Shown here: positions 1 to 64,000 of the stretch, in pieces | Numbering within the stretch: the stretch's first letter is position 1 | Layout: each line of letters opens with the position of its first letter | Assembly: GCA_951828515.1 (NCBI GenBank) | Contig: OX639992.1 | Location: 5,558,217-5,622,216, forward strand | Length of the DNA: 64,000 bases | Source: an uncultured Poribacteria bacterium | GTDB taxonomy: Bacteria > Poribacteria > WGA-4E > WGA-3G | Reading direction: 5' to 3' | The notes under the pieces: generated by a model | What the model saw: only the letters and a program-made list of their open reading frames with translations | What the model was told of the DNA's origin: nothing | The model's database searches: none | Program-made: the position numbers and the translations under genes

Positions 1-581
1 GTGTCCCCGCCTGTATGATGGTGCATCGCATCGGTGGACCGTGGCGCAGCGGGTATAGTCACACGCCATGGCGACTGGAGCGCGCGAAGTCTGGTGGGAC
101 CCTCATGGAAATCAACGCCCACGAAATCGACTTTATGCGCTGGACCTGTGGTGATGTAACCTCTGTCTATGCCACCGGTGGACAATACGGACCAGATAAG
201 AGCGACTATCCAGATGTGGTGCTTGCTTCTTTGCAGTTTGCAAACGGAGCCGTCGGTTTGCTCCATTCCAGTCATGTCTCCGCTGTTGGTGGATATGGTG
301 GACGTGTCGATTGTGAAGGTGGTTCCATCTATTTTCCACAGACTTGGGGAGCGGATGCGACTATTCAGATTAAACCCTTTGAGGGTGAAGGACGACGAAT
401 CAAAATTTCGGATATCAAAGTGCCGCCGCCAGTTCAAGAAGAGATTCGCGTCTTCGTAGACGCAATCCGTAACGACACGCCTCCACCTATCATAGGTTTA
501 GATGGTCGCGCCGCGGCTGAAATCGCATTAGCCGCATACCAATCTGTTGAGAGCGGACACCCCGTCCCGTTACCCCTTTAA
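1..581 (+). CDS. Gfo/Idh/MocA-family oxidoreductase, C-terminal part (5' truncated by window edge)
   Basis: The reading frame is open to the first base of the window (frame starting at base 3), so the true start and the N-terminal Rossmann domain lie upstream. The visible part matches the C-terminal domain of Gfo/Idh/MocA NAD(P)-dependent sugar or inositol dehydrogenases: the conserved NAHEIDFMRW segment (family pattern H-x-x-D-x-x-R-W), then the beta-sheet dimer domain (GAVGLLHSSH), and a C-terminal helix ending in SVESGHPVPLPL, the usual family terminus. These enzymes are cytoplasmic and oxidise or epimerise sugars and cyclitols. It lies just upstream of a mannonate dehydratase-like gene, suggesting carbohydrate catabolism. 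The substrate cannot be read from sequence. A second, complete family member lies at 18679-19731 on the other strand. Confidence 0.85.
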   Translation, partial: VPACMMVHRIGGPWRSGYSHTPWRLERAKSGGTLMEINAHEIDFMRWTCGDVTSVYATGGQYGPDKSDYPDVVLASLQFANGAVGLLHSSHVSAVGGYGGRVDCEGGSIYFPQTWGADATIQIKPFEGEGRRIKISDIKVPPPVQEEIRVFVDAIRNDTPPPIIGLDGRAAAEIALAAYQSVESGHPVPLPL

Positions 582-590
582 TGGCAAATG

Positions 591-680
591 CCGTAGCCTG
601 CAACAACGGCGCAGGCGGATTTAAGAAACGCACGCAAGCGTCTAAACGACCGTTATTTAACCGCAAGGAAAATTAAAAGA
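591..680 (+). repeat. Dispersed leader element, copy 1 (supplies the RBS of the next gene)
   Basis: The element begins with GTAGCCTGCAACAACGGCGC and ends with AACCGCAAGGAAAATTAAAA, one base before the A of the start codon GA-ATG of the following gene. Its AAGGA is the only Shine-Dalgarno-like sequence for that gene. Related copies, in the opposite orientation, lie at 15231-15394, 18499-18610, 21975-22070, 22137-22227 and 57391-57478. Confidence 0.75.
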
Positions 681-1619
681 ATGAAAATTTCAGTCTGGGA
701 TGGTGGACTTTCTGATAGTTATCTCAAACAGGTTACACAGCTCGGGGCAGACTGTATCGACTTCGGAGGTGGTAACGCCTTTCCCGGTGTCGATGAGCAG
801 GGTTACCCGGATTTGGATGAGGTATTGAAAATAAAAAAACGGATCCGTTCCTGGGGACTCGACATCAATCGTGTGACACTTCCGAATATCACAGAAAAGT
901 TCATGCGGGGTCAACCTGATGGCGAACAGGAATTAGAGAACACGTGTAATGCCCTCCGAGTCTTCGCTGAAGCCGGTGTCCCTATTGCACGCCAAAGGTT
1001 TTGGGGTGATACGTTTGACTATCTAATGACCCGCTATTCATCCGTACATAGAGGTGGCTATACCTCCCGTGGTGAAAGCCGCGCCGCGACCGAAAATCCA
1101 CCACCTACACCGACGATGGAAACCCTCGACGAATGGTGGAAACGTTTCACTGAAATCTACGGAGCACTCGTCCCTATCGCCGATGAATACGATATTAAAC
1201 TCGCCATCCATCCATCGGACGTGCCGAATCCTGACACACCGCTCGGTAGTCTCGGTTTCCACCGTGTCACCGATACCTTCCCGAGCAAAAACGTTGGCTA
1301 TCTTTACTGTTGTGGCACTCGGGCGGAAGCCGGAGGTAGTGCGATCGTCCTTGACGAAATCAACAACTACGGACGTAAAGGACGCATCTTTATGGTTCAT
1401 CTACGGAACGTCCGTGGGAGCCTTGCGACAGCAGGAGCGTTCGAGGAAGTTCTGCTTGACGATGGTGATATGAACGCTTTCAAAATCGTCCGTGAACTAC
1501 AAAAAGTCGGATTTGATGGATGCATCAACGCCGATCACATCCCGAAATTGGAAGGCAATGTTGGGTTAGCTTACTCCGTCGGCTATATCAAAGCACTGTT
1601 CGCGGCACTGGCGGCATAA
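681..1619 (+). CDS. Mannonate dehydratase-like (UxuA-type) TIM-barrel enzyme
   Basis: 312 residues with no signal peptide. The pattern follows D-mannonate dehydratase (UxuA) and related xylose isomerase-like TIM barrels: AIHPSDVPNPDTPLGSLG (family HPDDPP region), a small-residue strand ending in YCCGT, MVHLRNVRG (family H-x-R-N-V), an EEVLLDDGDMNAFKIV segment and NADHIPKLEGNVG (family P-D-H). UxuA dehydrates D-mannonate to 2-keto-3-deoxygluconate in hexuronate breakdown. The protein is shorter than E. coli UxuA (about 394 residues) but in the range of compact family members, so another sugar acid may be the substrate. The start is fixed by AAGGA in the repeat just upstream. Its location behind a Gfo/Idh gene and ahead of sulfatase and PhyH genes fits breakdown of acidic or sulfated glycans (inference). 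Confidence 0.75.
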   Translation: MKISVWDGGLSDSYLKQVTQLGADCIDFGGGNAFPGVDEQGYPDLDEVLKIKKRIRSWGLDINRVTLPNITEKFMRGQPDGEQELENTCNALRVFAEAGVPIARQRFWGDTFDYLMTRYSSVHRGGYTSRGESRAATENPPPTPTMETLDEWWKRFTEIYGALVPIADEYDIKLAIHPSDVPNPDTPLGSLGFHRVTDTFPSKNVGYLYCCGTRAEAGGSAIVLDEINNYGRKGRIFMVHLRNVRGSLATAGAFEEVLLDDGDMNAFKIVRELQKVGFDGCINADHIPKLEGNVGLAYSVGYIKALFAALAA

Positions 1620-1632
1620 CTCTATAGGAATC

Positions 1633-1657
1633 GCGAGCTGGAACTCGCTCCTACAAG
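1633..1657 (+). repeat. Palindrome with CCTAC tail
   Basis: Stem GCGAG / CTCGC around the loop CTGGAA, followed by TCCTACAAG. One of a family in this window whose stems differ while the CCTAC tail is kept. Confidence 0.6.
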
Positions 1658-1659
1658 AT

Positions 1660-2682
1660 GTGCATGTGTACACCTTAGATCCCTTAACCCCTCAAAATCA
1701 GGATAAGTGGGATGCCATTCTTCGGGAATGTCCAGATACGACCGCCTTCCAAAGCCTTGCGTGGCGAGATGCCTTAGCGAACGCGTTCAGTCAGCTCATC
1801 CCAACTTATTTACTCATCAATCAAGATGATTCAGTGATAGGTGGGCTGCCTGGCTTCGTTTTTCAACCGATACCGGGCATCCGTCTTTGGCACTCGATGC
1901 CGTGGAATCTGTTTGGTGGTATACATCTTATCGGATCGGGGCAAATAAATCCTGAACCCCTGATAAGGTCCATCGAAACCGAAGCAGCGGCAAAGGGATG
2001 GTGTGAAATCCGTTGGACCCTGACCCCGAATCGTACCGCTACGGATGGCGATTTTTTCGCTGACATGGGCTACTCACGGACTGACCATTTCACACATCTT
2101 TTGAAGACGAAGGGAGATGTTGAATCCCTCTGGCACGCCTATAACAAACGGGTGCGAGGCGCGGTTAGGAAGGCAGAGAAATCGGGTGTGATAGTCACGG
2201 ATACCGACAGCGAAGAGGCTTTATCCACCTTTTACGATATGTATCTTATGACAGTGAAACGGTTAGATGGTACCCCGAAACCGCAGGTACTCATGCGGAC
2301 ACTCCTGCATCGGAAAATCGCCAAACTTGCTATCGCCACACATCGCGGTACCATGATCGCAGGACTGTTCTACCTACGCTTCAACAAGACCGTAACGTTG
2401 TGGTGTGAAGCATCTGTGCCAGCGTTCCTGAAATACCGTCCTAACAACGCTATTTTCCACCACATCATCACACAAGCGTGTCATGAACAATACGAATGGG
2501 TGGATTTCGGCGCATCTCCACCAGAAAATACAGGGTTAATTGCGCATAAGGAACAGTATCGCGCCAGACGTACAGACTTTGCCAGCTACACAAAGGTCGT
2601 TTCGCCCCTGAAAAAGGCGTTGTGGACAAAGAGTGAAGGCGCACTTCGCCAAATTTATACATGGATGCAGAGGAGCGGTTAA
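1660..2682 (+). CDS. GNAT/FemAB-like acyltransferase (BioF2-like domain)
   Basis: 340 residues. The core resembles the double-GNAT fold of FemAB/BioF2-like acyltransferases (Acetyltransf_6): a basic stretch YNKRVRGAVRKAEKSGV near residue 165, a helix with FYDMYLMTVKRL, the strand IAGLFYLRF, and a C-terminal WVDFGASPPENTGLIAHKEQ motif close to the family's D-F-G...G..FK...G pattern. Relatives add amino acids to peptidoglycan precursors or work in exopolysaccharide and lipid biosynthesis. The first in-frame start is GTG at 1660, inside the tail of a palindromic repeat, with no clear Shine-Dalgarno; GTG at 1666 is an alternative. No signal peptide. The acceptor is unknown, and neighbours do not point to peptidoglycan, so glycan or lipid modification is as likely. 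Confidence 0.65.
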   Translation: MHVYTLDPLTPQNQDKWDAILRECPDTTAFQSLAWRDALANAFSQLIPTYLLINQDDSVIGGLPGFVFQPIPGIRLWHSMPWNLFGGIHLIGSGQINPEPLIRSIETEAAAKGWCEIRWTLTPNRTATDGDFFADMGYSRTDHFTHLLKTKGDVESLWHAYNKRVRGAVRKAEKSGVIVTDTDSEEALSTFYDMYLMTVKRLDGTPKPQVLMRTLLHRKIAKLAIATHRGTMIAGLFYLRFNKTVTLWCEASVPAFLKYRPNNAIFHHIITQACHEQYEWVDFGASPPENTGLIAHKEQYRARRTDFASYTKVVSPLKKALWTKSEGALRQIYTWMQRSG

Positions 2683-2690
2683 CAGTTATT

Positions 2691-2815
2691 CGTTCTTAGT
2701 TGTCGGTCACAAGGGGTTCTTGGTAACAATTCACCCCTCTTTAGAATACTCCAAGTTTGCGAAGATTGTTACAAAGTGCTTCTTTAACCGATACCTGATA
2801 ACCGAAGACTGACAC
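2691..2815 (+). repeat. TTGTCGGT/ACCGATA repeat element, copy 1
   Basis: This intergenic segment shares its layout and blocks with 17529-17660: TTGTCGGT near the left end, GTAACAATTCACC, CTCCAAGTT followed by GAAGATTGTTACAAA, then TTAACCGATA and GATAACCGA near the right end. The ends are partly inverted (TCGGTTA against TAACCGA), so it folds back on itself. It encodes no ORF and fills the space before the sulfatase gene. Confidence 0.65.
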
Positions 2816-2824
2816 CTATAAAAA

Positions 2825-4183
2825 ATGGAAACTACTCGTAAACCCAATTTAATCTTCGTTTTCGGCGATCAGCACCGTCAATGTGATGTCGGATGTGCGG
2901 GCAATCCGCAAGTGCAGACTCCAGTGATGGATCAACTCGCACAGGAAGGAATGTTCTTTCCCAATACCTTCACGAACGTCCCGATATGTGTACCAGCGCG
3001 CGGATGTTTGATGACAGGCAAATATCCCTTGAATCACAAAGCCGTCTCCAATGACTTACCGCTCCCTCTGACCAAGACCGGCATCGCGGAAGTATTCAAA
3101 GAAGACGGATACGCCACGGGTTACATCGGTAAATGGCACCTCGGTGGCATGCCGAGAGACAAGTTCATTACACCTGAGATGCGGTTCGGCTTCGATCATT
3201 GGGTCGGCTGGAATTGCCACCACGACTATTTCAATGCCCCATACCACGACTCCGATGGAAATCAGATGCAGATTGACGGCTATGAACCAGAGTTCCAGAC
3301 CGATAAAGCCATTGAATACTGCCGCGATCATGCCGACGCCCCCTTCTGCCTCTATATGAGCTGGGGACCGCCACACAACCCCTATGAACACGTCCCAGAA
3401 CGCTACAAAGCGATGTATCCGCCAGAAGATATCCAATTACGTCCGAACGCGGTAGACACACCCGAAACACGGAAAGATATATCCGGTTATTACGCACATA
3501 TCACGGCTCTGGATGAAAATCTTGGACGTTTGATGACTGCGCTCGACGAAATCGGTATCGCTGACGACACTATCCTCGTCTACACATCTGACCACGGCGA
3601 TATGCTCGGTAGCCATGGACACGTGAGAAAAGAGCGTCCGTGGGACGAATCCAGCCGTATCCCTTTCATGATTCGTTGGCCCCATAGAATTCCAGCAGGT
3701 GTTACCCGCGATACCTTGTTAAGCCTCGTCGATTTCATGCCGTCAATGCTGTCGCTGTGCGATCTGCCAATTCCAGCGGGTGTGGAAGGTATTGACCTTG
3801 CAGAAGCGATGCTCGGTAACACAATTGACGAACCACAATCTGTGCTGCTTGAAGTCCCACTGCACGGGAGCGAAGGTTTCAACTTCGGTATACGCGAGTG
3901 GCGCGGTGTTCGCACGCATCGCTATACTTATGCACGCCACCACGACGGAATAGGGTGGATGCTTTACGACAACGACAACGATCCGTATCAGATGAACAAT
4001 CTCATCGACGATGAAGATTCACAAGACCTCCGCGCCGAACTCGAAGCGGATCTCCAACGGTGGCTAACTCGAATAAACGATCCATGTTTGCCCGGTTTGG
4101 AACACATTCGACAACTCGGGTTATCGGAGTTGTGGAATATCAGCGAACAGCGGTTCGGCGGCAGAAATCCCCGTTGGGCATAA
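2825..4183 (+). CDS. Sulfatase, Cys-type (formylglycine-dependent)
   Basis: 452 residues. The N-terminus has the metal-binding GDQH (Asp15), then the sulfatase signature CVPAR at residues 55-59 inside PICVPARGCLMTGKYP; Cys55 is the residue expected to be oxidised to formylglycine. Further family marks are GKWHLGG, the metal site TSDHGDMLGSHG near residue 255, and KERPWDESSRIPFMIRWP. It hydrolyses sulfate (or related) esters. There is no signal peptide, so this one should act in the cytoplasm unless exported differently; many glycan sulfatases are secreted. The maturing enzyme (FGE) is not in the window. Located with a PhyH dioxygenase and a phosphodiesterase on the same strand. Choline sulfatase-like, iduronate sulfatase-like or phosphonate monoester hydrolase-like specificities cannot be separated by eye. 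Confidence 0.92.
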   Translation: METTRKPNLIFVFGDQHRQCDVGCAGNPQVQTPVMDQLAQEGMFFPNTFTNVPICVPARGCLMTGKYPLNHKAVSNDLPLPLTKTGIAEVFKEDGYATGYIGKWHLGGMPRDKFITPEMRFGFDHWVGWNCHHDYFNAPYHDSDGNQMQIDGYEPEFQTDKAIEYCRDHADAPFCLYMSWGPPHNPYEHVPERYKAMYPPEDIQLRPNAVDTPETRKDISGYYAHITALDENLGRLMTALDEIGIADDTILVYTSDHGDMLGSHGHVRKERPWDESSRIPFMIRWPHRIPAGVTRDTLLSLVDFMPSMLSLCDLPIPAGVEGIDLAEAMLGNTIDEPQSVLLEVPLHGSEGFNFGIREWRGVRTHRYTYARHHDGIGWMLYDNDNDPYQMNNLIDDEDSQDLRAELEADLQRWLTRINDPCLPGLEHIRQLGLSELWNISEQRFGGRNPRWA

Positions 4184-4230
4184 TTTTCTAATTATGCTTT
4201 ATACAAAGATAACATAGGAGATAGCAACCT

Positions 4231-5031
4231 ATGACTGATGAAGAAAAATTTCGATTTGACTTAACTGGATTCCTCGTTCGTCCTGCGATCCTTGAACGCG
4301 ACGAAGTAGATGCAATCGTTGATCAGATCGACCGGATACATCACAACAAAGAATCCTTACCGCCGGAACACCGCGCCGTACCGGGCGGTCCCGCGAGCGT
4401 CCTGATTGATCACCCCAAAGTTCTGGAGGTCCTACATGAAATTATCGGACCTGAGATCCGGTTAGAGCACTGCTACTCCGCCTGGCGCGAAAAAGGGCAG
4501 AGGCACGGTGAACTCCACGGTGGCGGACCACGACAGGCAGATCCGATCTTCGGGTATCGCGTCAACAACGGGCAGATTCACGCTGGAATGGTGCGTGTCG
4601 TCTTTGAACTCACAGATGTTTCTAAAAAGGATGGTGCGACGCACTTTATAGTTGGTAGTCACAAATCCAACTTCCCGATGCATCCTGACCACATGTCGTT
4701 AGAGGAAGGGAAGCGGAGTCCGTTTCTGATGACCTACGAATGCCCTGCTGGCAGTGCAATCTTCTTCACGGAGAACCTGTGTCACGCCGGTCCGGTGTGG
4801 CAACGGGAGACACCGCGTGTGACAGTGCTAAACGCCTACGCACATCTCGCAACACATTGGCACCGTCTACCGATTCCGCCTGAAGTTCTGTCCGCTTTAC
4901 CGCGTGAAAAGCAAGCGTACTTCCGTGAACCGTGGATTGCGGATTTCCGTACGCGCCCGGCAACGAGAAACACGATTGAGCGGTTCCTTAGCAACGACGA
5001 ATCGCCTGTTAATACCGATACCAAGCCGTGA
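4231..5031 (+). CDS. Phytanoyl-CoA dioxygenase (PhyH) family protein
   Basis: 266 residues, no signal peptide. Family fold marks: an N-terminal DLTGFLVRPAIL segment, the iron-binding pair H92-x-E94 (RHGELHGGG; an H-x-E variant of the usual H-x-D), VFELTDVSKKDGATHFIVGSHKSNF (the family's DxxxxxGxxxxxPGSH region), and the distal iron ligand His185 in ENLCHAGPVW followed by Arg for 2-oxoglutarate. PhyH proteins are Fe(II)/2-oxoglutarate oxygenases hydroxylating diverse small molecules; bacterial paralogues often act on natural products or phosphonates. A good Shine-Dalgarno (TAGGAGAT) lies about 8 bases before ATG. It sits between a sulfatase and a phosphodiesterase on the same strand, suggesting joint processing of one compound class. 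A second PhyH is at 52596-53492. Confidence 0.88.
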   Translation: MTDEEKFRFDLTGFLVRPAILERDEVDAIVDQIDRIHHNKESLPPEHRAVPGGPASVLIDHPKVLEVLHEIIGPEIRLEHCYSAWREKGQRHGELHGGGPRQADPIFGYRVNNGQIHAGMVRVVFELTDVSKKDGATHFIVGSHKSNFPMHPDHMSLEEGKRSPFLMTYECPAGSAIFFTENLCHAGPVWQRETPRVTVLNAYAHLATHWHRLPIPPEVLSALPREKQAYFREPWIADFRTRPATRNTIERFLSNDESPVNTDTKP

Positions 5032-5069
5032 TTTAAAATGAACGGTGACCAGATTTTATAGTTAAAAAT

Positions 5070-6443
5070 ATGAAGAAACGGGTCCTTATTATCGGTTGGG
5101 ATTGTGCGGCACCTGAGCTTGTCTTCGAGGCTTTTAAAGCCGACATGCCCAATACACGTCGTCTGATGGAAGAAGGCATCTACGGCGAATTGGAAAGTAC
5201 GATCCCACCGATCACCGTACCAGCGTGGATGTGCATGATGACCAGCCGAGACCCAGGTGAACTCGGTATCTACGGTTTCCGCAACCGCAAGGATTATTCC
5301 TACGACGCACTCACCATCGCCAATTCACACGCCATCAAAGTGCCGACTCTCTGGGATCTGCTCGGGCAGGCAGAAAAGAAATCGGTCGTCTTAGGCGTGC
5401 CACTCACCTATCCGGCAAAGCCGTTTCCGGGCTGGATGGTTACCAGTTTCCTCACACCCAATCTCAATTCACAGTGGACCTTCCCACGGCGACTTACACG
5501 GGAAATTACGCAAGCCGCGAGCGATTACATGATCGACATACCCAATTTTCGGACTGACCGGCGCGCCGAATTGGAGCAACAACTTCTCAAAATGACGACC
5601 GAACGTTTCAAACTCGCACGCTATCTGCTTGAAACAAAGGCCTGGGACCTCTTTACAATGGTTGAAATGGGGTCCGACCGGCTCCACCACGCTTTCTGGC
5701 GATTTTGGGACAAAACACACCGTGCGTATGAGCCGAACTCACCATTCTCAGAGACAATGCGGAATTACTATCGCTCCCTCGATACCGAACTTGGAGAGAC
5801 GTTAGCGTGTGTAGACGAGGACACCACGGTTATGGTCGTCTCCGATCACGGGGCAAAGCGGATGGACGGGGGTATCTGTGTCAATGAATGGCTCCGAAAG
5901 CACGGTTATCTGACGCTGAAAACCGAACCGAGTGAAATTACGCGATGGACACCGGAGATGGTAGATTGGCAGCAAACAAAGGCGTGGGGAGAAGGCGGGT
6001 ATTACGCTCGAATTTTTATAAACGTTGAAGGCAGAGAACCCAACGGGATTGTCAACCCACAAGCGTACGAAAGCGTTCGAGATGAATTGAAGGCACAACT
6101 CGAAGCGATCGTAGATGAGGAGGGAGATAACATCGGCACACGCGTTTTTAAGCCCGAAGAGGTTTACCGGGAATGTCGGAACATCGCTCCTGATCTCATC
6201 GTCTACTTCGGTAACCTTTTTTGGCGTTCAGTCGGAAGCGTCGGATACAACAGCATCTACACCTACGAGAACGATACCGGTCCCGACGACTGCAACCACG
6301 CGGAGATGGGAATTTATATCATAAAACGGAATGGACCGACTCGCGGACACATTTCCCCGAAAAGTCTGTACGATATTGCCCCGACAGTCTTAAACGAGTT
6401 CGGCATTGATATCCCAGCAGCGATGCACGGACACCCGATTTAA
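5070..6443 (+). CDS. Type I phosphodiesterase / alkaline phosphatase-superfamily hydrolase
   Basis: 457 residues. Begins with the metal-site motif IIGWDCAAPE, then PPITVPAWMCMMTS, the region that carries the Thr/Ser nucleophile in nucleotide pyrophosphatase/phosphodiesterases (Pfam Phosphodiest), then MVEMGSDRLHHAFWRFWD and VVSDHGAKRMDGG for the second metal site (family D-H-G). A late HAEMGIYIIKRNGPTRG segment and DIAPTVLNEFGI complete the fold. The family cleaves phosphodiesters or transfers phospho groups; substrate unknown. No signal peptide. The stop overlaps the stop of the convergent peptidase gene (6440) by four bases, leaving no room for a terminator between them. Confidence 0.85.
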   Translation: MKKRVLIIGWDCAAPELVFEAFKADMPNTRRLMEEGIYGELESTIPPITVPAWMCMMTSRDPGELGIYGFRNRKDYSYDALTIANSHAIKVPTLWDLLGQAEKKSVVLGVPLTYPAKPFPGWMVTSFLTPNLNSQWTFPRRLTREITQAASDYMIDIPNFRTDRRAELEQQLLKMTTERFKLARYLLETKAWDLFTMVEMGSDRLHHAFWRFWDKTHRAYEPNSPFSETMRNYYRSLDTELGETLACVDEDTTVMVVSDHGAKRMDGGICVNEWLRKHGYLTLKTEPSEITRWTPEMVDWQQTKAWGEGGYYARIFINVEGREPNGIVNPQAYESVRDELKAQLEAIVDEEGDNIGTRVFKPEEVYRECRNIAPDLIVYFGNLFWRSVGSVGYNSIYTYENDTGPDDCNHAEMGIYIIKRNGPTRGHISPKSLYDIAPTVLNEFGIDIPAAMHGHPI

Positions 6444-7351
6444 GCCGTCACCGCGTTAACAATCGCCTTTGCGACAACTTCCGCCGCGAGAATACCAACC
6501 GCGTTTACACCACCTCCTGTGTGTGATCCTGTGGCAAGAGCAAAAAGTGTATCTCCATCGAACATCGTATGTGCAGGACGAATGGCGCGCGCCATTCCGT
6601 CGTGTGCCATCTCTGCTACTCGATGAACCTCTGCGGGGGAAAGTGTCGCATTTGTAGCCACCACACCGATAGTCGTATTGGTTCCGTGAACTAAATCTGC
6701 GGCCAAGAGTCGTTCCGTGATGTCTACGAAATCACCGTTTTCCTTCCCACCAGCGAGAATCTCACCCGTCCTCGGATGCACAACATTTCCAAGCGCATTC
6801 ACAACCACAATTGCCGCAACAACCAAGCCAGAATCGAGACGCATACATGCCGAGCCGAGACCACCCGGAGAAGACGTAACCCCGGGCACTTTACCGACAG
6901 TAGCACCTGTACCCGCGCCGATAGCACCCATTACTACGGGTTCATCTGTAGCGTTGAGGCACGCCTGATACCCCATCTCTTTATCAGGGCGGACTTTTGC
7001 GTCGCCAACTCCGAGATCAAAGATAACAGCCGCGGGAACAATCGGCACACGCACAGGACCTGCGGGAAAACCGACGTTCTGTTCCTCAAGGTATTGGACG
7101 ATCCCACCTGCCGCCTCTAATCCAAAAGCACTTCCACCTGTCAGGAGGACAGCGTGTGCTTTTTGGACTAAACGTCCCGGACGGAGTGCTTCCGTCTCCC
7201 GTGTGCCGGGTGCGGCACCACGCACATCAACGCCTGCCGTCGCTCCTGCTGGACAGAGGACAACCGTGCACCCTGTTCGGGCAGTTGAATCGGTGGCATG
7301 CCCTACTGTAATATCTGCTATCGCAGTGAGTGTTCGATTTACTGATTCCAT
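6440..7351 (-). CDS. P1 family (S58, DmpA/NylC-like) peptidase
   Basis: 303 residues. Strong match to the L-aminopeptidase DmpA / 6-aminohexanoate-oligomer hydrolase NylC family: ITVGHATD...TGCTVVLCPAGATAGVDVRGAAPGTRETE, LLTGGSAFGLEAAGGIVQYLEEQ, GAIGAGTGATVGK, and near the C-terminus VVATNATLSPAEVHRVAEMA and HTMFDGDTLFALATG. These are Ntn hydrolases made as an inactive chain that cleaves itself before a Ser/Thr nucleophile; the TNATLS segment is the likely cleavage region (inference from family position). Reported activities are D-/L-aminopeptidase, amide and oligomer hydrolysis. It is transcribed towards the phosphodiesterase gene and shares its stop bases. ATG at 7351 lacks a strong Shine-Dalgarno. 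Confidence 0.9.
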   Translation of the reverse strand: MESVNRTLTAIADITVGHATDSTARTGCTVVLCPAGATAGVDVRGAAPGTRETEALRPGRLVQKAHAVLLTGGSAFGLEAAGGIVQYLEEQNVGFPAGPVRVPIVPAAVIFDLGVGDAKVRPDKEMGYQACLNATDEPVVMGAIGAGTGATVGKVPGVTSSPGGLGSACMRLDSGLVVAAIVVVNALGNVVHPRTGEILAGGKENGDFVDITERLLAADLVHGTNTTIGVVATNATLSPAEVHRVAEMAHDGMARAIRPAHTMFDGDTLFALATGSHTGGGVNAVGILAAEVVAKAIVNAVTA

Positions 7352-7523
7352 AATTTACACACTGTTCCGAGTTTCCGAAGATTACTATACCCCAAGCATT
7401 TCTACACAGATGTCCCCCCGGCGGGGCTTTTAAAGATGACAGATACTCATTCCTGTTTCTGTGTCAAGACGACAACACCTTGAATAAAACTGAAAACGTG
7501 GTGAAAATCAGGGTTCCCTTTAT

Positions 7524-7552
7524 TTGATAGTGGTACCTTAGATTACTATAGC
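7524..7552 (+). promoter_or_regulatory. Putative sigma70-type promoter for the DegT gene
   Basis: TTGATA, a 17-base spacer, then TATAGC. It lies in the 333-base divergent spacer between the P1 peptidase and DegT genes and would give a leader of about 125 bases. The rest of the spacer (7352-7684) shows only a short GC hairpin followed by TTTT near 7424-7436 and no ORF. Strength judged by eye only. Confidence 0.35.
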
Positions 7553-7684
7553 GAATTCTGATGAAATCTGCAAGAAGAATGCCATAAACGCTATGATACA
7601 AAAGAGATCAAAAAGGTTGACTAAAAAAGGGAGCATTGCTAAAATCAAAACTATCGATAACGCTGAAACACATAGCAGGGGGAC

Positions 7685-8884
7685 ATGAACATGGCAACCA
7701 AGTTGGCACTTAATGGCGGCGAACCCATTGTCAAGGGGAGTTTAGGGAAGAGTTGGCCCATTTATGACGAAACTGAAGAAAACGCACTTTTAGAGACTTT
7801 GCGGAGCGGCGCGTGGAACCGACGCGAGAAAGTCGATGAAGTCGGTGAAAAGTTTGCGGCGTTTCAGGATGCGAAATACGGGATACCCCTCGCAAATGGT
7901 ACTGTAGCATTACAGTGTGCCCTAAAGGCGGCTGGTATCACCGCGGGGGATGAAGTCATCGTTCCTGCTTTGACCTTCGTGGCAACAGGAACATCAGTTG
8001 TGTGCGTCAATGCGGTGCCAGTCATCGTTGACATCGACCCACTCACTTACAACATCGCACCCGATGCGATTGAAAAAGCAATTACGCCCCGAACGCGGGT
8101 GATTATTCCAGTGCATAACGGCGGCTACCCTGCAGACATGGATGCCATCATGGAGATCGCTGAAAGACGCAATCTCAAAGTGATTGAGGATTGCGCCCAT
8201 GCTCACGGTTCACAATGGCGTGGGAAAGGACTCGGCTCAATCGGACACCTCGGTGCATTCAGTTTCCAGATGGGAAAGACACTCACCTGTGGGGAAGGCG
8301 GAATGGTACTGACGAACGATGAAACCCTCTCGGAAAATGCGCGGCACTTCGCGCAGTTGAATATGCGGATGACCAACTTCCAAGCGACGCTCTTACTGAA
8401 CCAACTGGAACGGTTTGAAGAGCAGGTAGAAACGCGCGAACGGAATATCGCGTATCTCTCCAAAGGCATGGAAGCGATAGACGGACTCCATCCGATCCCG
8501 CGCGATGCGCGCGTCACACGATGGTGTTTCTACTATTGGGATTTCCGGTTTGTATCTGAGGAGTTCGGTGGTGTTTCACGCGATCGGTTCTTAGAAGCAC
8601 TCCGCGCAGAAGGCGTTTCGTGTGGTGTCGGTGCGCATGGTGAACCCATTTACAACGAAGGTCCTTTCGGTAACCCTGAATTGTTTGATCAACTCGGATT
8701 ACCTCGCAAATATCTCGGGGACCAAGCGATTGACTACAGCACGCTCAATTGCCCACAGGCAGAACGAGTCTACAGAGAAGAGGTCTGTAGTTTCACACAT
8801 TCCATGTTTTTAGGGGATACGGACGATATGCAACAGATTTTAGACGCGTTTCAGAAGATTCGGGCGCACGCCGGGAATTTGTAG
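7685..8884 (+). CDS. DegT/DnrJ/EryC1/StrS-family PLP-dependent aminotransferase
   Basis: 399 residues. Classic family marks: the N-terminal LALNGGEPIVKG, FAAFQDAKYGIPLANGTVALQCALKAAGI for cofactor binding, VIEDCAHAHGSQWRGKGLGSIG (Asp pairs with the PLP ring nitrogen), and the Schiff-base lysine Lys198 in FQMGKTLTCGEGG. C-terminal SCGVGAHGEPIY is also typical. These enzymes aminate keto-sugars for surface glycans and antibiotics, or act in cyclitol metabolism; a single gene without sugar-nucleotide partners suggests small-molecule use. Shine-Dalgarno-like AGCAGGGGGA precedes ATG 7685; ATG 7691 is a possible alternative. No signal peptide. Confidence 0.92.
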   Translation: MNMATKLALNGGEPIVKGSLGKSWPIYDETEENALLETLRSGAWNRREKVDEVGEKFAAFQDAKYGIPLANGTVALQCALKAAGITAGDEVIVPALTFVATGTSVVCVNAVPVIVDIDPLTYNIAPDAIEKAITPRTRVIIPVHNGGYPADMDAIMEIAERRNLKVIEDCAHAHGSQWRGKGLGSIGHLGAFSFQMGKTLTCGEGGMVLTNDETLSENARHFAQLNMRMTNFQATLLLNQLERFEEQVETRERNIAYLSKGMEAIDGLHPIPRDARVTRWCFYYWDFRFVSEEFGGVSRDRFLEALRAEGVSCGVGAHGEPIYNEGPFGNPELFDQLGLPRKYLGDQAIDYSTLNCPQAERVYREEVCSFTHSMFLGDTDDMQQILDAFQKIRAHAGNL

Positions 8885-8893
8885 AATAGGCGT

Positions 8894-8952
8894 GGCGAGG
8901 TTGGAAACCTCGCCAGCGAAGATGTATCACGACCGGGATGTCGTTCCTACAG
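8894..8952 (+). repeat. Two palindromes after the DegT gene
   Basis: First: GGCGAGGTT / AACCTCGCC with loop GGA (8894-8914), followed by AGC; the same stem recurs inside the MITE-like copies at 34821 and 43105. Second: ACGAC / GTCGT with loop CGGGAT (8929-8944), followed by TCCTACAG. They lie between convergent genes and could also act as bidirectional transcription stops. Confidence 0.55.
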
Positions 8953-8973
8953 ATAGGACGTGAACGTGCAATT

Positions 8974-9804
8974 CTATTGATAGTCGCGTTTTACTTTAGC
9001 CCAAACCGTCGGAAGTTTGTCCGCCGGATCAACAGCAAATGTGCCAGAAATATTTTGGTTAATCTCCGCTTCGGATAGTGCTTTATCATAAGCGCGGACA
9101 ATTGCGAACGATCCGTTGAAAGTCCGACGACGTTCATCAAAGGAATTGGCACCGATTGAAATGTCGTTTATCGGTAATTTCTTATCGAATTCAAAACCGG
9201 CTTGTTTGCTGACCTCTTTACCATCTTGATACGCTACAATTGAATCATCATTCGTGCCGACAACCGCTATCCAGGTCCAAACGCCTTCCTCAAGTACGAG
9301 GTTAAGCGTTTGAACACCTTGCTTAGAACCGCCCGCATGGATGGACATGTCCAAATTCTGACCGCCGACTATCCAAAGCCGAACTCCCTGCTTGCCTTCT
9401 CTTGGACTGTTCTGGAAACCGGCGAAGTGATGCTCCTCAAGAAAAAAATCGCCGTTACGCCTACAGAGGAATTCCAATGTCCAGTCCTCGAAAAACAGTG
9501 GTGTGTTTTTTGCGGGTGGACCGCCAAAGGTTGAAAGGGACTCCGTGGTTGTATAATACTTTGAATTCGGTTCATTGATACCGAGTGCAGGAATCTTAAT
9601 TTCACCCTCTTCCAGTTCCATTGGTTTTTCTGTGGCAAGCAATTCACCGCCTTCGGTGCCGAGGTTCTCCCATGCCTTCGGATGCGCGGGGTTGTCAGCG
9701 GCATCGAGATAGAGCACAGGATCTTCAACAACATTAGCAAATGTAGCGTGACACGCCATTAACAGGAAAATTAGCGTGGTGCAAATTGAAATAAGGTTTT
9801 TCAT
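8974..9804 (-). CDS. Secreted LamG-domain (concanavalin-like) protein with conserved C-terminal tail
   Basis: 276 residues. Signal peptide: positive MKN, then a hydrophobic ISICTTLIFLLMACHATFA core, cleavage probably after TFA. The rest is one LamG/concanavalin-like jelly roll: DPVLYLDAADNPAHPKAW at the start, WTLEFLCRRNGDFF, GVWTWIAVVGTNDDSIVAYQ, IGANSFDERRRTFNGSFAIVRAYDKALSEAEINQN at the end. LamG domains bind glycans or proteins; no catalytic residues are expected. After the domain comes the tail VDPADKLPTVWAKVK, shared with LamG proteins at 28284, 31749 and 34982. Good Shine-Dalgarno (AGGAGA). Located outside the cytoplasm. Ligand unknown. Confidence 0.85.
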   Translation of the reverse strand: MKNLISICTTLIFLLMACHATFANVVEDPVLYLDAADNPAHPKAWENLGTEGGELLATEKPMELEEGEIKIPALGINEPNSKYYTTTESLSTFGGPPAKNTPLFFEDWTLEFLCRRNGDFFLEEHHFAGFQNSPREGKQGVRLWIVGGQNLDMSIHAGGSKQGVQTLNLVLEEGVWTWIAVVGTNDDSIVAYQDGKEVSKQAGFEFDKKLPINDISIGANSFDERRRTFNGSFAIVRAYDKALSEAEINQNISGTFAVDPADKLPTVWAKVKRDYQ

Positions 9805-9976
9805 GTAAGGTTTCTCCTAAAGTTGGAAATGTATATTCATAAAATTGGGTAGGGTTCTCAAACCGATCACCATAACTATTATATCAAACGAGAATCTGAT
9901 TATCAAGAAAATCGTGAGGCGTGTACGCTGTAATCACACCCATTGCGGAATGAGTTTCACCGTTCATAGGCAAAAA

Positions 9977-12265
9977 CTACGGCACTTCCAACGGAATATC
10001 CAATGTCTGTGGCAACAGACATTCAGTCTCGTTACAGGGTTGGTAGGTGAGTTGTAGCGTAATTGGGACGCTTTCGTCGTGCTTCATATTCGGCTTCTGT
10101 TTTAGCAGCAACGGAACCGTGAAACTTTCTTCGTACACGTTCAAGGACTCGCTACTAAATTCAAAGCGCGTCGATCTCCCTTTCGGATACGCCACGCTGA
10201 TAATTTCAAATGAGGCATCTGTATCAACTGTAATAGTTGTCGGGATCAAATTGTCTTGACCCGCGGGGTTGGCGTTAACGTGCCAGCCTGCGGCAATTTT
10301 GAGATGAAGTTCGATGTTGTATATGCCGTTGTCTTGATCTTTAACTTTAGCGATAGCACTTACAATCGCTGGCGTTGCCGTACCGCTATCTTCTCCTGCG
10401 GTAAGATAACGGTTAAGGGCAACATGCATATACATGAAGGACGAAGGGCTTTGCGACATGGATTGCGCGAAACTCTGCAGCGTTTCTTCAGCGTAACCGC
10501 GATAATCTGTCCCAAATGTCAATAGATTTGCGACAGCGACAGCATTGCCTGACGGAATTGCTGAGTCATAAGGTTTCTTGGTGCGCACAATAAGATGCTT
10601 GGCATCCGCCTTCGTGTAATAGAAACCTCCGTTTTCATCATCCCAAAAAAGCTGAATCATTGCATCGGTCAGTCCTTTCGCTGAATTCAACCACTCTTTA
10701 TCACCCGTAGCCTGATATAATCCCAGCAGTCCCTGGACAAAAAAAGCATAGTCATCAAGATACACATCCTGTTTCACGACACCTGCAGTATAGGTATGGC
10801 ACAATTCACCATCCGGTTTCTTCAGAGTGTCAAGAATAAACTGGGCAGCTTTCGATGCCGCGATAAGATACCGCTCTTTTCCAAGCACCTGATAGCCGTA
10901 AGCGAGGGCATCTATCATCAGCCCGTTCCAATTGACAATGATTTTTGTGTCCAGCAACGGGTATTCGCGATCAAAGCGTGCCGTTAAGAGTTTCTCCCGC
11001 GCAGATTCTACTTCCTTGAGCGCGTCCTCCGCCGCCGCTCCATTCGGAACATAGAGAACATTTTTACCCTCAAAATTAGGTCCCTTGTCAACGCCGTAGA
11101 CATCAGCGAAACGTGCTGTCTGCTTCTTACCGAGAATTTTCTGAATCTCATCGGCAGTCCAGACGTAATACTTTCCCTCTTCGGCGTCCGTCTCAGCGTC
11201 TAAAGCGGCGTAAAATCCGCCTTCAGGTGCTGTCATCTCTCGGAAGACGAAACTGAAAATCTCTTCAGCAATACGCCGATAGCGAGGTTCTTGTGTGAGT
11301 TGATGTGCCTGGAGATAAACTTTCGCCAATTGCGCATTGTCGTAAAGCATCTTCTCAAAATGCGGAACGAGCCACTTTGCGTCAACAGAATACCGGTGGA
11401 AACCGCCGCCGATCTGATCATACATCCCACCGTAAGCCATCATATCAAGCGTATATGTCACCATCTTCAACAACGATTCATCGGCGACGCGTCCGTATTC
11501 ACCGAGCAAAAATTCAAGATTGGCGGGACTGGGGAATTTCGGTGACCCACCAAATCCGCCGTAGGCGTGACTATACGTCGTACGGAGATAGTCCAATGCG
11601 GCAGTCGTAAGAGATCTATCCGGTGGTGTGGCAGTAAGTGCTCTGAATCCTCTGCTGGTTGCCAGCTCAATCGTGTCTGAAATCTGGTTTGCCGATTCAA
11701 TAACCTCCGTCTCTCGCGTTATCCATGCTTCATGTACTGCATCAAGGATCGTTGGAAACCCCGGTCTGCCCGGCACATCTGTAGGTGGGAAATAGGTACC
11801 AGCATAAAACGGCTTTAAATCAGGCGTGAGAAAAACAGAGTTGGGCCATCCACCGCGCTGCGTCAACAACTGCGTTGCTGTCATATAGATTTCATCGAGA
11901 TCCGGACGTTCTTCTCTATCTATCTTGATATTAATAAAGTCTTTGTTCATCAGCGCGGCAATTTCTGGGTTGGAGAAGACCTCCCGCTCCATGACGTGGC
12001 ACCAGTAACATGTAGAGTATCCGACAGAGAGAAAAATTAACTTGTTTTCCTTCTTCGCACGCGCTAACGCTTCATCGCCCCACGGGTACCACTCTACAGG
12101 ATTATGCGCGTGGAGCAACAAGTAAGGACTGGTTTCATGGATAAGACGATTCGTCCACTTCCATGAGCCATCCGGATTTTTTAGTGCGGCTTCATCGGCA
12201 CTTGCAATCCACGCAAGATTGAAGAGCAACAAACAGGTAAGAAACTTTTGTATTGTATTTTTCAT
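9977..12265 (-). CDS. Exported DUF255 (YyaL/Spata20-like) thioredoxin protein fused to DsbD-alpha-like domain
   Basis: About 762 residues from the chosen ATG at 12265, which follows AAGGATTT; the upstream in-frame ATG (12292) has no ribosome site and would precede it. Signal peptide: [23 protein letters not shown]. Then the DUF255/YyaL region: [27 protein letters not shown], the thioredoxin-like STCYWCHVM with Cys86 and Cys89, and [17 protein letters not shown], followed by a cellobiose-2-epimerase-like (alpha/alpha)6 barrel ([14 protein letters not shown]). The last ~110 residues ([19 protein letters not shown] to CNETECLLP, Cys744/Cys749) resemble the periplasmic alpha domain of DsbD. This suggests a periplasmic thiol-redox protein fed by a DsbD/CcdA-like partner (inference). 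Function of DUF255 is unknown. Confidence 0.82.
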
Positions 12266-12293
12266 ACGGGAAATCCTTATTGTAAAATGCAAC

Positions 12294-12316
12294 GTGCGGT
12301 GAATCGCACTCCTACA
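12294..12316 (+). repeat. Palindrome with CCTAC tail
   Basis: Stem GTGCG / CGCAC with loop GTGAAT, followed by TCCTACA. Lies just before the start of the DUF255 gene (reading minus) and may sit in its leader. Confidence 0.55.
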
Positions 12317-12358
12317 AACCTATGCCATTTTTAAAAAAGTCCAATTCACGTCGTATGG

Positions 12359-13468
12359 TTATTGCACAAGTGCCTGCTGTGCTACTGTTCGTCCGCGTTC
12401 CGTTAGGGTTAACAGGGTCTCCTCTTGCGAAACACATCGGTTGTTCAGTGCGTATTTTACGACCTGCGTTGCAAATGTGGGATCCCAGCGGAGATGTTCA
12501 TGGAGGTGTGCTATCTCTGATTCTGCCTCAGCTTCCGGAAGTCTCTCGTGATTAAAGAGGTGAATCACTAACATCGTTTGGGCAAACTCCCATTTTTGGC
12601 GTGTTCGCCTACGTGCAATAGCGATAAGTCCACGGTTCGGAACAACGAGAAAAACCAGACCGAACACGAGGAGCGTCATTGTCGCGATCGCTCCAGCAAT
12701 AGAAACATCGAACAGATACGCGAGCCAATAGCCACTTACGGCGTTCACGCTTCCAATAACCGCACTCAAGGTAAGCATCAGTGAAAGCCTGTCTGTGATG
12801 AGATACGCCGTAGCAGGTGGTCCCGCGATGAGCGCGACAACTAATATCGAACCAACAGCGTCAAATGCTCCAACTGTTGTAACGGAAACAAGCGTCATCA
12901 ATCCATAGTGGATAAGGGTAGGTGCGAATCCTAACGTGGCAGCTAAACTTGCGTCAAAAGTTGCCAACTTCAATTCTTTGTAAAATAGCAGAATGAAGGC
13001 GAGGTTCAGCAGTAGAATTGTCCCCATCACATATACAGATACGGGACCCAAATCGTATCCGAAAACATTTAACCGATTAAGCGGAGCATAAGCGAGTTCA
13101 CCAAGGAGGACAGCATCCATATCCAAGTGAACGTTGCCCGCAAACCGAGAAATCAGGATCACCCCGATGCTGAAAAGGGCAGGGAACGTCAATCCAATCG
13201 CGGCATCCTCTTTCACCAGTTTCGTTCGTTGCAGCAATTCAACGAAAACAACAGTGAGCACACCGGTTCCGGCGGCAGCAAGAATTAGGAGTGGCGAGGA
13301 CAAACTTTCTGTGAAAAAAAAGGCAAGCACGATGCCGGGTAGAATCGCGTGGCTAATCGCGTCGCTCATTAACGTCATCCGTCGCAGTACTAAGAACACG
13401 CCGGGCAAAGCACACGCCACCGCCGTGACAATAGCAATGAGTTGGATATCCAGATGACCTTGCATCAC
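12359..13468 (-). CDS. Metal ABC transporter permease (ZnuB/MntB type) with winged-helix-like C-terminus
   Basis: 369 residues. Residues 1 to about 275 form the ABC-3 permease fold with 8-9 membrane segments; the signature LRRMTLMSDAISHAILPGIVLAF and ...TTVGAFDAVGSILVVALIAGPPATAYLITD match Zn/Mn/Fe permeases. After VVPNRGLIAIARRR comes a soluble ~90-residue extension ending in QEETLLTLTERGRTVAQQAL, which looks like the winged-helix of a DtxR/MarR-type DNA-binding domain (LT-x-x-G-x-x-A). Such an extension is seen in some metal permeases; its function is unproven. Last gene of the metal operon, six bases after the preceding permease stop. Works in the inner membrane with the second permease and the ATPase. 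Confidence 0.9.
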   Translation of the reverse strand: MMQGHLDIQLIAIVTAVACALPGVFLVLRRMTLMSDAISHAILPGIVLAFFFTESLSSPLLILAAAGTGVLTVVFVELLQRTKLVKEDAAIGLTFPALFSIGVILISRFAGNVHLDMDAVLLGELAYAPLNRLNVFGYDLGPVSVYVMGTILLLNLAFILLFYKELKLATFDASLAATLGFAPTLIHYGLMTLVSVTTVGAFDAVGSILVVALIAGPPATAYLITDRLSLMLTLSAVIGSVNAVSGYWLAYLFDVSIAGAIATMTLLVFGLVFLVVPNRGLIAIARRRTRQKWEFAQTMLVIHLFNHERLPEAEAESEIAHLHEHLRWDPTFATQVVKYALNNRCVSQEETLLTLTERGRTVAQQALVQ

Positions 13469-13474
13469 TTTTTC

Positions 13475-14413
13475 CTATTCGCTCCCACGCTGCGGCTGTT
13501 TCAACAAGTTACTCGCTGTCATCTTCAGATTGTGCTTGTTCCGCTGGTGCCGAAACCAGTCCCATAACAACCCACGGTTTGGAGCGAAAGCGATCGAGAA
13601 TCCCACCACAACCGTTGCACACAGCACAATCGTTGGACCGGTCGGGATGCGTGAAGCACTACTACTGATAATAGTTCCACTCACGCCTGCGAGTGCCCCA
13701 AAGCATGCAGCGAGAAACATCATGACGCTAAGCTTATTTGTCCACTGTCGTGCGGCGACCGCTGGCGCGACCAGCATTGCACTCATCAGGACGGCACCGA
13801 CAGCCTGCAAACCGAGAACGATTGCTATCACAAGGAGACTCGTCAACAAAATATCAAGTGCGCGGATCGGGAACCCAAGCGATGCCGCGAAACCTTCATC
13901 GAAAACCAAGACCTTCAACTCTTTCCAAAAAACAAGCATGATGACGATTGCAATGCCTCCAAGTATACCTATGGTTAAGACATCGCTCTCCAGAATTGTG
14001 GCGGCTTGTCCGAAGAGAAACGTATCTAAGCCTGCTTGATTCGCATTGCCTGTGCGCTGAATCAGTGTATGTAGCACTAAACCGAATCCGAAAAAGGTAG
14101 AGAGTACGATTCCAAGTGCACTATCGTATTTGATGCGCGTCAGCCTTATGATACTCAAAATGAGCAGCGTGCCGAGCCAGCCCGCAATTGCCGCACCGAT
14201 GACCAGAATCAGAGGTGTTTTGCTTCCCGTCAGCAGAAATGCGATTGCAATGCCGGGCAACGCGGCATGCGAGATGGCATCGCCGAGGAGACTCTGTCGT
14301 CGCAAAACAGCATAGGTGCCGAGTGTTCCACTGACAGCACCCAGCAAGGCAGCACCGATGGCGACAATCATGAGCGTATAATCAAGATGGGTAAGAATAC
14401 TCAAATTTTCCAT
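13475..14413 (-). CDS. Metal ABC transporter permease (ZnuB/MntB type)
   Basis: 312 residues, entirely permease-like with about 8-9 hydrophobic helices. The family signature AVLRRQSLLGDAISHAALPGIAIAFLL is clear, as are ALGIVLSTFFGFGLVLHTLIQ and GLQAVGAVLMSAMLVAPAVAARQW. The C-terminus (FRHQRNKHNLKMTASNLL) is short and basic, without the extension of its neighbour. The two permeases probably form a heterodimer in the inner membrane that passes Mn, Fe or Zn delivered by the lipoprotein at 15411-16376. The 74-base gap to the ATPase gene holds a palindromic repeat. Confidence 0.92.
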   Translation of the reverse strand: MENLSILTHLDYTLMIVAIGAALLGAVSGTLGTYAVLRRQSLLGDAISHAALPGIAIAFLLTGSKTPLILVIGAAIAGWLGTLLILSIIRLTRIKYDSALGIVLSTFFGFGLVLHTLIQRTGNANQAGLDTFLFGQAATILESDVLTIGILGGIAIVIMLVFWKELKVLVFDEGFAASLGFPIRALDILLTSLLVIAIVLGLQAVGAVLMSAMLVAPAVAARQWTNKLSVMMFLAACFGALAGVSGTIISSSASRIPTGPTIVLCATVVVGFSIAFAPNRGLLWDWFRHQRNKHNLKMTASNLLKQPQRGSE

Positions 14414-14456
14414 GATCTATGGACGGCATATAGAGAGTGCCTATTGCTTGGGTTAC

Positions 14457-14479
14457 GGCATACGGAGTATGCCTACTAC
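14457..14479 (+). repeat. Palindrome with CTAC tail inside the metal operon
   Basis: Stem GGCATAC / GTATGCC with loop GGA, followed by TACTAC. A looser related copy (GGCATATAGAGAGTGCC) lies about 25 bases to the left. Both are in the spacer between ATPase and permease genes and would be transcribed in the operon mRNA. Confidence 0.55.
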
Positions 14480-14487
14480 TTTGTCTA

Positions 14488-15228
14488 CTACTTCGTCATA
14501 AACGCTACGCGACCGCCATACGTTGTACGCAAATTTTCAGGTGTAAAGGTTTCATCAACGGGTCCGCTCGCAATCCGACGAATATTCAAGAGCATTACCC
14601 AATCGAAATAGTCCGTTACCGTTTGTAAATCGTGATGCACCACGACAACTGTTTTCCCTTTTTCTCGGAACTCCTGAAGTAACGTAACAATCGCGCGTTC
14701 CGTGGTAGCATCCACGCCTTGAAAAGGTTCATCCATCAAGTATACTGTAGCGTCTTGTACAAGGGCACGTGCGAGGAAAACACGTTGTTGCTGTCCGCCG
14801 GAGAGTTGACTAATTTGCCGGTTGGTATACGCCTCCATACCCACCTTCTCCAAGGCGTTCATGGCGAGTTCCCGCTCCTGTTTCCCGGGCCGTCGTACCC
14901 ATCCGAGTGCGCCGTAACGTCCCATCATAACGACATCTAACACGTTTGTTGGAAAATCCCAGTCAACGCTCCCGCGTTGCGGGACATAACCGACAATCCG
15001 GCGTTGTGCTTCATAAGATTTGCCGTAAATCAAGACGTTGCCAGCCGCGGGGCGTACCAATCCTAAAATCGCCTTAATCAACGTCGTTTTACCCGCACCA
15101 TTGGGACCAACGATCGACAAAAGCACTCCAGGCGGCACATCAAGGTCAACATCCCACAAGACGGGTTGATCTTGATAGGCAACTGTGAGATCTGTTACTT
15201 CAATGGCTTTCGTTTCGGAGGCTTGCAT
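14488..15228 (-). CDS. Metal ABC transporter ATP-binding protein
   Basis: 246 residues. Complete ABC ATPase: Walker [11 protein letters not shown]-loop in [13 protein letters not shown], signature LSGGQQQR, Walker B VYLMDEP, switch histidine in VVVHHDL. The Q-loop sequence and [15 protein letters not shown] are typical of Mn/Zn/Fe (MntB/ZnuC/TroB) ATPases. It energises the two downstream permeases. The ATG follows CCGCAAGGTAAAATTAAAAAC, the end of a dispersed repeat, which supplies AAGGT as ribosome site. Confidence 0.93.
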
Positions 15229-15230
15229 GT

Positions 15231-15394
15231 TTTTAATTTTACCTTGCGGTTCGATACGTTAGGTTTGGATATTGAAGTTCCTTTCCGTATATATAGGGGA
15301 AACGCCCAAGCAAAACCTCTCCAGATGTAAAGCATTCTCGCTGCGAAGCAAAATTATGCCATTTAAGGAGACCTAATTTCATTACGGGCTACGG
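15231..15394 (-). repeat. Dispersed leader element, copy 2 (abuts the ATPase start)
   Basis: Read on the minus strand it begins near GTAGCCCG and ends AACCGCAAGGTAAAATTAAAA two to three bases before the ATPase ATG. It includes a GGAGAAGC... relative block TATATATACGG and GGGCGTTTCCCC also present in the copy at 18499-18610. It fills most of the 182-base gap between the binding-protein and ATPase genes. Confidence 0.7.
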
Positions 15395-15410
15395 ATTTTG
15401 TTCTACCAAC

Positions 15411-16376
15411 TTAATCCTCCACCATAGAGCTGGCGGATGTCCCCCCAATGAGTGCCTTCACAATCGTATCAATATTATAGCGAACCATCCCTATATAAGT
15501 GCCTTCAGGCGTTCCTTTGTTTCCCATAGCATCAGAGAAAAGCTCGCCGCCAATTTTCACATCAAACCCTTTTGAGTTTACAGCCGCTTGGACAGCTGTC
15601 AGACTCCTCGACGAAACAGAAGACTCCAGAAAAATAGCGGGAATACGTTTCTCGGCTATAAAGGTCGCCAATTCCTGAACATCAGCGATACCCGCCTCTG
15701 TTGCGGTGCTAATCCCCTGCAGCCCGCGCACCTCAAACCCATAAGCCTTCCCGAAGTAGTTAAAAGCGTCGTGTGCCGTCACGAGTATCCGCTGTTCAGA
15801 TGGAACGCGTTCCGCCTGTACCTTCACATATTCGTGCAGTTCCGAGAGTTTCGCGAGGTAGCGTTCAGCGTTGGTCCAGTACATTAGCGTGTTATCCGAA
15901 TCATATTCACTCAGCGTATCGCGAACCTTTCCGACCGCTTTCATCCAAAGTGTCACGTCAAACCACAAATGCGGATCGTATTGCCCTTCAAATTCCGGTG
16001 GTGTCAGCAGCAGGTTTCGGTCTACGGTATCCGTTACGGCAATAGTCTTCGTGTTGCCCGACATCTTGGCAAGGATGTCGCCCATTTTTGACTCAAGGTG
16101 CAGACCGTTATAGAAAATGAGCTGCGCCGAAGTTAATCTCTGGACATCGCCCGCACTCGCCTTATAGAGGTGTGGGTCTACACCGGGTCCCATCAACCCT
16201 GTGACTTCAACCCGTTCGGCACCAACATTTTTTACAATATCGGTAATCATACCGATCGTCGTAACGACGCGTAGTTTGCCTCCAACGGAAGCATCAGGTG
16301 GTTTCCCTTTTGGATCACACCCAATGAACACAAGAATGGAAACCATCAAACATAATGAAATGTAAAGTCTCTGCAT
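15411..16376 (-). CDS. Metal-binding lipoprotein of ABC transporter (TroA-like)
   Basis: 321 residues. N-terminal lipoprotein signal MQRLYISLCLMVSILVFIGC, with Cys20 as the likely lipid anchor (the -3 residue is Phe, slightly off the usual lipobox). Cluster A-I solute-binding protein: VVTTIGMITDIVKNVG, VDPHLY, YDPHLWFD, VTAHDAFNYFGKAYGF and LFSDAMG give the metal ligands His, His, His and Asp. That order matches TroA, while Mn-type PsaA/MntC have Glu at the third place, so Zn/Mn versatility is as likely as strict Mn. There is no His-rich loop, against a pure ZnuA. It begins three bases after the VIT gene stop, in the same operon. Confidence 0.92.
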   Translation of the reverse strand: MQRLYISLCLMVSILVFIGCDPKGKPPDASVGGKLRVVTTIGMITDIVKNVGAERVEVTGLMGPGVDPHLYKASAGDVQRLTSAQLIFYNGLHLESKMGDILAKMSGNTKTIAVTDTVDRNLLLTPPEFEGQYDPHLWFDVTLWMKAVGKVRDTLSEYDSDNTLMYWTNAERYLAKLSELHEYVKVQAERVPSEQRILVTAHDAFNYFGKAYGFEVRGLQGISTATEAGIADVQELATFIAEKRIPAIFLESSVSSRSLTAVQAAVNSKGFDVKIGGELFSDAMGNKGTPEGTYIGMVRYNIDTIVKALIGGTSASSMVED

Positions 16377-16379
16377 AAT

Positions 16380-17519
16380 TTAATTCCCAAAAAAGAAGCG
16401 TTCTAAAAGCTCACCGACAAGGTAGCCAACGCCTGCGACTCCAAGCCCTACAACGAACATGTCAATACCACTACGAAACAAACCGCGCCCGGTGAAGATA
16501 CTTCGGGCACCACCAATAGCAAAGTGAGACAACATCGCGAGCGTAAACGATATCCAGATGGCAGCTGCTCCGCTTGTAAAAAGGAACGGGGCAACTGGAA
16601 TGAAGGCACCGATAGCAGTCGCGCTTCCTGTAATCCAGCCCTCTTTGATCGGCGTCGTATGCAACTCACCAATTTTAAGTTCAGTCTGAATCTTTTCTGC
16701 AAGTGCCCTTTCTGGGTCACTCATCACTTCCTCCGCAAGTTTCTGTGCTTGCTCATTGGGCATACCTCGTGCGGCATAAATAAGCGTGAGTTCCTCCTGC
16801 TCAAGGTCAGGCATGAGGAGAATTTCATCCTTCTCAACCTGGATTTCGTGCTCATAGACTTCCTGTTCACTTTTTGCGGCAAGGTACCCGGAAGCCCCCA
16901 TAGAGAGTGCGTCTGCAACCGTCCCCACGATACCTGTCACAAGAATTGTAGAAATATCCGATGTAGCAGCAATAACCCCAGCAACTAAACCGAAGTTCGC
17001 CGTTAAGCCATCGTTAAACCCGTATACAATGTTCCCTACCATCCCTCCAGATTCAGTCTTATGCCACGGTTCGCCAACCGTGCCGGTAAGTTCCTGCAAA
17101 CTTTCTGTATGCATCGCAGATTCTTTGGCTAAAATAAGTGCTGTTTCCTTCGCGTCTGCCAGTGTGCTGTTCCTATGAAGCGTCAGATAGTCCTTAACTT
17201 CACCCGCCTCCTCACCAAGCATCTGTGAGAGCGGAAACTCACTACCAAACCGGCGGGCATACCACGCCATCAACCTTGCTTTCACTGTTGGTTGCTGATT
17301 TTTAACCTTTACATCGTAGGCGGTGAGCATCTCCCGCCAACGTATTACATGCTGATTTTCCACCCCAGCGAGCTTACTTAATATTTCCTTTCGCTTCGGA
17401 TCGGATTCAAGACCAGCGAAAACACTATAAAGGAAACCTGCGTCAATTTCATCTTGCAAATGGTGTTTCCAAACCTTGATCGTTTTACTATCCGGTCGAA
17501 TCTGTTTTTGTTGTTCCAT
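16380..17519 (-). CDS. Ferritin-like domain fused to VIT1/CCC1 iron/manganese transporter
   Basis: 379 residues. Residues 1 to about 140 are a soluble four-helix ferritin-like/rubrerythrin-type domain: DEIDAGFLYSVFAGL (Glu), GVENQHVIRWREML (E-x-x-H), EEAGEVKDYL and AKESAMHTESL supply carboxylate/His iron ligands. The rest is VIT1/CCC1: GNIVYGFNDGLTANFGLVAG, TVADALSMGASGYLAAKSEQEVYEHEI, and three more membrane helices near the C-terminus (AIGAFIPVAPFLF). VIT proteins export Fe/Mn from the cytosol; ferritin-like/VIT fusions such as MbfA export iron in alpha-proteobacteria. It lies in one operon with an importer, so the pair may balance uptake and export, or the importer could carry another metal. 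Confidence 0.88.
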   Translation of the reverse strand: MEQQKQIRPDSKTIKVWKHHLQDEIDAGFLYSVFAGLESDPKRKEILSKLAGVENQHVIRWREMLTAYDVKVKNQQPTVKARLMAWYARRFGSEFPLSQMLGEEAGEVKDYLTLHRNSTLADAKETALILAKESAMHTESLQELTGTVGEPWHKTESGGMVGNIVYGFNDGLTANFGLVAGVIAATSDISTILVTGIVGTVADALSMGASGYLAAKSEQEVYEHEIQVEKDEILLMPDLEQEELTLIYAARGMPNEQAQKLAEEVMSDPERALAEKIQTELKIGELHTTPIKEGWITGSATAIGAFIPVAPFLFTSGAAAIWISFTLAMLSHFAIGGARSIFTGRGLFRSGIDMFVVGLGVAGVGYLVGELLERFFFGN

Positions 17520-17528
17520 TTTTTTAGG

Positions 17529-17660
17529 GTTGTCGGTTGTCAGTTATCAGTTGTCGGTTAAGAGATTTCATGTAACAATTCACCATTTCCGAAGACTCCA
17601 AGTTGGAGAAGATTGTTACAAACGGCTCTTAACCGATAGCCGACAACCGATAGCCGATAA
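17529..17660 (-). repeat. TTGTCGGT/ACCGATA repeat element, copy 2
   Basis: Shares with 2691-2815 the blocks GTAACAATTCACC, CTCCAAGTT-G-GAGAAGATTGTTACAAA (interrupted here for clarity) and TTAACCGATA. Ends are inverted: TTGTCGGTTAAGAG against CTCTTAACCGATAGCCGACAA. Includes short tandem heptamer-like units (GTTGTCGG, GTTGTCAG, CCGATAG). Lies between the DtxR and VIT genes of the metal operon. Confidence 0.65.
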
Positions 17661-18320
17661 CTATCCCTCCACATCCTCGACAAAAATATGTTTTGCTACC
17701 TCACGTCCAATAATCACTTGCTGTCCTGCAACGTCAATAGTATAGGGACCTTCAAAGGGAGCGACCTCAATCACACGAAATGCTGTGCCCGGGTAGAGAT
17801 TGAAACTTCCTAAATGCCGAAGCATCGCCGAATCAGTGTCACTCACTTCAGCAACAATGCAGGATTGTCCACTACATAAGTCTGTCATTGGCACAGACGC
17901 AGTTTTCGTTACAACACCGTTTTTATCGGGTATCGGTGCGCCGTGTGGATCGGCAGTTGGATAGCCGAGAAACTCGTCCATCCGCGCCTCCACGTCTTCC
18001 GAAATGACATGCTCCAATTTCTCGGCTTCTTCGTGAACACCGTCCCACGGAACACCGAGTGCCTTGAAAAGATAAAGTTCCAATAAACGGTGGTGCCGGA
18101 TAACCTCAAGTGCGATTGCCTTCCCAGCATCCGTCAGGGTGACCCCCTGATAGCGTTCATGTCTCACCAGTTTCATCGTCTTTAACTTTTTAATCATCCC
18201 GGTGGCTGATGCCGGCTTCACCTTGAGATATTCCGCCAAAATACCGGTCGAAACTTTACCGACCTTCTCTTGCAATTTGTAGATCGACTTGAGGTAATCC
18301 TCAGCTGCCTGTGTAAGCAT
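17661..18320 (-). CDS. DtxR/MntR-family metal-dependent transcriptional regulator
   Basis: 219 residues from ATG at 18320, which follows GGAAAGAAC; a TTG four codons earlier is less likely. N-terminal winged helix: AAEDYLKSIYKLQEKVGKVSTGILAEYLKVKPASATGMIKKL (helix-turn-helix), RYQGVTLTDAGKAIALEVIRHHRLLELYL. Dimerisation/metal region: GVPWDGVHEEAEKLEHVISEDVEARMDEFLGYPTADPHGAPIP, including Glu, Cys/His ligands around LCSGQSC. A C-terminal FeoA/SH3-like domain follows (FNLYPGTAFRVIEVAPFEGPYTIDVAGQQVIIG). The family represses uptake genes when Fe or Mn is bound. First gene of the metal operon, so probably autoregulated through the operator at 18450-18471. Confidence 0.93.
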   Translation of the reverse strand: MLTQAAEDYLKSIYKLQEKVGKVSTGILAEYLKVKPASATGMIKKLKTMKLVRHERYQGVTLTDAGKAIALEVIRHHRLLELYLFKALGVPWDGVHEEAEKLEHVISEDVEARMDEFLGYPTADPHGAPIPDKNGVVTKTASVPMTDLCSGQSCIVAEVSDTDSAMLRHLGSFNLYPGTAFRVIEVAPFEGPYTIDVAGQQVIIGREVAKHIFVEDVEG

Positions 18321-18409
18321 TGTTCTTTCCAATCCGCAAAGGGAATAGACAATGCGCTTATTTTCCCACTGCGGTAAGTAAATGTATGGGTGTTACACGC
18401 ATACAATTT

Positions 18410-18425
18410 TAGGCACTATGTGCCT
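18410..18425. promoter_or_regulatory. Second TTAGGC-type half palindrome (possible regulator site)
   Basis: AGGCAC / GTGCCT with a three-base centre, preceded by TTTT so the left half reads TTTTAGGC like the main operator. It lies downstream of the predicted transcription start, a common place for a second repressor site. The match is imperfect outside the six-base arms. Confidence 0.35.
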
Positions 18426-18449
18426 CGATTGTTAAAAGTGTTGAGAAAT

Positions 18450-18496
18450 TAATTTAGGCATACCTAAATTATATATTATGCAAAACAAAATGTCAA
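18450..18496 (-). promoter_or_regulatory. Consensus sigma70 promoter overlapped by a DtxR-like operator
   Basis: Read on the minus strand: TTGACA (18491-18496), exactly 17 bases, TATAAT (18468-18473); both hexamers are perfect consensus. A palindrome with nine-base arms TAATTTAGG and CCTAAATTA around four bases (18450-18471) overlaps four bases of the -10. TTAGG...CCTAA is the core of DtxR/IdeR operators. The promoter points at the DtxR-family gene 130 bases downstream, so metal-loaded regulator would block RNA polymerase on its own operon. Confidence 0.8.
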
Positions 18497-18498
18497 GT

Positions 18499-18610
18499 CT
18501 TTAATTTTTCCTTGCGGTTCGGTCAGGTGGATTTGGAGGCTTACGTGCTTCTCCGTATATATAGGGGAAACGCCCAAGCAAAAACCCTGCGCCGTTGTTG
18601 CAGGCTACGG
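18499..18610 (-). repeat. Dispersed leader element, copy 3 (abuts the dtxR-type promoter)
   Basis: On the minus strand it begins CCGTAGCCTGCAACAACGGC, contains TATATATACGG and ends AACCGCAAGGAAAAATTAAA, two to three bases before the -35 TTGACA. Unlike copies 1, 2 and 6 it does not touch a start codon. Confidence 0.65.
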
Positions 18611-18678
18611 TTTCTCCTTAACAGAAGAAATAGAAGCACACGGACTGCCGCTTTACCCAGAAGCCTCTCTACTGATTG

Positions 18679-19731
18679 CTAAAAGTCGTTGAATACCTTC
18701 ACGGGTTGTCCGGTTTCAATAGACTCCCACGCGGCTACACCGACAGCAATAGACTTCGCCCCGTCAATGACATTTGGCGATGGTTCTAAATCCTCTTCAA
18801 GACACTGCTGAAAATGGCGCATATACCGGATAACCGTTTGTCCATGTCCATAAACACTTGTATCTATTTCAGGAGGACAGATTACTTCAAAGGGTTCTCT
18901 GGTGGCCATTTTATCGAGCATTAACTTGACGTGTCCCTCTTTGTTGTCGGTAAAGTCCCCAATTACGGTCCCTTTACTTCCGAAAATGGAGATCTGCTGC
19001 ATCGGCATTGGGGGATGGACGACATCATAAAGTCCCATCGCTCTCGCAATCTGTCCGCTCTTAAACTTCAGGTTGAGAAAAAAATTGTTCTTTATGGGGT
19101 ATTCCGGCGTGAGTAAGCCTTTCGTCCCGTAGGCGTGCACCTCATCTACATCACCGAGGAGACAGCGCAATAGGTCAACAGGATGCACAATACCACCGAA
19201 CATCAAATCTTGTGGTTCATGGAGTCGCCACGGCGTGAAATCATAGACCTCGCGCATGTCGTGGACATAATAGGCATCCGCCAGCATAATGTCACCTAAA
19301 TCACCGTCGTCGAGGAACCCTTTCATCGTCAAAAACTGTAGGTCAAACCGCATCGACTGCCCCACAAGGAATTTGACCTTACGCTGGCGCACCAGATCCA
19401 CCAACTGTTGTGCATCGTCTAATTTGGTCACCATCGGCTTTGTGCAAATGACATGTTTCCCAGCTTCTATCGCCGCGACGCAATGCTCAGCATGCAGGTG
19501 GTCGGGGGAATAGATAGCGATAACAGAAATATCTTCCCGCTGTACGAGTTCTCGATAATCTGTCGTCCGAAAATCCACACCAATTTGGTTGGCGTAATTC
19601 TCCAGTACATCTGCCCGCTTCGCGCAGATACCGCGGAGTTCATATTTCAGGTCCGGTACATCCTTTAACAGTGTCGCAGTTGATCCCATATTCGTGGGGT
19701 TCATCCCAATAACGCCCAATCCTATTGCCAT
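18679..19731 (-). CDS. Gfo/Idh/MocA-family NAD(P)-dependent oxidoreductase
   Basis: 350 residues. Rossmann N-terminus LGVIGMNPTNMGSTATLL (the usual G-x-G-x-x-G is altered to G-M-N-P-T-N-M-G), then YSPDHLHAEHCVAAIEAGKHVICTKPMVTKLDDA with the family's E/C-K-P motif (here TKP), FLVGQSMRFD, and in the C-terminal domain GGIVHPVDLLRCLLGDVDEVHAYG (family H-x-x-D). C-terminus SIETGQPVKV is typical. Probably oxidises a sugar, inositol or related alcohol in the cytoplasm. Monocistronic by position: divergent from the TRAP transporter gene and separated from the metal operon by a repeat. The altered glycine motif is worth noting but still family-like. Confidence 0.9.
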   Translation of the reverse strand: MAIGLGVIGMNPTNMGSTATLLKDVPDLKYELRGICAKRADVLENYANQIGVDFRTTDYRELVQREDISVIAIYSPDHLHAEHCVAAIEAGKHVICTKPMVTKLDDAQQLVDLVRQRKVKFLVGQSMRFDLQFLTMKGFLDDGDLGDIMLADAYYVHDMREVYDFTPWRLHEPQDLMFGGIVHPVDLLRCLLGDVDEVHAYGTKGLLTPEYPIKNNFFLNLKFKSGQIARAMGLYDVVHPPMPMQQISIFGSKGTVIGDFTDNKEGHVKLMLDKMATREPFEVICPPEIDTSVYGHGQTVIRYMRHFQQCLEEDLEPSPNVIDGAKSIAVGVAAWESIETGQPVKVFNDF

Positions 19732-19804
19732 TTCATATCTCCTCCCTGAGTCAGTTGACGTACTGCCATTCTATCATAATTCACTTTTGCTGGCAAATAA
19801 GAGA

Positions 19805-19959
19805 TTATTTTCCTATATCTGAGTCAAGTTCCTTCGCCTTTTTGAAATCCGCCTTCGCTTCCCTTTTTTGCCTAATCAACACTTTCACAAGTGCGCGATT
19901 GTAGTAAGCTCTGGCAAAATCGGGCTTGAGATTGAAAGATGTGAAGAATGCTAAAATAT
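19805..19959 (-). pseudogene. C-terminal remnant of a TPR protein
   Basis: On the minus strand an open frame without a good start reads ...NLKPDFARAYYNRALVKVL then IRQKREAKADFKKAKELDSD and a stop at 19805-19807. The pattern (P-D-x-A-x-x-Y-x-N-R-A ... A-x-x-D-F-x-K-A) is a textbook tetratricopeptide repeat with the helix that follows. A stop codon lies about eight codons before it and no further TPR units are seen upstream, so the gene has lost its 5' part. Too short for independent function. Confidence 0.65.
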
Positions 19960-20027
19960 ACAATTTATGGGGCTAAAGAAAAAACGAGAATCCAAGGCAT
20001 AAAGAGATCGCACTGATTGAAAACTGT

Positions 20028-20056
20028 TTGCCTTCAGTCCCAATATGATGTAGAAT
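20028..20056 (+). promoter_or_regulatory. Putative promoter for the TRAP transporter gene
   Basis: TTGCCT, 17-base spacer, TAGAAT, about 30 bases before the start codon. The gene's Shine-Dalgarno GCGGAGG follows. Confidence 0.4.
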
Positions 20057-20087
20057 TATTAAAGGGATTACCCACAGCGGAGGAAAA

Positions 20088-21980
20088 ATGACACAGACTG
20101 AAACAAAAGAAGTTTCTGACTTTGAAACCACACAACGGACAGAATTAGAAAAAATATACAAATGGATTTTTGAACTCGGTGCGGCCGCGCTCGTTCTCTT
20201 TTATATCTACAGCGCAGGGTTTGGAAGTGCTAATGAGCAATTCCATCTCGGTTTCTATCTCCTGCTGACCTTCGCGCTGATTGGTATCTTTTACCGATGT
20301 CGGAAGAACTCCCCAGCATCCCGTCCATCACTCATAGACCTAGGCATGATTGTCCTTAGCATCTTTACCATCGGTTACTGGATTGTAGAGTACCCAAATC
20401 TCGTCAACCGGGCAGGCAATTACAATCAACTTGATATTTTTGTAGGTGCGATCGCAATCGTAATTAGTTTTGAAGTGAGCCGTCGGACGGTCGGGTGGGC
20501 ACTTCCCATCATTGCTGTGATCGGTATCCTATATGCCCTTTTCGGTCGCTCTTTGCCGGATATTATTGCGCACAGAGGTCTCCCACTCCGAAGAATCATC
20601 GAATACTGCTTTTTTAGTCAAGCCGGTGTCTTCGGCATCATGGCGAACGTGATGGCGACGTATGTGATTCTCTTCATCTTCTTTGGGGCGTTTCTGGAGA
20701 AATCCGGGGTCGGGCAATTCTTTATTAATTTGCCGATGTCAATAGCGGGACGTTCAATCGGTGGGGCAGCGAAGGTTTCGGTCATGACCTCTGGTTTTTT
20801 TGGTTCTGTTGCGGGAAGTGCGATTGCAAACACAGTCGCTACTGGCACGTTCACGATACCGCTGATGAAACGCACTGGCTTCCGTCCGCACATCGCTGGG
20901 GCAGTCGAGGCTTCCGCCTCCGTCGGTGGTCAATTCCTACCGCCCGTGATGGGGGCAGGTGCGTTTCTCATGGCAGAACGGACAGGACTCCCCTACAGTC
21001 AAATTGCGCTCTTATCTATCGTGCCAGCGGTTCTCTATTTCCTCTCCGTTTGGGTAATGGTGCATTTTGAAGCGAAAAAGCAGGGAATAGAACGGATACC
21101 AGACACAGAAATCCCTAAACTTCTGCCCCTCCTTAAAAGTGGTTGGTATTACTCACTGCCATTGCTGACGCTTGTGGGCATTTTAATCGCCGGATATACC
21201 GCCTACAAAGCGGCATTCTTCGCTATTCTCGTTACAATTGTGGTGAGTTATTTCCGACCTGAGACCCGACTCACACCGAACCGTATCTGGGAAGCGATGG
21301 TCACGGGTGCTAAGAACTCACTCGCCATTGGCGGTGCTGTTGGCACTATCGGCATCATCGTTGCTGTTATAGATTTGACAGGTTTAGGACGGATATTCCC
21401 GGATTTAGTGCTGTCGGTTGCGGGGGATAGCAAGGTTATCGCAATTCTGCTTCTCGCGGCGGCATCTTTAGTTCTGGGGATGGGGATCCCTGTGACTGCC
21501 GCCTATCTGATTACCTCTGAGCTCGCTGTGCCAATCCTGACAACGCCTGAGATGGGCATACCGATTATTGCGGCACATCTCATTATCTTCTGGTTGAGTC
21601 AAGATTCCAATATCACACCGCCGGTCGCCTTGGGAGCTTACGCAGCCGCAGCTATCGCCCGTGCCGATCCGTGGAAAACAGGATGGGCATGCTTCAAGTT
21701 TTCTAAACTTCTCTATATCATGCCGCTGCTGTTTGCGTATACCCATATCCTGTTCACAGGAGGCACTTTCTTTTCTTACACACTCTCTGTGGTATCGGCT
21801 GTCGTTGGTACAGTCATTTTTTCCATCGTAACGATGGGCTTTTTCGTCCGTAAGACGCATTGGTATGAGTGGGTATTGCTTGCACTCGCAGCGTTCCTGG
21901 CATACGTCTATAACATCTGGACGTTCATTATCGCTATAGTCCTCGTTACGGTTGTGTACATCCTTCAGAAACGTTTTTAA
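20088..21980 (+). CDS. TRAP transporter permease, fused small and large subunits (4TM/12TM, TAXI type)
   Basis: 630 residues with about 16-18 hydrophobic segments. The N-terminal ~150 residues form the DctQ-like part; from about residue 150 the DctM-like part follows with ATYVILFIFFGAFLEKSGVGQFFINLP, GGAAKVSVMTSGFFGSVAGSAIANTVATGTFTIPLMKRTGF and FLPPVMGAGAFLMAE, the signature of fused TRAP permeases of the TAXI class. It imports an organic acid or similar solute with a sodium gradient. The cognate periplasmic TAXI binding protein is not in the window, which is unusual. A GGAGG ribosome site six bases before ATG fixes the start. N-terminal ~25 residues are hydrophilic and acidic. Confidence 0.92.
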   Translation: MTQTETKEVSDFETTQRTELEKIYKWIFELGAAALVLFYIYSAGFGSANEQFHLGFYLLLTFALIGIFYRCRKNSPASRPSLIDLGMIVLSIFTIGYWIVEYPNLVNRAGNYNQLDIFVGAIAIVISFEVSRRTVGWALPIIAVIGILYALFGRSLPDIIAHRGLPLRRIIEYCFFSQAGVFGIMANVMATYVILFIFFGAFLEKSGVGQFFINLPMSIAGRSIGGAAKVSVMTSGFFGSVAGSAIANTVATGTFTIPLMKRTGFRPHIAGAVEASASVGGQFLPPVMGAGAFLMAERTGLPYSQIALLSIVPAVLYFLSVWVMVHFEAKKQGIERIPDTEIPKLLPLLKSGWYYSLPLLTLVGILIAGYTAYKAAFFAILVTIVVSYFRPETRLTPNRIWEAMVTGAKNSLAIGGAVGTIGIIVAVIDLTGLGRIFPDLVLSVAGDSKVIAILLLAAASLVLGMGIPVTAAYLITSELAVPILTTPEMGIPIIAAHLIIFWLSQDSNITPPVALGAYAAAAIARADPWKTGWACFKFSKLLYIMPLLFAYTHILFTGGTFFSYTLSVVSAVVGTVIFSIVTMGFFVRKTHWYEWVLLALAAFLAYVYNIWTFIIAIVLVTVVYILQKRF

Positions 21981-22070
21981 TTTTCCTTGCGGTTCGGTTA
22001 GGTAGGTTGAAACATTCATGTTCCTTTGCGTATATCCGCACTCCATTACATTACGTGCTAAATGCTTCGA
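21975..22070 (-). repeat. Dispersed leader element, copy 4
   Basis: Plus-strand TTTTAATTTTCCTTGCGG then TTCGGTTAGGTAGGTT; orientation is minus, so its Shine-Dalgarno end touches the end of the TRAP gene rather than a start codon. The distal end is degraded. Confidence 0.6.
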
Positions 22071-22136
22071 TTATTTTACCAGGGCAGGTCTCTTGACTGA
22101 GAGAAATCATAATCTTAGGAAATCTGCAGAAACGTA

Positions 22137-22227
22137 ATTTTAATTTTCCTTGCGGTTCGGTCAGGTAAGTTTGGAATTTGAAGTCAATGTCCGTAGAACC
22201 GCCCTCCGCTACGCTTACGGGCTACAG
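22137..22227 (-). repeat. Dispersed leader element, copy 5
   Basis: Plus-strand TTTAATTTTCCTTGCGG, TTCGGTCAGGTAAGTTTGG and a terminal GGGCTACAGG. Same orientation as copy 4, about 70 bases away. No start codon is adjacent. Confidence 0.6.
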
Positions 22228-22266
22228 GTCTTCAAATAACTTTCAATGCAGCACTCTGATAACTGA

Positions 22267-23121
22267 TTAAGGTGTACCAACAATTTCTTGAAGCCGCTGC
22301 AAGATTGTATCAGCGGCTCCGCGAGATTCCTGTAGGTTGAATTGTTCAGCGGCACGTCCGGCGCGAAAGGTGTTACCTCGGTAGTAACGCCAGAAAATGA
22401 GTCCACCCCACAACGCTGCGTCTACATAATATCCATCTAATACCGCATCTACAGTGAGAAAACCGAGTGCCCCGTTGAGCAGAAGCGCGTTTATTCCATC
22501 CTTCCAATTGCCTACATAGACCTGTCCGGCACCGGGAAAAATTGACGATAACACCTTCGCAAGTCTGGCAGATTTCTGCGGCATATCAGTAACAGCATTA
22601 AAGAGCATATCCAGTCTTTCATCGGTAGTATAGTTTCGTAGCAATTCGCGTGCCGCCTCCCACCGAAATTGATAGATATATGCAACGGCTTGCAAGAAAA
22701 GTGCGCGTCGGTATAGTTGCGCGGAAGGTGCTCGCATCGTCACCTTAATCAATTCCAACCGAGCGAGATCGTAGTCCTGCGCGGCGATCAGTGTCACGGC
22801 GAGTTCCAGTTGATATTCCGATTTTGTTTCGTCACCTGTAGCGAGATATGTAGCGGTACGCAAGGAAGTGACTGCTTCTGCCCACAGACCTTGTGCTCTA
22901 TAGGCGAGTCCGATGTTGTAATATACCTCACTCATACGCACATCATCCGGATGGAAGAAGAGGAAGCGTTTATATTCGGTGACAGCGGCATCGTAGTTGC
23001 CTTGCGCGAAGAGATGTTTGCCGAGGGATAAGGGACGCTCTTCTGCGATTGCTGTGAAACCGCTGAAGAAGAAAGAGGCACTGATTAAGAAGAGGTATAT
23101 AGATTTGTTTAAAACTTTCAC
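22267..23121 (-). CDS. Exported TPR protein with PGAGQ-type membrane domain (DUF5683-like)
   Basis: About 284 residues if GTG 23121 is the start; GTG 23160 is an alternative. An open frame reaches TTG 23184, but that lies at or before the predicted transcription start. Signal peptide: MKVLNKSIYLFLISASFFFSGFTAIA. Then four TPR-like helical pairs (HLFAQGNYDAAVTEYKRFLF, YYNIGLAYRAQGLWAEAVTS, LELAVTLIAAQDYDLARLEL), and the membrane segment SSIFPGAGQVYVGNWKDGINALLLNGALGF, matching the P-G-x-G-x-x-Y-x-G motif of DUF5683/TM2-like domains. A clear paralogue is at 38171-39055, next to yidD and a LolA-like gene, so an envelope-assembly role is likely but unproven. Confidence 0.75.
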   Translation of the reverse strand: MKVLNKSIYLFLISASFFFSGFTAIAEERPLSLGKHLFAQGNYDAAVTEYKRFLFFHPDDVRMSEVYYNIGLAYRAQGLWAEAVTSLRTATYLATGDETKSEYQLELAVTLIAAQDYDLARLELIKVTMRAPSAQLYRRALFLQAVAYIYQFRWEAARELLRNYTTDERLDMLFNAVTDMPQKSARLAKVLSSIFPGAGQVYVGNWKDGINALLLNGALGFLTVDAVLDGYYVDAALWGGLIFWRYYRGNTFRAGRAAEQFNLQESRGAADTILQRLQEIVGTP

Positions 23122-23185
23122 TTCTCGGACGTAAACATCATCAGGAATAATAACGTTCACTTCGTTATAATGTAGTTTTGTCAAT

Positions 23186-23214
23186 AGTATACGCCATTAC
23201 GATTGGTATGTCAA
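23186..23214 (-). promoter_or_regulatory. Sigma70-type promoter for the TPR/PGAGQ gene
   Basis: Minus strand: TTGACA (23209-23214), 17 bases, TATACT (23186-23191). Predicted transcription start near 23179, which argues against the TTG at 23184 as start codon. Confidence 0.6.
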
Positions 23215-23330
23215 ACGCATAATCACGAACTTTTTTTCAGAGTTACGTGTCTAAATTGAACAACAAACCTAAACATCCACGGCACCTTTGAGCGAACGTG
23301 CTTCCTCCGCAAAGAATGAGAACTTCGACC

Positions 23331-23933
23331 ATGAAAACAGACACAATTGCACAATCAGGAGCCTTCGTCAATACCCGCATGAAAGCACTTTTTGTCGCAC
23401 AAGAAGATAAACCAACAACGTTAAAAGAAATTAACCTTGCACGCCTCACGCCATTCCAACGAGGGTTACTCGTCACAGATGGGACAGTTACGCGATTTGT
23501 CGAAGCGTATACACTCGCGCCGGTGGAGGTAGTCTTACTACAACAAGCAAAACAGACACTCTCTACTGAAAATACATGGCTCCAGCTGTCTGCCGGGGCA
23601 GAGGTTATCTCACGGCAAGTGGTACTCCAAACCCACCGACAGGAAGAGTCATTACCGATAATTCATACTTACGCAGACTCACTCATTGTGCCGCAATGTT
23701 TACCTCAGTCGATTTTGGAGGGGTTAGAATTGGACAAACAGGGACTCGGTGGACTTCTGCGGCGTAGCGGTTTAGAGACTCGGCGTGAGTTGCTCTGGTG
23801 CGGTATTGAGGTCCTAACCGATCTACCGTCCGCCATCGCACACCTTGAAGGCGAAAAGTTTATCAGTCGCACCTATCGAGTGTTCGCAAATCAGAAGCCG
23901 CTTATGCTGATTAATGAGAAGTTCCCACTCTAA
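23331..23933 (+). CDS. Chorismate lyase-like (UbiC/DUF98 family) protein
   Basis: About 200 residues from ATG 23331 (GAGAAC lies eight bases before; GTG 23298 would extend it by 11 residues). Matches the DUF98 branch of the chorismate pyruvate-lyase fold: LTPFQRGLLVTDGTVTRFVEAYTLAPVEVVLLQQ, then a strand with a basic residue (VISRQVVLQTH), LIVPQCLPQSILEGLEL, GLGGLLRRSGLETRRELLW and SRTYRVFANQKPLMLINEKFP, with the family's catalytic-type Glu in INEKFP. UbiC removes pyruvate from chorismate to give 4-hydroxybenzoate; related enzymes give 3-hydroxybenzoate. No quinone genes are nearby, so a regulatory or unrelated role is possible. Confidence 0.75.
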   Translation: MKTDTIAQSGAFVNTRMKALFVAQEDKPTTLKEINLARLTPFQRGLLVTDGTVTRFVEAYTLAPVEVVLLQQAKQTLSTENTWLQLSAGAEVISRQVVLQTHRQEESLPIIHTYADSLIVPQCLPQSILEGLELDKQGLGGLLRRSGLETRRELLWCGIEVLTDLPSAIAHLEGEKFISRTYRVFANQKPLMLINEKFPL

Positions 23934-24022
23934 TCTCGGGAACACTGACTTTCAAGGATAGAGACATACTCTGACCTTGGAAATGATAAATTTACCATAT
24001 AATTGAAAGGAGAATATTTCTG

Positions 24023-24229
24023 ATGAAATTTCGGGTTCCGGGTATAATTCTCGGAATACTGTTATTGGGCGCATTGTTCTGCTTCGGCCACGGTGACGAA
24101 GAGGTAGCAGAAGATCAGGTAATTGAGAAACGAAAAGGGGAAATACACGGGATTCTCAACCCACGAATTCCCCTCTGTACCAAATTGAGGGACGGGACTG
24201 ATGCGATTCGGAGCGTCCCTTCAATCTAA
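24023..24229 (+). CDS. Small secreted or membrane protein, unknown
   Basis: 68 residues, preceded by an excellent ribosome site (AAAGGAGA, 9 bases before ATG), which is the main reason to accept it. Residues 3-23 form one hydrophobic helix (FRVPGIILGILLLGALFCFG), either a signal peptide or an anchor, followed by an acidic HGDEEVAEDQ and a basic stretch. The last ~20 codons overlap a long stem-loop, so the natural protein may once have been longer or the hairpin may have invaded the 3' end. No family recognised. Precedes the DUF3500 gene by 58 bases. Confidence 0.5.
   Translation: MKFRVPGIILGILLLGALFCFGHGDEEVAEDQVIEKRKGEIHGILNPRIPLCTKLRDGTDAIRSVPSI
24184..24225. repeat. Long stem-loop over the end of the small gene
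   Basis: ATTGAGGGACG pairs with CGTCCCTTCAAT (one bulged A), 19-base loop. It covers the last codons of the 68-residue gene. No U-tract follows, so it is not a classic terminator. Confidence 0.5.
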
Positions 24230-24287
24230 TATCGCTATTATACGACAAAAAAACAAAGCAATATAACAATAATTTGAAAGGGTATTC

Positions 24288-25550
24288 ATGTTACGTAAAA
24301 TCTTAATTACATTCATTATAATCCTCACATCTTGCGCGATGGCATTTACACTCAACATTTTAGATGCGCCAAACGTTGAAGCAGAAAAAACAGAAGGGAT
24401 CGCTGAAATTTCCACTAAACCGTCAATCGTAGCTTTAGCGACTGTTATGAAAAACTTCCGCGCATCATTGAGCAGTGAACTCCTTGACGCAGCATCTTAT
24501 CCACTTGGACACAAAGAATCTTACTCTTGGACGAATTTTCCACCAGCTATGGGGGGTGATCGAGGAGGAGTCCGTTTTGGGAGGTTATCCGCTGAACAAC
24601 TAATCCTCTTCTATGAAGTTCTGAACGCATTTTTGAGTGACGATGGGTATACTAAAGTCTCTCTCATCACGAAAGACGTTGAAACGCATCTCAGTAAAAT
24701 CAGACCCGGTTTTTGGGATCCGAATGCCTATCACATTGCTCTATTTGGAAACCCAGAGACAGATGGATCGTGGGGCTTCCAGTTGGATGGACATCATCTG
24801 GCACTTAACTTTTTAGTACACGGCGATGAAGTTTCTATTGTCCCTGCCTTCATCGGATCCGAACCTGCAACCATCAATGGCATTGAGGTGCTTGAGAACG
24901 AAAGAGGCAATGCTTTCGCCTTGATGAATAGCCTTGACACGAGCCAGAAAGAGAAAGCAATTCAAACGGGTCGCCGTGGACTTCAAGTCGGGGCAGGCAG
25001 ATCAGAGGACCCGTTCCTGAATTACGATTATTCCGCTTTTGTAGGGATCGGTTTGAAAGCATCGGAGATGAACGATACCCAGAAAGAAAACCTTCGTAAC
25101 CTGATTAAGACGTATGTCTACAATCTTGAAACCGAGTTTGCTGACATCTGGATGGCGGATATTGACGCAGGGATCGATGACACCTATTTCGTCTGGATTG
25201 GCGGTACGACTACAGACGATCCAATTTACTACCGTGTTTTCAATCCCGCTGTTTGGATAGAATTCAACAACGAAGGTGGTGTCGGTGGTGGTGGACGCGG
25301 TGGCAGAGGTGGACGCGATCGGGGAGACCGTCGCGGTCGAGATGACAATGGACCCCGCGGTGGTTTGGACCACATCCATTCGATTACCCGTGCACCGAAC
25401 GGAAAAGACTACGGCATTTTTGCCTTGAATCACGGTCCCAAAACGCTCTTGGAACACTACGCTTCCGCCGATGATCACAAAACGATGCTTCAGTTGTTCG
25501 ATTATGACATGACTAATCTACAAGACATGAAAAATAAGGAGACTCCATAA
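24288..25550 (+). CDS. Exported DUF3500 protein
   Basis: 420 residues. Signal peptide MLRKILITFIIILTSCAMA followed by a mature protein of the DUF3500 family: FRASLSSELLDAASYPLGHKESYSWTNFPPAMGGDRGGVRFGRLSAEQ, FGNPETDGSWGFQLDGHHLALNF, and a late IWMADIDAGIDDTYFVWIGG with a C-terminal HIHSITRAPNGKDYG. These His/Trp-rich motifs are typical of the family, whose function is unknown. A Gly/Arg-rich insert (about residues 330-360) interrupts the C-terminal part. A Cys at residue 16 in LTSC-A could be read as a lipobox, so lipoprotein export is possible. The stop overlaps the start of the next ORF (TAATG). Confidence 0.85.
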   Translation: MLRKILITFIIILTSCAMAFTLNILDAPNVEAEKTEGIAEISTKPSIVALATVMKNFRASLSSELLDAASYPLGHKESYSWTNFPPAMGGDRGGVRFGRLSAEQLILFYEVLNAFLSDDGYTKVSLITKDVETHLSKIRPGFWDPNAYHIALFGNPETDGSWGFQLDGHHLALNFLVHGDEVSIVPAFIGSEPATINGIEVLENERGNAFALMNSLDTSQKEKAIQTGRRGLQVGAGRSEDPFLNYDYSAFVGIGLKASEMNDTQKENLRNLIKTYVYNLETEFADIWMADIDAGIDDTYFVWIGGTTTDDPIYYRVFNPAVWIEFNNEGGVGGGGRGGRGGRDRGDRRGRDDNGPRGGLDHIHSITRAPNGKDYGIFALNHGPKTLLEHYASADDHKTMLQLFDYDMTNLQDMKNKETP

Positions 25551-25735
25551 TGTTTGACGAAGTTTTAGCGGAAGTCGAAGAACAGTGTCGGGAAGAACGA
25601 GTCCCTATGTTGGGACCTGACAAGGCGAAATTACTCGCCAGTTGCGTCGAAAAGGCAAAACCCTCTCTGATTATAGAGTGCGGAACCGCTATCGGCTATT
25701 CCGGATTATGGATTCTACGTGTGTTAAAATCCTAA
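25550..25735 (+). pseudogene. Truncated O-methyltransferase (N-terminal fragment)
   Basis: 61 residues starting at an ATG that overlaps the DUF3500 stop (TAATG), so it should be translated. The sequence MLGPDKAKLLASCVEKAKPSL then IIECGTAIGYSGLWI matches the N-terminus and SAM-binding motif I (E-x-G-T-x-x-G-Y-S) of class I O-methyltransferases (caffeoyl-CoA OMT type, about 190-220 residues). It stops right after motif I, with no continuation in the other frames before the next gene. It cannot bind SAM as it stands; a decayed second gene of the operon is the best reading. Confidence 0.7.
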
Positions 25736-25824
25736 TGTAAAAGGAAGAAACTGACGGCGGGGAAACACTCATACAAAGACCCCTCGCCTTTATACAGTAT
25801 TTGCTATGAAGGAGACACTCACCT

Positions 25825-28062
25825 ATGATGCAACATTCTTCTACTGACTTTCAACTTAACCAGCATATCCGAAACACCCATTTTTTCCTCTCATTATGGA
25901 TGTGCCTGCTATTCGTTCTACACGGTGCCGATGCGCAGTCCGAACGAGAGTTACCGCGCATGTCAGCACACCGGACTTCTGAGGAAATCAACGTCGATGG
26001 GGTGCTTGACGAACCCGTTTGGCAAAGCGTAGAACCGATCCGTCAACTCTACCAAATCCAACCCGATCAAGGCGAACCGGCAACAGAACAGTCCGAAGTA
26101 CGCATTCTTTACGATGACAAAAAACTGTACTTCGGGTTTGTTTTTTACGATGAGATGGACAAGATTGTCGCTAACGACATGCGTCGGGACTCTCCGGGTC
26201 TGCGTTCCAACGATTACGGTTTTTTGCTATTAGACACCTACAACGATCGGCGTAACGCTGTTTTCTTCCGATTTACCCCAGTCGGCGGGATGGAAGATAC
26301 TGCGGTATCCAACAGCGGTGGGAGCCTCAACACAAGCTGGGATATTGTGTGGGAGTGCCGCTGCAGGATCAACGAAGACAATTGGACAGTAGAAATCGCA
26401 ATTCCGTTCAGCCAACTCCGCTTTGAGCAAAGCGACGTGATGAACTGGGGGCTAAACTTCGGTCGCGAAATTGCACGAAAGCAGGAAATTGACGCATGGA
26501 ACGAGGCACCCAAGACGTACGGTGGACTTGCCAAGTATCGCACTGCTTATTTCGGCACACTTGAAGGCTTAGAAGGTATTACTCCGTCAAGGCATCTGGA
26601 ATTGCTCCCTTATGTATTACCCGGTGCGAGTTACGAATCGCCAACAGAGGAAACTGACGGCGTATTTGAAACTGGCTTGGACCTCAAATACGGGGTAACA
26701 CCCAACCTGACCGCCGATTTGACCGTTAACACCGATTTCGCCCAAGTGGAAGCTGACCAAGAGCAGGTAAACCTCACCCGTTTCAGCCTCTTTTTTCCAG
26801 AACAACGTCCCTTTTTCTTGGAAGGTGCCAGTATCTTCGACGTCGGCATTCCACGTCCGAGTTTCCGTAGACCACCACCTTTACTACTCTTTTATAGTCG
26901 TCGTATCGGACTTGCAAAAGGGCATGCTATCCCGGTTCTCGGTGGCGGAAAAATGACTGGAAAAATTGGACCTTACGGTATAGGAATCCTGAACGTGCTA
27001 ACGAACGAGTTTAAGGATGAGGAGTTTGATTTCGGCGAACCACCTATTGATGAGCCTCGCACGAACTACTCAGTGGTACGGGTGAACCGAGACATTTTAA
27101 AAGGGTCAACTGTTGGCGGGATTTTCATTAATAAGCAAGATATTGATGCCTACAATCGCACAGCAGGACTCGATTTTTCCTACCGTCCGACGCGAGAGAT
27201 TAATATTCAGGGATTGTGGTCTCGCACTTTTGAAGCGGATATCGCTGGAAACAGCAACGCCTTCTTTATTGGTGGCGATTGGCGCACGAATCTGTTCCGA
27301 CTCGACGGTTCATATACAGACATCGGCGAGGACTTTAATCCCGAAGTTGGTTACATTCAACGCAGAGATGTCCGGCGGTTTCGCGGGGGTGGAAGTTATA
27401 CACCATGGCCAGACAAATTTGGAATTCGTGAGATCCAGATTGGACCCGAGATCGATCTCGTTCTGACACAAGAGAACGAATTGGAAACCCAAGAGATAAC
27501 TTTTGATACGCAATTTGAATTTAAAACAGGAGACGACATCGGGTTCCAAGTCAAGAACACAACAGAAAACCTTGATAGAAATTTTCGGATTCAAGGTGTT
27601 AGGATTCCATTCGACGATTACACCTTTACTGCGTTTCAGGTGTCGGCTCGGACCAGCAGCAGTCGTATGATTGCCGCACAGTTGCAAGTGGAATTTGGTG
27701 AGTTTTATAGTGGAACGCGGCGCGGTTTCTTAATAGATGCGATCGCCCGACCGACGGCTCGGCTGAGCATAGAACCCTTCATCGAATTTAACCGCATTAC
27801 GCTACCTGACGAAAAGTTCGATGCCAACGCTTTCGGTGGACGTGTCGGTTACTCCTTCTCAACGACTCTCTTCGCGAAGTTGTTCTCACAATGGAGCACC
27901 GATAGAGACATACTTTCAGCGAACTTTCTGATTAACTATATCTACCGTCCGGGCAGCGATTTCTACCTCGTCTTCGATCAGAGTTACGATACCCGTGATG
28001 GTGGCATCAAACTTCTCGGTTGGACGGTTGTCGCGAAAATGACGTATTGGTGGAACCGGTAA
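25825..28062 (+). CDS. Secreted CBM9-like/DUF5916 outer-membrane protein
   Basis: 745 residues. A hydrophobic signal segment lies at residues 20-38 (FFLSLWMCLLFVLHGADAQ). A CBM9-like domain follows (VDGVLDEPVWQSVEPIRQLYQ ... LYFGFVFYDEM ... VEIAIPFSQLRF, about residues 50-220), then DUF5916: NLTADLTVNTDFAQVEADQ and LFFPEQRPFFLEGASIF are the diagnostic motifs. The C-terminal half is rich in amphipathic beta strands, consistent with an outer-membrane barrel, though it ends in WWNR rather than Phe. The family is linked to outer-membrane carbohydrate functions without a proven activity. Shine-Dalgarno AAGGAG precedes the start. Confidence 0.88.
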   Translation: MMQHSSTDFQLNQHIRNTHFFLSLWMCLLFVLHGADAQSERELPRMSAHRTSEEINVDGVLDEPVWQSVEPIRQLYQIQPDQGEPATEQSEVRILYDDKKLYFGFVFYDEMDKIVANDMRRDSPGLRSNDYGFLLLDTYNDRRNAVFFRFTPVGGMEDTAVSNSGGSLNTSWDIVWECRCRINEDNWTVEIAIPFSQLRFEQSDVMNWGLNFGREIARKQEIDAWNEAPKTYGGLAKYRTAYFGTLEGLEGITPSRHLELLPYVLPGASYESPTEETDGVFETGLDLKYGVTPNLTADLTVNTDFAQVEADQEQVNLTRFSLFFPEQRPFFLEGASIFDVGIPRPSFRRPPPLLLFYSRRIGLAKGHAIPVLGGGKMTGKIGPYGIGILNVLTNEFKDEEFDFGEPPIDEPRTNYSVVRVNRDILKGSTVGGIFINKQDIDAYNRTAGLDFSYRPTREINIQGLWSRTFEADIAGNSNAFFIGGDWRTNLFRLDGSYTDIGEDFNPEVGYIQRRDVRRFRGGGSYTPWPDKFGIREIQIGPEIDLVLTQENELETQEITFDTQFEFKTGDDIGFQVKNTTENLDRNFRIQGVRIPFDDYTFTAFQVSARTSSSRMIAAQLQVEFGEFYSGTRRGFLIDAIARPTARLSIEPFIEFNRITLPDEKFDANAFGGRVGYSFSTTLFAKLFSQWSTDRDILSANFLINYIYRPGSDFYLVFDQSYDTRDGGIKLLGWTVVAKMTYWWNR

Positions 28063-28110
28063 AGTAGGTATCATATTTGCCTCTAACAGCTGGATCGCGT
28101 TGTTTTTTGA

Positions 28111-28127
28111 TTGACAATTTTTGTCAA
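28111..28127. promoter_or_regulatory. Perfect 7-3-7 palindrome TTGACAATTTTTGTCAA
   Basis: Two seven-base arms around TTT; its left part equals a -35 hexamer (TTGACA), but no good -10 lies 17 bases on. It may be an operator for the LamG gene at 28284. A second hairpin (GCGTGAT / ATCACGC, 28158-28180) lies downstream. The rest of the 221-base gap holds no ORF. Confidence 0.4.
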
Positions 28128-28283
28128 ATTTACCAATAACCGTTGAAATGTGAGGCGGCGTGATTTAGAGGGTATCACGCTAATTCTCGCATCACTCTTG
28201 AACCAATACCCTCATTTAACCAAACCCTAAATCTGGTATCAGTAGGTTTTGCTAATAGCAAATTCCTCATAAGGAGCCATAAA

Positions 28284-29033
28284 ATGCGAACTTTAATGTA
28301 TTCACTCCTCCTTTTAACAATCTTTATTGGGAGCATATACGCGGAGCTGCCGAAAGATATTGTGTTCCTCGCCACATTTGACGAGGGAAAAGGAGACGCA
28401 CTCACCGACCTCTCAGACCATGGAAACGATGGTACTGTTGAAGGAAAGGCATCCTGGATTGATGGCGAGTTTGACAAAGCATTTGAATTTGATGGCGGAA
28501 CGTTTATTACAATCGAAAACGCTGCGCCTTTAAAGGAACTCACCGATCCAATGAGTGTAGGGGCATGGATAAACCCCGACGGCATTGCCAATTGGCAGAA
28601 TATTGTAGAGATGGATGGCGGAGCCGGCTGGAAGTTAGGATTCCACGGTTCAAAGCGGGTCGTATGGACTACATATCATGTCAAGGACTTTATCGGGCAA
28701 AACGTGATTGATGAAGGAAAATGGAGCCACGTCGCGGCGACATGGGACGGAAAAGAGGCAATTATCTATATCAATGGCGAAGAAGACGACGGGGGTCCAA
28801 TCGCAGGAGGCGGTGTTATTGATATCTCCGGAGAACCGAGTCTTGATATTGGATATCGGCGGACTTCTGGATCATCTCATTTCCTTGGCGGTATGGACGA
28901 ACTTTGGATTTCTAACGAGGTGAAGTCTCAAAAGGAAATTCAAGAGTTTATGAATTCAGGCTTTAACACAATTCTCGCCGTGGATGTGGCTGATAAACTC
29001 ACGGTGACGTGGGGCAAACTCAAAGTTAACTGA
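28284..29033 (+). CDS. Secreted LamG-domain protein with conserved C-terminal tail
   Basis: 249 residues with a ribosome site TAAGGAG. Signal peptide MRTLMYSLLLLTIFIGSIYA. One concanavalin-like LamG/Laminin_G_3 domain: IVFLATFDEGKGDALTDLSDHGNDGTVEG, DGTFVITIENA-like edge strand (FDGGTFITIENA), MSVGAWINPDG, GKWSHVAATWDGKEAIIYINGE, LGGMDELWISNEVKSQKEIQEFMNSG. The C-terminal tail VDVADKLTVTWGKLKVN belongs to the family shared with 8974, 31749 and 34982. Probably surface-exposed or periplasmic glycan or protein binding; no enzyme residues. A GC-rich palindrome follows. Confidence 0.88.
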   Translation: MRTLMYSLLLLTIFIGSIYAELPKDIVFLATFDEGKGDALTDLSDHGNDGTVEGKASWIDGEFDKAFEFDGGTFITIENAAPLKELTDPMSVGAWINPDGIANWQNIVEMDGGAGWKLGFHGSKRVVWTTYHVKDFIGQNVIDEGKWSHVAATWDGKEAIIYINGEEDDGGPIAGGGVIDISGEPSLDIGYRRTSGSSHFLGGMDELWISNEVKSQKEIQEFMNSGFNTILAVDVADKLTVTWGKLKVN

Positions 29034-29061
29034 TACATGTCGCCGAACTAATTCCTAAACC

Positions 29062-29093
29062 GAGATACGCGCGCGAGGCAAAGCGCGCATCTC
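29062..29093. terminator. GC-rich hairpin between convergent genes
   Basis: GAGAT-AC-GCGCGC pairs with GCGCGC-ATCTC around GAGGCAAA. It lies between the stops of the LamG (+) and PPDK-like (-) genes and could stop transcription from both sides, although no U-tract is present. Confidence 0.4.
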
Positions 29094-29110
29094 AATACCA
29101 AATTGGACAA

Positions 29111-31261
29111 TCATTGTGCCCACGGTCTTGCCTGCTTGATTGAAATTTTTCCATCGCTTGTAATCTTGAACTCAATCTCCATAGCGAAATCTGCCGTTTG
29201 TCCAGCAGGACCGTAGAGCTGACTGAATTTGTTGTGTATCATGCCGAGATAGCGACTCAGTTCTCGTAAATATTCTCTCGTTAGAATCCGTTTATTGTCA
29301 GATGTGCGATTAGAACTCGTCACAACTCGGTAGTTATTACTATCCCACCAATCCAAGAGGATCTCTTCCGGAATAGATTGTTCTTCAGGGTTCGTCACGA
29401 GGTCCTCGCCGACTTGGGTGTTGAGGTAATAATTCCCTGTCGTCTGATACACAACATCATCGCTTACCGCCACACCGTTCGCCAATTCATTTGCAAAATT
29501 GGGATGGACAAGTACCCCCATAGCCGTAGCGAGGTGGTCAATACGATAGAAATCACGCGCCTCAAATGCCCGATAGTTCCAGAGACTTGCAAACACCTGC
29601 TTAACCGACTTCGATAGGTGTCCTTCGTCCAGATGATGTGTGTAGGAGTCGTATAAACCCGCACCGCTGAAACCGGGGAGATCCTCATTGTTCGTGCTGG
29701 AGCGGCACCGGAGAGATGTCCCTTCTGGAAATGAGTTCTGTACTTCCGAAAGCGCGTCCATCATCCATGTCAGCATTTCACCATTCTTGATTTCCGCCCG
29801 AAACTTTTTCAGTTCTGCTTCCTTTGTGTCCTGTTCATTCTGAAACGCCGGATCTCTGATCAAACTCTCAATCCTTTCATAGAAGCCGTTGTGCTTCATA
29901 AATTCATCATAGAAATAGAACGGTATCCCAAACCCGTTCGGCACGACACCCTCCGGAAATCCGAATGTCCGAAGTGTTGCCAGATTAGCCGTCTTCACAC
30001 CAAAACGTGACGAGTCAGCAAACCCTATGTTGTCAAGTGGCAGAACCTTCGTACCAGAGAGATCGCGTTCGGGTTTCTGGGTTTTCGAGGGACGTAAATC
30101 AGCAAAATGGGTCTCCACCTCTTTAAGTGTCGCTTCCCTAATTTCAAAACCGTCGGCGTTTACACTATAGTAGATGTATTTACCAATAAGCGGTGCAATC
30201 GCGTCGTTTTTCCACGCCTGAGTAATGAAAGCGTTGGGGACTTTGTCCTGAATCGCACGAAGGTTAACGTGTGAAAGCGGTGTTTGCCGAGTACCTGTGA
30301 TAATACCGGCAACTCTCGGCATCTCGTTTGGCAACGTTTTGCAGATGACGATGTCACGTGATGTAGGGCGTTCGTCCAACTCCAGTATCCGTAGTCGACC
30401 AAATGATGATGCTGGGTTCAGCGGAAGGTAGCCGATATTGGCGTAAAGGTCGTCCTCAAAGTAGACGGGGAATTCCGCTGCGTCATAATATGCCTTTTCG
30501 CGATTATAAATATCAATCGCTCCCCACAACGGACAATAACCGAGCCGATTTTTAAGGATCGGCATCTTCGCTACAAGCAAATCGTGTGCAAGTTTGATCT
30601 CTTCAAACGGGAACGCATCGTTTGGATTAAATTCAAAGGTATAAACACCGGGATCACCATTCGGTGCCACGAAAAGTGGGCGATAACTCAGCACACCGCG
30701 CATCTGTCCTTGACCGCGTTCTAATCCAGCAGCATTCATGAAACTGCCATGGGAGCGATGGGTCTCCGTATTCATGAAATAAAGTTGTGGGTTTTGTGTA
30801 TGTGTATTCTCAATCTGAAACTTTACAAATTCGATTCCGGTAAGCTGAGTGTCAATACGCACCTCTATGCCCTGATACGACAGTTTCTCGAAGGTCTCGC
30901 GGTCATGGATTGTCGCTGCCCCATCCTTAAATGCGATCTGCTCCGGATTCAAGCGGGGTCCTGAAGGTCCCCTGGAACCTCGCCTTCTACCAAACCCGCC
31001 TCTTCCGCGAGATCTATCTCGCTCTCCACTTTGCATTTGACGGATCTCGCTCTCGCTGAATTGCGTACCTCTCTGGGTTTCAAGTCGCATCACCCGAATC
31101 ATGAGAGTGGTTTCAGTGTCGCTGAGTCCACCATCCCGATCAAGGTCGAACCGTTTCTCCTCTTTTGAAAGTCCTTCTTGCGTCCAAGTGTTTAGGACAA
31201 TTACCAGTGAAAATATTAGCGCACATGCGAAAAGGGCTATGAGAATATGTTTCCGTTTCAT
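29111..31261 (-). CDS. Membrane-anchored or exported PEP/pyruvate-binding (PPDK-like) ATP-grasp protein
   Basis: 716 residues. N-terminal hydrophobic segment (ILIALFACALIFSLVIVLNTW) acts as signal or anchor. It is followed by an EF-hand-like loop DLDRDGGLSDTE, an Arg/Gly-rich linker (about 80-105), a unique middle region, a phosphohistidine-swivel-like domain (VAGIITGTRQTPLSHVNLRAI, family G-x-x-x-T-x-x-x-S-H) and a C-terminal PEP/pyruvate-binding ATP-grasp domain (SLRCRSSTNNEDLPGFSGAGLYDSY, VKQVFASLWNYRAFEARDF, ISIKQARPWAQ). PPDK and PEP synthase have these domains in reverse order and are cytoplasmic. An exported version without access to ATP is puzzling; a cytoplasm-facing anchor is possible. 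Activity unknown. Confidence 0.78.
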   Translation of the reverse strand: MKRKHILIALFACALIFSLVIVLNTWTQEGLSKEEKRFDLDRDGGLSDTETTLMIRVMRLETQRGTQFSESEIRQMQSGERDRSRGRGGFGRRRGSRGPSGPRLNPEQIAFKDGAATIHDRETFEKLSYQGIEVRIDTQLTGIEFVKFQIENTHTQNPQLYFMNTETHRSHGSFMNAAGLERGQGQMRGVLSYRPLFVAPNGDPGVYTFEFNPNDAFPFEEIKLAHDLLVAKMPILKNRLGYCPLWGAIDIYNREKAYYDAAEFPVYFEDDLYANIGYLPLNPASSFGRLRILELDERPTSRDIVICKTLPNEMPRVAGIITGTRQTPLSHVNLRAIQDKVPNAFITQAWKNDAIAPLIGKYIYYSVNADGFEIREATLKEVETHFADLRPSKTQKPERDLSGTKVLPLDNIGFADSSRFGVKTANLATLRTFGFPEGVVPNGFGIPFYFYDEFMKHNGFYERIESLIRDPAFQNEQDTKEAELKKFRAEIKNGEMLTWMMDALSEVQNSFPEGTSLRCRSSTNNEDLPGFSGAGLYDSYTHHLDEGHLSKSVKQVFASLWNYRAFEARDFYRIDHLATAMGVLVHPNFANELANGVAVSDDVVYQTTGNYYLNTQVGEDLVTNPEEQSIPEEILLDWWDSNNYRVVTSSNRTSDNKRILTREYLRELSRYLGMIHNKFSQLYGPAGQTADFAMEIEFKITSDGKISIKQARPWAQ

Positions 31262-31404
31262 CAGTTTTCCTCGCGAACAATTGAGATTTTTTAGAATATA
31301 CGCCTTTCTGTTAAGTTAGGCAGATAAGTAGCGAATTTGTTCAGAAAAGACAGAGGATTTTTCGCGACACAGGTTTTCTTCTGTAGGCTCTGAATCAGGC
31401 TAAC

Positions 31405-31545
31405 TTATACCAAATCTAAAAAATAAAATTGCATTATAGAGGTTTTGGAATGCGATGCGGCATCTACCTGTAAGAGGCGCAATGAATTGCGCTACTACGA
31501 GCCAGTTTTTTGTTAATGACAGGCGTTTATTTAGAAATGGTATTA
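31405..31545. repeat. MITE-like element with TTATACCAAATCTAAA terminal inverted repeats
   Basis: Left end TTATACCAAATCTAAA, right end TTTAGAAATGGTATTA; 13 of 16 positions pair. It contains the palindrome GCGCAAT / ATTGCGC followed by TACTACGA (31477-31500). 141 bases, no ORF. The only copy of this type seen in the window. The rest of the 487-base gap 31262-31748 shows no gene. Confidence 0.5.
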
Positions 31546-31653
31546 GATTGATCGGTGGGACCAACACGCGCATAATTCGTGTCTAAAAATCATTTCAACT
31601 GTTGGTGGAACAGAAGTGGTCGAGGAATCGGATAAAAAACGCAGACGGGTTCT

Positions 31654-31703
31654 TGACACAACCTAACAGGTTATGCTACAAAAGAGCAACGTGCGTAAGT
31701 CCT
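31654..31703. repeat. 50-base exact repeat, copy A
   Basis: From TGACACAACCTAACAGG to GTGCGTAAGTCCT. Identical over 50 bases to 57499-57548. Contains CCTAACAGGTTATG, a short palindrome-like stretch. Confidence 0.8.
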
Positions 31704-31748
31704 CTTAAATTGACCTCTATGGGTTGGCTTACAACGAAACTCACACCT

Positions 31749-32525
31749 TTAGCGGGTTCCCGTTTCGCTCTTCAATTTCGCCCAAGCCGTCGCCAATTTC
31801 GCTTGAGGAGAAACCGCAGCAAAACCGAGTGCGACAGATAATCCACTATCAGCAATCGCTTTCACATCAGCCTCTGAGAGTGCGACATTGAAAAATGCGA
31901 TCTCGTCAATGAGACCGGTGAACGCCTCCTGCTTGTCATCTCTGGAGCCAATATACTTTGGACCCGCCTTAAATGGCCCTGCGGCGGCATTAGATGCTTC
32001 TTCTTCACCATCGACATAGACTTTCACTTCTTTTCCATCATAGGTACCTGCAATCTGACGCCACTTATCATCGTTCAACAGACTTTTAGACCACGTATTA
32101 TGGGGAATCGGTTGCGCACACTGTCTAGCGAAATTTAATTTGTGGTCCCTTAATGTCAAGATAACATCGCCGCAGGGACCTACGATGATGTCAGACCATG
32201 CGGGGGCGGCTGGTGTTTTAATCAAAGCGACGATCGACACTTCATCCTCATAGTCAGAGAAATCGCCGACAGCAACATGGGCACCCCCCTCAAACTTTAA
32301 AGCCCCTTCAAACTTGCCATCGACCCATTGGGCATCAACAATCTCTCCGTTATTGCCATTCTCGGAAGCATCTTTTGCCTCACCGCCTTTACCTTCATCA
32401 AAGAACCATATTCCCAAAAGTGCGTCTGCATCGAGTTTGGCAGAACTTAGATCTGGAATCATGAAACTGATGCAGATCAGCATCACGTATACCAATATCG
32501 CTTTTGCTGATTGGATAACTTGCAT
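31749..32525 (-). CDS. Secreted LamG-domain protein with conserved C-terminal tail
   Basis: 258 residues, GGAGGT ribosome site. Signal peptide with AILVYVMLICISFMIPDLSSA. LamG domain: LLGIWFFDEGKGGEAKDASENGNNGEIVDAQW, AHVAVGDFSDYEDEVSIVALIKTP, KWRQIAGTYDGKEVKVYVDGEEEA, YIGSRDDKQEAFTGLIDEIAFFNVALSEADVKAIADSG. Tail AVSPQAKLATAWAKLKSETG is the same as in the other three LamG proteins here. Likely periplasmic or on the surface. Next to a GH36-like gene upstream on the same strand, which fits a glycan-related function. Confidence 0.87.
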   Translation of the reverse strand: MQVIQSAKAILVYVMLICISFMIPDLSSAKLDADALLGIWFFDEGKGGEAKDASENGNNGEIVDAQWVDGKFEGALKFEGGAHVAVGDFSDYEDEVSIVALIKTPAAPAWSDIIVGPCGDVILTLRDHKLNFARQCAQPIPHNTWSKSLLNDDKWRQIAGTYDGKEVKVYVDGEEEASNAAAGPFKAGPKYIGSRDDKQEAFTGLIDEIAFFNVALSEADVKAIADSGLSVALGFAAVSPQAKLATAWAKLKSETGTR

Positions 32526-32616
32526 CTTTTACCTCCATTTGCGCACGGACAGGTTAATTATCATCAATTACGCTGTTTTTCGCCACGGACTACTGGTATC
32601 GAAAATTAGGGCGAAC

Positions 32617-34668
32617 TCACATTTCAGGTTCAATAACGAGATAACTCACGCTCTTTGCTTCCATTTCAATTGGAATCTCGATATTGTAATTGCGGTCGAT
32701 TTCGTAATCCTTCGGTTCCGTTTCTGCCTCACGGATCTTGGCAATTTCAGACAATCCAGTATAATAGACCGGTAATTTCAAAGTGGTCCGTTGCACTGTC
32801 TGCGTAGGATTATAGAGCATCGCTAATCCACAGGGATTGATCTGCGCGTTCACGTGGAGTACACAATCAATGGAGCGCCCATCTGGGCGGCGCACGTGGA
32901 TCAGGTCAGAATCCAATATTGGACGATACTTTTTGTAGAAGTCAACCCATTTCTTAACAACTGCTTTCGTCTGTTCAGTATCAAAAAGCCGGGGACCGCG
33001 ATAGCACGCGATCACACCACTACCGAAATTCTGTGATAGATGTGATTCGTAGTCATCAAGGTGTTCGCAAAGCGGTTCAAATGTTGCGACTGCTCCGCCG
33101 CCATGGTACTCTACCAACGGGACGAACATCCAGCCCATACTCGGTGTCTTTTCATAAGTTCCATCGTAGATATTCTGCCGGGCAATCAGAATTTGCCGCT
33201 CGCGAGGTAAGCTGAAATTCGTTTCTCGATAGCCCATACCGCATTTATTTGCACCGTTGAGGTAATACCGATCTGGCGAATTAATATAGATACCGCGCGC
33301 TCGGCATTCATGGTAAAAACGAACGCACGCTTCCCACTGACGCAACTGCGAATCCGCTAAGCTACTATGGTGTGCATGCGTCGTTGCCGCACAGACATCA
33401 CCATGATAAGGACCATCCGTTTCTATGATGTCCATCCCGGTTGCATCCATAAAATTCAGCACTCGCTGGAAATAGCCATCCGCCCATCTGCTCGCAAGAC
33501 AAGCACTCTGTCCGAACTTACTTCCGGGTTGTCCAGTGTCTGGATCAACACAGTTGAAGTCCTCACCCGCACTTCGCGAAGCACACATCAAGGTATAACC
33601 ACCGAGTTGAATACCTTTACTATGTGCATAATCGGTTATCCCCTTCATTATGGCGATGTATTCCGGGTCTTCACTCTCAATGTTAAATCCACTCCCAAAG
33701 GTCATAATTACCATTTCAAATCCGACATCGGCGCACTGATCGATCGCCGAACGGACGGCGTCCGGCTCGGCACTCCGAACGTGCATTAGAATTGGATTCT
33801 CCGTGACTTGTGGTGCGACCGTGCGATACATCTTGCGGCGTGCAAGTCCCTTTCGCTCACGATCATCACTATCATGCAGAATCTCAAAGGTGCGAAAACT
33901 CTTGAAAGTCTCTCCCGGTTGCAGGAGTATTCCCGGACCGAGCGGATAACAACTCGTCATCAACAGTGGCATCTGATAGTGATAATCGACTTGCGTCTTG
34001 TAATCCGCATCTGGTCCCCATTGTGTTGTTTCGACTCCACTAAAGGCATAATCGCTCTCGACATGTAGTCGATGCTTCTCCTGCTCGTTGACCGCAAGGA
34101 TTTCACAGCTTAAGGCATCCAGTTGAATCGGTTTTTGACTCTCATTGTGAAGCGTGATCCACTTGGCCAGTACCGGAATGCCTTGGTAGAGTTCATAATG
34201 CACACAAACCCGAAGGGCATCAACGGATGGCGGAGACACGAATTCAACAGTCAGTGTCACACCCTCTGGCGGATACACTGATGATGCCGTAGAACGCCTG
34301 CGTACCCACGGATAGGGAGTTTCAGTCTCACCGACTCGATATTCGCGGAATTGAAATGCGTTCCCGTCACTCGTCAAATCCGGAATCCACTCCGAATCAA
34401 GATAGGCGTAGTCGGGCTGTCCTTTCAAACCACCTACCTCAAATGGGTGTCCATTAATCGTAAGTATCGCCTCCGGTTTGATGCCGCGGAGAAGACTGCT
34501 ATCAGTAATTTGATTGGTATAATCGACTGTTGCGAAATTAGGTGAAGTGACGAATGTACGCTCGATGAGACCATTACCGAGAATAAGCCGATTGTCAGTT
34601 TCCCTTACTGAAGCAGGTTGACAAAAAGGCTGAACCAACCAATCATTTTGCTGTGATGTGTACTGCAT
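32617..34668 (-). CDS. GH36-like (alpha-galactosidase/melibiase-type) glycoside hydrolase
   Basis: About 683 residues from ATG 34668 (GGGAC lies six bases upstream; the upstream in-frame TTG is less likely). N-terminal beta-sandwich (NGLIERTFVTSPNFATVDYTNQ, LRVCVHYELYQGIPVLAKWITLHNES) resembles the GH36 N-terminal domain; the middle is a TIM barrel (VGFEMVIMTFGSGFNIES, YAHSKGIQLGGYTLMC, MDATGMDIIETDGPYHGDVC, where the Asp after IIET is in the nucleophile region). The C-terminal beta domain ends YLVIEPEM. No signal peptide, so cytoplasmic or exported otherwise. Catalytic residue assignment is uncertain because it is remote from characterised GH36 enzymes. Neighbouring LamG genes suggest glycan use. 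Confidence 0.65.
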   Translation of the reverse strand: MQYTSQQNDWLVQPFCQPASVRETDNRLILGNGLIERTFVTSPNFATVDYTNQITDSSLLRGIKPEAILTINGHPFEVGGLKGQPDYAYLDSEWIPDLTSDGNAFQFREYRVGETETPYPWVRRRSTASSVYPPEGVTLTVEFVSPPSVDALRVCVHYELYQGIPVLAKWITLHNESQKPIQLDALSCEILAVNEQEKHRLHVESDYAFSGVETTQWGPDADYKTQVDYHYQMPLLMTSCYPLGPGILLQPGETFKSFRTFEILHDSDDRERKGLARRKMYRTVAPQVTENPILMHVRSAEPDAVRSAIDQCADVGFEMVIMTFGSGFNIESEDPEYIAIMKGITDYAHSKGIQLGGYTLMCASRSAGEDFNCVDPDTGQPGSKFGQSACLASRWADGYFQRVLNFMDATGMDIIETDGPYHGDVCAATTHAHHSSLADSQLRQWEACVRFYHECRARGIYINSPDRYYLNGANKCGMGYRETNFSLPRERQILIARQNIYDGTYEKTPSMGWMFVPLVEYHGGGAVATFEPLCEHLDDYESHLSQNFGSGVIACYRGPRLFDTEQTKAVVKKWVDFYKKYRPILDSDLIHVRRPDGRSIDCVLHVNAQINPCGLAMLYNPTQTVQRTTLKLPVYYTGLSEIAKIREAETEPKDYEIDRNYNIEIPIEMEAKSVSYLVIEPEM

Positions 34669-34780
34669 ATCAAGTCCCAATTTTGAGCGTCTCTATAGAA
34701 AAATGAGGTGAACCTTGCTGTTTTATGCTTTTCGTGATTTCAGTATAACGCCTAAAAAAAATAAGGCAAGAACAATTCTG

Positions 34781-34899
34781 TTATAGTAAAACCCATAATT
34801 AAGTTTACACTCTGTAATGCGGCGAGGTTAGGAAACCTCGCCAGCAATGTGGGTTTTGTGTTTTCAAGAGCGTGCAAGTATTTTCGGGCTTTACTATAA
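34781..34899. mobile_element. MITE-like element with TTATAGTAAA terminal repeats, copy 1
   Basis: Left end TTATAGTAAAACCC, right end GGGCTTTACTATAA: a 14-base terminal inverted repeat with one mismatch, 119 bases long. Flanking TA steps fit insertion at TA (IS630/Tc1 style, inference). Contains the palindrome GGCGAGGTT / AACCTCGCC. Nearly identical to 43065-43184; a diverged copy lies at 53508-53639. No transposase inside. Confidence 0.75.
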
Positions 34900-34920
34900 G
34901 ACAGTATTCCCATTTTTGAA

Positions 34921-34949
34921 TTGCAGATTAGATCGATCCATGCTAAAAT
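34921..34949 (+). promoter_or_regulatory. Putative promoter for the LamG/GHL15-like operon
   Basis: TTGCAG, 17 bases, TAAAAT, just downstream of the MITE-like element and about 30 bases before the start codon. Confidence 0.4.
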
Positions 34950-34981
34950 GCCAAATCCACTTAAGGAGGAAAGATTTTATT

Positions 34982-35770
34982 ATGCAAAACACTATAAACA
35001 CCTTACACTGGCTAACGTTAGTCTTCCTGTTAATATCTGTCGGCAGTCTATCCAGTTTTGCGCCAGATGAACACACCGTCCTCCTCTACACTTTTGAGAC
35101 AGGAGCAGGAAAGGTCGTCACAGATCTCTCTGGAAACAAAAACGATGGCGAACTCATGGGCCCGAAGTGGGGAGAGGGAAATCCCAGTGGTGGGCTTGTC
35201 TTTGAAGGAAATGGTCCGCGGGATTTTGTAGAGATCCCTGACAGCGAGAGTTTAGATCTGGTTGAGGGTCTCACCGTCGAAATGTGGCTATACCTTGAGG
35301 CGTGGTCAACTGCTGGAGGGACAGGGGCGACTAAAGAACTCGCTTACAAAGTGGGACCTCGAAGCGACAAGAAAGTCTTGCTCCGGATGACCACTGAGGC
35401 ACAAGCATGGGGTGCAGCAGTCGTTGCCGGTAAAACAGATATGCCGCTGAAAAAATGGACGCACATTGCCGGAACCTATGATGCCAAGTCTGGCGAAGGT
35501 AAGATTTACATCGACGGCGTTTTAGACGGTGAAGGCAAAATTGATGGGGAAATTGTCCCTAACACTGACGTCTTGTGGCTCGGACGGGGGGCGGGTCCCT
35601 TTTTGGAGGGACGAATGGACGAAGTCCGGATCTCCAACATTGCGCGCTCCGAGCAAGAAATTCAGGAACTCATGAACAAAGGCATTGAAGGTGTACTGGC
35701 AGTGAAACCTCAAGATAAATTGGCAACAACATGGGCAAAATTGAAGTCAAATCTTCCACAACAGCAGTGA
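34982..35770 (+). CDS. Secreted LamG-domain protein with conserved C-terminal tail
   Basis: 262 residues from ATG 34982, chosen because AAGGAGGA precedes it and a signal peptide starts there (MQNTINTLHWLTLVFLLISV); the frame is open 45 codons further up but crosses the MITE-like element. LamG domain: VLLYTFETGAGKVVTDLSGNKNDGELMG, DFVEIPDSESLDLVEGLTVEMWLYL, LKKWTHIAGTYDAKSGEGKIYIDG, LEGRMDEVRISNIARSEQEIQELMNKG. Tail AVKPQDKLATTWAKLKSN. The stop overlaps the GTG start of the next gene (GTGA), pointing to translational coupling with a GHL15-like hydrolase. Confidence 0.88.
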   Translation: MQNTINTLHWLTLVFLLISVGSLSSFAPDEHTVLLYTFETGAGKVVTDLSGNKNDGELMGPKWGEGNPSGGLVFEGNGPRDFVEIPDSESLDLVEGLTVEMWLYLEAWSTAGGTGATKELAYKVGPRSDKKVLLRMTTEAQAWGAAVVAGKTDMPLKKWTHIAGTYDAKSGEGKIYIDGVLDGEGKIDGEIVPNTDVLWLGRGAGPFLEGRMDEVRISNIARSEQEIQELMNKGIEGVLAVKPQDKLATTWAKLKSNLPQQQ

Positions 35771-37131
35771 AAACATTTAAGGCTAAATACCTAATGCTGC
35801 TTCTCATCTTCAGTGCGATAGCGGCATATGCAAAGGAAATGCCAAGGAATTATCCTTCAATCTTTCAGGCATGGAACGGCATTGAGAACCAATCCGATGA
35901 AGATGAACTCTACCGCCTTGCTCAACACGATCTTGCTTTTGCCCACCCTTACACACTGCTCAGGATTCCTTGGAATATCTCAGAAGAACAGCCTTATTCA
36001 GGGTTGGCAACAAGCTTAAATCCGAATCAACTCGATGCCGCGCGTCAAAGAAAACAGCACCTTTTATCCTTAAACCCACATATCCTACTGCTTGTCGAGA
36101 TCCGATGCAGAGACGCGAAATATCTTTCGCGAGAAAACGAAACACAAGTGGAAAACTGGTGGGAAGTCGGTTATTTCCCACCGGATTCCCCGTATTGGCT
36201 CAAAGCCGGCAACGGCAAACCCGTTCTCGGCTGGGGTGAAGATACCAACGGCGATGGAAAGATTGACGCAAATGATACTGTCCTGAGTTATCTCATAGAC
36301 TTTACGAATCCAGATATGCAAACTCTGATGGTCAATCAAGCCGTTGCCTTATATGCATCTGGTCTTTTTGACGGAATCATGCTCGATTGGTGGAACGAAG
36401 ATTATGCCACGAGCGCAATCGGTGTCGATGATTGGTCAGCGACGATTCTCACACCCGCGGCTGAATTGGAAGCGAGATTATCGATCTTACGCAAGATTCG
36501 GGAACACGTCGGGGACGATTTCCTAATCCTCGTCAATGCCAATATGCGTCAGATTCCAAAATCGGCACCCTACGTTAACGGTCTCTTCATGGAGTGCTAT
36601 AAGTCAGAATATAGAAAAGGATATAATCTTGATCAGATTCTGCAGATGGAAAAAACGCTACTATGGGCAGAACAGCATCTACGAGAACCGAGAATCAATT
36701 GCTTAGAGGGTTGGCGTGTGGTGGCAGATTACATGGGAAACCTCAAAACACGGGTTACGGAGAGAAACAGCGAAGAAAACCTACAGTGGATGCGTATGAT
36801 TACTACGCTGAGTCTAACACATTCAGACGGTTACGTTCTCTTTGGTGACGACAATGCTATACCGACCCCCGACCATCTGCACAACTGGTATGATTTCTGG
36901 GACGCTGATTTGGGACAACCCATCCAAGAGAAAGCAGTTCAGTATCAAGGCGTAGAAGGTCTCTTTGTCCGCGCGTTTGAAAAGGGTTGGGCGGTATACA
37001 ACCGTAGCGGTTCTGAACAAACCGTTACTTTTGAAACTCTCGCTATCGACATCAACGGTGGCAAACGTCAGTGGCATCATGAGATTCCAGATTTTGATGG
37101 GGAGATTTTTCTGAAAACCGATACAGAGTAA
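35767..37131 (+). CDS. Exported putative glycoside hydrolase (GHL15-like TIM barrel)
   Basis: About 454 residues from GTG 35767, which overlaps the LamG stop as GTGA and gives a normal signal peptide (MKTFKAKYLMLLLIFSAIAAYA); the frame is open to ATG 35731, but that would spoil the signal. The mature part resembles the hypothetical glycosyl hydrolase 15 family (GHL15): FQAWNGIENQ, LSLNPHILLLVEIRCRD, LIDFTNPDMQTLMVNQAVALYASGLFDGIMLDWWNEDY (strand 4 with acidic DWWNED), DFLILVNAN, GLFMECYKSE (Glu at strand end). The C-terminus is a small beta domain with VEGLFVRAFEKGWAVYNRSG. Probably cleaves a glycan outside the cytoplasm; its translational coupling to a LamG protein suggests shared substrate binding. 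Confidence 0.72.
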   Translation: MKTFKAKYLMLLLIFSAIAAYAKEMPRNYPSIFQAWNGIENQSDEDELYRLAQHDLAFAHPYTLLRIPWNISEEQPYSGLATSLNPNQLDAARQRKQHLLSLNPHILLLVEIRCRDAKYLSRENETQVENWWEVGYFPPDSPYWLKAGNGKPVLGWGEDTNGDGKIDANDTVLSYLIDFTNPDMQTLMVNQAVALYASGLFDGIMLDWWNEDYATSAIGVDDWSATILTPAAELEARLSILRKIREHVGDDFLILVNANMRQIPKSAPYVNGLFMECYKSEYRKGYNLDQILQMEKTLLWAEQHLREPRINCLEGWRVVADYMGNLKTRVTERNSEENLQWMRMITTLSLTHSDGYVLFGDDNAIPTPDHLHNWYDFWDADLGQPIQEKAVQYQGVEGLFVRAFEKGWAVYNRSGSEQTVTFETLAIDINGGKRQWHHEIPDFDGEIFLKTDTE

Positions 37132-37146
37132 ATGAAAGGATTGATA

Positions 37147-38157
37147 ATGCTGAAAGCGATTTTGCATACGCGTCCAGTGCGGCAACTCAACACAATCTTC
37201 ACGCAAGAAGACTTAGAACGCCTCGGGAATACCGTTGAAGTGATATGGGGTAAGGACGAACAGATGCCCGAAGATGCCTGGAGCGAAGCCAAAAAAGAGG
37301 CATCCATTCTCATCGGCATCCCCAGCTCCGGGGTCGGGAATGTTGACGAAACTGCCGCGCCGCATCTGAAGACTATTATGGAGGTGGGTGGCGCGCACCC
37401 GAGAAAGGAATTAATTGATTACCAAACCTGCTTCAGACGGAGTATTCGTGTGCTGAGCTGCGCCCCTGCTTTCGCTAAAATGGTGGCTGAGATGGCTCTT
37501 GGACACGCTTTGGCTGCTCTACGGAATATCGTTGATGCGGATCGGCGAATGCGTCGTGGTGAAGAGAACTGGGGATGGCGTGGGCAAGCCGACATTTGCA
37601 CGCTCTACAATGCAACGGTGGGTATCATCGGCTATGGAAACCTCGCACGGGAACTGCGGCTACTATTGGCACCCTTCAATTGTAAACTTCACGCCTACGA
37701 TCCATGGCTTCCTGATACACATCTACAACAGCAAGGAGTACGTCCGATGGGGCTGGAGGAACTGCTGCAAACGTGTGATGTCACCTTCGTCTTGGCGATT
37801 CCAACACTGGAGAATAGGGAACTGCTGACTTACGAGAAATTGGCACAGATTAAACAAGGGGCAGTGCTTGTTTTAGCAAGCCGTTCGCATCTTGTTGATT
37901 TCGACGCGCTCCTTGAATTGACAAACGCAGGTAGATTTCGGGCAACGATTGATGTCTATCCTGAAGAACCGACACCACTCGATCATCCAGTCCGAGAGAC
38001 AGAAAATACGATACTGACGTGTCACATGGCGGGCGCTATTGACCACGCGCTCTTTGAAATCGGCAGAATGGTTACGGATGATGTCGAAGCCATCGCCGCT
38101 GGTCTCCCGCCAATTCGCATGCAAGTTGCCCAACCAGAATTCGTCGCGAGGCGATGA
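37147..38157 (+). CDS. D-isomer-specific 2-hydroxyacid dehydrogenase (NAD-dependent)
   Basis: 336 residues from ATG 37147, placed after AAGGATTG; ATG 37132 is directly after the previous stop and has no ribosome site. Rossmann motif VGIIGYGNLARELRLLL, with a downstream YDPW in place of the usual acidic/Arg pair, and the catalytic set: Arg in VLASRSHLVDFDAL, Glu in DVYPEEPTPLDHP, His in LTCHMAGAIDHALFEIG. It reduces a 2-keto acid or oxidises a D-2-hydroxy acid. Related to phosphoglycerate dehydrogenase-like enzymes of unknown substrate. Follows a putative glycosidase, so sugar-acid use is plausible. Confidence 0.9.
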   Translation: MLKAILHTRPVRQLNTIFTQEDLERLGNTVEVIWGKDEQMPEDAWSEAKKEASILIGIPSSGVGNVDETAAPHLKTIMEVGGAHPRKELIDYQTCFRRSIRVLSCAPAFAKMVAEMALGHALAALRNIVDADRRMRRGEENWGWRGQADICTLYNATVGIIGYGNLARELRLLLAPFNCKLHAYDPWLPDTHLQQQGVRPMGLEELLQTCDVTFVLAIPTLENRELLTYEKLAQIKQGAVLVLASRSHLVDFDALLELTNAGRFRATIDVYPEEPTPLDHPVRETENTILTCHMAGAIDHALFEIGRMVTDDVEAIAAGLPPIRMQVAQPEFVARR

Positions 38158-38170
38158 GCAAAATACGCAA

Positions 38171-39055
38171 TCAATACGGTAACTCTACAGATAGCGTTGC
38201 CAAGAACTCGTCTGCTACATGGCGATTGTAGACACGAGCGGAAAGTACCGAGCCGTAGATGTTGCCGACATAGAAGGTGCCGCAGAGCGTACCTAACGTC
38301 CATCCTTTCACCGATGAAAGTCCATCTCTCTGGAAACCATCATAAGCCTGCCAACCTGTTAAACCGACAATGAACAGAGAGGTGAATGCATCGCCGAACC
38401 TGCCTGTATAGAGTCGTCCAGCCCCTGGCAGGACCGCGGAGAGAACCCCTGCTAAAAATGGACTGCGGTTGGGTAGCTGCGCGCCCTCCGCGGCAAAATC
38501 ATGATACACTATCGCTTTTTGGCTGACCGAAGCCACCTTCGATCCCCGCAACTTCTTGAAAATCTCCCCTGCTTCAGACCACTGTTTCTGCATCAGATAA
38601 GAGAGTCCAATCAACTGCTCGGCTTCGGCGTGTTGTCGCGCATCCGTTACGTGTGGCAGTGCATCCCGTAGAAACCGTGCGGATTGCGCAAACTGATCCG
38701 TCAGAAAGTAGGTCGCACCGATTTGATAGTAGGCACTGCTTACATACCGACCTTCAGGATATGTCCGTAAAAGTGTCTCAAACTTCTGAATTGCTTGTTC
38801 AGTTTGACCGGCAAAGCGATAACACAAGGCAATCCTATAGCGGATCTGTTCACTTTCTTGTGGCTGATAAAAGAGATAACGTTGGTATTCACCCGCGGCG
38901 CGGAGGTAATCACCTTGTTCATACAGAAAATCGGCGAATTTACGGACATTTTCGGGAGTGTAGTAGTCAATAGGTTCTTCGGCGGCGGCGAAGGGTAGAA
39001 GCATGGTAGTGAGGAAGACCATGAGCAGGAATTTGGAGATTTGCGTGGTGTTCAT
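38171..39055 (-). CDS. Exported TPR protein with PGAGR-type membrane domain (DUF5683-like)
   Basis: About 294 residues from ATG 39055, where a signal peptide begins (MNTTQISKFLLMVFLTTMLL, A-A-A-E cleavage); the frame extends 25 codons further without signal. TPR-like helices follow: FADFLYEQGDYLRAAGEYQRYLF, YRIALCYRFAGQTEQAIQKF, YYQIGATYFLTDQFAQSARFL, LIGLSYLMQKQWSEAGEIFKKL. Then the membrane part LSAVLPGAGRLYTGRFGDAFTSLFIVGLTGW with the P-G-x-G-x-x-Y-x-G motif. Paralogue of 22267-23121. Third gene of the LolA-like/YidD/TPR set; a 127-base gap with a palindrome separates it from yidD. Confidence 0.8.
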   Translation of the reverse strand: MNTTQISKFLLMVFLTTMLLPFAAAEEPIDYYTPENVRKFADFLYEQGDYLRAAGEYQRYLFYQPQESEQIRYRIALCYRFAGQTEQAIQKFETLLRTYPEGRYVSSAYYQIGATYFLTDQFAQSARFLRDALPHVTDARQHAEAEQLIGLSYLMQKQWSEAGEIFKKLRGSKVASVSQKAIVYHDFAAEGAQLPNRSPFLAGVLSAVLPGAGRLYTGRFGDAFTSLFIVGLTGWQAYDGFQRDGLSSVKGWTLGTLCGTFYVGNIYGSVLSARVYNRHVADEFLATLSVELPY

Positions 39056-39139
39056 AGAGTTCGTAAGTGTTTCGCTTGGGTGTTCCCTCAGGTGAATGTA
39101 GCGAACTCGACTTTCAACAACATCTATCACTTAGGTCCA

Positions 39140-39163
39140 GTGCGGTTAGAAACCGCACCTACC
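39140..39163 (+). repeat. Palindrome with CCTAC tail
   Basis: Stem GTGCGGTT / AACCGCAC with loop AGA, followed by CTACCA. Lies between yidD and the TPR gene. Confidence 0.6.
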
Positions 39164-39182
39164 AGATGGTATAAATGCGGAA

Positions 39183-39611
39183 CTACTTCAGTGTTGCATA
39201 GTCTGAAACAGGGTCAATGTATTTTCCTGTCACACTGTCTTTATGGTAATGCTGCGACTGCGACCCGTTACATCGGAGGAGCCTATCAGCGGTAAGCAGT
39301 ATCCCCCGCGCTACACCGTATTCCTGTATACACGCCATACCGAAGCGAGAACACGTCGGTCGGAAGTTGCATGTCGGGCCGTCTTGACTGGAGATGAATT
39401 TCTGGTAGAGCCGAATCAACCCGGTCGCGACGATTTTCAATTCCGAGGTGTCCTTCGGATTAAAGCGGATACTCTCTTTCGGTTTCGGTCTCGTCATCGG
39501 ATTGACCTTGCGGATGAACGCGAGATCAGCGGCTTCATCCGAAAACGTAGGTGAAACGAAGAACACAGCGACTAAACAGGACACAGAGAAAAGAAAGAGA
39601 CGGTTTACCAT
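39183..39611 (-). CDS. yidD: Membrane protein insertion efficiency factor YidD with N-terminal signal/extension
   Basis: 142 residues. The YidD core (about 62-125) is unmistakable: GLIRLYQKFISSQDGPTCNFRPTCSRFGMACIQEYGVARG, then LLTADRLLRCNG, with the conserved Cys residues. Normal YidD is 70-90 residues, cytoplasmic and next to yidC/rnpA; here a signal-peptide-like N-terminus (LFLFSVSCLVAVFFVSPTFSDEA) and about 35 extra residues precede it, and the neighbours are LolA-like and TPR genes. This version may act in the periplasm (inference). Its start overlaps the end of the LolA-like gene by seven bases. Confidence 0.88.
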   Translation of the reverse strand: MVNRLFLFSVSCLVAVFFVSPTFSDEAADLAFIRKVNPMTRPKPKESIRFNPKDTSELKIVATGLIRLYQKFISSQDGPTCNFRPTCSRFGMACIQEYGVARGILLTADRLLRCNGSQSQHYHKDSVTGKYIDPVSDYATLK

Positions 39612-40324
39612 TTGATCTCTTTAACCTCTACAGATTCAGGAATCGTGAAATTGAGTATCGGATTTTGTGAATCAGCGTTTACCTGCGGGTTGCTATAGAT
39701 AACCTGTTCGTATTGGAGTACTTCGGATTTCTCACCATACGTACTAGAGGTAACCATCATCGGAACATAGTTCACACCGATTCTGCTGTGGTTCTGGTAG
39801 TGTGATCTGGCGATAATATGACCTTTCGGATTCTTGACTTCAGCAGAGATAAGCCTATCGTCCTGCATCCCTAAGATAATAGTACCGAGTTTGTCTTTCG
39901 CTTCCTTAGGTGGACTCCAATAACTATAGAGAACCCCGTCTACGACATCGTGCTTTTCCAAAGAATATCCAACTGCTGTCAATCCATGCTCTGCTTGCGT
40001 AGACTGAACGATGGATTCAACAAACGGGAGTGGGATCCGCCCTTCGGAGATAAAACGGAACGCCTGTTTTTCCACAGGATAATAGATCTCCAGCACCTTG
40101 TCCTTCACAACCATTATTTGCTTGAGCGGTTGGGTGACTTCAACGACAACCCGCGTGGCTTTTGCGTCGTAATGGAGTATGCCGGTGATGTGCTCCGTTT
40201 TGTCGTTCTCGGTCAATTCGCGCGTAAAGTTGAGGGAGAGGGTTTTTAACGGTACCGCCTGGAGCGCGTTGGTAAAAAGGAGTGTGAACAGAAACGTTAT
40301 AACGAATGAAAGATTTTTTGGCAT
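39605..40324 (-). CDS. LolA-like outer-membrane lipoprotein carrier
   Basis: 239 residues. Signal peptide MPKNLSFVITFLFTLLFTNALQA. The mature part is a half-barrel typical of LolA/LolB/DUF4292-like carriers: LSLNFTRELTENDKTEHITGILHYDAKATRVVVEV, QIMVVKDKVLEIYYPVEKQAFRF, LGTIILGMQDDRLISAEVKNPKGHIIARSHYQNH. LolA shuttles lipoproteins across the periplasm; this protein is diverged and could carry another lipid. First of three genes in the same direction (LolA-like, YidD, TPR), with a seven-base overlap to yidD, indicating one operon. Confidence 0.72.
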   Translation of the reverse strand: MPKNLSFVITFLFTLLFTNALQAVPLKTLSLNFTRELTENDKTEHITGILHYDAKATRVVVEVTQPLKQIMVVKDKVLEIYYPVEKQAFRFISEGRIPLPFVESIVQSTQAEHGLTAVGYSLEKHDVVDGVLYSYWSPPKEAKDKLGTIILGMQDDRLISAEVKNPKGHIIARSHYQNHSRIGVNYVPMMVTSSTYGEKSEVLQYEQVIYSNPQVNADSQNPILNFTIPESVEVKEIKW

Positions 40325-40388
40325 TTGTTATGTTTTGACGCACAGAGAGGCTAGCGTATAGGGATTGCCACCGTGGTGCTTTTCAAGT

Positions 40389-40790
40389 TCACTGTGATCC
40401 TAGGAGACCCACCGAAAGCCCGTATACGAGGCAGCAAGCAGCCCAAGCAGCACACCCCAATTTAACTCCGCTGGTCCGAATTTTACGGACTTCTGCCCTA
40501 TAAGCATCTGTATAAACAGCGACATATTCTGGCGACTTCCCTAAGAGAGCCAATGCTGGTGGATTGGGTTCATAGGCACTGGCAATAGCCCACACAACTA
40601 CACTGCCCAGACAACCTGCCCAGAGCCAAACAGACTTATCGACATGGTCTGCAGCATCTCGTTCAGCAGCGGCTATGGCTTTAGTTTGCACTAAATTTTG
40701 TTGAGCGAGGGACACAAAAGGTGAGCTAAAGATAAGCCCCGCCATTAAAAATGCCAAAAATGGCGATAGGGACCTTAACTTAATTTTCAC
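40389..40790 (-). CDS. Small membrane protein sharing AQQNLVQT mature N-terminus, unknown
   Basis: 133 residues from GTG 40790 with ribosome site AAGGAG. Signal peptide (FLAFLMAGLIFSSPFVSLA) followed by QQNLVQTKAIAAAERDAADHVDKS, a Trp-rich membrane segment (VWLWAGCLGSVVVWAIASAY) and a second one near the C-terminus (LGCAAWAACCLVYGLSVGLLG) with several Cys residues. The central EPNPPALALLGKSPEYVAVYTDAYRAEVR segment is soluble. No family recognised. The N-terminus matches the next protein at 40840-41847, so the two may be processed alike. Confidence 0.65.
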   Translation of the reverse strand: MKIKLRSLSPFLAFLMAGLIFSSPFVSLAQQNLVQTKAIAAAERDAADHVDKSVWLWAGCLGSVVVWAIASAYEPNPPALALLGKSPEYVAVYTDAYRAEVRKIRTSGVKLGCAAWAACCLVYGLSVGLLGSQ

Positions 40791-40839
40791 GAGAAATCTC
40801 CTTTTTGATTAGAAGGTTTGAGGCACTTCGGTTCTGAAA

Positions 40840-41847
40840 TCAAAACAGTCCAAAATCGCCCAGAATATAATTACTGGAAAAGAAGATACCCAGTGTTATT
40901 GGCATCACATCTTGGGTTGGTAAGCGAAATAAAGTTCTATCTACTCGTAATTCAAGTGTCAAGCGATTCCGGGAGAGACGTAGCATCTCTATTCCACCGA
41001 TGACATAGATCCCCGTGCCAGTATCCCCTTCTGACTTAGAATCGTAGTAAGACCCGCCCCAGAACCGGTCATATTCTCTTTCTATTCTCGTTTCATAGTT
41101 AACACCAGACAAGGCTAATCCGCCTCCTACATAAGGGGAGATATTTCGTTTGCTGAAGAAGTAACGACCACCAATCGACCAAGTGCCAAAAACGAAACTA
41201 TCATTCCCAGATTCGCCGCCGGTCATCCGAAACTCGGTTTCGACAGCATAGGTTGGCATTTGATAAGACAAACCTGCCTCAAAGCCAAGTTCGCCATTGA
41301 GGTTTGTACCTGGGACCGAGGTGCCGAAAAGCCCTATACTCCAGAGGGATTCACCGGATATCTTCCTTAACACCGGGGCATCATCTTCAACCACACTCTC
41401 AATGTCAACTGTAGATCCGATAGACTTCTTGTGGACGAGTGCCTCAACCACTCTGGGTGCAGCTTCAATGATCTCTTCAATACTGGTAATCCAGAGCTGC
41501 CGCTCAATAATAATTGTTCCTATAGGAGTTTCCTGAGTGAGGTGGACCAGTATCTTTCCACCTAAACGACGAAAAGAAATTCGATATACGCTCGCCGAGG
41601 TATCCGCTTCATAAACCGGGTCGCCAACGGATATACCTTGTTTGCGTAATTCAAGAGCAACTAACAGTGCTGCACTCTGGGCATCGGTTTCATCGATACC
41701 TTGGTAATCTCCGATCAATAAGACAGCATCACTCCCTTTAGTTTCGGTCTGCACCAAATTCTGTTGAGCGGAAAGGACAAAAGGTGCGATGAAGGTTAGG
41801 GCTACCATCAAAACAACTAATCTGTAAAACATGGACTGAATTCTCAT
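40840..41847 (-). CDS. Outer-membrane beta-barrel-like protein sharing AQQNLVQT mature N-terminus
   Basis: 335 residues. Signal peptide (VVLMVALTFIAPFVLS) then AQQNLVQTETKGSDAVLLIG. Residues ~40-130 form a small alpha/beta domain (AALLVALELRKQGISVGD, KILVHLTQETPIGTIIIERQLWI), and from about 165 the protein has the alternating strands of an 8-stranded OmpA/OprF-type barrel (WSIGLFGTSVPGTNLNGELGFEAGLSYQ, SIGGRYFFSKRNISPYVGGGLALSGVNYE, LTLELRVDRTLF), ending in the outer-membrane C-terminal Phe (GDFGLF). Function unknown. 50 bases upstream of the 133-residue gene, same strand, so probably one operon. Confidence 0.7.
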   Translation of the reverse strand: MRIQSMFYRLVVLMVALTFIAPFVLSAQQNLVQTETKGSDAVLLIGDYQGIDETDAQSAALLVALELRKQGISVGDPVYEADTSASVYRISFRRLGGKILVHLTQETPIGTIIIERQLWITSIEEIIEAAPRVVEALVHKKSIGSTVDIESVVEDDAPVLRKISGESLWSIGLFGTSVPGTNLNGELGFEAGLSYQMPTYAVETEFRMTGGESGNDSFVFGTWSIGGRYFFSKRNISPYVGGGLALSGVNYETRIEREYDRFWGGSYYDSKSEGDTGTGIYVIGGIEMLRLSRNRLTLELRVDRTLFRLPTQDVMPITLGIFFSSNYILGDFGLF

Positions 41848-42253
41848 TTTTTTCCATTTGAATAGTATTCTAACGCTAAATTTAAAACACTTGTGAAAGT
41901 TGATTCAAACAAAAATTGATGTCTGCCTCTGAACTTCATAGTTGCCGATGCCGAGAACCTAACACAGTTGTTTGACGCCCATCTAACGGAAATCGTTCAA
42001 ACTGGATGCCTTTCTCACCGTACTTTACAGACACAATTTTAGGTCGAAAAGGGTGTACCATTTTAAAAAAGCACGCATCACGGCGTGTGCCTCTGCGATG
42101 TCAATCGCTATCCACAATTTTTAGGGAAATCACTAATGCTTTGAAAACGCAACAGAAATCACAAATAAATTGTCCAAACATCAGTTTGAATTATATTCTA
42201 TTTACTATGAAAAGTCAATTCTTTTGCGAAATAAGAACAACTTAATTTTTCCC
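41848..42253. other. Gene-free stretch
   Basis: 406 bases without a convincing gene. It holds an imperfect palindrome around GCACGCATCACGGCGTGTGC (42071-42090) and an AT-rich right part. A 79-residue plus-strand ORF here has low-complexity composition and no ribosome site and is not accepted. Confidence 0.5.
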
Positions 42254-43051
42254 TTATTCGAGCACAAGTATTGTTAGTTTCAGATGCGCTCGAACGGCTT
42301 GACGCACTTCATTGCAGATGTGCATCGCATGCTGTGTATTGTCAGGGGTTGCTGAATCTCCCGGATAACGGGGATCCACTGCATACGCTGTGATTATTTT
42401 AAAGTCAGACTGCCACTGGTGCCAAACAGGCTGTGTAGGCACAATCAATCCCAGTAATTCTTCAAGATTATGCGTCCGTTGAACAGGACTGTTCGACTCT
42501 TGCAGCCAAGCTTTGAGATACTTTTCAATACACTGTTGTGCGTGGAAACAGATAATATCATGCAGGGGGTTTGATGCTTGCAGAAGTTGCTGGACAGCGG
42601 CATAATCGTTTTCAGCTTTCTCTATCCATTCCAGCGTCAATGGGTTCATGCCGTTCTTTTCCTTTTTGATAGCACTCACGTAAGAGGAGTTTCCAACCTC
42701 AATGCCAACTTGTGTTTTCTTTCTATTGTAGTGCGTTGTGGATTGATGAAGCACTTCGCCCTTTTCAGTGATCTCGCGAAGAAACCAATCGTTATATGAA
42801 ACACGATACGCAATTTCTTCCGGTGAACGTACCAACAAATCCATACCGAACCGGTATGAAATACGTTGTCGGATCTCTATAGCCTTGTTGATAAATTCCG
42901 ACTTCGGAACGTCCATCACGACAAGCATATCTACATCGGAATCTTCCGTAGGCGTGCCATACGCATAGGAGCCGAAGAGAATTACTTGGAGCGGTGCGAA
43001 TTTCCGCACGATGTCATTACATGTTGCTTGAATATCTTCCCGGGTAACCAT
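42254..43051 (-). CDS. Single-chain MNT-HEPN protein (nucleotidyltransferase fused to HEPN)
   Basis: 265 residues. N-terminal part (1-103) is a minimal nucleotidyltransferase: LFGSYAYGTPTEDSDVDMLVV with G27-S28 and D39-x-D41. A 30-residue linker follows, then a HEPN domain (from Met135): EWIEKAENDYAAVQQLLQASN, DIICFHAQQCIEKYLKAWLQ, THNLEELL and the C-terminal R250-x5-H256, which fits the HEPN R-x4-6-H pattern. In MNT/HEPN modules these are normally separate genes forming a toxin-antitoxin pair in which MNT modifies (AMPylates) HEPN. Here Met135 has its own ribosome site (AAGGA, ten bases before ATG 42649), so a free HEPN may also be made. AGGGGG precedes the main start; a MITE-like element abuts it. 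Confidence 0.85.
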   Translation of the reverse strand: MVTREDIQATCNDIVRKFAPLQVILFGSYAYGTPTEDSDVDMLVVMDVPKSEFINKAIEIRQRISYRFGMDLLVRSPEEIAYRVSYNDWFLREITEKGEVLHQSTTHYNRKKTQVGIEVGNSSYVSAIKKEKNGMNPLTLEWIEKAENDYAAVQQLLQASNPLHDIICFHAQQCIEKYLKAWLQESNSPVQRTHNLEELLGLIVPTQPVWHQWQSDFKIITAYAVDPRYPGDSATPDNTQHAMHICNEVRQAVRAHLKLTILVLE

Positions 43052-43064
43052 ACGAAACCCCCTT

Positions 43065-43184
43065 TTATAGTAAAACCCATAATTAAGTTTACACTCTGTA
43101 ATGCGGCGAGGTTAGGAAACCTCGCCAGCAATGTGGGGTTTTGTGTTTTCGAGAGTGTGCAAGTATTTTCGGGCTTTACTATAA
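43065..43184. mobile_element. MITE-like element with TTATAGTAAA terminal repeats, copy 2
   Basis: 120 bases, nearly identical to 34781-34899 (one extra G and a few changes), with the same inverted ends TTATAGTAAAACCC and GGGCTTTACTATAA. It ends 13 bases before the MNT-HEPN start and thus occupies its promoter region. Confidence 0.75.
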
Positions 43185-43235
43185 CACAAGTATAACATAT
43201 TTCATAACAATCATCAAGCAGGGAGAATCTCGCGT

Positions 43236-44777
43236 TCAACACAGCGATGCCCGCTGCAAAAGTTCGGGGTTTGCAAAAGCAGTATGGGGTGCTCCATCGA
43301 AAATCAATTCGCCATCCCGCAATAGGAGGACACGGTCGGCATATTTTAGGGTGAGTTCTGTGTCGTGTGTTGCGAAAATGAGGGTCTTATTTTCACTCCG
43401 GATTTCGTCGCAGAGTTCATCCATCAACTGGTGGAGATGTTGGGCATCTTGACCCGTGGTGGGTTCATCGAGAAGGAAAAGATCAGGGTGTAGTGAAGAG
43501 GTGGCGGCAACAGCAGTGCGTTGACGCTGTCCCCGAGACAGCGAATAGGGTGCCTCCAAATCAAGATCTCGTAAGTCAAATCGCTCAAGTGTCCCATCGA
43601 CCCTATCTTCGAGCGTCTGTGCCGGGAATTTCAGGTTTATGGGACCGAAAGCCACCTCAGCGCGAACCGTCTCCGCCTGTAGCAATAGATCTGGATCTTG
43701 AAAAACGATACCAACTTTACCTGCTAACTGATGAAGTTTCATACGACTGGACGATTTGCCAGCAATGATAACCTGCCCTGTCGTCGGACGTAGCAAACCT
43801 GCAATGAGGTGAATCAAGGTCGTCTTCCCAGAACCGTTCGCGCCCATAATAGCAAGCACTTCCCCACGCGGCACTTCGCAGGAAATTGATCGCACCGTAT
43901 CCTTATCCGTGTTCGGATAACTGAATTGGAGTCCTCGGATGCTGAGAAGAGAGGTCTGAGGCGTCGTTTCATAAGCATCTTTTTGGGATACATCTGAAAG
44001 GGTCGATAGCGGCATGTCTACTGAGGATTCCATGATTTTCGGAATCTGTACACCCAGACGCTGATATGGAGTGATATCCTGAAACGCCTCTGCGTCGGGC
44101 AGATCCAGATGGAGTTGCCCTTCGTGCATCAGCCATACGTAGTCACACATCGGAGCAACTTCCTTGGTTCGATGGGTTGCCAAGACGACTGTTATCCCTA
44201 ACTCCGTATTCAACTGCGTGACGATACCGAGGATATCGCGTGTCCCCCGTGGATCAAGATGACTCGTTGGTTCATCTAACAGCAGGACTTGTGGTTGCAT
44301 CGCGCAGACAGCCGCGAGAGCAACACGCTGTTTTTGACCACCTGAAAGCGATGATATCTCCCGTGATGCAAAGTCAGCGAGTCCTACCTGTTTTAAGGCG
44401 ACAGCGATCCGTTCTTTAATTTTTGGGGGAGGGAAACCGAGATTTTCGAGTCCAAAGGCGATTTCGTCTTCAACTCGCGTGCAAAAAAGTTGATCGTCGG
44501 GATTTTGGAAGAGGAGAGCAACCTGTTGACATGTGATAGCCAATGGCTGGGCAGCGATGTCTTTACCGTCAAGACGGACCGTCCCAGTGAGTGTTCCTGC
44601 CGAAGCATGCGGAATCAAACCGTTCAGGGTCCGCAGCAAAGTAGATTTACCACATCCTGTTGGACCCGTCAGCAACACAAAAGCACCGGAAGGCACACGC
44701 GTTGTAATACCGCGCAACGTCGGGATCTCACGGCTCGGGTAGGTAAAACCGAGATTCTCTATCTCAATAGACACCAT
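43236..44777 (-). CDS. ECF-type ABC transporter ATPase, two fused nucleotide-binding domains
   Basis: About 513 residues from ATG 44777 (an upstream TTG would overlap the previous gene). Two full ABC domains: domain 1 with LTGPTGCGKSTLLRTLNG, the ECF-type Q-loop LFQNPDDQLFCTRVEDEIAFG, LSGGQKQR and VLLLDEPTSHLDP; domain 2 with IMGANGSGKTTLIHLIAG, GIVFQDPDLLLQAETVRAEVAFGP, LSRGQRQR (signature S-R-G instead of S-G-G) and LFLLDEPTTGQD. This is the EcfA1-EcfA2 arrangement of vitamin and cobalt/nickel importers (like YkoD). No EcfT or S component lies nearby. It starts 8 bases after the B12/radical-SAM gene, which tempts a cobalamin or cofactor link (inference). Confidence 0.92.
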   Translation of the reverse strand: MVSIEIENLGFTYPSREIPTLRGITTRVPSGAFVLLTGPTGCGKSTLLRTLNGLIPHASAGTLTGTVRLDGKDIAAQPLAITCQQVALLFQNPDDQLFCTRVEDEIAFGLENLGFPPPKIKERIAVALKQVGLADFASREISSLSGGQKQRVALAAVCAMQPQVLLLDEPTSHLDPRGTRDILGIVTQLNTELGITVVLATHRTKEVAPMCDYVWLMHEGQLHLDLPDAEAFQDITPYQRLGVQIPKIMESSVDMPLSTLSDVSQKDAYETTPQTSLLSIRGLQFSYPNTDKDTVRSISCEVPRGEVLAIMGANGSGKTTLIHLIAGLLRPTTGQVIIAGKSSSRMKLHQLAGKVGIVFQDPDLLLQAETVRAEVAFGPINLKFPAQTLEDRVDGTLERFDLRDLDLEAPYSLSRGQRQRTAVAATSSLHPDLFLLDEPTTGQDAQHLHQLMDELCDEIRSENKTLIFATHDTELTLKYADRVLLLRDGELIFDGAPHTAFANPELLQRASLC

Positions 44778-44784
44778 GGTCTGA

Positions 44785-46788
44785 CTAACCGAGTCCTTCA
44801 ATCTGTACAGGGACAGAACCGAAAAGTTGCTCTAAATGCCGCTGAACGGAGTCTCGGAAAGTGTCAAAGGTTTCTTGGGCGTTCTGCTTGAAATCGTCGG
44901 TATGATACTTGAAATTACTATGGAGTTGTGCCTGCTGAGCACGCACACGGGCAAAGACACTGTGAACATACGCTTGTAATTCACCGAGCCGTTCAGTCTG
45001 TGCTCTTGCGAAAGTACCGACTGCGGCTTTGAAAGCAGCGAATTCCGCCTCTAAGTACTCCTTGAACATTGATTGCTGAAAACCGACAAGTGCACTGTGT
45101 GCAGCATATTGAAAGTCCTTGTGAATCGCATTGTACTGCGTCTTAATTCGGGGGAAAAGCTGTCGTGAATAGTTCTGGAATTCACGCATCGGATCGCCTT
45201 GAGCGTCCACAAACTGTGGAATTTTCTCTTTGAATGTGTCCATCTCATGATTTAAGAAACTTCTGAAATCCTCAACAGCAACAGTATAACGCGTTGTCTT
45301 CTCCAAGTGGTAACCCATAACCGCTAATCGCACAGCTTCTGGGAACATCTTCGGATAGTCTTTGAGTGTCTTCAGCAAATACCGGGCGTACTCCACCCCT
45401 TGCTTGGAGAAAAGTTGTCGCTGAATGGATCGGGCAAATGCCAAGGCTTCCTCTTTGGTAATCGACCTCACATTGCGAGGGGTGTAAGGCATGTGCTCAA
45501 GCAACGTCAAACACCGCGCAAAATAGTTCTTTAAGGTCGGATCATAGAGCGTTGAAATAACCCGCCGATATTCTGATATAAGCTCGTCGCGCGGCATTTC
45601 AGGAACAAAATTGAGGCTCATGTCGGTATTATTTCCGCTGGATTCTACAAGCAACCGATCTTCTTGCTTCAACCGATGCCAGAGGTCTGTCTCCTTGAGA
45701 GCAGTCAGCAAACCTGCCATCGCCATTGGGATACCGGCTTCCTGAATAAAATTGATGTGAGAATCAAATTCGGTATCACCATCAAGCCCGATAATAAACC
45801 CGCCTGTGACCTCCATCCCCCTGCTTTGTATCTGCCTAATCGCCCGCAATAGGTAACTCCCGGCTTCCTCCTCTTTGCTGGTGTTTTGTCCTTTGGAGGT
45901 GCTGAGGAGTGCTTCATCATTAGGCGTTTCAATGCCGAGGAATACCATGTTGAACCCTGCTTCACTCATTGCGTCAAGCATCTCAGGGATCTCAACGAGG
46001 TTTACGCTGGCTTCAGTGAAGAGTGAGAAGGGGAATTGGCGTTCCTCTTGCCACTTTTGCACAGCAGGCAGTAAACGCATTGCATCACGCTTGTTACCGA
46101 TAAAATTGTCATCAACAACAAACATCGCACCATCCCAACCGAGTTTATAGAGAAGTTCAAACTCAGAAAGCATCTGTTCATTGCTTTTGGTGCGTGGCAC
46201 GCGCCCGAACAACTTCGTAATGTCGCAAAATTCGCAATTGAAAGGACACCCACGCGAAAACTGGAGTGCCATTGACCCGTAAGAATTGATGTCAATAAGG
46301 TCGTAGCGAGGCGGAGGTGTTATCGTGATATCCGGTTTCCGCTTCTCACGATAGATTTCCTGTGCAGAGCCACTTTCAAAATCAGTTAAGAACTCTTCAA
46401 AGATCTCCTCAACTTCACCGAAGAGGAAATGGTCGATCTCGGCATCGGTTTCCTCTTTGATATTATCATAGTAGGAAGTCGGGTGCGGTCCACCCGCGAT
46501 GATAGGGACTCCTGCTCGATTACAGCGTTCGGCAACTTCATAAAGAGAGTCTTTTTGAACAATCATTGTCGATGTCAGCACTACATCCGCCCACTCAAGA
46601 TGCGCATCCGTCAGCGGTTCAATATTTATATCAACGACTTTTAAGTTATAATTCTTCGGGAACATTCCGGCGATAGTCAACAATCCAAGAGGGGGCATCG
46701 ACGATTTTTTACCAAGAAATTCCAAAGCGTATTTAAAGCCCCAATAGGATGGCGGGAATTTTGGATAAACAAATAAAGCATTTCGCAT
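44785..46788 (-). CDS. B12-binding radical SAM protein (DUF4070, HpnP-like) with long helical C-terminus
   Basis: 667 residues. An N-terminal B12-binding-like domain (MPPLGLLTIAGMFP, VVLTSTMIVQKDSLYEV, IIAGGPHPT) is followed by the radical SAM core with CPFNCEFC (Cys181, 185, 188), GRVPRTKSNEQML, WDGAMFVVDDNFIGNK and FLGIETPN, then the DUF4070 region (GFIIGLDGDTEFDSHINFIQEAGIPMAMAGLLTAL, RSITKEEALAFARS). This set is typical of hopanoid methylase HpnP-like and related enzymes. The last ~140 residues are an unusual amphipathic helical tail rich in Phe and Gln (FARAQTERLGELQAYVHSVFA), perhaps for membrane or lipid contact. Substrate unknown. Confidence 0.9.
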   Translation of the reverse strand: MRNALFVYPKFPPSYWGFKYALEFLGKKSSMPPLGLLTIAGMFPKNYNLKVVDINIEPLTDAHLEWADVVLTSTMIVQKDSLYEVAERCNRAGVPIIAGGPHPTSYYDNIKEETDAEIDHFLFGEVEEIFEEFLTDFESGSAQEIYREKRKPDITITPPPRYDLIDINSYGSMALQFSRGCPFNCEFCDITKLFGRVPRTKSNEQMLSEFELLYKLGWDGAMFVVDDNFIGNKRDAMRLLPAVQKWQEERQFPFSLFTEASVNLVEIPEMLDAMSEAGFNMVFLGIETPNDEALLSTSKGQNTSKEEEAGSYLLRAIRQIQSRGMEVTGGFIIGLDGDTEFDSHINFIQEAGIPMAMAGLLTALKETDLWHRLKQEDRLLVESSGNNTDMSLNFVPEMPRDELISEYRRVISTLYDPTLKNYFARCLTLLEHMPYTPRNVRSITKEEALAFARSIQRQLFSKQGVEYARYLLKTLKDYPKMFPEAVRLAVMGYHLEKTTRYTVAVEDFRSFLNHEMDTFKEKIPQFVDAQGDPMREFQNYSRQLFPRIKTQYNAIHKDFQYAAHSALVGFQQSMFKEYLEAEFAAFKAAVGTFARAQTERLGELQAYVHSVFARVRAQQAQLHSNFKYHTDDFKQNAQETFDTFRDSVQRHLEQLFGSVPVQIEGLG

Positions 46789-46878
46789 GATATATATCTA
46801 TCTCCTTGTGGGCGTAACTCTCATGTCCATATTGCAAAATTTTCTGAATAATTTATAAATTTAACGACTCTTACCAAT

Positions 46879-46907
46879 ATGATACCACAATTTCAAATTT
46901 TTATCAA
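46879..46907 (-). promoter_or_regulatory. Putative promoter for the radical SAM/ECF ATPase operon
   Basis: Minus strand: TTGATA (46902-46907), 17 bases, TATCAT (46879-46884), about 90 bases before the start codon, within an AT-rich divergent spacer to the Omp85 gene. The rest of the spacer (46789-47063) shows no ORF. Confidence 0.45.
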
Positions 46908-47063
46908 GTTTTTTTTGCGGTTAACTCATCACGTGTTTAACTGGAGATTGTATTCTCACGAGGTCAAATCAAGAGACAACTCTTACAGAAACGTTGGTTT
47001 GCCCGTAGCATGCATGTTAAAATTATTTCCGATGTAGTGGTGCTAATCTAATGGAGCGTATAG

Positions 47064-49001
47064 ATGTATAGATCCCAACTTCCACAGTTCATGCTCATTT
47101 TCAGCGGACTCTTCTTATGTTTGACGAGTCATGCACAAACAGTGTTGGACGAATTAGATGATCCGAACCAGAGTACCTCTTCGGCAAACGCGATAACACC
47201 AGAAAACGAACCAGAGGAGAAAACACACCCATACTACCGTATTCGGCATCTCCGTTTCACAGGAAATAAACATTTAGATGAAAAAAAACTGATAACGCTA
47301 TTCGGATGGAAGCAAGAAAAACCGTATTCGCGTGAGGAAATTATAGAAGGATTTGAACGTATCGTAGCGGAGTATCGAGACGCAGGCTTCATTTTCGCAG
47401 AAACATCTCCGAACATCACAGCGATTTCTGAAGAGGAACCAATCAACAGCGAAACATCCGTGTCTATTACGGTAGAAATTGTTGAAGGCAAAACGCTCCG
47501 TACCGGGAAGTTAACAGTTTCGGGAAACCAACGCTTTTCGGAACCCGAAATTCGAGATCAACTCGGTATAAAAGCGGGAAAACTGTTTACACAGGTGGCA
47601 TTGGAACAGGGAATTGAACGCATCCAAACTCTGTACAGTGAACACGGATATCCGAAAATTGAGATTGAACCTAAGAATATTCAGCTGTCGCCAGAAACAG
47701 GCACCATCAATTTTGAGTTGAATATTCGGGAAGGTACAGAGATTCGGATTGGTGAGATCAAAGTAAGCGGACTCAAGAAAACAAAAACGGCGGTAGTCCT
47801 TCGGGAAATCCACGTAAAACCGAACGATAACTTTAAGCAACGTGACATAGACACAAGCTACCGTCGTTTGCGAAATCTGGGATATTTCTATCAAGTGAAT
47901 CCGAATGTGTTGGAAGCAGGTGAAACAGAAGATCGTATCAATTTCCATGCGCGAGTAACCGAAGCGCGAACAGGACAACTGAGTGGGGTTATCGGATATG
48001 CCCCACCAGATTCAGACGCTGACGCAGCCCCACAACTCACTGGCGTGCTTGAAGCCCGCGAAACCAACCTGTTAGGAACAGGCAGACAGGTTAACCTTTA
48101 TTGGAAATCCGGTCTGCTGAAGATCTTACGCCTCGGCTACGCAGAACCGTGGATATTTGGCAAACCGCTAACCATCGGCATAGAATACGGGCAGCTCCAA
48201 CAACGCACTCCCGATAGAGGGCAACTCCAAGGTTTTCCTGATAATGCCTCAGAAACCGTTTCCGAAGAACAATCGGGCAACGTGAGTGCGACAACGGACT
48301 TCGGACGTGTCTTTGAAGGGATTATGACATTGGGATACAAACGGATCAATGTGCCAAATGTTGCTCCGCCTTCAGGGACACCCCCACCACTTGATTTCCA
48401 AACGCCGGTTTTCTCCGAGCCACGCGCTGTTTCACCCATCGAACCTACACCATATATCGGCACGAAATACAGCGTCACCCTCCGGTTGACACGGGACACC
48501 CGTGACTATTTTCTGAATCCGACACGCGGACGGCGTGATAGCATCGTCTTTGAAGTGTCACGGAGCGATTTTCGTCTTCGGAAAGCGTGGCTTTCTCTAC
48601 AGCAATATTTCCCAACATGGCGGAAACAGACTGTTGCCGTTGAACTCCACGGTGCCGCCACATGGGGTGTTAATATCCCGCCAACCGAACTTTTCTATCT
48701 CGGGGGTGCGACTACTTTGCGCGGGTACGATGAAGATTGGTTTTCTGGACCGCGCCGTGTGTATACCAACCTCGAATACCGATTTCTTGTCGGACCCGAC
48801 TCCCAGATTTTCGTCTTCACCGATTTAGGTGCTGTAACCTTGATTGAAACGCCATCCGTTTTTGATACACTCCGAGTCGGTTACGGATTTGGGGCGCGTC
48901 TTGAATCAAGAGGCGGTATCCTACGCATCAATTATGGACTTGCGGCAGGAGACTCCCTATTGCGCGGAAAAATCCATGTTAACCTCGGCGCGGCATTTTA
49001 G
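47064..49001 (+). CDS. BamA/Omp85-family outer-membrane protein with three POTRA domains
   Basis: 645 residues. Signal peptide (MLIFSGLFLCLTSHA), an acidic linker, then three POTRA domains (YRIRHLRFTGNKHLDEKKLI; LRTGKLTVSGNQRFSEPEIRDQL; IRIGEIKVSGLKKTKTAVVLREI) and a 16-strand barrel with the family's conserved ELFYLGGATTLRGYDEDW (L-R-G-Y, equivalent to the V-R-G-F loop), ending in Phe (HVNLGAAF). BamA has five POTRAs and is essential; three POTRAs and a shorter length fit either a lineage-specific BamA or a TamA-like translocation protein. GGAG precedes ATG. It is divergently transcribed from the radical SAM operon; no bam partner genes are adjacent. Confidence 0.9.
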   Translation: MYRSQLPQFMLIFSGLFLCLTSHAQTVLDELDDPNQSTSSANAITPENEPEEKTHPYYRIRHLRFTGNKHLDEKKLITLFGWKQEKPYSREEIIEGFERIVAEYRDAGFIFAETSPNITAISEEEPINSETSVSITVEIVEGKTLRTGKLTVSGNQRFSEPEIRDQLGIKAGKLFTQVALEQGIERIQTLYSEHGYPKIEIEPKNIQLSPETGTINFELNIREGTEIRIGEIKVSGLKKTKTAVVLREIHVKPNDNFKQRDIDTSYRRLRNLGYFYQVNPNVLEAGETEDRINFHARVTEARTGQLSGVIGYAPPDSDADAAPQLTGVLEARETNLLGTGRQVNLYWKSGLLKILRLGYAEPWIFGKPLTIGIEYGQLQQRTPDRGQLQGFPDNASETVSEEQSGNVSATTDFGRVFEGIMTLGYKRINVPNVAPPSGTPPPLDFQTPVFSEPRAVSPIEPTPYIGTKYSVTLRLTRDTRDYFLNPTRGRRDSIVFEVSRSDFRLRKAWLSLQQYFPTWRKQTVAVELHGAATWGVNIPPTELFYLGGATTLRGYDEDWFSGPRRVYTNLEYRFLVGPDSQIFVFTDLGAVTLIETPSVFDTLRVGYGFGARLESRGGILRINYGLAAGDSLLRGKIHVNLGAAF

Positions 49002-49016
49002 CGTCTACCTTTTAAT

Positions 49017-49045
49017 TTGCCAAGCGCGAAAATATGTTATAAAAT
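49017..49045 (+). promoter_or_regulatory. Putative promoter for pckG
   Basis: TTGCCA, 17 bases, TAAAAT; the leader contains AGGAGGT seven bases before the start codon of the PEPCK gene. Confidence 0.45.
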
Positions 49046-49090
49046 ATATAGGAGCAGTCGTAGACGTAATTTAACAATTAGGAGGTTTAG

Positions 49091-50884
49091 ATGACCAAAA
49101 ATAAGAAATTGCAGAGTTGGGTCGAAGAAGCCGCCGCGCTCTGCCAACCCGATTCTATCTACTGGTGTGATGGCTCTGAAGAAGAAAACGATCGACTCTG
49201 CGAAGAATTAGTTCAAAAAGGGACATTTGTTCGCTTGGATCCCGAAAAACGTCCAGGAAGTTACCTCGCGCGTTCCAGTCCTGCTGATGTCGCACGCGTT
49301 GAAGACCGAACGTTTATCTGTGCAAAAACCCCACTTGAAGCAGGCCCCACAAACAACTGGCACGATCCGAATGAGATGAAGGAAACGCTCAAAGGACTTT
49401 TCAAGGGTTGCATGAAAGGCAGGACGATGTACGTTGTGCCGTTCAGCATGGGACCGCTCGGTTCACCTATCTCACATATCGGTGTTGAAATTAGCGATTC
49501 CCCTTACGTCGTCGTCAACATGCGGATCATGACCCGCATGGGCAGTGCTGTATTAGATGCCTTAGGCGAAGATGGCGACTTTGTACCGTGTCTACACTCC
49601 GTCGGTATGCCCCTTGAATCTGGACAGGATGACGTTGTGTGGCCCTGCGATCCGGATAACAAATATATCGTACATTTCCCCGAGGAACGTTCCATCTGGT
49701 CCTACGGTAGCGGCTATGGTGGGAACGCGCTGCTCGGTAAAAAATGTTATGCCCTCCGTATCGCCTCTATCATGGCGAAAAACGATGGATGGATGGCAGA
49801 ACACATGCTCATTTTGGGATTAACGAGTCCGGAAGGCGAGAAAACCTATATCGCTGCGGCGTTCCCAAGTGCCTGTGGTAAGACGAACCTTGCAATGCTC
49901 ACGCCAACAATACCGGGTTGGAAAGCGGAAACGATCGGGGATGACATCGCATGGATGAAATTCGGTGAAGACGGAAGACTCTACGCGATTAACCCAGAAG
50001 CTGGCTTTTTCGGTGTTGCCCCCGGCACGTCAATGGACACCAACCCGAATGCGATGCACACGCTCGCCTCAAACTCGATCTTCACGAACGCCGCCCTCAC
50101 AGAGGATACCGATGTCTGGTGGGAAGAGATGCGCGAAGATCCACCGGAAACGGTCACAAGTTGGCTCGGTGAAGAGTGGCACCCCGGTGATGAAAAGACA
50201 GCGGCACACCCGAACGCACGATATACAACTCCTGCGGCGCAGTGCCCGATAATCGATCCGAATTGGGAAAACCCAAACGGTGTTCCAATTTCAGCGATCC
50301 TCTTCGGTGGACGACGCGCTTCTACTGTCCCCCTCGCGTTTGAAGCCTTTGACTGGCAGCACGGGACCTTTATCGGCTCTATCGCTTCTTCTGAACGCAC
50401 AGCAGCTGCCGCCGGTACAGTCGGTGAACTCCGACGCGATCCGATGGCGATGCTGCCGTTCTGCGGATACAACATGGGTGATTACTTCGCACACTGGTTG
50501 GAGATGGGTAAAAACACCGATGCCAGCAAATTGCCGAAGATTTTCTACGTCAATTGGTTCCGTAAAGATGCCGACGGTGGATGGCTCTGGCCCGGCTTTG
50601 GCGAAAACAGTCGTGTGCTTAAGTGGATCGTGGAACGTGTCTCTGGCAAGGGACAGGCAGTTGAAACACCCATCGGTCACCTACCTGCCCCCGGTGCTAT
50701 CGATACCAACGGATTAGACGTAACAGACGAACAGATGGCAGAACTTCTGAACGTCAATGTCGAAGAATGGCTCAACGAAATTGAATCCATTCGGGAACAT
50801 TACGCACGCTTTGAGGAAACACTGCCTGAAGCATTATCCGATGAATTGGCGGCGTTAGAAGCACGCTTGCGCGAAAAGCAATAA
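49091..50884 (+). CDS. pckG: Phosphoenolpyruvate carboxykinase, GTP-type
   Basis: 597 residues, the usual length of the GTP-dependent enzyme. Clear motifs: [18 protein letters not shown] near the N-terminus, [32 protein letters not shown], the kinase loop with reactive Cys [13 protein letters not shown] (P-loop), [32 protein letters not shown], and RAST-type [25 protein letters not shown]. It converts oxaloacetate and GTP into phosphoenolpyruvate, CO2 and GDP, the entry step of gluconeogenesis, in the cytoplasm. Strong ribosome site (AGGAGGT). A terminator-like palindrome follows at 50899. Monocistronic by layout. Confidence 0.97.
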
Positions 50885-50898
50885 ATCGACCGATCCCG

Positions 50899-50934
50899 AT
50901 TATAGGGCGAGGTCTCTGTGCCTCGCTCTATAAT
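50899..50934. terminator. Terminator-like palindrome after pckG
   Basis: ATTATAGGGCGAGG pairs with CCTCGCTCTATAAT (one mismatch) around an eight-base loop, 15 bases after the stop. AT-rich outer stem and following TAATTAATT resemble a bidirectional terminator. The remaining ~245 bases to the desaturase hold no accepted ORF. Confidence 0.55.
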
Positions 50935-51181
50935 TAATTGGAAATTCACAGATATTCACCGCAATACCTCGAACGACAGTCATCCGTCAATTGGAACATC
51001 TGTAAGGCAGCAGTATAAACAATTACTTTTTTGGCAAAATGTGGTATTCCTTAACGCCGGTATTTCATCAATCGCTGCGGTTTCCATTAAGATATGTCAC
51101 CGATGTGTACGGGTAAATTTTCAACGCCGCAAAACATAGTCGTTATGCGAGAAAGCTAAAAGCAAAAGGAACATAACAATA

Positions 51182-52366
51182 GTGTCTAGAGAAACAGAGA
51201 TTTCGGGTCCTTCCCATGAGGAGGACATTATTCACCCACGCGTCTTGCCTTTCATAATGGTCCACCTTGCCTGTTTTGCGATTTTCTGGGTGGACGTTCA
51301 ACCTATCGACTGGATTATATGTGGTGCGTTGTATGTTATCCGTATGTTCGGTATCACGGCTGGATATCATCGTTATTTTTCGCACCGTTCTTACAAAACA
51401 AGCCGAGGATTCCAATTCTTTCTGGCATTTCTGGGGCAGACTTCAGCGCAACGGGGTGCGCTTTGGTGGGCGGCGAAACACCGCGAACATCATAAACACT
51501 CCGATACAGAACAAGATATACACTCTCCAGTTAAACACGGATTCTGGTTTTCTCATGTGCTTTGGATTTTCTCGAAACGCGGGCAGACCGCAGATTACGG
51601 TATAATTAAGGATTTTCAGAAATATCCAGAACTCGTTTGGCTCAATAAATGGGACAGACTGCCACCTTTCCTATTAGGTGTTCTCGTTTGGGCGATCGCA
51701 GGTTGGTCGGGACTCATCGTAGGTTTCTTCGTGAGTACGGTGATCCTTTTTCACGGGACATTTACGATTAATTCTCTCTCTCACGTATTCGGGAAACAGC
51801 AGTATGCCACAGGCGACAATTCTCGCAACAACCTGTTTCTGGCTATCATCACACTGGGAGAAGGATGGCATAACAATCACCACCACTTCCCGAGTGCTAC
51901 GCCCCAAGGTTTTCATTGGTGGCAAATTGATGTCACGTATTATATTCTGAAAATTTTGTCATTCTTTAGAATCGTTTGGGATCTACGTTTACCGCCAGCG
52001 CATGTAGTAGAAGGTAAGCGCAAATTGTCGTTATCTACCATCGAAAATGCCGCCCAACAACTCGCTGCAAGTTTTTCAATTGAACATATCGGTAAAACGG
52101 TTTTGAAAACCTGGGCGCACACACCAAAGTTGGAAGAACTACGCAACCGTGCTCGCATCAGTCAATCAGAGGTAGAAGAATTCCTCAAAGAGATGAAAAT
52201 CCTTGAGTCGCCAGCAATTGCAAATCTGAAACATCGAGCACAAAAAATGTTTGCCCATATCCCATCGTTAAATCCAATCGTTGAACGAGCAAATCAGATC
52301 CTCGTTCAGGCTGTTTCAGTATGGTTAGTCCAAAACGATGTTCACGAAATAGGGGCTGCGGTGTAG
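51182..52366 (+). CDS. Membrane fatty acid (acyl-CoA/acyl-lipid) desaturase, delta-9 type
   Basis: 394 residues from GTG 51182 with AAAGGAAC upstream. Four membrane helices and the three histidine boxes of stearoyl-CoA-type desaturases: HRYFSH, HREHHKHSD and WHNNHHHFP, binding the di-iron centre. It introduces a cis double bond in membrane lipids, usually at C9. An extra C-terminal ~110 residues after KILSFFRIVWDL form amphipathic helices (ENAAQQLAASFSIEHIGKTVL), which goes beyond the usual ~300-residue bacterial enzyme. Electron donor genes are not adjacent; a Rieske-type ferredoxin gene lies at 57069. Confidence 0.92.
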   Translation: MSRETEISGPSHEEDIIHPRVLPFIMVHLACFAIFWVDVQPIDWIICGALYVIRMFGITAGYHRYFSHRSYKTSRGFQFFLAFLGQTSAQRGALWWAAKHREHHKHSDTEQDIHSPVKHGFWFSHVLWIFSKRGQTADYGIIKDFQKYPELVWLNKWDRLPPFLLGVLVWAIAGWSGLIVGFFVSTVILFHGTFTINSLSHVFGKQQYATGDNSRNNLFLAIITLGEGWHNNHHHFPSATPQGFHWWQIDVTYYILKILSFFRIVWDLRLPPAHVVEGKRKLSLSTIENAAQQLAASFSIEHIGKTVLKTWAHTPKLEELRNRARISQSEVEEFLKEMKILESPAIANLKHRAQKMFAHIPSLNPIVERANQILVQAVSVWLVQNDVHEIGAAV

Positions 52367-52595
52367 TGAATGTTGATGGGTTGAACTGAAGCGAAACCTA
52401 CCGCTGTTGCATCGGTACTTCGTGCAATAAGCCCGTTGACCATCATGAATTGAAATTCTATTGCCTCAAATCCAAGGTGTACGCATTGGATTTGGGGCAT
52501 TTTGTTATTACCGTTGACGCTGCTGGGAAAATATGATATTCTTAAATAGTAGTCAGTAATAGTAGTCAGTAAAACCACATGAAAGGAGTTGTCCA

Positions 52596-53492
52596 ATGGG
52601 AACAGAACAAAAATATCGTGTCGCACCGCCCGGGTTTACAGAAGAACAGTGGAAAACCTTTAACGAAGACGGAATTATTTTTATTGAGGACGCAATCTCC
52701 GATGCGGAGGTCCAAACCTATATTGACGCGATAGACCGCATCTCGGCAACCAGTCCAAAATATACGCCTGGGGGCTATCTGGGCATGGAGAACATCGTTG
52801 AACGCGACCCCGTTTTTACGAACCTCATTGATAATGAGCGTCATGTCGGTTATGCGTATGACCTGTTCGGGGAACTTTTGAAACTCCATCAAAGCCAATT
52901 TTTCCTGCGTCCACCCGGTGGGAAACAGTACAATATATGGCATCCGGACGGTGCGCGAGCACTACCTTATGGTGTGTTTTCACCCCAATTGCCGTTGCAA
53001 ATCAAGATTGGATATTGGCTAACCGATTTGCCGAAAGAGAAGATGGGCAACCTTGCCGTGCTACCCGGAAGCCATCGTCAGCAATATATGGACGGCTACG
53101 ATACACACAAAAGTATCCCAGGGGAAAAGGTCGTCTGCCCGCGCAAAGGCACAATGACGGTGATGCATTCCAGCATCTGGCATCGTGTGGAACCGAACGA
53201 GAGCGATGTGGTGCGTTACAATATCTTCGTTGCTTATTGTCCCTCTTGGATTACTCCGGCGGATCGGTTCCACTCTTCACCCGACTGGTTGGAGACACTT
53301 AACCGTGAACAACGTATCATCATGCGGAGTTATGGTCATGCGTATCACAATGCTAAACCCCCGGCGTCAGAGTTTCCGCTCTTCTTGGAACGCGAGACAG
53401 GTACCGAAGCAGATGTAGGCACGTATCAGGAGCACGTCCAGTTACATCGCCGTAAACGACAAACAATGCCAGAGAGACTTGCATCCCTGTAA
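52596..53492 (+). CDS. Phytanoyl-CoA dioxygenase (PhyH) family protein
   Basis: 298 residues, with ribosome site AAAGGAG. Canonical iron motif H116-P-D118 in NIWHPDGA and distal His196 in MHSSIWHRVEPN, plus MGNLAVLPGSHRQQ and an Arg (RYNIFVAY) for 2-oxoglutarate. No signal peptide. It hydroxylates an unknown small molecule in the cytoplasm using Fe(II), O2 and 2-oxoglutarate. Unlike the paralogue at 4231, the H-x-D is standard. Upstream lies a double AATAGTAGTCAGT repeat (about 52545-52572). Monocistronic, flanked by a MITE-like element downstream. Confidence 0.93.
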   Translation: MGTEQKYRVAPPGFTEEQWKTFNEDGIIFIEDAISDAEVQTYIDAIDRISATSPKYTPGGYLGMENIVERDPVFTNLIDNERHVGYAYDLFGELLKLHQSQFFLRPPGGKQYNIWHPDGARALPYGVFSPQLPLQIKIGYWLTDLPKEKMGNLAVLPGSHRQQYMDGYDTHKSIPGEKVVCPRKGTMTVMHSSIWHRVEPNESDVVRYNIFVAYCPSWITPADRFHSSPDWLETLNREQRIIMRSYGHAYHNAKPPASEFPLFLERETGTEADVGTYQEHVQLHRRKRQTMPERLASL

Positions 53493-53507
53493 AACAGGAG
53501 TTTCAAC

Positions 53508-53639
53508 CTTTATAGTACAGCCCGTAATTACTTATACACCCTTAGAGAAGCGTCGGGAATCGGAGTTCCCTCCTACAGGGTTCATGAAGCAGGACGCTGG
53601 TTTTCCAAAATGTAAACTTATTCTTGGATTTTACTATAA
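53508..53639. mobile_element. MITE-like element, diverged copy 3
   Basis: Ends TTATAGTACAGCCC and GGATTTTACTATAA, inverted; 132 bases. The inner palindrome is GGGAA / TTCCC with loop TCGGAG and a TCCTACAGG tail (53553-53577). It lies about 95 bases before the ABC permease start. A lone end (TTTTACTATAA) is also seen near 62668-62677. Confidence 0.65.
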
Positions 53640-53734
53640 TTGCCGCGATCACTGTACAAACGTATCAAAAACCGGTTTTGGTTCTCACTGCGAAGCAGGA
53701 CAAAACCGAGCAGAAACCCAATAGTTTAAAAATT

Positions 53735-54865
53735 ATGAAGACCCTATTCCTCAAGGACATGCGATATCGCCAAGCGAGAGTCGTCCTAACAGCACTCGGC
53801 ATCACCGTGCTGATCTCGCTGATTCTGCTATTAGGCGGCATCATGAACGGTATGCGTATCCAAGCACGACAATACGTCGAATCCACAGGCGCAGATGTCT
53901 GGATCTCGGCTGAAGGCTCCGGTGGCGCGTTTATTGGGTTTTCCATGGTCGTTGAGGAATATATGGCATTTCTGAACTCAGGACCAGGCTTAGTGCCAGA
54001 CTCTGCATCTCCGTTGGTTTTTGCGCAAGCGCGTCCGACCGTCCGAGGCAAATCCACCAAGGCAATCGTCGTCGGCTATAAATTGGGGCAACTCGGCGGA
54101 CCCAAGAGCACAGTTGAGGGCAGAATGTTCACTCGGAGTAACTTTGAAGACTATAGACCCGAAGATCCAATCCCCTACGAGGTAGTCGTTGATGAGAAAA
54201 TGGGACTGGAAATCGGAGAACAGATCACCCTCAGCAACGAAAAAGTGCGCGTTGTGGGAAAGGCAAAAAGCTTAATGTTCGTCTTGGATACACCGTTACT
54301 CTTTATGGATGTCCGCATCGCCCAGAAACTTCTACTCGGCAACACACCCCATGTCAACATGATGATCGCCAAAACAGACCAAAGCGAACAACCTGCACAG
54401 ATCGCTGCCGATTTAGATGCCTTAGAAACCATTGAAGTACGCACCTTAAAACAGACGCTCGGGGACATCATTGCGTATTATGTCGACGAACCGATGAAGG
54501 CAGTGCAATTCCTACGGGTGATGTTGTGGTTAGCGGCGGGTATTCTCGTCGGGATGATTACTTATGTGACGATGCTCGAAAAGACCCAAGAAATCGGGGT
54601 GCTAAAGGCTATTGGAGGTTCAAACAGTTATGTGATGGGACTTCTCCTTAAACAAGTTGTCCTCATCTCTATTGTCGGTGTGTTACTTGGGCTTAGCCTG
54701 TCATACCTGTTCGCGGCGGCGGCACCGATTTTCGTTGCGATTCATTTCGTCGAATCCATCATTGTTGCGTGCATCAGTTTCATTGTGTGTTGTGGTAGCG
54801 GGTATCTGGCAGCGCGTAAAGCGATTGCGGTAGATCCGATGATAGCCTTCCGAGGAGAGATTTAA
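53735..54865 (+). CDS. ABC transporter permease, FtsX/MacB-like
   Basis: 376 residues from ATG 53735; the upstream in-frame ATG at 53624 would run through the MITE-like end and lacks a ribosome site. Topology: N-terminal helix (VVLTALGITVLISLILLLGG), a large extracytoplasmic domain (~200 residues, MacB_PCD-like), then three helices with the FtsX signature (MITYVTMLEKTQEIGVLKAIGGSNSYVMGLLLKQ). Type VII ABC permeases move lipoproteins, lipids or peptides, or transmit force, rather than import solutes. The next gene starts right after its stop and is the ATPase, followed by an outer-membrane protein, so it likely serves envelope export. Confidence 0.9.
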   Translation: MKTLFLKDMRYRQARVVLTALGITVLISLILLLGGIMNGMRIQARQYVESTGADVWISAEGSGGAFIGFSMVVEEYMAFLNSGPGLVPDSASPLVFAQARPTVRGKSTKAIVVGYKLGQLGGPKSTVEGRMFTRSNFEDYRPEDPIPYEVVVDEKMGLEIGEQITLSNEKVRVVGKAKSLMFVLDTPLLFMDVRIAQKLLLGNTPHVNMMIAKTDQSEQPAQIAADLDALETIEVRTLKQTLGDIIAYYVDEPMKAVQFLRVMLWLAAGILVGMITYVTMLEKTQEIGVLKAIGGSNSYVMGLLLKQVVLISIVGVLLGLSLSYLFAAAAPIFVAIHFVESIIVACISFIVCCGSGYLAARKAIAVDPMIAFRGEI

Positions 54866-55540
54866 ATGGCGGCGATATTAGAAGGCACAGGCTTAACGAA
54901 ACGTTTTGGCAGTGGCGATGCCACCGTTGTGGCTGTTGATTCGGTTGATATCCGAATCGAAGAGAGTGAACTGTTGATGCTGATGGGAGACAGCGGTTGT
55001 GGCAAGACAACGCTCATCAGTCTCCTCGGCTGTATTTTAACGCCGGATGCCGGGGAACTCCAAATTGACGGCGAGCCAATTAACCCTGAAGTGCAAGACT
55101 TGAGCGTCATTCGTCGCGAAAAGATCGGCTTCGTCTTTCAGTTGTTCCACCTACTTCCGTATCTCACAGCACTCGAAAATGTCATGGTGGCGATGGACCT
55201 TGCTCGAACAAAGACCGCTGAAGCGGAAAGCCGTGCGATAGAATTACTCACGCAGGTCGGCTTGACAGAACGGCTTCATCATCGTCCTGCCCAACTCTCC
55301 GGTGGTGAAAAACAACGCGTCTCTTTTGCGCGAGCACTTGCTAACCGCCCGAAAATCATCTTTGCCGATGAACCGACCGCTAACCTCGACAGTCGCCAGA
55401 GCGACAACCTCATGAACCTTATCCAAGAACTGCGTCAAAAACACCAAACCACTATTGCTATTGTGACGCATCACGAAGGGTTAAAAGAGAATGCCGATCG
55501 TGTTATCCAGATGAAAGATGGAAGGATTCTCACTCCATGA
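54866..55540 (+). CDS. ABC transporter ATP-binding protein, LolD/MacB-like
   Basis: 224 residues, exactly the size of LolD/DevA-type ATPases. Walker [18 protein letters not shown] (residues about 37-46), [15 protein letters not shown], signature [15 protein letters not shown], Walker [13 protein letters not shown], and H-loop VTHH. It pairs with the permease encoded directly before (no gap). Its stop overlaps the start of the outer-membrane protein gene (ATGA), so three proteins are made in step. Confidence 0.95.
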
Positions 55541-56946
55541 ACAGAAATAATGTCTTCGCATATTGTGGAAGAGGCACCTTCGCCTCAATAATCGGAATTT
55601 TAGTTTTTCTCATCATCCTCCCGACTTCTATCCCTGCCCAAGAAGACCAAGCCTTAACCCAAATGGAACAACCTGACTTCCTAACAAGCGGATTGTACGG
55701 TGGTGGTCTTACTTTCATTAACGGTGATGCTTACGTTCGCCTTCAACTTCAACCGGATATACCACTTGGAAAAGTGGGGATTGGGTTAGACTTAACCCTG
55801 CTCTACAACCCATACGCAGAGGGAGATGACCCCCAAATCCTTGCTGAGGACGGCGAAGCATGGGACAGTCCAAGCACGTGGTTAAGACTCATTCGCTACA
55901 TTCGTTATGGACAGCCTTACGATCCCTTCCATTTTCGATTTGGGGAGTTGGACTACTTAACCATCGGGCACGGTTCAATTATGTCCGGTTATTCTAACTA
56001 TGATCGACGCGGGTTACGCGTGAACCTCAGAAATTCGGAAAACCGTTACGGTATTGAAACAATGGTGAACGACATCGGCAACCCCACAATCTTCGGGGGA
56101 CGCGGATTTTATCGTCCGTTTCAACGAGAAGAAAATAACAACTTACTGACGCGGTTTGAACTCGGTGCAACCTATCTCACAGACATCAATCCGAATCTAC
56201 AAGAAGGGGGGGAAGACCCTCTAAGTGCCATCGGGCTTGATGTAGGATTCCCAATTATTGAGACAAGTACATTTCGACTCGATCTCTATGACGACATCGC
56301 TTTTCTCAACACATTCCCTGAAGAAAGCACACAAACAGAAATTGTACTTACAGAAGAAAATCGCGTAACAACAAATCTCGCATGGGGAAACGCTGTCGGG
56401 GTTGGCTTCTCTTTCACCCAAACTCTCTTAAAAATAGAGTATCGCATGTTTGGAGAAGGCTATATCCCTTCCGTGTTCGATTATACATACGAATCGGCGA
56501 AATCGTTATCCCCGGAGCCAGACATGCCCCAATTCTTGGGATTGGAGACGAACACCGAACCGAGCCGCGGTTTTTTCTCACAATTCATCTGGCATCCTTT
56601 ACCACAGATTCATTTCATGGGAACATTTGAAGATTATACGAACACCGAACCTAAACTCTACATGGCATTTACGGAGTCGGGATTAGTTCCGCGTTTTTCG
56701 CTGCGTGCATTCTATACAAAACGTGATATTGGCGAGGGTGGGGAGACGAACTTCATCGGAGACTTGTTCGATTTGGATGAAAAATCGGCATTCAGTGTGG
56801 AGGTTCGCTACGAAGTTTTTCCGCCGGTGGTAACGATTGTTACCCGTGAGTATCGGTTCCGTCGCGTTGAAATAGCGGAGGGAATTTCCGAGTTTGAACC
56901 GATCCATAAAACGTCGTTCATGGTAGGCGTTAGTACGGATTTTTAG
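55537..56946 (+). CDS. Outer-membrane beta-barrel protein, unknown, coupled to ABC exporter
   Basis: 469 residues. Starts with an ATG overlapping the ATPase stop (ATGA). Signal peptide with IIGILVFLIILPTSIPAQ. Mature sequence is a chain of amphipathic beta strands with aromatic ends (YVRLQLQPDIPLGKVGIGLDLTLLYN, FHFRFGELDYLTIGHGSIMSGYSNYDRRGLRVNL, GVGFSFTQTLLKIEYRMFGEG) and terminates in Phe (MVGVSTDF), as in outer-membrane barrels. No family recognised by name. The tight coupling to an FtsX-like permease and LolD-like ATPase suggests a trans-envelope export or lipid-delivery complex (inference). Confidence 0.75.
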   Translation: MNRNNVFAYCGRGTFASIIGILVFLIILPTSIPAQEDQALTQMEQPDFLTSGLYGGGLTFINGDAYVRLQLQPDIPLGKVGIGLDLTLLYNPYAEGDDPQILAEDGEAWDSPSTWLRLIRYIRYGQPYDPFHFRFGELDYLTIGHGSIMSGYSNYDRRGLRVNLRNSENRYGIETMVNDIGNPTIFGGRGFYRPFQREENNNLLTRFELGATYLTDINPNLQEGGEDPLSAIGLDVGFPIIETSTFRLDLYDDIAFLNTFPEESTQTEIVLTEENRVTTNLAWGNAVGVGFSFTQTLLKIEYRMFGEGYIPSVFDYTYESAKSLSPEPDMPQFLGLETNTEPSRGFFSQFIWHPLPQIHFMGTFEDYTNTEPKLYMAFTESGLVPRFSLRAFYTKRDIGEGGETNFIGDLFDLDEKSAFSVEVRYEVFPPVVTIVTREYRFRRVEIAEGISEFEPIHKTSFMVGVSTDF

Positions 56947-57068
56947 TATCGTCTCCAGCAAATAGAAAACACATCAATCTGTTTTACGCTCTATTTCCTC
57001 GGCAACAAGTTTGTCCAAAGTGCTACTTCGGACCTTAACTGAGATAATTAGAAGAGCAAGACGCACCT

Positions 57069-57389
57069 CTACTCGTTTCCCTGTTTTACCTCAACTTTAA
57101 TCTCCTCATCTTCGACGACTACGGGATACGTTCTGATGCGGAGGCGCGGGTCGGTTTGGCATTCACCCGTTTTTGTATCGTAGGCATAGCCGTGGACCGG
57201 ACACACAGCAACACCGTTCCGGATTCTACCTCTACCGAGGGACCCCATCGCATGTGGACAGGTATTATCGACAGCACAGAATTCGCCACCTTCATTGAAA
57301 ATAGCGACTCGCCTTCCGTTGACGGTAAACGCTTTTCCGCGTCCTTCTCGGATGGCTGATGTTTTCGTGACCGTTGTGTAATCTGACAT
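57069..57389 (-). CDS. Rieske-type [2Fe-2S] ferredoxin
   Basis: 106 residues, the size of the small soluble Rieske ferredoxins (NirD/CarAc-like). The two cluster motifs are CPH (in DNTCPHAMGSLGRG) and CPVHGYAYD (C-x-x-H), with the Rieske-like insert GRIRNGVAV between them. It passes electrons to a dioxygenase, desaturase or similar partner, or is a nitrite reductase small subunit relative; no partner is adjacent, though PhyH proteins do not need one and the desaturase at 51182 could use a ferredoxin. ATG is preceded by CCGCAAGGTAAAATTAAAAC from a dispersed element, which gives its ribosome site. Confidence 0.92.
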   Translation of the reverse strand: MSDYTTVTKTSAIREGRGKAFTVNGRRVAIFNEGGEFCAVDNTCPHAMGSLGRGRIRNGVAVCPVHGYAYDTKTGECQTDPRLRIRTYPVVVEDEEIKVEVKQGNE

Positions 57390-57390
57390 G

Positions 57391-57478
57391 TTTTAATTTT
57401 ACCTTGCGGAGAAATAACGGTTGTTAGAACTATCAAGTGCATCCCTTATATCCGCCTGCGCCGTTGTTGCAGGCTACG
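57391..57478 (-). repeat. Dispersed leader element, copy 6 (abuts the Rieske start)
   Basis: Minus strand: CGTAGCCTGCAACAACGGCG ... ends CCGCAAGGTAAAATTAAAAC directly before ATG. Its distal 27 bases match copy 1 (591-617) almost exactly. Confidence 0.75.
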
Positions 57479-57498
57479 TCTTTGGGTTTAACGTTTCC

Positions 57499-57548
57499 TG
57501 ACACAACCTAACAGGTTATGCTACAAAAGAGCAACGTGCGTAAGTCCT
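57499..57548. repeat. 50-base exact repeat, copy B
   Basis: Identical to 31654-31703. Lies between the dispersed leader element and the end of the sugar ABC permease gene. Confidence 0.8.
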
Positions 57549-57559
57549 AAGAATTTTAA

Positions 57560-59335
57560 TTATTCCTTGACGCCTCCTAAAGTAATACCCTGCACAAATT
57601 CACGTTGCATCGCTAAAAACAGAATAACGATCGGCATAAGCGATAGCAGTGTTCCTGCCATCAACATACCGTAATCTTGACGATAGGTCCCCACGAGATT
57701 CGCTAATCCGATCGGTAGCGTGTATTTCACCTCATCGCGTAAAATGATGAGGGGCCAGAGGTAACCGTTCCATGACCCTAAAAACGAATAGATCGTCAAC
57801 GCACCGAGAGCAGGCTTGATGATGGGTAGCACAACCCGGTAATAGATGCCGAACTCGGAACAGCCATCAATACGCGCAGCATCCAGCAGCTCAGACGGAA
57901 TCGTTACAATGAATTGACGCATCAGAAAGACGCCAAACGCACCGACCGAAAACGGGATAATAATCGCTTTGTAACTATTGAGCCAGCCAATATCGTACAT
58001 CAACCCAAACAACGGAACGAGCAGTACCTGAAAAGGCACCATCATGGAAGCGAGGAGGATACCGAACAGGATCTTCTGCCCGCGGAATTGATACTTGGCA
58101 AACGCATAGCCACCGAGTGAACAGAAAAACAGTGTGAGCAGCGTTGACGCGGTGGCAATGAAAATACTGTTGACAAAATACCGATTATAGGGCACCGTCT
58201 TCCACAGATTTCGATAGTTTGATGTGAATTTATCCCATACAATCGAGAGGTAAGCCGGTTGATGAATCGATAATTGTAGGAACAATTGACTTCCATTTCC
58301 TACGTCCATTGTTGATTGGGCAGGCACAAGACCTGTTGATTGGGCAGGCACAAGACCTGCTGATTGGGCAGGCACAAGACCTGCCCCTACTCTCTGCATC
58401 GTGATGTGTGACGATTCTAACTCACCGGGGATACCTTGCACTCGCCAGACCGAATCTGTCCACAACGCGCTTCCTAAAACGAAAGAACGTGTTGGTTGAT
58501 ATGTAACGCCATTGTTAGTGCTGCTGGCATTCATTCCAGACTGAGGGACAGACACAGTTAAAGAGAGACGGTGATACGAAGCATCTCCACGCACAGGCAG
58601 TGTAATACGCCGAATCCGCTCAATCGGAATAGGGGAGGAAATTGTAGCTGACAGACGAGCGGTGTCGCTGTCTTGGAAATTGTAGGATAGGCTGGCAGCC
58701 GTTTGGAGATCGTCTGACGTGCGTATACGCGTGCCTGCTTCTGCTTCCCAGTTCACAATTTCAATCGGTGTGCGATTGAAGTCAAGGTCTTCTACCTGAA
58801 GCGTCCCAACGGCAACTTCGCGATACACTGACCCCCAGATTGTATCAACAGCCTCAGGAATAATAGCGTCCCGTACCGCCGTAGTAACCGAACCTGTCGC
58901 TCCATTCCAGACCTCGTCTGGCAATCCTGCGACCAGTTGTTGCCATAACCCTTCCACTATTTCGGTTTGTAATTCTTTGGATGGGGCGTAATTGGAAAGT
59001 TTCCCATTTGCTGTGATGTGTGCCTGTGCTTCAGACCAAATTATCTGTGCGAGTTGGGGTTGCAGAGCTTGCCATCTCGCTTCATCCACTGCCGCCGGTT
59101 TTTCAATATTAGGATAGGCATCTTCGACAATATAAGGTGATGATGCGACGCGCGGCGGAAAACTCGGGAACCACTGAATAGGGACAGCGAAAATTTCGTT
59201 AGCGGTTTTAAAAGAGGAGGTCAATAGCCACAACATCGGTATCATCGTACAAAACGCTGCCCCTACTAAAAGGAGATAACCGACGCCTCTGAAAATCTTT
59301 ATTTTAACGTGTTGCGTTTTTTTACTTTGGTTCAT
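57560..59335 (-). CDS. Carbohydrate ABC transporter permease (MalG-like) with very large insertion
   Basis: 591 residues, about twice the usual 270-300. Membrane helix 1 (GVGYLLLVGAAFCTMIPMLWLL) and TSSFKTANEIFAVPIQWFPS match MalG-type permeases; the rest of the family fold resumes near residue 370 (NYRNLWKTVPYNRYFVNSIFIATASTLLTLFF) with the EAA-type loop ELLDAARIDGCSEFGIYYRVVLPIIKPALG and C-terminal GITLGGVKE. Between helix 1 and the core, about 310 residues form an extra extracytoplasmic domain; it includes three in-frame 24-base units coding GLVPAQST. No binding protein, second permease or ATPase is nearby. The insertion matters for length only; the core signature residues are intact. Confidence 0.88.
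   Translation of the reverse strand: MNQSKKTQHVKIKIFRGVGYLLLVGAAFCTMIPMLWLLTSSFKTANEIFAVPIQWFPSFPPRVASSPYIVEDAYPNIEKPAAVDEARWQALQPQLAQIIWSEAQAHITANGKLSNYAPSKELQTEIVEGLWQQLVAGLPDEVWNGATGSVTTAVRDAIIPEAVDTIWGSVYREVAVGTLQVEDLDFNRTPIEIVNWEAEAGTRIRTSDDLQTAASLSYNFQDSDTARLSATISSPIPIERIRRITLPVRGDASYHRLSLTVSVPQSGMNASSTNNGVTYQPTRSFVLGSALWTDSVWRVQGIPGELESSHITMQRVGAGLVPAQSAGLVPAQSTGLVPAQSTMDVGNGSQLFLQLSIHQPAYLSIVWDKFTSNYRNLWKTVPYNRYFVNSIFIATASTLLTLFFCSLGGYAFAKYQFRGQKILFGILLASMMVPFQVLLVPLFGLMYDIGWLNSYKAIIIPFSVGAFGVFLMRQFIVTIPSELLDAARIDGCSEFGIYYRVVLPIIKPALGALTIYSFLGSWNGYLWPLIILRDEVKYTLPIGLANLVGTYRQDYGMLMAGTLLSLMPIVILFLAMQREFVQGITLGGVKE
58312..58390. repeat. Three in-frame 24-base tandem units derived from a palindromic repeat
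   Basis: TTGATTGGGCAGGCACAAGA-CCTG repeated three times (58312-58383), last copy completing GGGCAGG / CCTGCCC plus CTAC. On the minus strand each unit codes GLVPAQS(T/A). The palindrome with CTAC tail is the intergenic family found elsewhere in the window. Confidence 0.8.
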
Positions 59336-60209
59336 CCGAAGATCCTAATTCAGATAAGTCTAAGGTTTGTGCGCGTTGAATATCGTCCTGATATTTGAAG
59401 ACACAGCCAAGCGTCTCAGCAACGACATCCGCATCCAGTTGCGCCTTACCCAGTGCCACGAGTGCCAATGCCCAATCTAAGGTTTCCGCTACACCGGGTT
59501 TCTTATAGTAATCCCCTTGCCGCCAAAGTTGCATCATCCCACATAACTGTTGTGCGAGGTGGTCATCAATTTGTGGTAACTTCGCCTGTATGATTGCCAA
59601 CTCCTTCTCGACAGTCGGATAATCGATCCACTGATAGAGACAACGGCGTTTGAGTGCCTCATGGACCTCCCGTGTCCGGTTTGAGGTTAGCACAACATAG
59701 GGGATATGTTTGGCTTGAATCGTCCCGATTTCGGGGATGGTAATCTGGAAGTCAGACAAGATCTCGAGTAGAAACGCCTCAAATTCACTGTCGCTCCGAT
59801 CTACCTCGTCAATGAGTAAGACAGGTGGGACATCACCATCGCTCTGGATAGCCTCGAGCAAAGGACGTTTCAACAGAAATGCCTCGCTAAACAGATCTGT
59901 ACCGATGTTTTCTTTCTCTCGTCCGCGCGCCTCATCAATGCGAAGTTGCAAAATTTGCCGCGTGTAGTTCCATTCGTACAATGCGCTGTTCGCATCCAAG
60001 CCTTCATAACACTGCAATCGGATGAGTTTCGCGCCTGTTGAATCCGCAAGTACCTTAGCAACTTCAGTCTTGCCGACACCGGGTTCGCCTTCGAGAAAGA
60101 TAGGTTTTTTGAGATGATGCGCGAGATAAAGAGTCGTTGCTAAACCTCTATCCGCGATATACGCATGCTTTGCACATGTAGCTTGAACATTTTCGATGGA
60201 TGTGAACAT
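59322..60209 (-). CDS. MoxR-family AAA+ ATPase
   Basis: 295 residues. Walker A FLEGEPGVGKTEVAK, Walker B VLLIDEVDRSD, sensor 1 YVVLTSNRTRE, and the MoxR-type C-terminal lid (LDWALALVALGKAQLDADVVAETLG). MoxR ATPases act as chaperones that insert cofactors or activate proteins, normally next to a VWA-domain gene; none is seen here. Its stop overlaps the start of the sugar permease gene by 14 bases. Upstream it has no clear ribosome site. Located in the cytoplasm. Confidence 0.9.
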   Translation of the reverse strand: MFTSIENVQATCAKHAYIADRGLATTLYLAHHLKKPIFLEGEPGVGKTEVAKVLADSTGAKLIRLQCYEGLDANSALYEWNYTRQILQLRIDEARGREKENIGTDLFSEAFLLKRPLLEAIQSDGDVPPVLLIDEVDRSDSEFEAFLLEILSDFQITIPEIGTIQAKHIPYVVLTSNRTREVHEALKRRCLYQWIDYPTVEKELAIIQAKLPQIDDHLAQQLCGMMQLWRQGDYYKKPGVAETLDWALALVALGKAQLDADVVAETLGCVFKYQDDIQRAQTLDLSELGSSDEPK

Positions 60210-60278
60210 GGTATAAGATGTAATCGGTAGCCTCCGTTTCCTGTAGCGAAATTTTGGACGTGTTAGACCGAACGCACG

Positions 60279-60950
60279 TTACTCAAACAGTTGCCCCACG
60301 GGACAGATAAAACCTGGCACGACATCCTCACCGGTTAACGTGGCTTCGTGCGTAAGTAACTCAATGTCGCTTTTAGAACGATACACCGTCACCGTTTTGG
60401 CGACAGGATCAAGTACCCAGACGAGGCGGGTCCCTGCAGCCAGATAGTCAAATGCCTTGCGGACGATACGGTAGTGAACATCTGTCGGAGAGACCACTTC
60501 AATCGCTAAATCAGGTGGTATCGGAAACGTTTTGTCTTCGTCAACATCCAAGCGATCGGTTGAAACGAACGCAACGTCCGGTTTCATCACACGTTCTCCT
60601 ACTTGGAATATCGTCTCTGCTGTATAGACTTCCCCCAGCCCATTTTCGTAAATATGCGCGTACAAATGCCAAGCAACCTTTGCACTAATTTTCCCATGTC
60701 TTCTCGTCGCTGGGGACATCGGTATTAATTCTCCTTTCGCGTATTCATATCCAGGAACATCATTCTCAAGAAATTCTGCTAACGTCATCGTGGTAGGTAT
60801 CGGCACGTACATTTCCGGCGGTGACTTCCGGACTAATTTGCCTTCAACGTATTCATATCCAGGAACATCGTTCTCAAGAAATTCCGCTAACGTCATCGTG
60901 GTAGGTACTGACTCAGGAATTTCTGGCGTGTTTTTGTGAGATTCCTTCAT
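60279..60950 (-). CDS. Uma2-family (DUF820) restriction-endonuclease-fold protein with internal duplication
   Basis: 223 residues, ribosome site GGGAGGG. Uma2 core: SPATRRHGKISAKVAWHLYAHI, KPDVAFVSTDRL, DLAIEVVSPTDVHYRIVRKAFDYLAAGTRLVWVLDP with the D...E-x-(V)...K elements of a PD-(D/E)XK fold. The N-terminal segment TTMTLAEFLENDVPGYEY occurs twice, 36 residues apart (residues 16-34 and 52-70), encoded by near-identical DNA. The family is abundant in cyanobacteria and others, usually near mobile DNA; activity is uncertain. Cytoplasmic. Confidence 0.88.
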   Translation of the reverse strand: MKESHKNTPEIPESVPTTMTLAEFLENDVPGYEYVEGKLVRKSPPEMYVPIPTTMTLAEFLENDVPGYEYAKGELIPMSPATRRHGKISAKVAWHLYAHIYENGLGEVYTAETIFQVGERVMKPDVAFVSTDRLDVDEDKTFPIPPDLAIEVVSPTDVHYRIVRKAFDYLAAGTRLVWVLDPVAKTVTVYRSKSDIELLTHEATLTGEDVVPGFICPVGQLFE

Positions 60951-60989
60951 GTTTTTTATCCCTCCCCAATGTGTTTACGTGGCAACCTT

Positions 60990-61595
60990 TCAATTTTCCT
61001 TCAGGGCACGTTCATAATCTTCGCGATAATCTATATCCCGAAGCACCCGGTCTGTATCGACTGTAACATAATGAATATCGTCGGCATATCTTTTGAAGAG
61101 TGTCCGCACGCCACCACTCTCCACCCCCAAGGCAAGAACATCGTCGCCATACTGCCGCTGGAAGATAACTGGATGCCCCCGTTTATAATTATAACTCGGT
61201 AAGGCAATTCCACTGTCCGTTTGGACGTAGGCATCAATAACCTGATCGATTAACGCAGAGGTGATAAAAGGCTGGTCGACTAGCATGAGTGCGAACGCGT
61301 CGCTGATATTCAGTGCACGTATACCCGCCTGTGCGGAGGTCAGCATACCATCGTGATAATCAGGATTAAAAACGATCTTGACAGGACGTTCCGATAGTTG
61401 TTCTTGAATCTGCCCGGCGCAATGCCCAACAACAACGATAACCTCATCAAACTTGGCACCAAGCATCCTGTCCACCACAGTCTCAACGATAGTGCTCTCA
61501 CCAAAAGGGAGTAGTTGCTTCGGTTCCCCCATCCGAGTAGAGAGTCCTGCGGCAAGAAGAATTCCCGAAATGAAGGGAGGTGTCGTATGCGTCAT
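60990..61595 (-). CDS. MocA-like molybdopterin cytidylyltransferase/nucleotidyltransferase
   Basis: 201 residues. Nucleotide-binding start GILLAAGLSTRMGEPKQLLPFGEST, then VIVVVGHCAGQIQEQL, DYHDGMLTSAQAGI and ALMLVDQPFI, RGHPVIFQRQ, all diagnostic of the MobA/MocA NTP-transferase family; MocA adds CMP to molybdopterin for xanthine-dehydrogenase-type enzymes. The C-terminal VDTDRVLRDIDYREDYERAL is the family's D-x-D-T-x-x-D-Y region. No molybdoenzyme is in the window. Starts four bases after the stop of the YdjY-acylphosphatase gene, so they are probably cotranscribed. Confidence 0.9.
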   Translation of the reverse strand: MTHTTPPFISGILLAAGLSTRMGEPKQLLPFGESTIVETVVDRMLGAKFDEVIVVVGHCAGQIQEQLSERPVKIVFNPDYHDGMLTSAQAGIRALNISDAFALMLVDQPFITSALIDQVIDAYVQTDSGIALPSYNYKRGHPVIFQRQYGDDVLALGVESGGVRTLFKRYADDIHYVTVDTDRVLRDIDYREDYERALKEN

Positions 61596-61598
61596 GGT

Positions 61599-62564
61599 TT
61601 AATACCGAATGCCGAAAGTCTCATATTCCGCTGTGAAAGGACGTTCGTCAATCTCAAGCGAATCAACCTTCGCATAGCGGGGGCCCTCCCTTAAAAAGAC
61701 GACCAACGCATCCAACTGCGTCTTATCACCCTCTGCGACGACTTCAACCTTTCCGTTCGTCAGATTTTTGGCGTAGCCCTTAACGCCGAGTTGTTGCGCG
61801 TTGCGTTGTGTGAAATTGCGGAATCCTACGCCTTGCACCCTGCCGGTGATTAGCACATACAGTTGCATTTTCCGATTGACCTCAATCGTGAGTGTGACAG
61901 GTGTCCCAAGTTTTGGCAGTACTGCATCGTTCTTTTTATAGATATTCTCCTCTTCCGATTCAGGAAGCGGATTTTGGAAGAGCGCGCTTGCATCAAATCG
62001 TTTTAAGGCAACAATGTCATTACTCATAAACGCCTGCGGCATCATCGCATCCTCATCATCGCTATCCAAATCTGATACTATCCGTGAACCGGAATAGATC
62101 CAAGCGACATGTTGCATCGGCTTTTGCGTTTTCACGTTGCGTATTAGTTCTTCGGCACGCACCTTTTTCGCCTTATCGCCATCCTTCCATTCAACAAAGA
62201 TAACGACCGTTGTTCCTGTCGGTGGTGTCGGTTCATCCTTCACCTCATCATAACCGGGCGGCGTCCCGACTTGAATATCAAGCTTACTGAGTGCGTCATG
62301 AATCTCTTTTGCCGTTGCTTCGACGACAACAATGCTCTCATACTCTTTGCCGTTGTGTCCACAAACGAGATATTCAACGGCTCCTTTTAAATGCGAATCG
62401 TATTCACCAAGAGCTTCAGAAATTTTACCCTTCAAGACAAGCTTCTTCTCCTCGATTTGAAGATGCCCATCTGCCCATCCGATATTCGTGCACAACACAA
62501 CAAACCACACACCGATACAGACTTTTAGTCCCGCCCGCCAAGCATAAGTTTTCACCTTTTGCAT
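61599..62564 (-). CDS. Exported YdjY-like domain fused to acylphosphatase
   Basis: 321 residues, perfect ribosome site (AAGGAGGT). Signal peptide with VCIGVWFVVLCTNIGWA. Residues 35 to about 215 look like the YdjY domain: KGKISEALGEYDSHLKGAVEYLVCGHNGKEYESIVVV, EIHDALSKLDIQVGTPPGY, VAWIYSGSRIV. The last ~90 residues are an acylphosphatase: YVLITGRVQGVGFRNFTQRNAQQLG with catalytic Arg in GVGFR, and GYAKNLTNGKVEVVAEG with Asn in KNLTNG. Free acylphosphatase is a ~90-residue cytoplasmic enzyme hydrolysing acyl phosphates; an exported fusion is unusual. Fe/substrate role of YdjY is unknown. Confidence 0.82.
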   Translation of the reverse strand: MQKVKTYAWRAGLKVCIGVWFVVLCTNIGWADGHLQIEEKKLVLKGKISEALGEYDSHLKGAVEYLVCGHNGKEYESIVVVEATAKEIHDALSKLDIQVGTPPGYDEVKDEPTPPTGTTVVIFVEWKDGDKAKKVRAEELIRNVKTQKPMQHVAWIYSGSRIVSDLDSDDEDAMMPQAFMSNDIVALKRFDASALFQNPLPESEEENIYKKNDAVLPKLGTPVTLTIEVNRKMQLYVLITGRVQGVGFRNFTQRNAQQLGVKGYAKNLTNGKVEVVAEGDKTQLDALVVFLREGPRYAKVDSLEIDERPFTAEYETFGIRY

Positions 62565-62701
62565 AAGATACCTCCTTTTAATTTTTTTAATGTAAATTCA
62601 ATAATGAAAATCCAAGTAGATAAGGAGAAGTTTGCTATTCTCTAAAGTGTCGCTTTGTTTTTCGATTTTACTATAAATTCTTAAGTTGAACCTACATTAC
62701 T

Positions 62702-63517
62702 TTAAAAAGTATACCGTAATCCGTTAAATATTTCCACATCATGTTTTCGGATACTGGTCGGTGGTTCGCTATCGTATCGGAAATTGACTCGGAGTGGAAA
62801 GGATAATTTCGTCGTCAGTCGGAATGTGATACTCCCTTCAAAAAGGATGCGGTAATCTTGAAAACGTCGGAGATAGACCTGATAGTAGCCTGTGGCACTC
62901 GTCGTGACGCGTTCATCCAGTTGTCCAGTCCAATTGATATAATTTGTCGATCGAACGATACGGGTTGTGATTGCATCGCTCTCTTTATCATGAATGCGTT
63001 CGTGTTCCCACATCGCACCGATGCCGAGATAGAGATTAAATCTGGAATTACGCGGATGCGAAGCGAACCGAACGCCACCGCCTATTAAATTCCGGTCATT
63101 TAACAGAATAGAGTCATTGAATTGCTTCTGCAGAAAGGATTCAAAAAGGATGTGCTGTGTCACACCTCGAATAATTCGCGCATGTGCCATGCCTTTGTTG
63201 ATAAAAAATTCGCCGCTCTTTCTGCCCTGCTGAAGACTTCCGAAAACGAAGCCGTGATATGCTTTCGTGAGATAATCTGAGCGAAACCGAGTCCGAGACG
63301 TAAGGAGATCGGTATTGCCAGTCCGATAGGTTAAATCCAGTGCGATACTGTTATACAAACCCGATTCCAACCGCATCTGTCGCATTGTTTCACCCGTAAA
63401 AATATTCACCTGTGCCATAAGTGGAGGACAGCAAAGAAGAAATAATATGAAACAGATACCGATAATTTGTTCGTAGTGGCTGTCAAGTTTAGGGTTTTGC
63501 GTGTGGGTGTTAGGCAT
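62702..63517 (-). CDS. DUF481-like outer-membrane beta-barrel protein
   Basis: 271 residues. Signal segment IGICFILFLLCCPPLMAQ. The mature protein is beta-rich with DUF481 character: LDLTYRTGNTDLLTSRTRFRSDYL, FESFLQKQFNDSILLNDRNLIGGGVRF, FNLYLGIGAMWEHERIHDKE, WTGQLDERVTTSATGYYQVYLRR, and a Phe terminus (NGLRYTF). DUF481 proteins are salt-induced or general outer-membrane barrels of unknown function. Its start overlaps the end of the upstream gene by eight bases. Between it and the YdjY gene (62565-62701) a lone MITE-like end lies near 62668. Confidence 0.85.
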   Translation of the reverse strand: MPNTHTQNPKLDSHYEQIIGICFILFLLCCPPLMAQVNIFTGETMRQMRLESGLYNSIALDLTYRTGNTDLLTSRTRFRSDYLTKAYHGFVFGSLQQGRKSGEFFINKGMAHARIIRGVTQHILFESFLQKQFNDSILLNDRNLIGGGVRFASHPRNSRFNLYLGIGAMWEHERIHDKESDAITTRIVRSTNYINWTGQLDERVTTSATGYYQVYLRRFQDYRILFEGSITFRLTTKLSFPLRVNFRYDSEPPTSIRKHDVEIFNGLRYTF

Positions 63518-64000
63518 CTGTGTTCTCAGTATGTTTTCGTAATTGTTGGGTCTCTTTTTTAAGTTGGCGGGTCAAGGTTTTCTGGGTGTCTTGCAGAGCG
63601 TTAACCTCTTGGGGTGTGATATCAACGGGTTGCTCTTGTTGATTGACGGCGTTGCATGCGGCGATGGTTTTGAGGATCTGGGCGGCTTGGGTGATGTGTT
63701 TGAGGTCGCGTTTTTCAATTACGAGTTCCTTTGTGAGACCGTATAGAAATTCCAATTCGAGGATGAGGTTTTCGGGAACGCTGAGACTGGCAGTGCGGTA
63801 GCTAGCGAGGTATTGTTCGCGGGTTTCGTTGAAGAGGGTTCGATATTTCTGTGGGAATTGAGGGTGTGTGATGTTGAGTCTGCGGAAGTTATTTGCGCAC
63901 TTTCCTCTGAGCATCTTATTGTAGTGATTAATCGGTGCGATGATCATTTCCCAGTTTACAAAGACCCGTCTTCTTTGTTGGATGCCTTTTTTTGTTGTTA
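63510..64000 (-). CDS. Unknown protein, 5' truncated by window edge
   Basis: At least 162 residues: the frame is open from the stop to the window end, continuing past ATG 63947 with in-frame codons (KKGIQQRRRVFVNWE before MIIAPINH), so the start may lie outside. No signal peptide or membrane helix. Composition is helical and charged (QYLASYRTASLSVPENLILELEFLYGLTKELVIEKRDLKHITQAAQ), ending with a polar coiled-coil-like tail (ALQDTQKTLTRQLKKETQQL). I do not recognise the family. It overlaps the DUF481 gene by eight bases. Confidence 0.65.
   Translation of the reverse strand, partial: TTKKGIQQRRRVFVNWEMIIAPINHYNKMLRGKCANNFRRLNITHPQFPQKYRTLFNETREQYLASYRTASLSVPENLILELEFLYGLTKELVIEKRDLKHITQAAQILKTIAACNAVNQQEQPVDITPQEVNALQDTQKTLTRQLKKETQQLRKHTENTDA

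Follow-up and report, generated by a model that had tools for sequence, protein, structure and literature searches.

A one-gene MNT-HEPN module of sponge-associated Poribacteria with a duplicated gene junction and a putative internal HEPN start

The gene at 42254–43051 on the reverse strand of the window (the whole 64,000 bp stretch analysed here) raises the question of whether two genes can be fused into one that still uses the translation start of the second. It codes for a nucleotidyltransferase (MNT, predicted antitoxin) and a HEPN domain (predicted toxin) in one chain, and an AUG with a ribosome site stands where HEPN begins.

The fusion gene and its relatives

The ORF codes for 265 amino acids with no internal stop. 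Pfam places NTP_transf_2 (PF01909) at residues 15–80 (44 bits) and HEPN (PF05168) at residues 141–254 (74 bits), while the score for NCBIfam MntA_antitoxin (NF047752) is 31.8 bits, below the curated cut-off of 60. The MNT domain (42746–43051; residues 1–102) is followed by a linker (42650–42745; residues 103–134) that is predicted to be disordered. The ATG of Met135 (42647–42649) opens the segment coding for a predicted free HEPN of 131 amino acids (42254–42649), which scores 76.5 bits when translated by itself; it and the fusion both pass the PF05168 gathering cut-off (22 bits). The sequence AAGGA (42660–42664) lies exactly 10 nt upstream of this ATG. The sequence-only reading had described two domains joined in frame by a linker, with Met135 and its AAGGA at the HEPN start; the description agrees with the sequence, and both the Met and its ribosome site recur over the homologous fusions presented below. 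Among named sources, the protein has its nearest relatives in Candidatus Poribacteria metagenome-assembled genomes (MAGs). Besides this gene, the source genome, a single contig of 5.85 Mb, carries four fused paralogs, a split pair (L006) and a decayed copy (L007).

Sixty relatives were searched, and 114 fused homologs more than 55% identical were recovered from genomes of the source genus; they are named subfamily A, to which the gene under study belongs. A second subfamily, B, about 30% identical, counts about 22 fused and about 10 split members in the source genus. Over both subfamilies this genus of sponge-associated Poribacteria carries more than 130 fused genes, most of which keep the internal start. 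Tandem arrays of two or three fused genes were observed at L098, L116, L209 and L210, and HEPN-only genes apparently without MNT at L055 and L056 in the source genus. Family f1 (genera g1 and g18–g20) has mainly long fused frames and the HEPN genes of other Poribacteria are mostly short. Four fused frames of a different, linkerless type are found in family f6. In the linkerless MNT-HEPN fusions L189–L192, from another family of the phylum than that of the source genus, the HEPN-start ATG directly follows the MNT C-terminus and is preceded by a strong Shine-Dalgarno (SD) sequence (mean −9.7). The existence of split forms in related families could suggest that the fusion is an artefact, two ordinary genes joined by an assembly or sequencing indel in the linker, an alternative that the sequence-only reading had itself raised. 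The linker is however in frame in all 114 fusions, spread over 35 genomes of which several are single-contig, so that an error of this kind has virtually no probability left.

A MITE-like element had also been proposed in the promoter region of the gene. The 120 bp element at 43065–43184 is short and non-coding, has terminal inverted repeats of 33 nt whose arms are 76% complementary, and gives at least 45 matches in the source genome, the traits of a MITE. Its edge is 13 bp before the fusion-gene ATG and the gene's own ribosome site is thus outside the element. A second copy in the window (34781–34899) is 97.5% identical. The element is real but, among the fetched relatives, it lies directly upstream of this copy of the gene only.

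A duplicated overlapping junction

The split pairs L050 and L053 and the split genes of subfamily B have a HEPN ATG that lies over the 3′ end of the MNT gene, in the +1 frame. An example is the junction GTGCTTTATGAATCC, which reads VLYES in the MNT frame and MNP in the HEPN frame. HEPN of split relatives begins at the same Met as the HEPN part of the fusions, with a similar ribosome-site sequence. In the fused genes, a second copy of the junction is found 50–98 nt further on; the offset is 2 mod 3, so that the frame is restored, and the HEPN ribosome site and its ATG are copied too. The gene at 42254–43051 has a relic copy 1 (42740–42766, GAAAAGGGCGAAGTGCTTCATCAATCC; residues 96–104) and a copy 2 (42642–42668) in which the ribosome site and ATG of HEPN lie in frame, with a best self-similarity offset of 98 nt. 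These features give good support to the earlier suggestion of a fused gene boundary that kept its translation start.

The self-match offset expected from such a duplication is 3 × linker − 1, that is 2 mod 3. In a scan of subfamily A, the expected offset ranked first, alone or in a tie, for nearly all linker classes, with a mean self-identity of about 0.5 versus 0.25 at other offsets. Similarity between the two copies survives there only in a core of 20–30 nt. The subfamily B gene L153 matches itself at an offset of 74 nt with 54 of 74 positions identical, the upstream half nearly base for base. Judged by these self-matches, the duplication is clear in subfamily B, and older and more diverged in subfamily A; the shortness of the core still similar in A leaves a small chance that its linker arose by another insertion route. 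A repeat search at two loci did not report the junction duplication, which the direct offset scans did show. Since B has split forms in the source genus and A has split relatives in other families, the sequences imply at least two independent fusions by junction duplication. Fusion by plain loss of the MNT stop codon was also considered and is ruled out by the +1-frame overlap in split relatives together with the second junction copy.

Two further observations concern the junction itself. Copy-1 junctions of subfamily A (e.g., L091 and L049) still have an SD-like stretch and an out-of-frame ATG that opens a short +1 frame. A HEPN ATG lying over MNT C-terminal codons is also seen in other Poribacteria families and, apparently, in MAGs of Syntrophobacterales and Spirochaetes (L186–L188, L222, L226); the overlap looks old and general, since it is found beyond the source family.

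We propose that the two ancestral genes overlapped, the HEPN ATG being placed within the last MNT codons, in the +1 frame, and the MNT C-terminus coding for the HEPN ribosome site. Tandem duplication of this junction over a short stretch, 2 mod 3 in length, then joined HEPN to the MNT frame and provided another ribosome site and ATG immediately before HEPN, as the sequences of both subfamilies show, more plainly in B than in A.

The internal start codon and its ribosome site

The codon at position 135 is ATG in 104 of the 114 subfamily A fusions, GTG in five, ATA in four and ACG in one. A potential start codon (ATG or GTG) is therefore present in 109, and all four ATA genes have a GTG one codon upstream. 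The spacing of the KE-xxx-M segment is almost free of indels while the linker varies. The usage of AAG in KE is 75:4 at the internal site versus 11:37 elsewhere. The mean predicted SD energy at the site (n = 114) is −6.56 kcal/mol versus −4.80 ± 0.23 under reshuffling of synonymous codons within each gene; the corresponding values are −1.95 at other codons and −8.38 at true starts. The excess over this null persists when the set is thinned to 80, 46 or 24 sequences, and is weak with eight (p 0.025); note that synonymous z-scores overstate significance here because the sequences share ancestry. Subfamily B behaves likewise (−8.61 versus −5.36 ± 0.74). Separate HEPN genes have a mean SD energy of −7.0 at their starts, similar to the fused internal site (about −6.9 without L169, first read as a split gene, a reading that was dropped; it looks like a frameshifted fused gene). 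A column scan of 46 representatives places Met135 with its two neighbours within the five most extreme of 239 columns. The scan of all 114 unthinned sequences does not single out Met135 (14th of 240, with a similar score for a site 8–9 codons downstream) because shared ancestry inflates many columns.

The signal is not general. In the sister genera g18–g20, the SD energy at the internal site is −3.56 versus a null of −3.11 ± 0.47, that is, not above it, and 4 of 25 fusions have lost the start codon. The idea of an internal start common to the entire fused family was rejected on this ground; as read from these energies, retention of the site is a property of the source genus and of subfamily B. 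The lack of signal in the sister genera also argues that the retained site is not a mere by-product of fusion. The persistence of the fusion there without a ribosome site indicates that free HEPN is not always needed. In the source genus the internal start is conserved together with its ribosome site, as in genes-within-genes. Two other lines were not used as evidence. Valine at position 135 is always encoded by GTG, an argument set aside since a single mutation turns ATG into GTG, and local RNA structure is only slightly weaker at the internal site than elsewhere (−7.6 versus −9.0 kcal/mol).

For the gene at 42254–43051, the predicted anti-SD duplex is −5.6 kcal/mol at Met135 and −11.4 at the annotated start. 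Some features speak against a retained start. The 10-nt SD spacing is slightly long, and Met135 is no more conserved than the HEPN residues that follow it. The last feature is what would be expected if the internal start were a relic, the fusion being the sole product and the site persisting by descent and by the usefulness of the KE and MNPLT residues. The same fused protein in genera g18–g20, with an SD signal not above null, fits this explanation too, as does the comparison of close pairs, whose synonymous change is not reduced at −5/−4 (pS 0.236, few sites). A relic accounts poorly for the synonymous bias towards SD in thinned sets, found independently in subfamily B, for the GTG next to ATA codons, and for the pattern of residues, which vary freely at −3 to −1 but not at −5/−4 or at the start position. 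We regard it as unlikely, though deserving attention, and favour a retained start: one gene probably gives rise to both the MNT-HEPN fusion and free HEPN translated from Met135 of the same mRNA.

Activity of the fused module and comparison with known systems

The GSX10DXD motif of MNT is kept, with G27, S28, D39 and D41 invariant in 114 subfamily A and 20 subfamily B fusions. The third catalytic Asp (residue 71), present in the gene under study, is His in 26 of the 114 subfamily A fusions, which may mark MNT domains with altered activity. The RX4-6H RNase motif was not found in HEPN: R228 has no His 4–6 residues after it and the conserved H194 is located elsewhere. Passages of PMC3710099 report an altered motif with a His elsewhere for HEPN-T proteins. 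Since RX4-6H is missing, toxicity of HEPN is only inferred. The pN/pS ratios are 0.12 for MNT, 0.25 for HEPN and 0.53 for the fast-evolving linker; by this measure, both domains are under purifying selection. The structure model (mean pLDDT 75; seven sequences) has two domains separated by a disordered linker, with pLDDT below 50 at residues 107–132 and a first HEPN helix from residue 137 onwards. A phmmer search of the PDB gave no match, whereas Foldseek at domain level matched the HEPN proteins 1wol and 1ufb and the MNT antitoxins 8xeo and 7bxo.

These data bear on whether the fusion is a toxin-antitoxin module at all, a question of function compatible with the presence or the absence of an internal start. 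MNT is the more constrained half, HEPN has no RX4-6H, the best Foldseek match by E-value is AAD(9), with a low TM score, and fused HEPN domains are proposed in passages of PMC3710099 to be mostly inactive. Another function is nevertheless rather improbable in our view: R228, Y229, H194, Q172-Q173 and E176-K177 of HEPN are conserved equally in fusions and split pairs, the domain matches are stand-alone HEPN proteins and an MNT antitoxin (8xeo), and the several variable paralogs and decayed forms resemble mobile toxin-antitoxin modules.

The closest characterized systems are the type VII HepT-MntA pairs of Shewanella (SO_3166/SO_3165; PMC7641770) and Legionella (PMC11586414), in which an MNT with GSX10DXD is likewise paired with HEPN and whose domain folds match those of the fusion (8xeo, 7bxo). 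HepT-MntA is encoded by two adjacent genes and the Poribacteria fusion by a single ORF, although its split relatives are two genes. The fusion differs also by its PF05168-type HEPN without RX4-6H. The characterized complexes have HEPN:MNT ratios of 6:2, 4:1 and 2:2 (PMC7641770, PMC11586414); as two of the three are HEPN-rich, the internal start could plausibly serve to supply additional free HEPN. MNT-HEPN pairs and fusions of HEPN-T (PF05168), the same HEPN family as here, are already listed in passages of PMC3710099, and such a fusion is reported for pAgK84 in a passage of PMC2701414. For HEPN-T fusions, the available passages of these two papers describe neither an internal start nor a junction duplication nor a fused gene with two products, and no HEPN-MNT gene with an internal start was found in the open-licence literature. 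The Rpn genes-within-genes toxin-antitoxin systems (PMC10327210) also make a full-length protein and a C-terminal product from an internal start, the latter being predicted in the Poribacteria fusion. The internal product of Rpn is the antitoxin, while here it would be the predicted toxin, the long form bearing both.

Our preferred reading, which we hold to be reasonably probable, is a one-gene MNT-HEPN module born by frame-restoring junction duplication, with a retained internal HEPN start that provides HEPN in excess of MNT. The tethered MNT would keep HEPN in check, and might do so by nucleotidylation both in cis and in trans, with the invariant Tyr229 as a possible target. More tentatively, and with slightly more doubt than confidence, a toxin-antitoxin-like pair may have collapsed at least twice by frame-restoring tandem duplication into genes that make a fusion and a free toxin, the reverse of Rpn.

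The family offers a readable and recurrent path by which two overlapping genes become a single gene still bearing the start of the second, and its split, fused-with-start and fused-without-start forms can be compared within one bacterial phylum. Production of free HEPN would make it a one-gene toxin-antitoxin module whose short product is the toxin; in that case, annotating a single protein for each fused gene would overlook half of what it produces.

Follow-up and report, generated by a model that had tools for sequence, protein, structure and literature searches.

A 24-nt unit carrying part of a palindrome is repeated in tandem within the coding sequence of a Poribacteria ABC permease gene. 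The question raised by this locus is how a dispersed palindrome, mostly non-coding, came to be translated and expanded in frame, and what its arrival did to the gene that received it. The window analysed is a 64,000-nucleotide stretch of the genome G000, which is 5.85 Mb in one contig. The comparison genomes are species-level.

BPD_transp_1 is the sole match of the host protein in a Pfam search (E 1.7e-21). Between the hydrophobic segments at residues 14–41 and 386–409 there is a large extra region, described in the initial annotation as a 310-residue extracytoplasmic insertion. The region exists, but it is about 344 residues long, is common to the genus and is partly found in other families of the class; the repeat is therefore not its origin. 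None of the alignment columns between M313 and L351 is invariant among 26 aligned orthologues, and residues 318–347 are modelled as unstructured between two strands, at low confidence (mean pLDDT 44). In this alignment the loop that bears the repeat ranks among the least conserved parts of the permease. An unrelated insertion (NNNPQLSTEEPNNSKSSNLP...) is found at the same loop in two species (L046 and L049).

TRF places 3.1 copies of a 24-nt unit at 58310–58383 with 98% matches, and a repeat search of the window finds three copies at 24-nt spacing that are 100, 100 and 96% identical. Both agree with the three in-frame units of GLVPAQST reported initially, the translation being GLVPAQS(A/T). 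On the gene strand, the host codons ATG CAG AGA are followed by GTAGGGGCAGGTCTTGTGCCTGCCC, AATCAGC-AGG..., AATCAAC-AGG... and a final AATCAACAATGG. The copy with the GGGCAGG/CCTGCCC arms and the CTAC tail was correctly seen at the high-coordinate end, which comes first on the gene strand, where it is a complete GTAG-headed REP, GTAGGGGCAGG-TCTTGTG-CCTGCCC. The full 7-bp stem and GTAG head are confined to this copy, and the other two lack the GTAGGG arm. As single-stranded DNA the complete REP folds at -8.6 kcal/mol (z -3.55), with the head unpaired in the 4 nt outside the stem. Its stem of 7 bp and loop of 7 nt fall within the 5–13 bp and 2–20 nt given for GTAG-tagged REPs in the text of Di Nocera et al. 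2013 (PMC3733652). The element belongs to the GTAG-headed REPs, a class associated with RAYT (Y1) transposases. What had been left as an unnamed intergenic palindrome is thus an element of a known type, for which that text describes in-gene cases.

Table 1. Positions in the window of the host gene, its variable loop and the parts of the repeat array
Feature	Position	Strand	Basis
Host gene, 591-aa ABC permease (MalG-like)	57560..59335	-	BPD_transp_1 at residues 409-581
Variable loop, residues 314-350	58286..58396	-	Orthologue alignment
Complete REP, GTAGGGGCAGGTCTTGTGCCTGCCC, first gene-strand copy	58366..58390	-	Sequence, genomic matches, fold
GTAG head of complete REP (CTAC on forward strand)	58387-58390	-	Sequence
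REP stem arm CCTGCCC (forward-strand letters)	58380-58386		Sequence
REP stem arm GGGCAGG (forward-strand letters)	58366-58372		Sequence
REP loop, 7 nt	58373-58379	-	Sequence
Tandem unit 1 (gene order), 24 nt	58358..58381	-	TRF register, repeat search
Tandem unit 2, 24 nt, without GTAGGG arm	58334..58357	-	TRF, repeat search
Tandem unit 3, without GTAGGG arm, terminal AATCAAC matching host	58310..58333	-	TRF, repeat search

A 21-mer of the palindrome has three matches in the window at up to 3 mismatches and none in 100 shuffles. At this threshold the 64-kb window holds no other copy of the subfamily; membership of an intergenic palindrome family is therefore a property of the genome and not of the immediate neighbourhood. 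Dyad searches with GGGCAGGNNNNCCTGCCC and with GTAGGGGCN{8,30}GCCCCTAC gave 0 matches each, because the REP has a loop of 7 nt and no CTAC end on its far arm. Across G000, 34 sites match the 19-nt core at up to 1 mismatch, three of them the permease units, while the reversed control has 0. The 25-mer REP occurs 31 times at up to 1 mismatch, in every case with a GTAG head, mainly as single copies or direct arrays. At most of the 30 REP loci tested, no long ORF runs across the element. The REP lies clearly within a gene at the permease, L012, L013, L029 and L309. L021 and L362 were dropped, since the REP precedes the likely start as judged from translations; three ORFs of 236–243 aa and the L101 ORF were also dropped as candidates.

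The 25-mer at up to 1 mismatch is present in 20 of 37 genus genomes and absent from 17, with 27 copies in G026, 20 in G030, 14 in G034, 9 in G001, 8 in G009, 6 in G012 and fewer in the others. A scan of genome contigs finds it exactly in at least 109 contig stretches, the 80 matches listed including Nitrospirota, Acidobacteria, Cyanobacteria, Chloroflexi, Proteobacteria, Clostridia, Bacteroidales and Poribacteria. Among the matches listed there are at least 9 inverted pairs less than 200 nt apart, at 8 or more loci, and at least 4 loci of other genomes where the 25-mer lies 54–216 nt from RAYT-like matches; these have 22–53% identity and two span just 30–32 residues. In Pyrinomonadaceae/Acidobacteria (L091, L102, L124, L133, L154 and L155) the 25-mer forms REPIN-like inverted pairs about 75–180 nt apart. 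Five over-cut-off matches to PF01797 are found in G000. One RAYT match (L200, G000:C1:2484804-2485103) is surrounded by six copies of GTAGGTGCGGTTTGCAACCGCACC in inverted orientations, a REPtron, but this is a different GTAG REP from that of the permease, and no cognate RAYT of the permease subfamily was identified in G000.

REP orientation is segregated along the chromosome: 25 of 28 clusters fit a division into two arcs, in which '+' occupies 2.56–4.55 Mb of G000 C1 and '-' the remainder (P 0.0024 by permutation). Thirteen 20-kb samples of G000 show no clear replichores by GC skew, and so give no ground for attributing the arcs to replication. At ten loci (L006, L010, L018, L020, L022, L282, L287, L291, L352 and L360) the REPs lie within a longer element of about 70–130 nt. 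Its left part is conserved at non-orthologous sites and it has GGTAAT/ATTACC ends, giving it a MITE-like appearance.

A permease orthologue with 77–92% identity is present in each of 35 other same-genus genomes. Inspection of all 36 loops finds the array in only two, with three units in G000 and four in G030, so that copy number does differ between related genomes. Being absent from 34 of the 36 same-genus orthologues, the repeat is not a conserved ancestral feature of the permease. Likewise, two REP right halves 3–20 nt apart are found in only 2 of 38 genus genomes, again G000 and G030, and G030 has two further places with such paired halves beyond the permease array. Between these two genomes the array has 2 differences in 81 aligned nt, compared to 11.2% of 1647 in the gene flanks (P 0.004, which presupposes independent sites). 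The array was therefore homogenised or expanded recently, and its presence in just 2 of the 36 same-genus orthologues marks it as young.

Contrary to the initial view, what is repeated in tandem is more than the palindrome and does not coincide with it. At the place where the close relative without the repeat (L036) has ...AAAGTCGATACACACATCCCTGGACAATCTACAGTGGACGTAGG, the window genome has ...AGAGTAGGGGCAGGTCTTGTGCCTGCCC...CAATCAACAATGGACGTAGG, and AATCAAC is therefore the counterpart of resident codons. The amplified unit is AGGTCTTGTGCCTGCCC followed by AATCARC, a chimera in which 17 nt come from the REP and 7 nt match the host. Since the unit includes the host-matching 7 nt, expansion of the array postdates the arrival of the REP. 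A CA is present at either end of the first unit, which would permit slippage. Other REPs of G000 have been amplified with flanking DNA: the arrays at 161 kb and 310 kb each have three copies, and the one at 310 kb is a single copy in G033.

The effect of REP arrival on the target can be seen at four in-gene sites of G000, each compared with about 30 relatives and three of them in variable loops. At the permease (site 1), L036 has VDTHIPG-QST where G000 has, per single copy, VGAGLVPA-QST, a net gain of 3 nt. At site 2 (L012, whose product has haem-binding-like Pfam matches), LSKEDTE or LSKEEAE in L207/L208 corresponds to EVGAGLVPA in G000 (net +6 nt). At site 3 (L013, with Ig-like repeats), all 29 relatives inspected have SGGLVPAQLTND or similar and G000 and G030 have VGAGLVPAQLTND (net +3 nt); the displaced codons there already read LVPA, in the same frame as the REP. 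At site 4 (L029), LGKET in L319 is replaced by VAAGLLPA (net +9 nt), and the REP copy of G033 at this site is decayed. Pure insertion of a 25-nt REP would yield +25, with the flanks kept and the gene longer by about one REP, and this is seen at none of the four. Counting 24 nt of REP, the small net gains correspond to losses of 21, 21, 21 and 15 nt of resident DNA at sites 1 to 4. The arrival in the permease, initially taken to be an insertion, was therefore the replacement of about seven codons.

In four species, the site 4 orthologues (L327, L332, L335 and L343) have a different palindrome-like repeat, CCCCCTGATAAGGGGGGATAAAGGGGG, translated in frame as PLIRGDKGGL in the same loop. Near orthologous intergenic spots (L295/L298, L306/L307 and L302/L303), relatives have a different REP subfamily or palindrome, in spacers whose poor alignment leaves no clear sign of replacement. 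In G030 (L357, C14 near 24944), a fifth in-gene copy of the REP, translated as VGAGLVPV, lies between the two halves of GcvP, the glycine cleavage P-protein. This GcvP is 2 residues shorter there than 4lgl, a cyanobacterial GcvP of the Synechocystis type.

Taken together, it is probable that a GTAG REP replaced about seven codons of the permease loop in the common ancestor of G000 and G030 and was then amplified in tandem as part of a chimeric unit. The frame would have been preserved on arrival, with a net gain of 3 nt for one copy. The REP sequence may have been copied over the resident DNA, whether by a template switch, by conversion or by the pairing-in of single-stranded REP DNA. The 24-nt unit of REP and host-matching sequence would then have been amplified, probably through slippage at the CA/CA microhomology and aided by the hairpin, to three units in G000 and four in G030. 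The added peptide is likely to be tolerated rather than needed.

The alternative that survives best, although we consider it unlikely, is that a whole REP was inserted in the ordinary way and that resident DNA was then deleted, with only those alleles that restore the frame and loop length surviving selection. Every net change is a multiple of three and, although the genome is gene-dense, few of the REPs lie inside genes; selection on frame therefore does act, and the text of PMC3733652 describes in-gene REPs as insertions. The permease loop, however, accommodates +48 and +72 nt from the array in G000 and G030, so that a limit on length hardly explains why 21 nt disappeared. To restore the frame of a 25-nt element, the loss of 1 nt would suffice, yet 15–21 nt were lost at all four sites. 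Insertion followed by deletion also has to account for site 3, where the REP coincides exactly, and in phase, with a resident LVPA. LVPA is rare, at 1 in 102,561 residues (ORFs of at least 200 aa in 17 samples of 20 kb), and the site 3 residents align to the REP better than all of 2000 random draws from the same genes, with P 0.0007 for the first relative. By the same comparison similarity between resident and REP is weak at site 1 (P 0.155) and absent at site 2 (P 0.95); site 4 is uncertain, with P 0.018 when 5 of 7 relatives are averaged and 0.31 for the first relative. From these alignments, resemblance to the resident DNA may assist replacement but is not required.

The uniformity of the translated peptide suggests another possibility, that GLVPAQS units, and VGAGLVPA elsewhere, were selected as a useful spacer or binding segment. 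The REP is open in five of its six frames, and VGAGLVPA or a near form is nonetheless encoded by five of the six clear in-gene copies in the genus (P 0.0016 for at least 5 of 6 at 1/5); unit number also varies between species. If the orientation of REPs relative to genes is biased, however, the five forward copies all being in one of two open frames has a P of just 0.03. The sixth copy runs in the opposite orientation within an O-antigen-ligase-like gene (L309), where it is translated as AGTRPAPT. In the multi-phylum set, the frames among the matches listed are mixed, 11 of 121 copies being in ORFs of at least 250 aa, some of them likely spurious. Selection for the peptide is made very improbable by the poor conservation of the loop, the 34 of 36 orthologues that do without the repeat and the decay of the site 4 copy in G033. 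That the array arose by chance or in assembly, with no relation to the dispersed palindrome, is virtually discounted by the 34 core matches against 0 in the reversed control, the 0 matches in 100 shuffles and the same array, at four units, in the separate genome G030.

Beyond the replacement at this locus, a general and more doubtful proposal is that REPs enter genes by overwriting, with single-stranded REP released by RAYT, or a template switch, filling a replication-fork gap. The resident DNA replaced would be of about equal length, and few matching bases would be needed at the ends. Overwriting would explain the near length-neutral events at four of four testable sites and the landing on a resident LVPA. 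It would also explain why GcvP has a REP without a gain in length and why REP orientation is segregated along the chromosome.

GTAG-headed palindromes are also a feature of the REPIN/RAYT systems as described in Bertels and Rainey 2011 (PMC3116915), Nunvar et al. 2010 (PMC2817692) and Corneloup et al. 2021 (PMC8266576), which resemble the present case in the Y1 transposase flanked by inverted REPs at L200 and, in other genomes, in the inverted pairs of the 25-mer. The G000 subfamily differs from them in being mostly single or in direct arrays, with no cognate RAYT identified there. The REPs in the text of PMC3733652 are alike in the GTAG head, in stem and loop ranges that take in the 7 bp and 7 nt found here, and in dispersal, RAYT genes and in-gene copies. 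Some are translated inside genes, singly or in groups, with placement in loops or linkers proposed, and are treated as insertions, whereas in the present case the gene loses resident codons of near-equal length, and host-matching codons form part of the tandem unit. That text does not name Poribacteria. It names RPE-4 and RPE-6 among intragenic repeats of R. conorii, and a CGTC class for these. Rickettsia palindromic elements are similarly dispersed palindromes translated in frame in unrelated genes; compared by description, they are about 150 bp (PMC10969869), while the REP here alters length by 1–3 residues.

Intragenic palindromes and REPs are therefore already known, but near like-for-like overwriting is not their usual description. 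Neither length-matched loss of resident codons nor a tandem unit containing host codons was found in the main texts of the REP literature examined. The 25-mer core, on either strand, was not found in the literature searched, nor was a REP paper on Poribacteria in the parts covered, and PMC3909097 has no occurrence of palindrom, repetitive or intergenic. The title of Higgins 1988 gives gene conversion as a mode of REP evolution, and the abstract of PMC8266576 describes the mechanisms of REP dissemination as poorly understood.

In-gene arrivals bear on how REPs spread, since in-gene REPs together with REP-free orthologues in about 30 sister species record the effect of arrival on the target. Here that arrival resembles the substitution of DNA of similar length. 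If this held in a larger set, it would favour the copying of REP sequence over resident DNA and speak against transposition of the simple kind. The initial view that a non-coding repeat has here become protein sequence is borne out, in that a mostly non-coding dispersed palindrome is now coding and has been expanded in frame. The route from non-coding repeat to protein would be one in which the gene is barely lengthened at first, and in which host codons are then carried along as the array expands.
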